From the IMG/VR virus record IMGVR_UViG_3300048109_000122, positions 1 to 26,517 of that record: a DNA stretch of 26,517 bases; one strand, written 5' to 3'. The stretch is from a virus. A program made the position numbers and the translations under genes. Within the stretch, counting starts at the first letter, position 1. Every line of letters begins with the position of its first letter. This document shows, piece by piece, positions 1 through 26,517 of the stretch. The notes beneath the pieces were generated by a model. The model saw only the letters and a program-made list of their open reading frames with translations. It ran no database searches and had not been told where the DNA came from.

Positions 1-723
1 AATAAGCATTTGATTACGTGAGTAATTACGTAATTGAAATTCATTCGAACAAAATTGTTCTGGGTCTAAATCAACAATCTTTTCGATTCGCTTTGGACCC
101 AAGGGCTTTTGCCTTCCGCCAGTAACAAATACGCTATCTTCACTCAAGAAGTTAGGAATACCGTCACCCCTATCACCCTTCATGATATGCTCTTTAAGAA
201 ACAGCTCTGCATTATTTGTACGCAAGAATTTTTTCTGCATAGGGCTATATTGTTCAACGTTTGCAAATTTCTGCAATTGCATAAAGTCTTTATCTGATGA
301 TAGGATGAGAATTTTCTCTGTGCTATCATTCATTAAATGAGTACCATATTTATGCGAAATAGTACCTATAACATCGTCAGCTTCGGCACCTTCGACTTGA
401 ATTACTTTATATGGGAAGTTTTCTTTGATTTCTTCTTTAACAAGATTCAGCGTACTGAAAATCATTTTCCAATCATATGGACTAGCATCACGGTCTTTCT
501 TTCGGCTTCCCTTGTAGTATGGGAATACTTCTTTGCGCCAGTATTTTCTATCGTCGGCGCAAATGACAATATCGCCATACTCAGCACCAAACTTTTGGTT
601 GTATCCTCGTAAGGAGTTAAGCACCATATGGCGAATCAAATCTTCTTCGATTACACCGCCATTTTTAGATACTTGTATCATTAAGTTACTAATCATAACT
701 TGATTTAAGTCAATCAAAATCAT
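1..723 (-). CDS. rnh: T4-type RNase H (5'-3' exonuclease/flap endonuclease), C-terminus off window
   Basis: The minus-strand frame is open from the ATG at 723 to the left edge (241 codons, no stop), so the C-terminus is missing. In T4 this enzyme removes RNA primers and flaps from lagging-strand fragments. The metal-binding acidic residues of the FEN/5' nuclease family are visible: D5 in MILIDL, D57/D58 in ICADD, EAEADD-type cluster at 114-117 (E114, D116, D117), SSDKD at 142-146, and KGDRGDG at 182-188 of the H3TH region. The stretch QYSPMQKKF matches T4 RNase H (QWSPMHKKW). The start has AAAGGTAAT upstream and a strong early promoter at 754-782. T4 RNase H is about 305 residues, so roughly 60 are lost. 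Any plus-strand frames here are shadows. Confidence 0.93.
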   Translation of the reverse strand, partial: MILIDLNQVMISNLMIQVSKNGGVIEEDLIRHMVLNSLRGYNQKFGAEYGDIVICADDRKYWRKEVFPYYKGSRKKDRDASPYDWKMIFSTLNLVKEEIKENFPYKVIQVEGAEADDVIGTISHKYGTHLMNDSTEKILILSSDKDFMQLQKFANVEQYSPMQKKFLRTNNAELFLKEHIMKGDRGDGIPNFLSEDSVFVTGGRQKPLGPKRIEKIVDLDPEQFCSNEFQLRNYSRNQMLI

Positions 724-753
724 CGTTTATTACCTTTTTCATATAGTACAAAT

Positions 754-782
754 AGTATATAGGGTTTAATTATATTTGTCAA
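754..782 (-). promoter_or_regulatory. Early-type sigma-70 promoter for rnh
   Basis: Read on the minus strand: TTGACA (782-777), 17-bp spacer, TATACT (759-754). The -35 overlaps the stop region of the upstream gene at 779. The predicted start near 747 gives a leader of about 24 nt before the rnh ATG, with AAAGGT inside it. Confidence 0.8.
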
Positions 783-1102
783 TCACTTTTTGGTTTAGTT
801 CGAATAGTTAATTCGTCAGCATGTTTTTGGATGGGGTGTTTGATATATGATGCTCTTAGTAACATCGAACGAAAGGCTTCCATCGTGTATGTAAAATCCT
901 TAAAGAATTCTATGTCTTCTGATGCGTAATCAAGTTCAACCAAAACTTCATAGATACTATCTGCAACATCCCGACAAATACTGTCAACTACTGCAGCTTG
1001 TTTCTTGGCTGCAAGCTTTTTGAATTGGTCTAATTCCTTTTCCGCTTGATTTCTCAATACTCTATCAAGCGGAAAGTTGACAATATTATCTTTATCGGGC
1101 AT
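779..1102 (-). CDS. Conserved hypothetical phage protein, 107 aa
   Basis: I do not recognise a domain. The protein is mostly predicted helical and charged, with an N-terminal segment MPDKDNIVNFPLDRVLRNQ and a Lys/Glu-rich helix (QAEKELDQFKKLAAKK) that could form a short coiled coil. It has no signal peptide or membrane segment. The start at 1102 lies 4 nt after the stop of the 383-residue gene upstream, so the two are almost certainly co-transcribed from the promoter at 2290-2318. The rnh promoter begins inside its stop codon region. Small soluble proteins in this position are common in T4-like marine phages; the function is unknown. Confidence 0.75.
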   Translation of the reverse strand: MPDKDNIVNFPLDRVLRNQAEKELDQFKKLAAKKQAAVVDSICRDVADSIYEVLVELDYASEDIEFFKDFTYTMEAFRSMLLRASYIKHPIQKHADELTIRTKPKSD

Positions 1103-1106
1103 TACT

Positions 1107-2258
1107 CTATATTACTCTCAGTAGTACGGTCTGGTCGTTGATTCGACCATTCGCAGCTTTTTCGACTGCATTAATCTCGTCCATCAACTTACGCAATACA
1201 ATCTTACCACCACCGAGAAGTCTGGTTATAACCTCTTCAGGTTTTCGTAGTCGCTTTCCGATTGAGGTTTCTGGGTCATACCCAACTAGAGTTGTCCCCT
1301 TGACTGATAGACCATCTCTGGATAGTGCATTGTAAAGCCATAGCGTTCTTGTCTTTGCGTTGAAAGCCCAAAGCTGTGAAGCGCCTACAATCTTCGTTGG
1401 GTCTACTGACACAATCTTATATTCGGTCGATTCTTTGAGATATTTAACCTTCTCAACTACCTTATGCACTGGCTTAGCCTTAGTTTTTCGTGGCTTGCGT
1501 ACTGTTTTGGTGTTGCTTGCATATCGCTCAATACCATCATAAATGGAACGTAAGAACTTAGCATAGCGTTTAAGGTTAGTCTTCTTAATGTGACTATAAC
1601 CCTCAACAAGCTGCTCACACTTTCCCTCAAGAGCCTCTTCGATTTCTTCGACCTCACCTCGTAGCATATCTAACATCTTCTTGGCGATAGGGGCATTGAT
1701 TGTATTTTTCTTACAATACTCATACGAATCAAATTCGCCCTTATATCCGTTAGTAGGAAAGTCATCAATATGAACATCAATCTCAGAAACATGCTCACGG
1801 GCTACGCCAGCCATTCTCTCTTGGATTGAGGGTGGCTTGGGCTTTGAGTCTTCTTTGTTGGATTCTTCGATTTCTTCTTCTTTTTTCGAGTATCCAATTC
1901 GAACGACCTCGGCGATATTTTTGGATATGAAATTCTTGTAATCGGTTTTACCATCATCACGGGTCAATCCATTTTCTATCATTCTACAAAGACTAACTGT
2001 AGTACACCCAATGCGCCAGTCTTCTGCTTTTTTTAGTGCAGCCATGTCTTCTTTCGAATAGTCATTGGCTTTCATGTATTCAGATACGATTTTGGCTGAA
2101 GACTTTCTTTCGAAAAAATAACCATACCAAGTCAAAGCCCGACCAATTCGAGCATTAAACTCATCCACAGTAATATCGAACTGGTCAGTCCAATGCGGCT
2201 CAGGGCCCATTGCAACCATGTCTGGTGTTAGTGTTTGCTTTCGTTTTTGCTTCGCCAT
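1107..2258 (-). CDS. Conserved hypothetical protein of marine T4-like phages, 383 aa
   Basis: This is a long soluble protein with no enzyme motif I can name. Four regions can be seen. Residues 1-125 contain WYGYFFERK and are helix-rich. Residues about 125-145 form an acidic/basic low-complexity linker (KKEEEIEESNKEDSKPKPP). A central helical part has Glu-rich coiled-coil character (MLRGEVEEIEEALEGK). A basic stretch (VRKPRKTKAKPVHKVVEKVK) precedes a C-terminal globular domain (YKIVSVDPTKIVGASQLWAFNAKT and onward) that looks beta-rich. AAGGAAA lies 7 nt before the ATG, and a strong early promoter ends at 2290, so early expression is likely. A nucleic-acid or virion role is possible because of the basic linker, but this is inference. 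Confidence 0.8.
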   Translation of the reverse strand: MAKQKRKQTLTPDMVAMGPEPHWTDQFDITVDEFNARIGRALTWYGYFFERKSSAKIVSEYMKANDYSKEDMAALKKAEDWRIGCTTVSLCRMIENGLTRDDGKTDYKNFISKNIAEVVRIGYSKKEEEIEESNKEDSKPKPPSIQERMAGVAREHVSEIDVHIDDFPTNGYKGEFDSYEYCKKNTINAPIAKKMLDMLRGEVEEIEEALEGKCEQLVEGYSHIKKTNLKRYAKFLRSIYDGIERYASNTKTVRKPRKTKAKPVHKVVEKVKYLKESTEYKIVSVDPTKIVGASQLWAFNAKTRTLWLYNALSRDGLSVKGTTLVGYDPETSIGKRLRKPEEVITRLLGGGKIVLRKLMDEINAVEKAANGRINDQTVLLRVI

Positions 2259-2289
2259 GCGATTTCCTTACACTATTATCTATATGTTA

Positions 2290-2318
2290 AGAATACACTA
2301 TACAATTCTACTTGTCAA
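2290..2318 (-). promoter_or_regulatory. Early-type sigma-70 promoter
   Basis: Minus strand: TTGACA (2318-2313), 17-bp spacer, TATTCT (2295-2290). It overlaps the last codons of the glycosyltransferase gene and would give a leader of about 25 nt before the ATG at 2258. The upstream context AAAAAGCC resembles that of the other promoters in this set. Confidence 0.78.
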
Positions 2319-3297
2319 GGCTTTTTATTAGGCTTGTCCACTCTTGGGTGCGTAAATCCCAATTATAAAACGTATTAAAATAGTTGGTTTGCATACGCAA
2401 CATCTTTTGCGTACTTTCATTTCGATAGCTTGCAATAGCTTGATACAATACATTCACAAACAAATTTGCATGGTCCATTCGATTTTCATTGAAGCCATAC
2501 ATGAATGCAAAATTCGCACATGTTTCAGGTAGTGCCGCATAGTTTGGGGCTACCGTCAAACATCCAGCTGCCAACGCTTCAATAGCTGCGATACATGACG
2601 TTTCTTGCCAAACACTAGGGTATGCAAAGATATGGGCATTCTCAAGAGCATCTCGAATCTCATCATTGGATACAGTGCCATGATAAGTAATTCCAGGATG
2701 CTGCCTGCATCTTTCGTATAGACTTTCGAATGGTTTGTTTCTATCGCCCCAACCATAAATATCAAAATTAGAGTATACATGAAAATGTATGTCTTGTCTA
2801 ATCTTATAAATTTCTTCGAATGCCGCTACAGCAATATCCAACCCTCTATGTGGTGTTGTATGATATATGATATTTATCACATCTTTAGGTTTCTCATGTG
2901 CAGAGAATGGTTTGATTGCATTCTTTAATACAACCCCCTCTGAATAGGGAATGCCTAAATGTTGGTTGTATTGTTGCTGTTGCCAGTTTGATACAAATAC
3001 AAGTTTAGAGAAACGACTTCGACTCTTTACATCTTTTAAATGAGCAGACTCTGGGTCTCCTGGTAGGTCATGAAGCCACAAAATACTGGGCTTAGACTCA
3101 TCGACTTCACGAACCCGTGAACAAATGATTTGTACTGAATCTCGAACATCTTCTGGTAGTCTATCGTATAGACCGTACTTCATCAACTCAGTACCACCCA
3201 TTGCGTTTTTGGATAGTTCATCTGTAGTTACCGCCTTTTTAGTAGGCGGCGTTTCACTACCGATTGCTCTATTTTTCGCAGAGGCAATAGTTACCAT
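2308..3297 (-). CDS. GT4-like (GT-B fold) glycosyltransferase
   Basis: The 329-residue protein resembles group-1 glycosyltransferases. The C-terminal nucleotide-sugar domain is clear: NIIYHTTPHRGLDIAVAAF (near residue 145), HVYSNFDIYGWGD, YHGTVSNDEIRDAL, then the family EX7E signature in QETSCIAAIEALAAG, followed by GCLTVAP. The N-terminal part contains NAMGGTELMKYGLYDRL, a GGTE segment that often lies near the acceptor site in this family. The likely role is transfer of a sugar to phage DNA, a virion protein or a host surface glycan; the substrate cannot be read from the sequence. Its ATG overlaps the stop of the preceding gene (TAATG at 3297), indicating translational coupling. It is cytoplasmic, with no membrane segment. 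Confidence 0.85.
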   Translation of the reverse strand: MVTIASAKNRAIGSETPPTKKAVTTDELSKNAMGGTELMKYGLYDRLPEDVRDSVQIICSRVREVDESKPSILWLHDLPGDPESAHLKDVKSRSRFSKLVFVSNWQQQQYNQHLGIPYSEGVVLKNAIKPFSAHEKPKDVINIIYHTTPHRGLDIAVAAFEEIYKIRQDIHFHVYSNFDIYGWGDRNKPFESLYERCRQHPGITYHGTVSNDEIRDALENAHIFAYPSVWQETSCIAAIEALAAGCLTVAPNYAALPETCANFAFMYGFNENRMDHANLFVNVLYQAIASYRNESTQKMLRMQTNYFNTFYNWDLRTQEWTSLIKSLDK

Positions 3298-3551
3298 TAT
3301 ACTGCTCCAGAACTCTTAACATCAATCACAGCATCAACCCGAAATGAGCGCCAGCCAGACTTATCTAAGTCATATGCGGTAATCACTTCTAGATTTTCTT
3401 TTCGCTCGGAACCACCCTTTGGTTGGGATTCTACTGGAATCTCGTTCATATTTCGGGTACATAGCATTTCACGAACACTACCATCTTTCTTTGTGAAAGT
3501 TACATTAGCTTGACCTTCACTCAAAACTTTTACAATATCATCACGATTCAT
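3297..3551 (-). CDS. Small SH3-like beta-barrel protein (WYL_2/DUF2693-like)
   Basis: The chosen start is ATG at 3551 (MNRDDIVKVLSEG), preceded by GGAG at 6 nt and directly after the glutaredoxin stop; a longer reading would lie inside glutaredoxin without a ribosome site. The 84-residue protein has the pattern of phage SH3 beta-barrel proteins of the WYL_2 family: ANVTFTKKDGSVREMLCTRN, a proline-containing loop (ESQPKGG), then ITAYDLDKSGWRSFRVDAV. Such proteins occur widely in phages beside nucleotide-metabolism genes and may bind nucleic acid or act as small regulators; the function is not established. The stop overlaps the glycosyltransferase start. Confidence 0.78.
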   Translation of the reverse strand: MNRDDIVKVLSEGQANVTFTKKDGSVREMLCTRNMNEIPVESQPKGGSERKENLEVITAYDLDKSGWRSFRVDAVIDVKSSGAV

Positions 3552-3552
3552 A

Positions 3553-3783
3553 TTATTCTCCAATTTCATTAACATATTTTTCAAACTCAGTATAACCACC
3601 TACATAAGTTTCGTCTACAAATATTTGAGGAATTGTTTTTGCGTCTGGAACAAGTTCCAATAATTCCGCTTTACTATAATCCACATTCAATGTGTAATAT
3701 TCATACTTCATCTTTTTTAGTTCAGCTAACGCAAGTGCCATCTTGCAGTACGGGCAACTTTTGTTTCCGTAAATTTTTATCAT
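3553..3783 (-). CDS. nrdC: Glutaredoxin
   Basis: This 76-residue single-domain glutaredoxin has the active site CPYC at 10-13, the cis-proline loop TIPQIFV (about residues 50-56) and the GGYTEFEKY segment (62-70) that binds glutathione. It reduces disulfides, most likely those of the phage ribonucleotide reductase encoded at 11639-15084, supplying electrons for dNTP synthesis as T4 NrdC does. The start overlaps the stop of the upstream lipoprotein gene (ATGA at 3783-3780), so translation is probably coupled. The nrdC symbol follows T4 usage; grx would be equally acceptable. Confidence 0.92.
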   Translation of the reverse strand: MIKIYGNKSCPYCKMALALAELKKMKYEYYTLNVDYSKAELLELVPDAKTIPQIFVDETYVGGYTEFEKYVNEIGE

Positions 3784-4211
3784 GGATTAACTCCTATTAT
3801 TGAATTGTTTTGAATTCGAATAAGAACAACAGCACCAGGATTAAACGATACGTATTGCTCGTACAATATTCCAGAATATTCGAAATTTATAATCCAGCCG
3901 TTTTGAACTCTTCGCTGGCGAGGAACTTCTTCGATTGTACAACTCTGTTTAGCAATTGCACCAATATCATATGGAGTCGCCCGTGCCCGACTAATAGTTC
4001 TACAAACCTTCTCTTGGACATAATACTTTTGAATTTCATAAGACCGTCGAGAATGAGTTACTCGAACGGCCGTAACATATTCGTCTTGGATTTGAGTAAT
4101 GCCAGACGTAGTGTAATCATATGTAGTTGATTCGTGTATTACTTGAGCACCACTAGATGCACACCCACTAATAGCAGTTGCTGCTAGAAGTATCATTATC
4201 TTCTTAATCAT
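3780..4211 (-). CDS. Small secreted lipoprotein of unknown function
   Basis: The start is placed at ATG 4211 (MIKKIMILLAATAISGC) because it gives a textbook lipoprotein signal: basic n-region, hydrophobic core, lipobox ISGC with Cys17, and GAGGACT 7-8 nt upstream. A longer in-frame reading to 4274 would run into the promoter. The mature part (about 126 aa) is beta-rich with two cysteines (QEKVCRTISRA, AKQSCTIEE) and several aromatic residues; the pattern HSRRSYEIQKYYVQEKVC resembles small glycine-zipper-type or surface lipoproteins, but I cannot name it. The cell location would be the inner face of the outer membrane or the periplasm. It could affect superinfection or envelope stability (inference). 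Confidence 0.78.
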   Translation of the reverse strand: MIKKIMILLAATAISGCASSGAQVIHESTTYDYTTSGITQIQDEYVTAVRVTHSRRSYEIQKYYVQEKVCRTISRARATPYDIGAIAKQSCTIEEVPRQRRVQNGWIINFEYSGILYEQYVSFNPGAVVLIRIQNNSIIGVNP

Positions 4212-4232
4212 ATTATAGTCCTCAAAACAAAT

Positions 4233-4266
4233 ATCCCACTCTGTTATTTTACTAAAAGAGTGGGAT
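4233..4266 (-). terminator. Stem-loop, probable terminator after the lysis genes
   Basis: A perfect 10-bp inverted repeat ATCCCACTCT / AGAGTGGGAT with a 14-nt loop lies between the small membrane gene (stop 4294) and the lipoprotein gene. On the minus strand it is followed by ATTTGTTTT, a modest T-rich tail. It overlaps the early promoter at 4246-4274, so the early start lies in the far arm and early RNA would not contain the hairpin. Confidence 0.55.
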
Positions 4267-4274
4267 AAAGTCAA
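4246..4274 (-). promoter_or_regulatory. Early-type sigma-70 promoter for lipoprotein-glutaredoxin operon
   Basis: Minus strand: TTGACT (4274-4269), 17-bp spacer, TAAAAT (4251-4246). The predicted start near 4239 leaves a leader of about 28 nt before ATG 4211. It is nested inside the stem-loop at 4233-4266. Confidence 0.7.
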
Positions 4275-4293
4275 GGGATATTTTGGATTTATT

Positions 4294-4485
4294 TTATTCG
4301 ATATTTCTAGATGCTACAATTCCACCTCGAACTGCAGCCCCTAGCATAACTTGTAACCAAAATGCAGAAGCAACAGTACCAATTGTATATGGAATTGCGA
4401 TTGCAAATAAAGTATTCAATGATGCAATTGTAGCTACAGAAAAGAATAGAAGTGCAAGAAATATTGCTACCAGTTTACCTATCAT
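4294..4485 (-). CDS. Small two-helix membrane protein, holin candidate
   Basis: The start is ATG 4485 (MIGKLVAIF), with GAGGAG 7 nt upstream; an upstream TTG would overlap this ribosome site and is rejected. The 63-residue product is almost entirely hydrophobic: one helix at about residues 4-25 (LVAIFLALLFFSVATIASL) and another at about 27-50 (FAIAIPYTIGTVASAFWLQVML), ending in a short basic/polar tail (RGGIVASRNIE). Size, topology and position directly after the spanin genes and endolysin fit a class II-like holin that would time lysis, but I see no family-specific motif, so a general small membrane protein remains possible. Confidence 0.6.
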   Translation of the reverse strand: MIGKLVAIFLALLFFSVATIASLNTLFAIAIPYTIGTVASAFWLQVMLGAAVRGGIVASRNIE

Positions 4486-4496
4486 AAAGTATCTCC

Positions 4497-4970
4497 TCAA
4501 TTAAATATATTCAATATACCAGACTTACCAGACTCTACTTGTTGAGCCTCTACGTCTTGCTTAACATTATCTAAGGTTTCATTAGCTTTGTCAAGGGCAT
4601 CTTGGGATTTTTCATAGTAATTTTTGTAAGCAATAATGATTGCTTGTTGTTGCTGAATATATGAACGAATTGCACTAAAGTTTACACTTATATTCTCATA
4701 ACCTTTATCAGTTAGTGCGAATAGCGCAACTGGTCTTCCATCGGATTTTAATCTTTCAAAAACTTCTTCATAGTTGTCCTCATTAATAACAATCCACTCA
4801 AAGTCTTTAAGAGCAAGTTCATCCGCATCGGGAAGAATCAACTTAGGTCGTTCAATTGGTGTAGCAGAAACTTCTATACGCTTAGTAGTTGAAGAACACC
4901 CACTAAGGAGTGCTATCACCAGGCCAAAGCCAAGGACATTCGCTATTAAATTCGTTCGCATTTTTCGCAT
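4497..4970 (-). CDS. Outer-membrane lipoprotein, probable o-spanin (Rz1-like)
   Basis: The start is ATG 4970 (MRKMRTNLIANV), preceded by AGAGAG at 8 nt. It gives a lipoprotein signal with lipobox LLSGC and Cys25. The gene begins inside the 3' end of the i-spanin gene in another frame (68-bp overlap), the classic Rz/Rz1 arrangement. The mature part (about 132 aa) is longer than a typical Rz1: a segment with prolines (ATPIERPKLILPDADEL) precedes a small globular region (about 55-105) and a C-terminal coiled-coil-like helix (YYEKSQDALDKANETLDNVKQD). Known o-spanins join the i-spanin across the periplasm to fuse the membranes in the last step of lysis. The long domain is atypical, so the assignment rests chiefly on context and lipobox. 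Confidence 0.68.
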   Translation of the reverse strand: MRKMRTNLIANVLGFGLVIALLSGCSSTTKRIEVSATPIERPKLILPDADELALKDFEWIVINEDNYEEVFERLKSDGRPVALFALTDKGYENISVNFSAIRSYIQQQQAIIIAYKNYYEKSQDALDKANETLDNVKQDVEAQQVESGKSGILNIFN

Positions 4971-5364
4971 TCTTTTCACTCTCTGTAAGTTCAGAACCAG
5001 ACAATAATTCAAAACATCTAGTAGCTTTGTTAGATGCTCTTGTAATTACTCGCTCAACTAATCCTGGTTTAGCTGCGCCCAGTACACCAAGGTCATGGCG
5101 CTCTAGTTTATTAGCTAGAACTTCATTTTGCCTTCGTATTGCAGAAAACTCTTTATTTACATTTTCAAGTTCTTGGCTTGCCGCTAAAATATCTTTTTGT
5201 AATGATTGGATTGCGGCCTCAGAAGTTTCGGCCGCAATCTCAAGTTTAGCATTATTTTCTTGCATGATAGCCATGCGTTCTTGTGTATCGGTGTAATACC
5301 AATAAAAAACACCACACAATACTAACATCATCGCAGCTGATGCTGCAGCAAGCTTCATGCCCAT
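4903..5364 (-). CDS. i-spanin (Rz-like)
   Basis: The 153-residue protein has an N-terminal membrane segment (about 4-25, LAAASAAMMLVLCGVFYWYY), then a long periplasmic coiled coil (about 28-90, QERMAIMQENNAKLEIAAE and SQELENVNKEFSAIRR), and a C-terminal part ATRCFELLSGSELT...ECPWLWP with two cysteines, typical of phage Rz-like proteins. It would sit in the inner membrane and bind the o-spanin encoded in the overlapping frame downstream. The start at 5364 follows the endolysin stop by 4 nt, with AGGG as a modest ribosome site; Met3 is an alternative. It belongs to the lysis cassette endolysin - i-spanin - o-spanin - holin candidate. Confidence 0.82.
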   Translation of the reverse strand: MGMKLAAASAAMMLVLCGVFYWYYTDTQERMAIMQENNAKLEIAAETSEAAIQSLQKDILAASQELENVNKEFSAIRRQNEVLANKLERHDLGVLGAAKPGLVERVITRASNKATRCFELLSGSELTESEKNAKNANEFNSECPWLWPGDSTP

Positions 5365-5368
5365 AATA

Positions 5369-6241
5369 CTACCCTAAAAGTTCGCCAAATGTGGCAGGAC
5401 CAGCAATACCGTCTGCTGTTAAACCATTTGCTGCTTGCCATTCTTTCAAAGCACGTTCTGTGCCTGGACCAAAATCGCCATCAGCAGTAATACCTAAAGC
5501 TTCTTGCATAATCTTTACGCCTTCGCCTTTAGAGCCTTTACGCAGTACACCAATATCATCTAAGATTTCTGCAACATCGTCATCGTCAGCTGCTAAATCT
5601 TCAGCTTCCATACCGAGCACTTTCATTGCATGAACATACCGCTTTTGTCGGTCTTCTAGTCCAATCGAACCACCATTGATTTTCTTGGTCATGCGCTTAA
5701 CGTCATCGCCGTCTGCAATGTCGTTTAGGTTGTTTGTGTCCCAGAACCAGCAAGCTGACTCAATAGCACCTGCTGGAGTTGCTACATATTCTGCTGCTTC
5801 TTCTGCTGTCATACCAACACTCTTGCCAAAGGCAGTATAGTTATGACGACCAGTAAGTTGCTTCAAGCCACGACCACGGAAACGCCAACCATCGCCTTCT
5901 TCTACATTGCCCATTTTATACTTACGGAATTCGTCCATGTAAACGTAGTTGGCAATCTTCGATGCCTGTCGGTGATACTCGTTTGCATCACGCTTTGGTG
6001 GTGGACCGAAGTAACGCCCAAACACTGCACGGAGTGCTTTTGCTGAATAGTTTAGATTTTCTTCTAGACGTTTAAAGCCTGCACTCTCATGGGCACATTG
6101 GCTTAAGAAATGCGCTACCCTACGTTCTGTAGTAATACCGTATTTTGGCAGTAGTTTGCATAGTGCGTCATACCAGTTGTCAGCATCGTCTGAAATAATT
6201 TCAGCTAGATGCTCTTTTGTGAAGTCAAATTCAAAACTCAT
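5369..6241 (-). CDS. Endolysin: GH19 chitinase-like domain plus peptidoglycan-binding domain
   Basis: The 290-residue enzyme has an N-terminal GH19 lysozyme-like domain (about 1-210). The catalytic region is QCAHESAGFKRLEENLNYS, with likely catalytic glutamates E52 and E60/E61; further signature pieces are WRFRGRGLKQLTGRHNY and the ACWFWDTNNLN segment. The C-terminus (about 228-288) is a PG_binding_1 repeat: LRKGSKGEGVKIMQEALG...DGDFGPGTERALKEWQ...DGIAGPAT. It should cleave the glycan strands of host peptidoglycan at lysis. There is no signal peptide, so export would need the holin. AAGGAT precedes the ATG. The next genes downstream encode the spanins. It is longer than single-domain phage GH19 lysins because of the binding domain. 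Confidence 0.93.
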   Translation of the reverse strand: MSFEFDFTKEHLAEIISDDADNWYDALCKLLPKYGITTERRVAHFLSQCAHESAGFKRLEENLNYSAKALRAVFGRYFGPPPKRDANEYHRQASKIANYVYMDEFRKYKMGNVEEGDGWRFRGRGLKQLTGRHNYTAFGKSVGMTAEEAAEYVATPAGAIESACWFWDTNNLNDIADGDDVKRMTKKINGGSIGLEDRQKRYVHAMKVLGMEAEDLAADDDDVAEILDDIGVLRKGSKGEGVKIMQEALGITADGDFGPGTERALKEWQAANGLTADGIAGPATFGELLG

Positions 6242-6261
6242 TTTATATCCTTTTATTTAAA

Positions 6262-6480
6262 CTAGTCTTCGCAATCATTAGTAATTGCCTCAACTCGCAA
6301 TACATAGTTGAACCCAAGCATATGGGTAAAATCGGTAAGAATAGATTCTAACTCTTCTAAATTTGGAGCATTTAGAATGTTACATCGTTTAGTAAATTCC
6401 CGAACTTCTTCTTCTCCAGTCACACTATTATATATAGTATGAGAAAAATTAATTACACTATGCTCATCTTTATAATTCAT
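6262..6480 (-). CDS. Hypothetical protein, 72 aa
   Basis: The start is ATG 6480 (MNYKDEHSVINFSHTIYNS), preceded by CGGAGATAG; the stop of the upstream gene lies 4 nt before. It is an acidic soluble protein with an alternating beta-type N-terminus, the segment EVREFTKRCNILNAPNLEELESILTD-like (described by its ends, EVREF to ILTD), and the C-terminus ITNDCED. No motif is recognised. It is co-transcribed with the gene at 6484-6849 and lies just ahead of the endolysin. Confidence 0.65.
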   Translation of the reverse strand: MNYKDEHSVINFSHTIYNSVTGEEEVREFTKRCNILNAPNLEELESILTDFTHMLGFNYVLRVEAITNDCED

Positions 6481-6483
6481 CAA

Positions 6484-6849
6484 CTATCTCCGTTTTCCTG
6501 TCATAGGGTCAGCAACTTCTGCTTTAGACAGCACTTGAATTCCGCCCTTGTTATATGCTTGACCGATTACATATTGAGAAGAAACTTTCTCTTTATATGT
6601 AGTGTCTGATTTTGGAGCGTTTCCGATACCATTCCCTAGAGATGGAATGTATTCCGTCTCTCTTCGATTGTCTTCTCGTGGAATGTATGGAGTGAATTCT
6701 TTCTTTTTTGATGGCTTTTTATCTGGGTCAATTCCCAATGCAATTAGGCGTTTTTTATGAGCGGCTTCACGCTCTTTCCACCCGGGCTTCTTTTTAGCCT
6801 TACGCTTTTTTGTGCTATTTGTTGTGTAATATGCTGGCATCAAAGGCAT
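6484..6849 (-). CDS. Conserved hypothetical basic protein, 121 aa
   Basis: The start is ATG 6849 (MPLMPAYYTTNSTKKRK), with GGAG 8 nt upstream; a TTG further up would lie against the tmRNA 3' region and is rejected. The protein is Lys-rich at residues 11-65 (STKKRKAKKKPGWKEREA and KKPSKKKEF) and then has the segment YIPREDNRRETEYIPSLGNG, followed by SSQYVIGQAYNKGG and a basic C-terminus (MTGKRR). The basic, probably disordered N-terminus suggests nucleic-acid or ribosome contact, but no function is known. It follows directly behind the tmRNA and would be co-transcribed from the same late promoter. Confidence 0.72.
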   Translation of the reverse strand: MPLMPAYYTTNSTKKRKAKKKPGWKEREAAHKKRLIALGIDPDKKPSKKKEFTPYIPREDNRRETEYIPSLGNGIGNAPKSDTTYKEKVSSQYVIGQAYNKGGIQVLSKAEVADPMTGKRR

Positions 6850-6899
6850 ACTAGTATCTCCATAATATAATTTTGGGATACAACTTTTCTGTTCCAAGG

Positions 6900-7167
6900 C
6901 AAGTTGCCAGCCCGTCAGATTATGCTGCTAGAGCGTAATCAGAAGGAGCAAAGTTATCGTTTGCATTTAGTTTAGTTGGCATATTCGCTGCCACCCGACT
7001 AACTCCACGCATCTATCCTGTCTGTCGATTCCTAATTCAGCCCCATCAAAAACACACTACCCGCTTTATCAGATACGTTCCAGACTTAACTGGAATAGTG
7101 TGCTTTTGGTGGAGCTGTCGGGATTCGCACCCGAGTCCAGTCCAGTCGTCAAATTGCTTCAACGTTA
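6900..7167 (-). ncRNA. ssrA: Permuted two-piece tmRNA (alpha type)
   Basis: On the minus strand the 3' acceptor half comes first: a T arm TCGGG-TGCGAAT-CCCGA and then CAGCTCCACCA, ending at 7107. After an intervening segment (7106-7045) that forms a long extended stem and a TTCCAG/CTGGAA hairpin comes the 5' half, starting GGGGCTG at 7044. GGGGCTG and CAGCTCC pair in a 7-bp acceptor stem with G3-U70, the alanine identity pair. The tag frame at 6964-6920 reads GCA...TAA and encodes ANDNFAPSDYALAA. A GGCA/TGCC stem-loop precedes the tag in the pseudoknot position, and AGTTAGTCG (7004-6996) can pair with CGACTGGACT (7148-7139) as a P2-like helix between the two pieces. Outer ends are approximate. 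Confidence 0.93.
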
Positions 7168-7173
7168 GTTCTT

Positions 7174-7181
7174 TATTTATA
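7174..7181 (-). promoter_or_regulatory. T4-like late promoter for the tmRNA
   Basis: A perfect TATAAATA, the T4 late promoter consensus read by a gp55/gp33-type sigma system, lies on the minus strand. The expected start, about 6-7 nt downstream near 7167, coincides with the plausible 5' end of the tmRNA acceptor piece. Confidence 0.72.
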
Positions 7182-7184
7182 TCA

Positions 7185-7274
7185 CTAAGCGATTTGTGAT
7201 ATAGATAAAATCATCACAGAGAGTGTTACAACTCCAAGTATAGACATTAATACATTCTCGCTACAATTATTCAT
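7185..7274 (-). CDS. Tiny hydrophobic peptide, 29 aa
   Basis: ATG 7274 is preceded by GGAG at 5 nt, a good ribosome site. The product MNNCSENVLMSILGVVTLSV...ISQIA is a short polar N-terminus and one hydrophobic helix (about residues 8-27) of membrane type. Its stop is followed at once by the late promoter of the tmRNA. It may be a small phage membrane peptide; the only support is the ribosome site, an intact frame and hydrophobicity. Confidence 0.45.
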   Translation of the reverse strand: MNNCSENVLMSILGVVTLSVMILSISQIA

Positions 7275-7300
7275 ACAATCTCCGAATTGTAATATGGGTA

Positions 7301-7323
7301 AGTTGTTACCTCAAGTAACAACT
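7301..7323. other. 9-bp inverted repeat
   Basis: AGTTGTTAC and GTAACAACT flank a 5-nt loop. On the minus strand it lies between the PD-(D/E)XK-like gene and the tiny membrane ORF. It lacks a T-run, so it may be an RNA stability or processing hairpin instead of an intrinsic terminator. Confidence 0.4.
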
Positions 7324-7344
7324 GTATATATCATTTTCGAGAGT

Positions 7345-7827
7345 TTAACTAGGTAAGCTTCCTAGGTATGTAAAGTTATCTTTAACTACTTCAAGCTTAA
7401 ACAAGTAGTTCCAACTATTAGAGCCAGGGTCTCCGCCACAAACTTCTCTAAACCAAGACTGTTCTACAAAGCACATATCTTTTAGCTTTTTCGTTGGTAT
7501 CAAATACAAAGACTTTATACCAGAAGGTTCATGGATTTTATACAAATAGAAGTTGGCTTTCGAAACTTGAATGCCAGAATCACGACCCCAACTTTCATAC
7601 TCTACACCAACGTTTCCAGTTCGTTGACAGCTGAAGTCTTCTTTAATCTCAATAGTAACTTCTTTTTCGCCTTGGGCTTTAGGCAACCTAACCTTAATAT
7701 CATAGTCGGAATTATTGCACATATGAACAAGTTTAACGTTCTTAGTTTCTAGATAATCCGCAATCTGCCGCTCTGTCTTGTTTGCGATAGGCAAATCTTT
7801 TTTAAAGTCGTAGTTTGGGGTATGCAT
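7345..7827 (-). CDS. PD-(D/E)XK nuclease-like protein, 160 aa
   Basis: The arrangement fits a small PD-(D/E)XK nuclease fold: a helix with conserved-type Glu (KTERQIADYLETKNV, E19), then D41/D43 in SDYDIKV, then a beta strand with the E-x-K signature (TIEIKED, E60 and K62), then a strand/helix pair (GNVGVEYESWGRDSGIQVS, followed by KANFYLY). The last region resembles the segment where such enzymes inspect DNA. No family can be named. A role in phage DNA repair, recombination or host-DNA degradation is plausible (inference). The start has CGGAG 8 nt upstream. It is the last gene of the small-gene operon that begins at the promoter at 8020-8048. Confidence 0.6.
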   Translation of the reverse strand: MHTPNYDFKKDLPIANKTERQIADYLETKNVKLVHMCNNSDYDIKVRLPKAQGEKEVTIEIKEDFSCQRTGNVGVEYESWGRDSGIQVSKANFYLYKIHEPSGIKSLYLIPTKKLKDMCFVEQSWFREVCGGDPGSNSWNYLFKLEVVKDNFTYLGSLPS

Positions 7828-7839
7828 AAATTTCTCCGA

Positions 7840-7986
7840 TTAGTTGTATGCTATAATAGCACCATCTTCAAAAACCATTGCCAAATCTTCACACTTATCA
7901 AATACAGCCATAACAGCTTCTTTACTATCAAAGTAGGTATCAACTTGCTCATATGCACGAACTATCCGAAGAAGATATGTTTTCAT
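7840..7986 (-). CDS. Hypothetical protein, 48 aa
   Basis: The start is ATG 7986 (MKTYLLRIVRAYEQVDTYF). A reading from 8031 is rejected because that ATG lies in the spacer of a strong promoter and would not be in the RNA. AAGAGAAAACT precedes the ATG. The protein has a beta-type start followed by an acidic helix (DSKEAVMAVFDKCEDLAMVFE); no motif is recognised. It is the first gene behind the early promoter at 8020-8048. Confidence 0.62.
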   Translation of the reverse strand: MKTYLLRIVRAYEQVDTYFDSKEAVMAVFDKCEDLAMVFEDGAIIAYN

Positions 7987-8019
7987 AGTTTTCTCTTTCT
8001 TTATCAACGTTACATATAC

Positions 8020-8048
8020 ATCATAACCCATAAAGAAGTTTTTGTCAA
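8020..8048 (-). promoter_or_regulatory. Early-type sigma-70 promoter
   Basis: Minus strand: TTGACA (8048-8043), 17-bp spacer, TATGAT (8025-8020). Predicted start near 8013, leader about 27 nt to ATG 7986. It sits directly after the stop of the gene at 8052. Confidence 0.82.
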
Positions 8049-8051
8049 CCC

Positions 8052-8261
8052 TTAATTTGGAGTTTTTAGGTATTTTTCTACCATCTCCAACATATCGTCA
8101 TACTCTGCAACGATTTTCATTTCGGACTCAATTGCTTCCATAATATCGGGATGCTCACCGATTCCTGCGGGATTTGTTAGATAAACTTCGATATTGGCGA
8201 GGTGTTTATCAACGTGACCTTTTGCATGACTTACAAATGCATCAATTAGTTTCTGTCTCAT
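8052..8261 (-). CDS. Conserved small phage protein, 69 aa
   Basis: The start is ATG 8261 (MRQKLIDAFVSHAKGHVDKH), preceded by AAAGGA; an ATG 18 nt upstream lacks a ribosome site and overlaps the preceding gene. The product is helical and rich in His and Glu (SHAKGHVDKHLANIEVYL, then GIGEHPDIMEAIESEMK). I recognise this as the type of small conserved protein common in T4-like marine phages, of unknown function. There is no signal peptide or membrane segment. Confidence 0.75.
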   Translation of the reverse strand: MRQKLIDAFVSHAKGHVDKHLANIEVYLTNPAGIGEHPDIMEAIESEMKIVAEYDDMLEMVEKYLKTPN

Positions 8262-8271
8262 ATTTTTTCCT

Positions 8272-8562
8272 TTATTCATCCAACTTTACTGTTACGTCAT
8301 AGCCACCTTTGCGCTCTGACCACCAGTCGTCTTCACGGTCATAGTCAGATTCATTTACAAACTCCCAGAACATATCATATTCTTCGTCGGTAGGCTCTTC
8401 ACCTTGTTGGTCCATGCCACCAAACAATTCCTGGTCTTGCCATGACATGATTTCGATGAAACGATTGACAGAACCGAACACTTCAATCAACTCATCTTCG
8501 TCAACTTCGTACATTTTATTAGACGTTACTTGATGCCATTCACTTACTGTAAATGCTAACAT
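8272..8562 (-). CDS. Acidic hypothetical protein, 96 aa
   Basis: The start ATG overlaps the stop of the preceding gene (TAATG at 8562), so translation is coupled. The protein is strongly acidic and rich in aromatic residues (EVDEDELIEVFG, FVNESDYDREDDWW), ending GGYDVTVKLDE. No domain is recognised. Small acidic proteins of this kind in T4-like phages sometimes mimic DNA or bind host enzymes; that role here is speculation based only on charge. Confidence 0.7.
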   Translation of the reverse strand: MLAFTVSEWHQVTSNKMYEVDEDELIEVFGSVNRFIEIMSWQDQELFGGMDQQGEEPTDEEYDMFWEFVNESDYDREDDWWSERKGGYDVTVKLDE

Positions 8563-8753
8563 TATTCATCACTCCATGGTTTATTCAAATCAATATCAAT
8601 GCCCATCTCTTGGAATAGGTCTTCAATCTTTTCGTCAGAGACTTCATTCATAATGTAGTCTGCAAACTCTTCAAAAGACTTTTCATCTTTACGATTTACT
8701 GCATCGAAGTTTGGATAGCCCTTTTCATATACGGGCGCTTCAAAATTGTTCAT
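8562..8753 (-). CDS. Acidic hypothetical protein, 63 aa
   Basis: The start is ATG 8753 (MNNFEAPVYEKGYPNFD), preceded by AAGGATAAT; a TTG upstream would overlap this site. It is acidic and helical in the second half (EEFADYIMNEVSDEKIEDLF), ending LNKPWSDE. No motif is recognised. It is the first protein gene downstream of the three tRNAs and is coupled to the next gene by TAATG. Confidence 0.68.
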   Translation of the reverse strand: MNNFEAPVYEKGYPNFDAVNRKDEKSFEEFADYIMNEVSDEKIEDLFQEMGIDIDLNKPWSDE

Positions 8754-8874
8754 AATATTATCCTTTAAATCCAATTAGTTTGAGTGACCTAACAGCGTAC
8801 TCACCTCTACGGGCTTTGGGTGTTTCAGGGTTTCTGGTTTGCCACTCTCTACTCTAAACCCTTTTTCGATATTA
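8754..8874 (-). other. Spacer between tRNA-Leu and the next gene, with inverted repeats
   Basis: No gene is seen. A 7-bp inverted repeat AGGGTTT / AAACCCT (8827-8833, 8856-8862) lies 13 nt past the tRNA-Leu CCA end, and GTGA/TCAC arms occur nearer the next gene. There is no T-run. It may serve in tRNA 3'-end processing. Confidence 0.35.
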
Positions 8875-8958
8875 TGGTACTCCCAGCCGGACTCGAACCG
8901 GCACTCCAAAGGAAACAGATTTTAAGTCTGCAGTGTCTACCTATTCCACCATGGGAGC
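8875..8958 (-). tRNA. tRNA-Leu (UAA)
   Basis: An 84-nt cloverleaf with encoded CCA. Acceptor GCTCCCA pairs with TGGGAGT, the anticodon loop is CTTAAAA giving UAA, and a class II variable arm follows (GTTTCCTTTGGAGTGCC region). The T arm GCCGG-TTCGAGT-CCGGC is standard. It decodes UUA, a codon frequent in this AT-rich phage. Confidence 0.95.
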
Positions 8959-8968
8959 ATTATTGTAT

Positions 8969-9052
8969 TGGAGGTGAGGACGGGACTCGAACCCGCATTG
9001 TCATACGACTCGGATTTGCAATCCGGCACATAACCAATTCTGCCACCTCACC
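8969..9052 (-). tRNA. tRNA-Cys (GCA) with long variable arm
   Basis: An 84-nt tRNA with encoded CCA and the Cys discriminator U73. Acceptor GGTGAGG pairs with CCTCACC. The anticodon arm GGATTGCAAATCC is the same core as E. coli tRNA-Cys. The T arm is GCGGG-TTCGAGT-CCCGT. The variable region is 13 nt (GTCGTATGACAAT) and can form a GTC/GAC stem, whereas ordinary tRNA-Cys has 4-5 nt. Confidence 0.92.
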
Positions 9053-9057
9053 AAATT

Positions 9058-9134
9058 TGGCGTCCCCGGTAGGATTCGAACCTACGACCACATCCTTAGA
9101 AGGGACGTGCTCTATCCAGCTGAGCTACGGAGAC
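9058..9134 (-). tRNA. tRNA-Arg (UCU)
   Basis: A 77-nt tRNA with encoded CCA. Acceptor GTCTCCG pairs with CGGGGAC (one G-U), the anticodon stem is CGTCC/GGATG and the loop CTTCTAA gives UCU. The T arm GTAGG-TTCGAAT-CCTAC is standard. It decodes AGA, a codon favoured by AT-rich phages. Confidence 0.95.
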
Positions 9135-9147
9135 ATTAAACTTTTAT

Positions 9148-9234
9148 TTAGGGATGTTCTGATTCCCAATCCCAATCTAATAGAGGCTCCGAAAATTCAT
9201 CACACCACATGCCATCATATTCTTGTTCAATCAT
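9148..9234 (-). CDS. Tiny acidic peptide, 28 aa, coupled to the HAD gene
   Basis: The ATG at 9234 shares its A with the stop codon of the HAD gene (TAATG). The product MIEQEYDGMWCDEFSEPLLD... ends WDWESEHP. It is very acidic and Trp-rich, with no motif. The same TAATG coupling occurs at five or more confirmed gene pairs in this window, which supports it as real. It ends 13 nt before tRNA-Arg. Confidence 0.5.
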   Translation of the reverse strand: MIEQEYDGMWCDEFSEPLLDWDWESEHP

Positions 9235-9818
9235 TATCCAACCACCATATCGTAGATTTCTTTCCAGTTACCGACCCGAACAACATCTTCTTCGATGAAA
9301 ACATCTGCGTTATGTTCATGGGCCATAAGAATGCTCTTTAGTCCGAGATTTGCACCAACGTGGGCATTTTCAACTTTATCTTCTACCCAGAAACAACCAG
9401 TGTCTGCGTAGACTTCAAGTTCTTCGTCTTTATCAGCACCAGTATCTAAGTAGACATACTTCTCAAACGCAGTATCACCGAACAACTCCCGAAGGTTTTT
9501 AGTCCGAAGATGTTGTGCATACTGGTCGGTACTCAAGCTAGTAATAGCGTGAAAGATGAACCCATGCTCTTCGTGAAGTTTCTTGACATATTTAATCGCA
9601 TCACGCAGAGGAGGAAGTTTGCGAATTGCAGCACTCTCATTGAACATCCGAATCAAACGCTTTGCTTCTTTACGTTCAAGGCCGTACTTAACGTCCATTT
9701 TATAGACGCCATTCACTTTTACTTCATAACCGTGACGTTGCATCCAGCTACCGAAGGCATATTCCCAGTCTAGCAAAACGCCATCACAGTCAACAAGTAT
9801 CACTTTCTCATTCATCAT
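9234..9818 (-). CDS. HAD-superfamily phosphatase (5'-nucleotidase-like)
   Basis: The 194-residue protein begins with the HAD motif I VILVDCDGVLLDW (nucleophile D10 and general acid D12). Motif II is the TS in FHAITSLS (about residue 94), and the C-terminal acidic motif is in CFWVEDKVENA, where VEDK is followed by a helix; the Lys comes from around YVKKL or EDK. The family hydrolyses phosphate esters, often deoxynucleotides or polynucleotide ends in phages, which fits the neighbouring dNTP genes. There are two tandem ATGs at the start; AGAGAG precedes them, and an out-of-frame 4-codon frame overlaps. A strong early promoter lies at 9850-9878. The stop is coupled to a 28-codon peptide. Confidence 0.85.
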   Translation of the reverse strand: MMNEKVILVDCDGVLLDWEYAFGSWMQRHGYEVKVNGVYKMDVKYGLERKEAKRLIRMFNESAAIRKLPPLRDAIKYVKKLHEEHGFIFHAITSLSTDQYAQHLRTKNLRELFGDTAFEKYVYLDTGADKDEELEVYADTGCFWVEDKVENAHVGANLGLKSILMAHEHNADVFIEEDVVRVGNWKEIYDMVVG

Positions 9819-9849
9819 TCATAATCTCTCTTTCTCAATCTATACACAT

Positions 9850-9878
9850 AATATAATACATTTCGGGGGGAAAGTCAA
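9850..9878 (-). promoter_or_regulatory. Early-type sigma-70 promoter for HAD-tRNA operon
   Basis: Minus strand: TTGACT (9878-9873), 17-bp spacer containing CCCCCC, TATATT (9855-9850). Predicted start near 9843, leader about 25 nt. RNA from here would also cover the three tRNAs and the small genes down to the next promoter. Confidence 0.75.
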
Positions 9879-9886
9879 GGGCTTTT

Positions 9887-10078
9887 TTAAATTATTTTGG
9901 CATTTTTTCCATCTTTTTTCAATTCTTCGATTTTACTAGCTGTTTCACACTTTCCGCAACAATGCTCAGTCCCACATTTAGAGTGACCTTCTTCCTTAGT
10001 TACAATCTCGTATGAATATGGTGCTTCAAGCGGGTTGTCTGGATATTCTTCAATCACTCTAAATGCGTCCTTGTTCAT
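9887..10078 (-). CDS. Small Cys-rich hypothetical protein, 63 aa
   Basis: The protein has a metal-binding-like centre, GHSKCGTEHCCGKCETA (about residues 31-47), with five Cys/His ligands in a tight CxxxxCCxxC layout plus two His, and a Lys-rich C-terminal helix (KIEELKKDGKNAKII). No family is recognised; a zinc or Fe-S site is possible, and a redox function is speculation. AAAGG precedes the ATG, but the promoter -10 lies so close that the leader is only about 9-12 nt. Confidence 0.65.
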   Translation of the reverse strand: MNKDAFRVIEEYPDNPLEAPYSYEIVTKEEGHSKCGTEHCCGKCETASKIEELKKDGKNAKII

Positions 10079-10093
10079 TGACTTTACCTTTAT

Positions 10094-10122
10094 ATTATAG
10101 CAGTAACCTCACTATTTGTCAA
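10094..10122 (-). promoter_or_regulatory. Perfect-consensus early promoter
   Basis: Minus strand: TTGACA (10122-10117), 17-bp spacer, TATAAT (10099-10094), i.e. 12/12 consensus. The -35 overlaps the clpP stop region. The predicted start near 10087-10090 falls within the ribosome site of the gene at 10078. Confidence 0.88.
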
Positions 10123-10780
10123 GAGATTTTTTTCTGCGAGTTGCTGGTTTCTTTTTAGGTTTGGCTTGTGGCTTTTCTACAACTTCTTCGACAGTTTCTT
10201 CATCTTGCTTTACGATAGCACCCATACGCTTGATTCGCTCTAATACTTCATCACCATCAAGCCACAAATCTTTGTTGTTTAGTACACTATCAATTTCTTC
10301 TTCTGACAAGAAGTCTTTGTATACTTTATGTAAGAGATTATCAGACCACTTACGCTCATATACAATATTATCATACATCTCACCACCTTTGCCGATAGTG
10401 CCGCCAGAGTAATTGTGAATCATAAACATAGAATGTTCTGAAATCTCAAAGACGCTTGCTTGTAAGAAAATCATCGTTGCTGCCGACATACAAGCACCTT
10501 CAATGCTTGCAACAACAGTAGCTTCAGTCTCTTGCAATACTCGCATAAACTGAACTGCAGTCAGTAAATCACCGCCATGAGAGTTGATAATCAATCTAAT
10601 TACATCATGCTCTCCAGAATTTCGAATAATCTCAAACCAGTGAATGTAATTGTCCGGCGATTTAATATCACCAGAAATATAGAAAGTGTGAATTGACCCA
10701 ATTGGTCGATTTGGGAAGTAATCTCTTTTTGGTCCAGAGAAAATATCTAATTCGTTAATCAAACTTAATTCTTGATTCAT
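10112..10780 (-). CDS. clpP: ClpP-like serine peptidase with Lys-rich tail
   Basis: The 222-residue protein has the ClpP fold: INSHGGDLLTAVQFMRVL, nucleophile region EGACMSAATMIF (Ser99), FMIHNYSGG (His122), and Asp171 in NNKDLWLDGDEV. It should be a cytoplasmic peptidase subunit (S14). A ClpP needs an AAA+ partner, and none is encoded in this window, so it would use host ClpX/ClpA or act alone, as proposed for phage prohead-type ClpP proteins. The last 30 residues are an unusual Glu/Lys/Pro-rich tail (KPQAKPKKKPATRRKKSLDK). Its ATG overlaps the stop of the RuvC-like gene (TAATG). Confidence 0.88.
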   Translation of the reverse strand: MNQELSLINELDIFSGPKRDYFPNRPIGSIHTFYISGDIKSPDNYIHWFEIIRNSGEHDVIRLIINSHGGDLLTAVQFMRVLQETEATVVASIEGACMSAATMIFLQASVFEISEHSMFMIHNYSGGTIGKGGEMYDNIVYERKWSDNLLHKVYKDFLSEEEIDSVLNNKDLWLDGDEVLERIKRMGAIVKQDEETVEEVVEKPQAKPKKKPATRRKKSLDK

Positions 10781-11343
10781 TATATGTTACCTACTTTTAA
10801 TTCGTTGCTACCTAGTTTTGCAATCCAATACGCATCGATAATATCGCTTGATGGATTCCACATCTTTTCGCTTTGACCTAACATATTTTTTAAATTATAG
10901 CCAGTCTCAGCAATAAATTCATCTTCCATTAATTCTTTATTAGAATTTCCTTTGCCTGTAGCAAATTTTTTAATTACCGTCGGTGGGTAAATGTGAGTAG
11001 GATAATCTTGTAGCCAAAGTTTATATTTTAATAGTGCAGTATTTTCTGCAATGTTAAACACACGCCCCTTCGACCCCATAGAATAACCTTCTATAAAAAC
11101 GTGTTCAACATCATAGTGGTCTAGTAGAGTTAAAGCCCACGTTGATATGTTATTATATCGTTCAATATCCCCTTCATATTCTGGGAACATCATTCCCCTA
11201 TATCTATCCTTAGATAACTCATATTTTTTTGTAGAAGTTAAAAAAAAGAATAGGCAATTGCTTATGTGGAACTCTTCAGCATCATTACATATGCATATTG
11301 CAGGAGATGTTAATGAATAGTCAATTCCTGCTATAACTGTCAT
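10780..11343 (-). CDS. RuvC-like Holliday junction resolvase/endonuclease
   Basis: The 187-residue protein has an RNase H-fold nuclease layout: D8 in AGIDYSLTSPAI on strand 1, Glu in VEHVFIEGYSMGS, and the paired acidic residues in NPSSDIIDAYWIAKLG near the C-terminus. The segment FATGKGNSNKELM resembles the RuvC helix before the last acidic site. It would resolve recombination or replication branches before packaging, the role of T4 endonuclease VII. It is coupled by TAATG both to the zinc-ribbon gene upstream and to clpP downstream. T4-like marine phages commonly carry such a protein; distinction from a Holliday-junction-like YqgF is by size. Confidence 0.82.
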   Translation of the reverse strand: MTVIAGIDYSLTSPAICICNDAEEFHISNCLFFFLTSTKKYELSKDRYRGMMFPEYEGDIERYNNISTWALTLLDHYDVEHVFIEGYSMGSKGRVFNIAENTALLKYKLWLQDYPTHIYPPTVIKKFATGKGNSNKELMEDEFIAETGYNLKNMLGQSEKMWNPSSDIIDAYWIAKLGSNELKVGNI

Positions 11344-11555
11344 TATACCCCTTCGTCTTCATAGCTATCAAAGTCGAGATGGTCAAACCCTGCTGGGTCT
11401 TCATCATCAATCTCATCTACTATGTATCCGTCTGGGTATTCTAATTCTTCAGCGCAGAATGGACAATACGTAGGCTCGGATAAAGATTCCTCAACTACTA
11501 CTGAAAATTCAAAATCGCACGATTCACATTCGATGGTATGTTTTATGTTTGGCAT
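11343..11555 (-). CDS. Zinc-ribbon protein with acidic tail, 70 aa
   Basis: Two CxxC knuckles, CESCDF (10-13) and CPFCAE (32-35), form a zinc ribbon; the rest is a very acidic tail (DEIDDEDPAGFDHLDFDSYEDEG). Similar short zinc ribbons in phages are of unknown role and may bind nucleic acid or protein. It has the best ribosome site of the block (AGGAGG 6 nt before ATG) and is coupled by TAATG to the RuvC-like gene. Confidence 0.75.
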   Translation of the reverse strand: MPNIKHTIECESCDFEFSVVVEESLSEPTYCPFCAEELEYPDGYIVDEIDDEDPAGFDHLDFDSYEDEGV

Positions 11556-11638
11556 AGTACCTCCTAAGTTTGCTTGCCATGACTTATACGTTCTCAGTAT
11601 ATATCACAGCAAGCATCTTAAGACTTAGAAGGCTAGGG

Positions 11639-12781
11639 TTATAGAGAAAATCCTTTAAAAGTATCTTCACCTACATCTTGCTTTACGCCACCAATAACAT
11701 AAGAAGAGATTTCAGTTTCTTGGGGTGCAACTTGTACGCTACCTCCACCAATCCACTTCTCAGTCCACGGCAGTGGGTTAGCTTGAGGTGTTTTGTATGG
11801 AGATGCCATTCCCACACTCTTCATGCGCTTATCACCAATCCATTCGATGTAATCAGATAGCAATTGAGCATTCAAACCAATCATAGAGCCATCTTTGAAT
11901 AGATAGTTTGCCCATTCTTTTTCTTGCTCTACTGCATCGACAAACATTTGAATAGTCTCTTGTTCTGTTTCGTCTGCAATCTTAGCAAAGTCTGGGTCGT
12001 CTTTTACTAGACGCTTAATCATCTGTTGAGTTGATGCAAGATGCAAATTCTCATCACGTGCAATCAGCTTGATGATTTTAGCATTGCCTTCCATCTTCTT
12101 CAATTCTGCGAATGCCCAAGAGCAAGCAAATGAAACATAGAAACGAACACCTTCAAGAATATTAACACTCATCAATGTAAGCCAAAGTAGCTTCTTCAAT
12201 TCGTAGAGGTCAACCTTGATGTTACGTGCTTCACGATTGCTAATAATTTGATGTGAGCCTTCACCCAACAATTGCCACCATTGAGTATTCTCAATTAGAG
12301 CATCATAATATTTCGAAATATCTTCTGCGCAATCAAGAATTTCTGGAATGTCCATAATCTCATCAAACACTTTTGTTGGATTAGAATAAATATTTCGAAT
12401 AATATGAGTATAACTACGACTATGAATAGTCTCAGAGAATGACCACGTTTCAACCCAAGTTTCAATTTCTGGCAATGATACAATTGGCAAGAACGCCATA
12501 TTAGGAGAACGCCCTTGCACAGAGTCAAGCAAAATCTGTCTCTTTAGATTTGATGTGAAAATGTGTTGTTCGTGCTCAGTTAAGTCTGAGAAGTCTTTCC
12601 TATCTTTACTCAAATCAACTTCATCTGGCCGCCAGAAAAAGCCAAGCTGCTTATCCGTAATCTTATCGAAATTAGCATACTTCACTTGGTCATAACGTGC
12701 AATGTCAACCGCTTCGTCAAAGAACATCTTCTTGTCCATATGACCTTTAACATTATTCTTATCGAATACAGAATAACTCAT
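11639..12781 (-). CDS. nrdB: Ribonucleotide reductase class Ia, beta subunit
   Basis: The 380-residue subunit houses the diiron-tyrosyl radical. Metal ligands and radical are visible: FSETIHSRSYTHIIRN has E117, H120 and the radical Tyr124, and ARDENLHLASTQQ supplies later Glu/His ligands. The C-terminal peptide (EDTFKGFSL) is the type that docks into the alpha subunit. It converts ribonucleotides to deoxyribonucleotides together with NrdA, encoded directly upstream (14-nt gap). AAGGA lies 7 nt before the ATG. The length is normal for the family. No intron or homing endonuclease interrupts it, unlike T4 nrdB. Confidence 0.97.
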   Translation of the reverse strand: MSYSVFDKNNVKGHMDKKMFFDEAVDIARYDQVKYANFDKITDKQLGFFWRPDEVDLSKDRKDFSDLTEHEQHIFTSNLKRQILLDSVQGRSPNMAFLPIVSLPEIETWVETWSFSETIHSRSYTHIIRNIYSNPTKVFDEIMDIPEILDCAEDISKYYDALIENTQWWQLLGEGSHQIISNREARNIKVDLYELKKLLWLTLMSVNILEGVRFYVSFACSWAFAELKKMEGNAKIIKLIARDENLHLASTQQMIKRLVKDDPDFAKIADETEQETIQMFVDAVEQEKEWANYLFKDGSMIGLNAQLLSDYIEWIGDKRMKSVGMASPYKTPQANPLPWTEKWIGGGSVQVAPQETEISSYVIGGVKQDVGEDTFKGFSL

Positions 12782-12795
12782 TCATTCATCCTTCT

Positions 12796-15084
12796 TTATA
12801 TTGTGCAGCTATCGCAAACTTCATCATCAAGTTCGCCCTGTTTTAATTCATCATCAGCAAATGTAAGTTCGCCTTGACCGTCATATGTGTTGAAATAATA
12901 TAACTGTTTATGTCCATACTTGTAGCAATTTAACAAATCTTGAAGCATTACAGACATAGGAATCTTTTCGTCTTCAAAGAATTGTGGGTTGTATGATGTA
13001 TTGATAGAGATACCTTGGTCAATATATTTTTGCAAGATAGCGGCAATTTTGATATACCCAATTGGCGATTCTTGATTCCACAACAAATCATACTTATTTT
13101 TTAGTCTGTGATATGAAGGAACAACTTGCTTCAAAACTCCATCTTTAGATTGCTTCTCAGACACAAATGCTCTCGGCGGCTCAATGCCATTTGTTGCATT
13201 TGAAATTTGAGAAGAAGTCTCTGAGGGCATCAATGCCATCAATGTAGAATTACGAATACCTGTTTCTTTTAGTTGCTCTTTCAATCCAGTCCAGTCTAAA
13301 GTATACTCTCTTTTTACTAGACTGTCAACATCTTTTTTGTATGTGTCGATAGGTAAAATGCCATGACCATACTTAGTTTCCATGAGCTTTGGAATTGCAC
13401 CCTTCTCTAGAGCCAAATCCGCAGATGCTTTGATTAGATAATAAGACCAATGTTCTGCCCACTCATCTACGAGTTCAAACGCACTCTCATCATATTTGAC
13501 ACCATTCTTAGCAAGAAAGTATGCAAAGTTGATAATACCAACACCAAGAGGTCTACGATTGAATGTTGACTTTTCTGCAGCAGGTACTGGGTAATCTTGA
13601 TAGTCCAACAATTCATCAAGGGCCCGAACAGCAAGTTCACAAGACTTCTGCATTTCTTCTGGCGTCTTAAAAGAACCCCAGTTAATAGCAGATAGGGTGC
13701 ATAGTGAAATTTCTCCCTCTTCATCGTCAGAAGAGTTTAGTGGTTTTGTTGGCAAATCAATCTCACAACATAAGTTTGATTGTTTGATTGGTGCTTCTTT
13801 TTCAATAAATGAGCCATGCTCATTCGCATGGTCAACATTCATAATGTAGATTCGGCCAGTATCTTTGCGTTCTTGCATTAGAGTAGAAAATACGTCTTCG
13901 GCCTTCAAAGTCTTTTTCTTAACAGAACGAGACCGCTCATACTTTTCATAGAGTTCTTTAAATTTATCTTGGTCTGCGAAAAATGCATCATACAAATCTG
14001 GAACTTCATCTGGAGAAAATAGAGTAATATCACCACCAGTCAAAAGACGCTCATACATCAACTTATTAAGTTGGAATGCATAGTCCATATGACGAACACG
14101 ATTATCTTCTGTGCCCTTGTTGTTCTTCAATACAACCAAATCTTCAAACTCTAAGTGCCAAACTGGTAGATATACAGTTGCGGCTCCACCACGAACACCC
14201 CCCTGAGAACAAGACTTAACGCTTGCTTGAAATAGCTTCAAGAAAGGAATGAGTCCGGTGTGCATAGCATCACCCCCTCGAATAGATTGACCAAGCGCCC
14301 GAATACGACCAGCATTAATACCAATACCAGCTTTCTGAGAAATATATCGAACAATTGATGTTGATGTTGCATTAATAGAGTTCAGGCTATCATCAGACTC
14401 AATCAACACACATGAGGAGAACTGTCGTGTTGGTGTACGTAATCCAGCCATAATTGGTGTGGGTAAAGAAATCTTAAATGTCGAAATCGCATCATAAAAA
14501 TCTTTAACGTAATTCAGCCGAGTTTCTTTTGGGTACTTGGAGAAAATAGTTGCAGCAATCATCATGTACATGATTTGAGGCGTTTCATAATACTCTTTTG
14601 TAACACGATTCTGGCAAAGATATTTCCCTCGCATCTGCTCCATAGCAACGTAAGTGAAGTCATCATCACGCTTATGCGAGATATATGAGTTTAGTGTATT
14701 GATTTCTTCTTCTGTATATAGAGACAAGATTTCTTTATCATACTTATTATTTTTAATATTTTTATTGATGATTGTCAATAAGTCTAATGGCTCAAACCCA
14801 CCATATACCTCTTTACGTAAAGTGTAGTTGATTAGACGCCCAGCCACATACTGATAGTTTGGCGTGTCTTCACTAATCAAGTCTGCAGAAGCTTTGATAA
14901 GAGTTTCTTGAATATCTTTCGTAGAGATACCACTATAAAACTGAATATGAGACTTCAACTCAATTTCTGATGCAGATACGCCAGCGATACCGTCACAAGC
15001 CCACATAACAACTTTGTGAAACTTATTCAAGTCTAGTGGAGCTTTTTCACCACTTCTTTTAATTACGGTAATTGTTTCTGACAT
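12796..15084 (-). CDS. nrdA: Ribonucleotide reductase class Ia, alpha subunit
   Basis: The start is ATG 15084 (MSETITVIKRSG), with GGAG 6 nt upstream; a TTG just before it would overlap this site. The 762-residue protein has an N-terminal ATP cone (ITVIKRSGEKAPLDLNKFHK), suggesting dATP control. Active-site cysteines appear in QFSSCVLIE, QSNLCCEIDL and ISLCTLSAIN, the tyrosine pair for radical transfer in KQLYYFNTYDG, and a C-terminal redox CxxC (DDEVCDSCTI) that glutaredoxin would reduce. It works with NrdB and the phage glutaredoxin to supply dNTPs. It is intact and full length for class Ia. Confidence 0.97.
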   Translation of the reverse strand: MSETITVIKRSGEKAPLDLNKFHKVVMWACDGIAGVSASEIELKSHIQFYSGISTKDIQETLIKASADLISEDTPNYQYVAGRLINYTLRKEVYGGFEPLDLLTIINKNIKNNKYDKEILSLYTEEEINTLNSYISHKRDDDFTYVAMEQMRGKYLCQNRVTKEYYETPQIMYMMIAATIFSKYPKETRLNYVKDFYDAISTFKISLPTPIMAGLRTPTRQFSSCVLIESDDSLNSINATSTSIVRYISQKAGIGINAGRIRALGQSIRGGDAMHTGLIPFLKLFQASVKSCSQGGVRGGAATVYLPVWHLEFEDLVVLKNNKGTEDNRVRHMDYAFQLNKLMYERLLTGGDITLFSPDEVPDLYDAFFADQDKFKELYEKYERSRSVKKKTLKAEDVFSTLMQERKDTGRIYIMNVDHANEHGSFIEKEAPIKQSNLCCEIDLPTKPLNSSDDEEGEISLCTLSAINWGSFKTPEEMQKSCELAVRALDELLDYQDYPVPAAEKSTFNRRPLGVGIINFAYFLAKNGVKYDESAFELVDEWAEHWSYYLIKASADLALEKGAIPKLMETKYGHGILPIDTYKKDVDSLVKREYTLDWTGLKEQLKETGIRNSTLMALMPSETSSQISNATNGIEPPRAFVSEKQSKDGVLKQVVPSYHRLKNKYDLLWNQESPIGYIKIAAILQKYIDQGISINTSYNPQFFEDEKIPMSVMLQDLLNCYKYGHKQLYYFNTYDGQGELTFADDELKQGELDDEVCDSCTI
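13300..13328 (-). promoter_or_regulatory. Possible internal promoter within nrdA
   Basis: Minus strand: TTGACA (13328-13323), 17-bp spacer, TATACT (13305-13300), 11/12 consensus. It lies about 500 bp before the end of nrdA and could give extra nrdB transcript. It is inside coding sequence, so chance is possible. Confidence 0.45.
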
Positions 15085-15085
15085 A

Positions 15086-15829
15086 CTATTCTCCAACTAT
15101 ATCTTCTGCCATAGGAAAAATCTTGGCAATAACTTTAGCACACTCTACTGCAATATCCATGTGCTCTTTTTGTGTACCATTGCCCGCTCTTAACTCAATA
15201 TAATGAATCCAACTTCGCAACGTGCCGTTCATATACATTCGAGATTCTGTCAAACCCTCTGGCAAGACTGCTCGGGCCTGTTCTTTTGCAATACCATTAT
15301 CTAACGCCCACTTATACGCATTGTGTGCAGCGAGAACAACTTTATCTTGTTGAAGAATCCATTCGTCACTTAATTCTTTTTTCTTTTTATTGAGTTGCTC
15401 CAATCGCTCTTCTTTTGTATAAAAGTCATTTTCTGGCTCTGGTTGCATCTCATCTAATGGAATAGAGTTTTGGCGATTTTTTGGGTCTTGTAAACGAGCA
15501 TCTCTACGAACAAATCCTAGTCCACTTTTATCTCCAACCTCAGCATATCTCTGACTAAACTCTTGAAAACTAAAACTTCGATGGCGTAGAATTTGTCGTG
15601 CAATATCACGGGTAGTCTCAACCTCAAGAGTAGCACTCGCCATTTCTAACGGAGACCAGTGCTTATGTTTAATTAGATAATTGAGAAGCTTCTCCGAAGT
15701 TTCTTTATTGATTTGATTTGCTGGGTTAGATACTCTAGCGCAAAAAGCAATCATTTCTTGAACGTCATCGATACCTTCTTCAATCATTTCTTCTGCTGGC
15801 TGAGAGTACGAAATTAGTTTAACTTTCAT
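15086..15829 (-). CDS. thyX: Flavin-dependent thymidylate synthase
   Basis: The 247-residue enzyme has the ThyX signature RHRSFSFQEFSQR (residues 82-94; RHRx7SxR) and supporting parts HKHWSPLEMASATLEV (FAD/folate site) and GLTESRMYMNGTLRSWIHYIELR (the dUMP-binding stretch, given by its ends GLTES and IHYIE). It makes dTMP from dUMP using methylene-tetrahydrofolate and NADPH with FAD. T4 itself uses ThyA, whereas marine phages often use ThyX. It follows primase directly (stop TAA, then ATG with AAGGTG upstream) and is followed by nrdA with a 1-nt gap. A perfect promoter lies 40 nt upstream inside primase. Confidence 0.96.
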   Translation of the reverse strand: MKVKLISYSQPAEEMIEEGIDDVQEMIAFCARVSNPANQINKETSEKLLNYLIKHKHWSPLEMASATLEVETTRDIARQILRHRSFSFQEFSQRYAEVGDKSGLGFVRRDARLQDPKNRQNSIPLDEMQPEPENDFYTKEERLEQLNKKKKELSDEWILQQDKVVLAAHNAYKWALDNGIAKEQARAVLPEGLTESRMYMNGTLRSWIHYIELRAGNGTQKEHMDIAVECAKVIAKIFPMAEDIVGE

Positions 15830-16873
15830 TTAACACCTTTTCCAATTAGATAGCGCAAGCTTTGCTGCTGCACCATTATATGTCGATTTTTTAATAATGT
15901 CAACCACGTTTTTTGTAGATAGTCCAGACATTACCATATCATTAATATCTTTTTCTATAGTTTCATTTTGGTCCCAGATACAGACACTAAACCCCAAGTC
16001 AATAGAATTATTCATTATTTGAATTACTTCTTTATTTCTTGGTTGATTGTCAAACACTAGGGTAGTTTTTTCTTTAGGCAGTAACCCCTGAACTTTCTTT
16101 AGGTCAGAGCCGCTAACTGCGACAGAATTTTTTATGAACAGAGAATCGATTGGCCCCTCTACCACATAAATGTCTTCATTAAAGTCTAACTCATCCATTC
16201 CATATATCAATGGCGCATCTTCGTCAATCTTAATAGAAACATAACGTAAAGATTCATTGCCAAGGGCCCGACAAACAACAGCTATTAGCTTGTGCCTCTC
16301 ATTATAGAATGGGATGCACAGTCTAGGCTCTTTGCCAAGTATTCTGTCTTTGTATTTCTCACTCAGCTGTTCAATGTCTGCAATGTTAGATATGTAGTAG
16401 AGTTTTGAATAAGCTTCTACGGGAATTTTTCTTTTCTTTGCGTATTGAACAGCGATATTATCATCTGGTAACTCATTCAGAGGAGTGAGTATCTTATCTA
16501 GCAGACGCTTATCCTTATTTTCTTTAGAAAAAGAGGGGGTAGAAAAAATATTTGGATTTATTTTTTGTGGAGTTTTGTGGGGCTTGCGGCCAGTCTCACC
16601 TTCTTTATATCTTTCCATAACATAATTATCATATACCGACTTATCTAAATTCTTTAGAAAGTTGCCAAAGTTCATACCTGAGCCGCAATTGTGACACTTA
16701 TAGAAGTAACCACCCTTTTTGGCATAAAGATAGCCACGGGTTTTCGTTTTATTTTTGGAAGAATCTCCGCAAAGAGGGCAGCGGAAGTTGTATAGGCGAG
16801 AATCTTTGCGCTTGAACTTCTCTAGCCTATGCGATATTTCGCCGATGTATTTCTGGTCAATCCAGTCGCTCAT
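15830..16873 (-). CDS. DNA primase, T4 gp61-like
   Basis: The start is ATG 16873 (MSDWIDQKYIG), with GGGAG 8 nt upstream; an ATG at 16888 overlaps that site. The 347-residue protein has an N-terminal zinc-binding domain, CPLCGDS (C32, C35) and YKCHNCGSGMNFGNF (C60, C63). A TOPRIM catalytic domain follows: IYVVEGPIDSLF (catalytic Glu), VSGSDLKK and TLVFDNQPRNKE (Asp). It synthesises RNA primers for lagging-strand replication, working with the replicative helicase (gp41-like, not in this window). An early promoter and a hairpin over the ribosome site control it. The 3' end contains the thyX promoter. Confidence 0.9.
   Translation of the reverse strand: MSDWIDQKYIGEISHRLEKFKRKDSRLYNFRCPLCGDSSKNKTKTRGYLYAKKGGYFYKCHNCGSGMNFGNFLKNLDKSVYDNYVMERYKEGETGRKPHKTPQKINPNIFSTPSFSKENKDKRLLDKILTPLNELPDDNIAVQYAKKRKIPVEAYSKLYYISNIADIEQLSEKYKDRILGKEPRLCIPFYNERHKLIAVVCRALGNESLRYVSIKIDEDAPLIYGMDELDFNEDIYVVEGPIDSLFIKNSVAVSGSDLKKVQGLLPKEKTTLVFDNQPRNKEVIQIMNNSIDLGFSVCIWDQNETIEKDINDMVMSGLSTKNVVDIIKKSTYNGAAAKLALSNWKRC
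15875..15903 (-). promoter_or_regulatory. Perfect-consensus promoter inside primase for thyX-nrdA-nrdB
   Basis: Minus strand: TTGACA (15903-15898), 17-bp spacer, TATAAT (15880-15875), 12/12 consensus. Predicted start near 15868, leader about 39 nt to thyX. Confidence 0.82.
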
Positions 16874-16880
16874 ATAAAAA

Positions 16881-16904
16881 ACTCCCATGGAATAGTATGG
16901 GAGT
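16881..16904 (-). promoter_or_regulatory. Hairpin covering the primase ribosome-binding site
   Basis: ACTCCCAT / ATGGGAGT form an 8-bp stem with an 8-nt loop; the 3' arm contains the GGGAG ribosome site of primase. The early promoter would start transcription near 16898, inside the 5' arm, so only RNA read through from upstream would hold the full hairpin. Confidence 0.6.
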
Positions 16905-16933
16905 AGTATACATCGAATCTATCAGTATGTCAA
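16905..16933 (-). promoter_or_regulatory. Early-type sigma-70 promoter for primase
   Basis: Minus strand: TTGACA (16933-16928), 17-bp spacer, TATACT (16910-16905). Predicted start near 16898, leader about 25 nt to ATG 16873. Confidence 0.82.
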
Positions 16934-16936
16934 GCT

Positions 16937-17392
16937 TTAATTTAAAAATCTTGGTAGTTGAGAAATAAACCAACCAACTACAGCAGCACCACCTATTATT
17001 AGAAATCTCCATCTTTCTATTACAGTCAATCGTTTAGAGACTTCAAGATGATGTTCTGCTTGTGATTTTTTTAATTCTTTTATTTCGTTTAGTAATATGT
17101 TATGCGAGTTCTGAATTTCTGCTCGCACATCTTTTTCTAATTTGTCTTGCTCATTATCAATTTCTTTTCTTCTTTGCTCTAGCATGTGTAGAATCTCTTT
17201 TGATATTTGTTCTTGTCTATCAATCTTAGATTCATGCACGGCTAAGATTTTACCGATGTTTGATGATACCTCACTCAGCTTTTCGATAGTCGTGTCAAGC
17301 CTATCAAAGAGACCACTCATTTGGTGAATATCTCTTTTTAAGATTTCTACGTCTGTAGTAAGCTTGACAATCTTATCGTTTTCTGGCATCAT
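16937..17392 (-). CDS. Coiled-coil protein with C-terminal membrane anchor (XhlA-like topology)
   Basis: The 151-residue protein is a long heptad-rich coiled coil (about residues 5-120: NDKIVKLTTDVEILKRD, RLDTTIEKLSEVSSNIG, EQRRKEIDNEQDKLEKD) ended by RWRFLIIGGAAVVGWFISQL, a membrane segment at about 128-147, and a short tail. This topology matches XhlA-type haemolysin/holin-associated proteins and other tail-anchored phage proteins, though it is longer than XhlA. It could be a membrane-anchored lysis or virion-assembly factor; the family match is topological only. Two tandem ATGs at the start follow TAGGGTTGG. It ends just before the primase promoter. Confidence 0.68.
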   Translation of the reverse strand: MMPENDKIVKLTTDVEILKRDIHQMSGLFDRLDTTIEKLSEVSSNIGKILAVHESKIDRQEQISKEILHMLEQRRKEIDNEQDKLEKDVRAEIQNSHNILLNEIKELKKSQAEHHLEVSKRLTVIERWRFLIIGGAAVVGWFISQLPRFLN

Positions 17393-17401
17393 CCAACCCT
17401 A

Positions 17402-18481
17402 TTACTTCACTGCATATTTTGTATTAGATGTTGCGAAATTTTTCTTACGCATCACAGTCTTAGCAACGAGGTCCAACTCTTGAGATTTACTATCCCACTT
17501 CAATACAAATGGCATATTAACATCAGTTTGCATATCTGTCAAGACCGCTTGTGCATCTGGACCAAGTTGTGCAATCTTTTTTCCGTATTGTTTGTGAGTT
17601 TGCTTGAATAGTCTAATCAATTCGGCTTGAGTAATTTGCTTTTTGTTTCGAGTATCATTAACTCTATCCAAAAAGTGTCTAGTAAACTCTACATCAATAC
17701 CAAGCTTTGCGAATAGCTTATCTGCATATTTCTCAATAGATTTTAGAATAGTTGGAGTAATTTCACCCTCTTCGAAAAGAGTTTCGATATGCTCATCTAA
17801 ATCAACACTCTCTTTAAAGATTGATTTACCAGAACTACCATATCTTAAGAAAATCATTTCACCAGTTTTTTCGTCCTGAATGATGATAGGCTTCTTAGGA
17901 TATTTTCTGCCAAATTCTCGAATTGCGTTACCGACAGAATCGTTACCGACGTACTTATCATAACGCAGATATTTTTTCTTTCCAAGTCTCGAACGGCGCA
18001 TTACATCGTTACCAACAACAAATACATCGTTTTTAGCGAATTTGCCCATCTTAACAGGAGGATTTCCGTCTAAGCCAGCAACTCCAGCAGTAGTAACAGT
18101 TTCTTCATTAGAAACTCTCTCTACAAGTTCTTGTCTAGTTTTGGGAGAATTTTTAAACTGCTCATTGAAAAGCTTTTCTAAGCCATCTTCATCTAACGTA
18201 TATAGATGCTCTTCTTCTTTAAGAAGCAAAAGCGCAGCAGTAAATGACGCTAATTTCGTTTTACCGAAAGGAAGCTTCTCAATAATTATCTTTAAATTTC
18301 TAATTAGCTTATCGAATTCTGTAAGAGTCTTTTTTTGAGCAGGAGTTCTGTCTTTTTTATCGACAATAATCTCACCGTCTTTATTAATTAAACCTTCTTT
18401 GTAAGCATCCCACTTATCAAAAGGAGTAACCAACTTCTTTAGAATTAAATATACTACGTATAGGTCTACGGCTCTAGACAT
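17402..18481 (-). CDS. Conserved virion-region protein of T4-like marine phages, 359 aa
   Basis: I recognise the type from the structural region of marine T4-like phages but not a proven function. An N-terminal helical part (SRAVDLYVVYLILKKLVTPFD, residues 2-22, given in part) precedes a Lys-rich region. A middle part has KMGKFAKNDVFVVGNDVMRRSR. The C-terminal domain begins near residue 250 with FTRHFLDRVNDTRNKKQIT and continues LIRLFKQTHKQYGKK, then NMPFVLKWDSKSQELDLVAKT; this resembles the small RelE/BrnT-like fold appended to many phage polyvalent proteins. Its start overlaps the upstream gene by 8 bp (ATGTCTAG). A capsid or DNA-linked role is inference. Confidence 0.75.
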   Translation of the reverse strand: MSRAVDLYVVYLILKKLVTPFDKWDAYKEGLINKDGEIIVDKKDRTPAQKKTLTEFDKLIRNLKIIIEKLPFGKTKLASFTAALLLLKEEEHLYTLDEDGLEKLFNEQFKNSPKTRQELVERVSNEETVTTAGVAGLDGNPPVKMGKFAKNDVFVVGNDVMRRSRLGKKKYLRYDKYVGNDSVGNAIREFGRKYPKKPIIIQDEKTGEMIFLRYGSSGKSIFKESVDLDEHIETLFEEGEITPTILKSIEKYADKLFAKLGIDVEFTRHFLDRVNDTRNKKQITQAELIRLFKQTHKQYGKKIAQLGPDAQAVLTDMQTDVNMPFVLKWDSKSQELDLVAKTVMRKKNFATSNTKYAVK

Positions 18482-18836
18482 TATTTTTTAACCTTAAGTA
18501 TAATTTTAAATCCAACACCTCAGTGTCTTTTAATTCTATATATTTCAGATAAAGCAAAAACGCATTCAAAACATCATGATTTTCTTCGTCAACTTTAAAC
18601 CCTAGCAGTTTTGCTGTAACATAAGGCTCAAATACGTTATTCAAAGATATTATATGATTTAATATCAAGCGTTCTTTTAAAATACCCTTTTGAGAATATT
18701 GATTAATCAAACGCTTGATATATTTAATAGTTTTTAAATCATCAAAAAACTCTAGAATAGACGTGCAGTTTGGATTATTATAGTGCATTGAAGCAAAATC
18801 TTCAAATGTCTGTTCTGTCAATTCAAGTTCTTTCAT
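18474..18836 (-). CDS. Conserved hypothetical helical protein, 120 aa
   Basis: The all-helical protein starts MKELELTEQTFEDFASMHYN and contains the segment FFDDLKTIKYIKRLINQYSQKG, then LKERLILNHIISLNNVFEP, found in small proteins of the T4-like marine structural region. No enzyme motif, signal or membrane segment is seen. It overlaps the next gene by 8 bp, so translation is coupled, and lies behind a GAAA-loop hairpin at 18857-18872. A chaperone or assembly role is possible but not supported directly. Confidence 0.72.
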   Translation of the reverse strand: MKELELTEQTFEDFASMHYNNPNCTSILEFFDDLKTIKYIKRLINQYSQKGILKERLILNHIISLNNVFEPYVTAKLLGFKVDEENHDVLNAFLLYLKYIELKDTEVLDLKLYLRLKNNV

Positions 18837-18856
18837 TAAACACTCACATATAGTTT

Positions 18857-18872
18857 GGGGGATTTCTCCCCC
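18857..18872 (-). other. G/C-rich tetraloop hairpin in a gene gap
   Basis: On the minus strand GGGGGA and TCCCCC close a GAAA loop, a stable GNRA hairpin, 36 nt past the neighbouring gene. It is not followed by a T-run, so an RNA stability or translation element fits better than a terminator. Confidence 0.45.
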
Positions 18873-18891
18873 ATTAATGATATAAATTATC

Positions 18892-19398
18892 TTAGAATGA
18901 CGTTAGCGCCGCTCTTTTGATTAGATTATCACCTACAGCAATATAGATATAATCAGAATCCCAGAAAATAGTACCTGCAGAAACAACGTCACTAGATGAT
19001 GCTGGAGTCTTTGCAGTTCTTACACGAATTGCATCAGCATTTACATCTAGCTTAGAGGTTGGTGCTGAAGTACCAACACCAAGACGGTCATTGCCACCAT
19101 CAACGAATACCATATTCGCATCACCAGATGTTTCAATACGAGTATCTTTATCAACACCAGCTTCGTTTACTACCAAACCACCATCAAGAACAGTGTCTGC
19201 GTTAATTGTTGTAGTAGTACCAGTGACTGTTAGTTCTGTAGTCATGTCTACTGCTGGCACAGTAATATCTGAGAAAAAGTTAGCAACTGTAACTTTTTTG
19301 TTTACTGGTGTTGTTGCTGGGTCATCAACAACGTGTAGTAGGTCATCTGATGATACTGTGTTTAGTGCAGTTAACTGCGTAATTTTCTTATCTGCCAT
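18892..19398 (-). CDS. Virion structural protein with tail-fibre-type repeats, 168 aa
   Basis: The N-terminus DKKITQLTALNTVSSDDLLHVVDDP is the start seen on many phage tail-fibre and neck/head decoration proteins. It is followed by Thr/Val-rich beta repeats (TTELTVTGTTTTINADTVLD) and the signature DGGNDRLGVGTSAPTSKLDV, common in beta-helical fibre proteins. The C-terminus is AGTIFWDSDYIYIAVGDNLI. It is therefore likely part of the particle surface or a fibre, but short for an adhesin. AGGAG precedes the ATG. It lies behind the hairpin array at 19432-19481 and two late promoter-like boxes further up. Confidence 0.75.
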   Translation of the reverse strand: MADKKITQLTALNTVSSDDLLHVVDDPATTPVNKKVTVANFFSDITVPAVDMTTELTVTGTTTTINADTVLDGGLVVNEAGVDKDTRIETSGDANMVFVDGGNDRLGVGTSAPTSKLDVNADAIRVRTAKTPASSSDVVSAGTIFWDSDYIYIAVGDNLIKRAALTSF

Positions 19399-19424
19399 TA
19401 GTTTTCTCCTAAATTATATTAACC

Positions 19425-19481
19425 CAACTTAATGGGAATTCTACTTGCGGGACTCGCACCACATGCATACTTAGTATGCAT
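19425..19481 (-). repeat. Cluster of three inverted repeats in a gene gap
   Basis: A perfect 9-bp palindrome with one central base (ATGCATACT-T-AGTATGCAT, 19463-19481), then TGCG/CGCA with a 5-nt loop (about 19445-19457), then CCCA/TGGG with a 6-nt loop near 19423-19436. The middle part resembles a tRNA T arm (GGTGCGAGTCCCGC) but no cloverleaf can be built. Confidence 0.55.
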
Positions 19482-19498
19482 CTAATAAACTTTTTTTA

Positions 19499-19795
19499 TT
19501 ATACTGGGTCAGTGTCAGCACCGATAGTTGTATCATCGGCATCGTCATCTGAACCACCATCTGCGACAGATTGCATTGAACCCATAGCAACTAGAACTTC
19601 AGTCTTGTTGCGAGTTGCGCCTTGTGCATCAGTGTATGTTGAAGTTGTTACCCAACCTGCGTGCGCAACACCTTTATCTTTGTTTGCTTGAATAGTAGCT
19701 TCTGTAGCATCAATACCAGCAGTCGCTGCTTTTTCGTCTGCAGTTAAGAATTTAGGCTTATCTGCTGCTTGGTCTGTATTACCCCAAAGTGACAT
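19499..19795 (-). CDS. Conserved virion-associated protein, 98 aa
   Basis: The sequence MSLWGNTDQAADKPKFLTAD is characteristic of a small conserved protein in the head/structural region of marine T4-like phages. It continues with an Ala-rich helix (EATIQANKDKGVAHAGW), TYTDAQGATRNKTEVLVAMGSM, and an extremely acidic C-terminal tail (DGGSDDDADDTTIGADTD). It probably binds the particle surface or coats DNA-facing sites; the tail suggests partial disorder. It has a strong ribosome site (AAGGAG) and a late promoter box CATAAATA at 19817-19824. Confidence 0.75.
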   Translation of the reverse strand: MSLWGNTDQAADKPKFLTADEKAATAGIDATEATIQANKDKGVAHAGWVTTSTYTDAQGATRNKTEVLVAMGSMQSVADGGSDDDADDTTIGADTDPV

Positions 19796-19816
19796 AATAG
19801 TTCTCCTTTTTTATTT

Positions 19817-19839
19817 TATTTATGTGCTTACTATTTATG
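19817..19839 (-). promoter_or_regulatory. Tandem T4-like late promoter boxes
   Basis: Two CATAAATA boxes (19824-19817 and 19839-19832), one mismatch from TATAAATA, lie upstream of the gene at 19795. The distal box overlaps the stop of the gene before it. Starts near 19810 and 19825 would give leaders of about 15 and 30 nt. Confidence 0.55.
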
Positions 19840-20515
19840 AAATGTAAGTGTTTAGTTCGTATTTTTTATTATCCATATTATAAACTTGGATTTGTAATGC
19901 TTGTCGTACTGGCTTATCATTCTTAGTCAGCTTGATAGAGAAAGAATTTGTTTTGCCTGAAGATGGCTTTCTAGGACCGAAAGAAACTTTTCGCTCATAA
20001 TCATCCATGTCGACCTCATAGCCTTGGTCTTCTGCATTCTTAATAGCCGCCTGAATAGCATTAGTGTAAGTCATATGATATAGTTTATATGAACCCTTCT
20101 TGGCTTCGTCTAGGTGATACCCTGTGTCATCGCAGTGGTCGCAACCTTCGCCCTTACACTTTGGGCATTCAACTTTCTTTTCAGAAATAGTTGGATTAAT
20201 TTCAATCTTCTCTTTTTTACCTGATAGCTTCTTATCAGATTCTTCGTTAGATTCTGGGGCTTCGTCTTTGCCTTCCCAGTTTTTATCGATGTAATCATAA
20301 AATTCTTTCTTCTTCGCATTATCAAGTTGAGAAGGAGAAGTTACACCAAACTTCTTTAAAGTTTTCTTGAAAAATTTCTGGTAGTCAGTATTCTCTGACA
20401 TACTACACGCACCCTCATGCATCTTGCCACATGCTTCGCACATGACTTTCTTTTCCATAACATTTTTGACTGCAAGGGCCAATGATTTTGCAACTGAGTC
20501 GTTAAGAATTGACAT
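19835..20515 (-). CDS. Virion-region protein with zinc knuckles, 226 aa
   Basis: Two metal sites are visible: CEACGKMHEGAC near residue 25, and a DnaJ-type cluster CPKCKGEGCDHCDDTG (about residues 117-132; CxxCxGxxCxxC). Between them is a helical domain FFKKTLKKFGVTSPSQLD...EFYDYIDKNW and a Glu/Lys linker. The C-terminus SYKLYHMTYTNAIQAAIKNA...YERKVSFGPRKPSSGKT to YELNTYIS is a conserved domain found on several proteins of marine T4-like phages. The function is unknown; it may be an internal or scaffold-like head protein. AGAGGAA precedes the ATG. It is 1 nt behind the next gene upstream. Confidence 0.75.
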   Translation of the reverse strand: MSILNDSVAKSLALAVKNVMEKKVMCEACGKMHEGACSMSENTDYQKFFKKTLKKFGVTSPSQLDNAKKKEFYDYIDKNWEGKDEAPESNEESDKKLSGKKEKIEINPTISEKKVECPKCKGEGCDHCDDTGYHLDEAKKGSYKLYHMTYTNAIQAAIKNAEDQGYEVDMDDYERKVSFGPRKPSSGKTNSFSIKLTKNDKPVRQALQIQVYNMDNKKYELNTYIS

Positions 20516-20516
20516 T

Positions 20517-20771
20517 TTAAGATTCCTCTATTTTTATTTTTAATTCTGTGTGGCCTTTGATAATTCTATGATACGAATAAGCCTTAATTTCTATTGTGTC
20601 GCCGATAGAAAGGGATTTTGGTAGTTCATTGTCAGTTTGAAACTTCCAACCTTCACCCTCAAGTATCGTAACAGTTCTATCTTGTTTATCTCTATGCCAC
20701 ACCAATTCTTCTTGAAGGACATCTTCTGAGAATACTCTTATATTATCATTATCAACATATGGATTTACCAA
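20517..20771 (-). CDS. Conserved hypothetical protein with TTG start, 84 aa
   Basis: No in-frame ATG exists near the front; a TTG at 20771 with AAGGA 7 nt upstream is the only good start. The product (MVNPYVDNDNIRVFSED) is beta-rich, with EELVWHRDKQDRTVTILEGEG, then IEIKAYSYHRIIKGHTELKI, of a small OB- or SH3-like type. It is conserved in the structural region of marine T4-like phages. The function is unknown. It is tightly packed, 3 nt after the upstream stop and 1 nt before the next gene. Confidence 0.72.
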   Translation of the reverse strand: MVNPYVDNDNIRVFSEDVLQEELVWHRDKQDRTVTILEGEGWKFQTDNELPKSLSIGDTIEIKAYSYHRIIKGHTELKIKIEES

Positions 20772-20774
20772 AAC

Positions 20775-21215
20775 TTAATCCTTCCCCTTACAGGCGGCTT
20801 CATGCTTTTTAATATTCGCTTTAGTGTAACCTTTACCACATTTTGAGCAAGGTACTCTTTCTTTTTTAAGGTGCGCTTCACTCATCTTCTGCTTAGTATC
20901 TTCAGACTTAGGTACACCAAGATTCCACTTACCGGTTCCTCTTTCTTTGTGAGTCCGTTTCATTTTTTCTATTGATTCTTCACGATGTTTAAGTCCAGTT
21001 TTGAGTTCACTCATCTTCTGTCTATATTCTTCACTTCTCACTGCACTCATATGAATAGCCTTAACTTCTGGTCTTCGCATAGGATTCTCATCACCATACG
21101 CTTTGTAAACAGATAAAAAATGCTTTTCCACCGCTTCATCATTTCTATAATCACCTTCATCGAATACGCCTTCAAAAGATATGCCTAATGCTTCTGATAT
21201 TTTATGTTCTATCAT
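20775..21215 (-). CDS. NUMOD3/zinc-finger DNA-binding protein (homing endonuclease remnant or relative)
   Basis: The 146-residue protein has three NUMOD3-like repeats, the DNA-binding modules of GIY-YIG homing endonucleases: RSEEYRQKMSELKTGLKH, REESIEKMKRTHKERG...NLGVP, and KSEDTKQKMSEAHLKK (about residues 55-115). A C-terminal zinc finger follows, CSKCGKGYTKANIKKHEAAC (CxxC, then HxxxC). No GIY-YIG or HNH catalytic part is present in the remaining N-terminal 55 residues (IEHKISEALGISFEGVFDEG). It may be a domesticated DNA-binding regulator, or the recognition half of a lost homing endonuclease. A perfect late promoter lies at 21247-21254 and GAGG precedes the ATG. Confidence 0.72.
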   Translation of the reverse strand: MIEHKISEALGISFEGVFDEGDYRNDEAVEKHFLSVYKAYGDENPMRRPEVKAIHMSAVRSEEYRQKMSELKTGLKHREESIEKMKRTHKERGTGKWNLGVPKSEDTKQKMSEAHLKKERVPCSKCGKGYTKANIKKHEAACKGKD

Positions 21216-21246
21216 TGTGGAACCTCAACTTATTAATTTATACACT

Positions 21247-21254
21247 TATTTATA
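21247..21254 (-). promoter_or_regulatory. T4-like late promoter
   Basis: A perfect TATAAATA on the minus strand, with predicted start near 21240 and a leader of about 25 nt to ATG 21215. Confidence 0.68.
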
Positions 21255-21277
21255 AATTTTAGTTCCGCCAATAATAA

Positions 21278-22117
21278 TTACCAGAAGTATTGCCCCCCAC
21301 CTTCTAGTCCCAACTCTTTAGCATACATCGGTAGACGGCATGCCCAATACCCAGGAGTAGTCTTATCTTTTTTTGTGTCGCACTTATGTCTAGCGACAAA
21401 TGACTTACGTGCTTCTGGGTCATCAATTTTAGCTTTTAGTCCAGAAGTATCTCCGAAAGATACCTTAACGACATTGCCCTTATCGTTCTTAACATAAACA
21501 TAGAACTTTTTAGAGCCGCCCCTTTTAGGCTTATTCAACTCAACTTTTTTCTCTTCTACGAGAGGAATATCTAAAGGAACTTCTTCGCCTTCGAACATGT
21601 CCCATTCGCCAATATCAGTATCTTCTATTAGATATTTATCTAAACCCTCTAACTGAAAATTGTGCTTTCTGGCTTCGCTGAATAGTAAGTAGTATGATGA
21701 ACTATGAGGACGATATACAGAATGTAAAGGTATGCCTTCTTGAATTGCATACTCATATGCTTCTGTTGCAAACTTTTTAGTATAAAAATCATATAATGTT
21801 CTTGCATCAACGCCAGGAACAGTTTTTGCAATTTGAGCAGCATAATATCCTAAGCCGTGCTTTGGGTTATTATTACTTTCTTTATTCTTTCTATCCCAAA
21901 CCTTCTTTAAAATGTCTGATGCAACATCATATGCCCGCTTGCTTGTTGTTTTGGACTTGAGGCGTTTGATTAGCTGTTGGGTAGTTAATTCTTCTAGTTC
22001 TCCAGGAGTTGCGTCTTTGTACGCATTAGTCATCTCATCAGTACCCCACTCCAGAGCCTCCTCTAGAGCAGTATCTAAACTCTCTCTTCTACCACGAATA
22101 TCTCTAAGCTTTTTCAT
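21278..22117 (-). CDS. Conserved virion-region protein with C-terminal QYFW domain, 279 aa
   Basis: Residues 1-75 are helical with a Lys-rich helix (QQLIKRLKSKTTSKRAYD). A middle region (about 75-180) contains KHGLGYYAAQIAKTVPGVDAR. The C-terminal domain (about 196-279) is a widely conserved phage module: GGSKKFYVYVKNDKGNV, SFGDTSGLKAKIDDPEARKS, ARHKCDTKKDKTTPGYWACR, ending EGGGQYFW. Single Cys and His residues in RHKCD and YWACR may form a metal site. Neighbouring particle genes and the 3-nt gap to the next gene suggest a co-expressed virion or scaffold component; no biochemical role is established. AAGGGTGA precedes the ATG. Confidence 0.78.
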   Translation of the reverse strand: MKKLRDIRGRRESLDTALEEALEWGTDEMTNAYKDATPGELEELTTQQLIKRLKSKTTSKRAYDVASDILKKVWDRKNKESNNNPKHGLGYYAAQIAKTVPGVDARTLYDFYTKKFATEAYEYAIQEGIPLHSVYRPHSSSYYLLFSEARKHNFQLEGLDKYLIEDTDIGEWDMFEGEEVPLDIPLVEEKKVELNKPKRGGSKKFYVYVKNDKGNVVKVSFGDTSGLKAKIDDPEARKSFVARHKCDTKKDKTTPGYWACRLPMYAKELGLEGGGQYFW

Positions 22118-22120
22118 TAC

Positions 22121-23545
22121 TTAATCACCCTTATGCTTTTTCCACAAATCCGCATCTGCAGTCGTTCTTGTTTTACCACCAACAATAAAAGAGTTTACTC
22201 TTGCAAATCCCCATTGCTGTGGGGTTGTGCCTGGTCGGTGTCCAGTTCTCCATGCAGCCATTCCTCTATCATAAACTTTTTTTAGAATTGAGTAAGAAAT
22301 GCCAGATTTTTCAGATTTCTTTTGAAGACCTTCAATAGCTTCTTCAAGTTCAACTTCTTCATACTTTTCTTTATATTTCTTCGTGTACTTAGATTGTTTA
22401 GTCTCCGCAGACTTGTCTCCGGGTGCTGGCTTGTAAGCATCTGGATTATCGTCATCCATTTTCTTACCCTTATTAAAATGGGCAGCACGTTTGTCTTTTG
22501 TAGATTTTGCCATATCGCCAGCATAATATTTCGCAGGCTGAGAACCCTTTTTATCTTTAATATCTTTATCTTGCTTTACTTCAAATAGAGATTCGAATTC
22601 TTCATTTAGCATCAACGCCTCAAAATCAGAATCAAAAGATTCGCTCATTTTCTTAAATCGTTCTGCTTCTTTTTTCTTGACGACAGGAATGAGTCTTTTA
22701 GTTAGTTTCTTAACTAATGATTTCTTACTTGCAACTTTTTTGTCTACAATCTCTTTTGAAGAAATGCTCAAGTCGTTATAGTTAGAGCCAATCTTGCCTG
22801 CAAACTTAGCACGTACCATGTTGCGGGCTTGCTTTTCTGCACGACTTTTTATTTTGCCCATTGTAGCTTTTCGCTTCATCGCTCTTTTACGTGCAACTGC
22901 AATTCTACTTGAAAGTTTTTTCATTTGCCTAGATTTGGCAAGTCGTTGCTGCCTATCCAATACTTCATCAAGTTGATAATCTTCTTTAAGATTCATACCA
23001 CTTCTTACAGCATCAAAAAGACCCTTGGCATCTTTGTCTGACATTTTGCTCGGTACACCCTTTTTGAATGATTCGAAATCATTCTGAGAAGCCAGCTTAC
23101 GCATAACCGATGCAGACATAGAATCCGCACTCATACTCTTAGCTTCTTCTGAATCTGGGTCTACTCTATCACCAGAACTTACAACGTCAATCTTTTCAAA
23201 GTTATACTCTTTACCATTATACTTGTTTAATATCGCACTAAACTCTTTAATTCTATCGGCACCAACAACCATGATAATACTATCATAGCCAGAATCAATC
23301 TCCTTTAAAATCTGAAAGATTTGCTTAGAAGACGATTTTTCGATAATTGAACCAAATGCTTTTTTAGCATATTTAAGTTTGTCAGAATATGATAATGGAT
23401 TTTTCTTTGGGTCTTGAGAATGAGATAGAAAAATCTTTGCATCAGCACGTTCTTTACGTGCAACAGATTTTACTTTACTAACAAGCTTTTCATGCCCATT
23501 AGTAATAGGATTCATTCTACCAAAAGAAAATACTAACGTCTTCAT
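22121..23545 (-). CDS. Adenylyltransferase-like domain fused to Lys-rich and DUF5824/5872-like modules, 474 aa
   Basis: Three parts are seen. Residues 1-190 are a nucleotidyltransferase of the HxGH class: VFSFGRMNPITNGHEKLVSK with TNGH at 15-18, HSQDPKKNPLSYSDKLKYAK, IIMVVGADRIKEF, and the late SMSASVMRK motif, as in NMN or FAD adenylyltransferases. Residues about 200-320 are a very basic helical linker (RIAVARKRAMKRKATMGK), which could bind DNA. The last ~70 residues are a separate module: KSEKSGISYSILKKVYDRGM and HRPGTTPQQWGFARVNSF to TADADLWKKHKG, known from many phage proteins. The fused form suggests a virion-packaged or cleaved polyprotein. The substrate is unknown. Confidence 0.8.
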   Translation of the reverse strand: MKTLVFSFGRMNPITNGHEKLVSKVKSVARKERADAKIFLSHSQDPKKNPLSYSDKLKYAKKAFGSIIEKSSSKQIFQILKEIDSGYDSIIMVVGADRIKEFSAILNKYNGKEYNFEKIDVVSSGDRVDPDSEEAKSMSADSMSASVMRKLASQNDFESFKKGVPSKMSDKDAKGLFDAVRSGMNLKEDYQLDEVLDRQQRLAKSRQMKKLSSRIAVARKRAMKRKATMGKIKSRAEKQARNMVRAKFAGKIGSNYNDLSISSKEIVDKKVASKKSLVKKLTKRLIPVVKKKEAERFKKMSESFDSDFEALMLNEEFESLFEVKQDKDIKDKKGSQPAKYYAGDMAKSTKDKRAAHFNKGKKMDDDNPDAYKPAPGDKSAETKQSKYTKKYKEKYEEVELEEAIEGLQKKSEKSGISYSILKKVYDRGMAAWRTGHRPGTTPQQWGFARVNSFIVGGKTRTTADADLWKKHKGD

Positions 23546-23585
23546 CTAAATCTCCGAATTTATTTTTGTTCCACTCAAATGCAAA

Positions 23586-23607
23586 AAGAGTGGAATTAAC
23601 CACTCTT
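23586..23607 (-). terminator. Intrinsic terminator
   Basis: AAGAGTGG / CCACTCTT with a 6-nt loop, followed on the minus strand by TTTTTG, lies between the sialyltransferase-like gene (stop 23628) and the adenylyltransferase-like gene. Confidence 0.72.
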
Positions 23608-23627
23608 CTATTTAGTATTTTTTAAAA

Positions 23628-24260
23628 TTACTCAAAATCTATTTGGGGGTATGGTAGTCTAGTATCTGGGTCTTTTGAGTAATTAACAACTTCAATAGAA
23701 TTAGAATTTGCAATATCAGAAAATCTCTTATAAATTTTCTCTAACCCATTTGGGTCATCGTTCATATGAACTTTAACCATTCTATCTGGGTCAGATATAC
23801 CATTTTTAGTAATATCATCGCCAACTCCATAGAATGAAGTTGAGCCATCTTCGGATGGAGTATAGTTCATATCACACCCAATGAACCCAATATGTTTTGG
23901 TCGTAAGAAGAGTAATGCCCAATAAGCAGCATTTAGTGTGATTGAAAATCCGCACTCTTCATGTCCACCAAAAGGATATAGTGCAGTAGAGTAACCTCGG
24001 TCTGGGAGAAGTACAAGACTCTTTTTCTTGTCATCATATACAAGTCTTCCATCTCGGGTAAACATTTGCTTACTACTAAAAAAATCTGTCGCTGGAAGTT
24101 CTTTTTTGTAATCTGGGGAAACAATGAAATAATCCCACTTTGAAGTTACATTCCATGCGTTATTAACCACAATAACTTTTGTTGTTTTTGGGTCAATATC
24201 CCAATCTCGAATATCGGTAGCGGACTTACCACTACCCACAATAATAACATTATCAATCAT
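23628..24260 (-). CDS. Sialyltransferase (GT42)/DUF115-like Rossmann protein, 210 aa
   Basis: The N-terminus MIDNVIIVGSGKSATDI is a glycine-rich nucleotide loop of the kind that starts GT42 sialyltransferases (VIIAGNGPSL) and DUF115/MptE-like proteins. Further matches by pattern are SKWDYFIVSPDYKK, GFSITLNAAYWALLFLRPKH and IGFIGCDMNY, resembling the SGVYMCAVAIALGY/IYLSGIDFY pair of Campylobacter Cst-II. It probably uses a nucleotide-activated sugar to modify host-facing or phage glycans, or shares only the fold. It is cytoplasmic, with no membrane segment. A terminator follows. Together with the glycosyltransferase at 2308 it suggests glycan chemistry in this phage. Confidence 0.65.
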   Translation of the reverse strand: MIDNVIIVGSGKSATDIRDWDIDPKTTKVIVVNNAWNVTSKWDYFIVSPDYKKELPATDFFSSKQMFTRDGRLVYDDKKKSLVLLPDRGYSTALYPFGGHEECGFSITLNAAYWALLFLRPKHIGFIGCDMNYTPSEDGSTSFYGVGDDITKNGISDPDRMVKVHMNDDPNGLEKIYKRFSDIANSNSIEVVNYSKDPDTRLPYPQIDFE

Positions 24261-24288
24261 AATATCAATTCCTATAATATAATTTTAG

Positions 24289-24675
24289 TTAGCTTTTTGG
24301 GAATCCACTTTTACTAAGTTTCAGAATCATGTGCATGGGACCGTCAGCAACAATTCTAATTGCACCATCAGAATACGAATTATCAACAAACCCAACAAAA
24401 TCATATGAACCTGAGTTTGTGAGATAGTAATGTCCATGCACAGTATTTGCTACTGGGTCTGAAACTCGACTCAAATCAATCTGCTTATCTTTTTTGCAAC
24501 CCCAAAAAAGTTCTTTCACAGTCACTTTTGATGTATTAGAATCAAACGTTTCATTTGATAAAAGAATGTCCGAAGAGTCTAATTCAATTTGAATAATACC
24601 ACCAGCACTCTCCTGCAAATAGCACTTTAATACGACTTCTTCTTCTGTCTTTTTTAATGGATGAACTGTTGACAT
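24289..24675 (-). CDS. Conserved hypothetical, probable virion protein, 128 aa
   Basis: A beta-rich protein: EEEVVLKCYLQESAGGIIQI, ITLSNETF-like DILLSNETFDSNTSKVTVKE, then HGHYYLTNSGSYDFVGFVDN and IRIVADGPMHMILKLSK at the C-terminus. The pattern is that of small phage structural or decoration proteins. It has no signal, membrane segment or catalytic motif. Its ATG overlaps the stop of the 87-residue virion gene upstream (TAATG at 24675), tying it to particle genes. Confidence 0.72.
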   Translation of the reverse strand: MSTVHPLKKTEEEVVLKCYLQESAGGIIQIELDSSDILLSNETFDSNTSKVTVKELFWGCKKDKQIDLSRVSDPVANTVHGHYYLTNSGSYDFVGFVDNSYSDGAIRIVADGPMHMILKLSKSGFPKS

Positions 24676-24938
24676 TATACTGAGTATCCCACTTTAACTG
24701 CTTTGACTACAACATCGTCGGCAATTTCAAATGTATCTGACGAGTCTTTTTGAAGATTCAAAATCTCTCCAGCCCCAAGTGTAACTGATGCAATTGTTGT
24801 TCCACCAGAAGTCTTTCGTGTGACTAATGTGTCTGTAGTATCATCAGTATTAAACAATCGTACTAATGTTGCATTGCTAATATTGTTTGCGGTGGATAAA
24901 TTAACCTCTTCCGCCAAAATGTTTAATGTAGATGCCAT
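24675..24938 (-). CDS. Small virion structural protein, 87 aa
   Basis: The protein MASTLNILAEEVNLSTANNI is entirely Thr/Val/Ser-rich beta strands: NATLVRLFNTDDTTDTLVTR, GGTTIASVTLGAGEILNLQK, DTFEIADDVVVKAVKVGYS. I recognise it as the type of small structural protein conserved in marine T4-like phages. It probably decorates the particle. GGAG lies 10 nt before the ATG, 1 nt after the preceding stop. It is coupled to the next gene by TAATG. Confidence 0.78.
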   Translation of the reverse strand: MASTLNILAEEVNLSTANNISNATLVRLFNTDDTTDTLVTRKTSGGTTIASVTLGAGEILNLQKDSSDTFEIADDVVVKAVKVGYSV

Positions 24939-24939
24939 T

Positions 24940-26175
24940 TTATTTACTCCAACCTTTTATAATTTCTTTTGAGAAGTTGTTATATGAAAATTCTAATCTG
25001 TCAACAAGTTTGACTGCATTACCTGATACTTTATCAATAGCGACATAACCTTCAATACCAGTCACTTTATATCCTTTATCAGTAAGGACAAAAGTATCTA
25101 AAGTCTTAACAGTATTCAACTTTTTAATAATCATCTCTTTTGCATCAGCAATTAGATTCATCAAGTCGAAAATGAGGGAGAGTTGTTCTGCGTATCCTTT
25201 TGCGAACTTTGTTGTTCTGTCTCGCTTTTCTCGTTGCGGAGCCTTGCCCCTCTCTGTTTTCTTTTTGTCGATTTCCCCTGAGTAGTAAGAATCAAGGTAT
25301 TCTGCAAGCTGTCTGGCGTGCCGTCTTGTGTTCGTAATTTTCTTCCCACTTCTCACCTTCATATTATTAAACGTTTTGATTCGCACAAGCAAATCTTCAT
25401 CATTAGATATAGAATTTAATATCTTACTATCTATACTATTAAAAATCTTACCTGCATTAGATAAGATTGAAGTTAAAGAATCGGTCTCTTTTTTAGTAAA
25501 TGTCGCATTACCAGTAACATCACGATATGTGGCATCTGCCATCCATACGGATTTAGATTTCTTAAGTAATGGAACTAAGTCAGTGCCGAATGAAGCTTTC
25601 ATATCTTGAAGAGTAGGTCCATCATACTTAGTGTGCCAAACAATACCCATCTTAGCACTCATTAAAGTTTTACCTAAACCAGATTTTACTGGCACTGCAT
25701 ATGCGATTGTGTTTGGGTGAAAAAGAACATGAGGAACACCATCAATATTTTCTTTCTTCAAATCGCTTTTCGTAAACATCATGTCACCTTGAATAACGCC
25801 CTTCAAGTGACTAGCGACCTTTTTTAATTCATCAAATGCAATTTTTAGCTTTTCATTTAAATCACCACTATGATTCGCATCAATGTCAGCATGGGATTTG
25901 TTTAGTTTTGCATTTTTTGCAAAAACGCCTTTAGTACCAACAAAGAATTTTCCATCAGATGGGTCTACTCCAGCAAATACAGCTGGAGCACCATCCCACT
26001 TTACAGTGAGGTCAACTTTACTTTTTGAGTTTCCAGCAAGAGTATCACGAATAGAGCGCAAAAAGTTGATTGCGCCTCTTGCCCCAACTACACCGCCATT
26101 CAAAACATTATCTTCAATGTGCTCCATATGAAGATTTTTTTGTTCTGTCAAATACTGATTAAAGCTGAGCATCAT
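24940..26175 (-). CDS. Ligase/nucleotidyltransferase-like protein (DUF6267-like), 411 aa
   Basis: A conserved marine T4-like phage protein. Its N-terminal half carries, in order, motifs resembling the covalent nucleotidyltransferase (DNA/RNA ligase, capping) superfamily: motif I LTVKWDGAPAVFAGV with K59-x-D61-G62; FFVGTKGVFAKN (about 77-88), like the SR/K-nG element; GVIQGDMMFT (126-135), like motif III; HVLFHPNTIAYAV (149-161), like IIIa; and MGIVWHTKYDG (176-186), like motif IV. The C-terminal half (about 230-411) is helical and Lys-rich, with TKFAKGYAEQLSLIFDLMN. It could seal or cap nucleic acid, or be a catalytically dead fold. The start overlaps the upstream stop (TAATG). Confidence 0.72.
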   Translation of the reverse strand: MMLSFNQYLTEQKNLHMEHIEDNVLNGGVVGARGAINFLRSIRDTLAGNSKSKVDLTVKWDGAPAVFAGVDPSDGKFFVGTKGVFAKNAKLNKSHADIDANHSGDLNEKLKIAFDELKKVASHLKGVIQGDMMFTKSDLKKENIDGVPHVLFHPNTIAYAVPVKSGLGKTLMSAKMGIVWHTKYDGPTLQDMKASFGTDLVPLLKKSKSVWMADATYRDVTGNATFTKKETDSLTSILSNAGKIFNSIDSKILNSISNDEDLLVRIKTFNNMKVRSGKKITNTRRHARQLAEYLDSYYSGEIDKKKTERGKAPQREKRDRTTKFAKGYAEQLSLIFDLMNLIADAKEMIIKKLNTVKTLDTFVLTDKGYKVTGIEGYVAIDKVSGNAVKLVDRLEFSYNNFSKEIIKGWSK

Positions 26176-26517
26176 TATTCCCCAAATAACTTTTGAATGT
26201 CTTTAGAGTTATCAAGACTATATGGAGATTTATTCTTAGTCAACATACGACCGATACAACGTAGTTCAGCTCTACGGGCTTGAATAACATCTTCGCTACC
26301 AGCCTTTTGTGAAAATGAACGGCTTGTTGAGCCTTTAGTATCTCCAGCGTAGCCAATACGAACCTCAACATTAATCTCACCCTTAAATGGAGGTACTGGT
26401 AGATTCAAAGGATTCTTACCCATATAGAATAGTCCAGCTTTACCAATTTGAATGTAATAAACATTCTTTCCGTTGTATAGGTTCGTGATATATCTAGAAT
26501 CTAATTTTACATAATTC
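26175..26517 (-). CDS. Conserved hypothetical protein, N-terminus off window
   Basis: The frame is open to the right edge with no stop; the earliest in-window Met is at 26423 but upstream codons read NYVKLDSRYITNLYNGKNVY and YYIQIGKAGLFYMGKNPLNL, clearly protein, so the true start lies outside. The segment continues PVPPFKGEINVEVRIGYAG, then a helical stretch SEDVIQARRAELRCIGRML, and ends DIQKLFGE. It resembles a conserved protein upstream of the ligase-like gene in marine T4-like phages. A nuclease-like or virion role is open. Its stop is coupled to the next gene by TAATG. Confidence 0.75.
   Translation of the reverse strand, partial: NYVKLDSRYITNLYNGKNVYYIQIGKAGLFYMGKNPLNLPVPPFKGEINVEVRIGYAGDTKGSTSRSFSQKAGSEDVIQARRAELRCIGRMLTKNKSPYSLDNSKDIQKLFGE

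Follow-up and report, generated by a model that had tools for sequence, protein, structure and literature searches.

The window, a 26.5-kb viral fragment, encodes the large and small subunits of ribonucleotide reductase (RNR), ThyX, a T4-type primase and a RuvC-like resolvase, together with a chitinase-like endolysin, a ClpP-like protease and a glycosyltransferase. It also carries genes for tRNA-Leu, tRNA-Cys and tRNA-Arg (ARAGORN). The phrog_455 protein of the window is 49–52% identical to its counterparts in Melnitz and phage C48C1 and approximately 40% identical to those in cyanophages and pelagiphage HTVC008M, and the nearest viral contigs found share approximately 55% identity at the protein level. 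With its phrog_455 protein, primase, RNR and ThyX, the window is a phage contig with T4-like genes, a trait expected of a Melnitz-type phage tmRNA.

On the minus strand, at about 7169–6881, lies a permuted two-piece tmRNA gene. ARAGORN calls a tmRNA* at complement(6829–7199) with the tag peptide ANDNFAPSDYALAA, and the Rfam model of permuted tmRNA (RF04321, tmRNA_permuted) matches at 100.5 bits (E 9e-19; cut-off 47). The alphaproteobacterial model (RF01849, alpha_tmRNA) scores 74 bits against a cut-off of 50 and is the best fit among the clade-specific models. The CCA-ending acceptor half lies upstream of the GGGG half on the same strand, the acceptor stem has 7 bp including G3–U70 and is accompanied by a T arm, and the tag frame runs open from a resume codon through the peptide, with its hydrophobic -AA end, to a TAA stop (Table 1). 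The initial annotation had read these same features from the sequence: a phage two-piece tmRNA with its CCA half before its GGGGCTG half on one strand (minus, which it did not name), a 7-bp acceptor stem with G3–U70 and a tag frame. This reading is borne out by the T4-type genes on the contig, by both kinds of search that it had named as checks (covariance models, of which the permuted and alpha models exceed their cut-offs, and ARAGORN), and by the G–U pair, which is invariant in 81 of 81 phage relatives. The span it gave, 6900–7167, is correct to approximately 20–30 nt; the gene also includes the 3' pseudoknot, which reaches approximately 6881, just outside this span.

Table 1. Features of the tmRNA locus and its immediate surroundings (window coordinates).
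Feature	Position	Strand	Evidence or remark
Candidate promoter element, octamer TATAAATA (T4-late-type or extended -10)	7174..7181	-	75 nt before CCA end
Acceptor piece (5' part of gene)	7107..7169	-	ARAGORN, Rfam, sequence, covariation
Acceptor-piece P2 strands	ACUAAC 7169-7164; CUG-GA-CUG 7145-7138	-	
T arm	7134-7118	-	
Acceptor 3' strand CAGCTCC	7117-7111	-	
A73; CCA	7110; 7109-7107	-	
Intervening segment, 62 nt, CCA to GGGG	7106-7045	-	sequence and comparison set
Conserved three-way-junction RNA element	7047..7108	-	comparison, covariation, fold
Element outer stem, 13 bp	7108-7096/7059-7047	-	
Element hairpin P2	7094-7090/7083-7079	-	
Element hairpin P3; invariant loop CUGAUAA	7077-7062; 7072-7066	-	
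Coding piece	6881..7044	-	ARAGORN, Rfam, sequence, covariation
GGGGCUG, 5' end of coding piece	7044-7038	-	
Coding-piece P2 partner strands	7024-7018 and 7003-6998	-	
PK1-like hairpin	6993-6977	-	
Tag reading frame GCA...TAA, peptide ANDNFAPSDYALAA	6964-6920	-	
3' pseudoknot	6881..6913	-	covariation
Pseudoknot stem CAACUU/AAGUUG	6906-6901/6886-6881	-	
Pseudoknot knot GGGC/GCCU	6913-6910/6900-6897	-	
Next gene downstream, co-directional with tmRNA	6484..6849	-	ATG at 6849 after GGAG

The octamer upstream of the acceptor piece is a feature of the phage genes: it precedes the end of the CCA by 73–80 nt in 44 of 80 phage tmRNAs, and does so in none of 40 host genes and in 2% of shuffles. A TTGACA-like -35 box lies 16–18 nt upstream of the octamer in 39 of these 44 relatives, so the octamer was rejected as a purely late promoter. 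In the window only three of the six -35 positions match, and the promoter assignment is uncertain there because a good -35 box is missing. The next gene downstream gave no family match. Approximately 3 kb upstream of the tmRNA, at 10112–10780 on the minus strand, lies the gene for the ClpP-like protease (phrog_1827, PF00574), which has GxxxSAA and MIHN motifs and would be an attractive candidate for degrading tagged products. A general coupling of ClpP and tmRNA was considered and rejected, as a strong family match occurs in only 3 of approximately 14 large tmRNA-bearing viral contigs.

By analogy with other permuted tmRNAs, the segment between CCA and GGGG should be absent from the mature molecule and would be expected to be discarded. 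In the window this segment harbors a conserved RNA element that folds as a three-way junction. It is the most unusual feature of the locus, and its conservation escaped the initial annotation. A 43-nt match (95% identity) links it to the Roseobacter podophage CRP-143, and the core GGAACGTATCTGATAAAGC recurs in nine other viral stretches, each time precisely in the gap that separates the CCA from the GGGG of a permuted tmRNA. With the variants added by a looser search, 15 phage tmRNAs besides that of the window carry the element. Their segments are 76–98% identical to that of the window, whereas their tmRNA bodies share only 59–81% identity overall (acceptor pieces 64–81%, coding pieces 59–76%); in other phage pairs, taken for comparison, identity is approximately 50% for the segments and 65% for the bodies. 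The element folds more stably than its shuffles (z -5.85), and the three-way junction was recovered both by RNAalifold and by hand. Across the carriers (the 15 phage tmRNAs and CRP-143), 98.2% of cells are paired and nine pairs show double-sided changes; none of 500 shuffles does as well, and slid versions reach 30–52%. The inner hairpins and the loop hardly vary, partly by construction because the carriers were found by the element's own core sequence, while the outer stem covaries; this covariation and the comparison of flanks are independent of the core-based search.

In CRP-143 (L399), a phage with no tmRNA, the element lies at the end of the sequence, in an intergenic region after the terminase genes. 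A second long hairpin of similar build, TTACTCTAAA...TTTAGAGTAA, adjoins it there (3045–3105). A comparison of the element with Rfam returned no family, only a microRNA match at chance level (12.3 bits), and neither ARAGORN nor RF00005 finds a tRNA cloverleaf at normal thresholds; the hits of relaxed ARAGORN are noise, given on nearly everything, and a full tRNA was rejected. Among 96 alphaproteobacterial genomes, the element was found in none by pattern and in none by model R1, the latter search having been run without a positive control. There is presumably a likeness between the CUGAUAA loop on its short stem and the anticodon loop of tRNA-Ile(GAU), which serves as a lead only.

The content of the segment varies greatly among other phage tmRNAs and includes simple loops, several recurring structured modules, a tRNA-Arg(TCT) and ORFs. 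Close relatives can differ in it: L086 and L124 share 96.4% identity across 1.5 kb of upstream sequence and 98.4% across 0.57 kb of downstream sequence, with segments of 65 and 134 nt that are unrelated to one another, and the segment has likewise been replaced at its borders in the pairs L305/L317, L065/L114, L308/L366 and L095/L133. In L345, a complete tRNA-Arg(TCT) is nested in the intervening segment (4705–4781). Three families of segment ORFs have pN/pS values of 0.08–0.45 in frame, against mostly 0.5–3 in the other frames. A closing stem of at least 8 bp is present in 84% of 76 phage segments, compared with 5% of shuffles. Stem-closed segments are also found in the isolates Melnitz, Mosig, RcXuper, V10, Bajun, Rb1 and CcrPW, and the architecture is therefore not an artefact of metagenomes. 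The idea that the closing stem is specific to phages was rejected, because a short stem that ends in the same way (AAAA...CUUUUGAU) also occurs in the tmRNAs of Hyphomicrobiales-type hosts. As judged from these sequence comparisons, the intervening segment is a cassette site at which different passengers are exchanged among related phages.

Several further observations were made on these loci. The segments of L065, L026 and L095 hold an ORF of approximately 57 aa with a CxC...CxxC pattern, which is under purifying selection, extends into the tmRNA coding piece and has no Pfam match above cut-off. In L062, L080, L094 and L214 (Melnitz), related ORFs (YLSG/YLGG...YDGGELGST) extend from the segment into the body of the tmRNA; the Melnitz record has no CDS annotated at this position. 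In L408, an orphan cassette at 5390–5480 consists of GCCTCCACCA, framed cargo and GATG, with no tmRNA body; its cargo is the same as that of L126, and an intact tmRNA stands 480 nt upstream of it. Three further structured modules are each shared by the segments of several diverged phage tmRNAs (L087/L352; L091/L329/L331/L366; L019/L042/L047/L318). Directly downstream of permuted phage tmRNAs, L317 has a glutamine riboswitch (1903–1956, 60.1 bits) and L113 a manA RNA (1273–1446, 55.9 bits). ARAGORN also finds unannotated permuted tmRNAs in the records of Rhodobacter phage RcXuper, Ruegeria phage V10, Alcaligenes phage QDWS595, Xanthomonas phage Rb1 and Caulobacter phage CcrPW (L400, L401, L428, L430 and L431).

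The locus probably encodes a functional phage tmRNA together with a passenger RNA that would be freed when the precursor is cut and that may have a function of its own. Less probable, though to be taken seriously, is that the segment is only a processing hairpin that joins the cut sites and yields no product, its conservation reflecting recent exchange between phages. Such a hairpin would account for segments whose stem ends are kept while their insides vary, for the short versions in Hyphomicrobiales-type hosts and for the many phage segments of just 18–39 nt. It accounts poorly for inner hairpins and a loop that stay nearly constant in the window's element under a covarying outer stem, and recent exchange sits badly with the divergence of the carriers' tmRNA bodies. 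The occurrence of the element by itself in CRP-143, and the tRNA and ORFs under purifying selection in other segments, also speak for content beyond a hairpin. The passenger RNA of the window probably acts on its own, since it is found without a tmRNA in the podophage.

The same exchange could be read in another way, which we consider unlikely: the segments might be small mobile elements that reside harmlessly at the CCA...GGGG site and are carried for their own sake. The precise swaps at the segment borders of near-identical phages, the L408 cassette with its GCCTCCACCA and GATG flanks and the shared core in the unrelated podophage CRP-143 would all fit. However, the segments showed no transposase or endonuclease, the cassettes are too unlike each other to be a single element, and the swaps are explained equally well by homologous recombination between phages in the conserved flanks. 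Beyond the passenger RNA of the window, we tentatively suggest that in marine T4-like phages the segment may be a cargo bay for small RNAs, tRNAs and mini-genes that are exchanged and would be released by the tmRNA-processing enzymes, the cargo of the window being an independent RNA that acts in trans. If this holds, a loop like that of tRNA-Ile(GAU) would suit a decoy for defenses or enzymes that target tRNAs.

The descent of the tmRNA itself was compared with that of host genes. The host sets were drawn from Alphaproteobacteria; a search for betaproteobacterial hosts yielded only seemingly alphaproteobacterial tags. Two trees (122 and 141 rows), made with the tag left out, both set the phage tmRNAs apart from the host tmRNAs, although their details are not trustworthy because the alignments have only approximately 148 columns, and the hosts were sampled to a limited extent. 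In the 122-row tree, the window falls in a phage-only group of 11 (support 99/93), and four phage rows lie near hosts. In the 141-row tree, it falls in a phage-only group of 60 (support 99/95), and the 65 sampled alphaproteobacterial tmRNAs stand together with one phage row among them; constraining these 65 to one clade was not rejected (p-AU 0.64). The phage-type tag ANDNFA...YALAA occurs in none of 385 alphaproteobacterial genomes and in at least 119 viral stretches, with a spacing of 14 aa in all among the matches listed; because the scans of viral contigs used the resume and tag start GCAAACGAYAAY, the tag statistics are conditional on ANDN. A plasmid search gave no match.

On the evidence of these trees, the tmRNA of the window lies in a phage lineage distinct from the 65 sampled alphaproteobacterial tmRNAs. 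The initial annotation had proposed that the phage took the gene from an alphaproteobacterial host and uses it to keep or bias trans-translation during infection. The gene is of the alphaproteobacterial model type, and an ancient origin in that group is likely; host capture is weakened by the position of the gene in a phage lineage apart from the sampled hosts. Very improbable, in particular, is a recent capture in which the gene is essentially the ssrA of a present alphaproteobacterial host: the best clade-specific model is alphaproteobacterial and the four phage rows near hosts indicate that captures may happen, but the window groups with phages only in both trees, its tag type is missing from the 385 host genomes and the promoter octamer is missing upstream of the 40 host genes. 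That the phage tmRNA would keep or bias trans-translation during infection is plausible. The separate lineage, the phage-type tag and the fixed promoter element suggest that phages keep the tmRNA as a tool of their own.

Constraint on the tmRNA was gauged in a comparative set of more than 150 loci with permuted tmRNAs, obtained by pattern scans of viral contigs, and covariation was counted on 81 non-redundant phage tmRNAs. The acceptor stem is paired in 567 of 567 cells, partly by design because detection requires a good acceptor stem, and the T arm, also partly selected by the detection step, in 404 of 404, with double-sided changes at three pairs. In the inter-piece helix P2a, which is free of such selection, 88% of cells are paired, against 16–50% for slid versions, and each of the six pairs shows double-sided changes. 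In the 3' pseudoknot, the stem is 76% paired with double-sided changes at six of six pairs, and the knot is 92% paired. The middle P2 helix (P2b, AGAUGC/GCAAUUU) was rejected as first drawn, at 37% paired. This unconserved helix is what a decayed remnant without function might display, but a remnant is scarcely credible given that the essential parts are all intact and covarying, the tag frame is open with -ALAA and a stop, and the promoter octamer is present.

How a working tmRNA with a passenger RNA might operate can be outlined from known tmRNA biology. In general, tmRNA is processed by RNase P and tRNA 3' nucleases, is charged with alanine by virtue of its G3–U70 pair and is delivered to ribosomes with SmpB and EF-Tu, and its tag directs proteolysis through a terminal LAA. 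In the phage, transcription would begin just upstream of the acceptor piece, at TATAAATA, and yield a precursor in the order acceptor piece, intervening segment, coding piece. The 13-bp stem begins in CCA and ends three bases before GGGG, and would therefore place the two cut sites side by side. Cleavage before GGGG would fall to host RNase P and cleavage after CCA to tRNA 3'-end nucleases, and the two resulting pieces would be joined through the acceptor stem and P2 helices. With host AlaRS (recognizing G3–U70), SmpB and EF-Tu, the phage tmRNA would rescue stalled ribosomes and add ANDNFAPSDYALAA, the LAA end of which would direct the products to ClpXP-type proteases. The phage may benefit in that ribosomes and amino acids stay in circulation while mRNA is being degraded. 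The same cutting would release the segment as a separate structured RNA, possibly a stable one. Segment exchange would then offer a simple route by which small RNAs or mini-genes are carried and then set free by host tRNA-processing enzymes, and the segments supply a candidate list of phage RNAs and peptides.

A phage-encoded permuted tmRNA is not in itself new, since methylophage Melnitz (2022) and pelagiphage Mosig have published two-piece tmRNAs (PMC9004378). According to the available part of that paper, 53 of 133 unique phage tmRNAs are two-piece by ARAGORN, 50 of them from aquatic samples, and the content of the segment is not mentioned in this part. What appears to be new is the conserved RNA of the intervening segment and the exchange of cargo, on which nothing was found in the open-access literature. 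Like the window, Melnitz and Mosig have a permuted ssrA with a stem-closed segment in a T4-like (Kyanoviridae) phage, and the Melnitz tag ANDNYVPVDYALAA is of the same 14-aa type. Unlike Melnitz-type phages, the window has no match to the glutamine riboswitch (E up to 1, 6300–7900), which is itself not present in all members of the Melnitz group, and the Melnitz segment is 142 nt long with an ORF-like frame, whereas that of the window holds the three-way-junction RNA.

The alphaproteobacterial tmRNA (RF01849; Caulobacter type) shares with the window the gene order, the acceptor stem with G3–U70, the context of the resume codon, the tag frame and a 3' pseudoknot with an ACAGAA loop. In contrast to the window, the sampled alphaproteobacterial hosts have tags of mostly 9–13 aa and no TATAAATA at the fixed position, and their segments are 2–122 nt long, usually short. 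The tmRNA database paper of 2025 describes one nominally archaeal permuted tmRNA whose intervening sequence contains a tRNA-Ala, a case that it terms unique (PMC11915505). That case resembles the tRNA-Arg of L345 in having a complete tRNA within the segment; it is a single case, whereas the phages considered here have several kinds of cargo that are exchanged between relatives. The element of CRP-143 (OR420748, Autographiviridae) has the same core as that of the window, CCAGUUAAGUCUGGAACGUAUCUGAUAAAGCG, and a compensated outer stem but, unlike it, lies outside any tmRNA.
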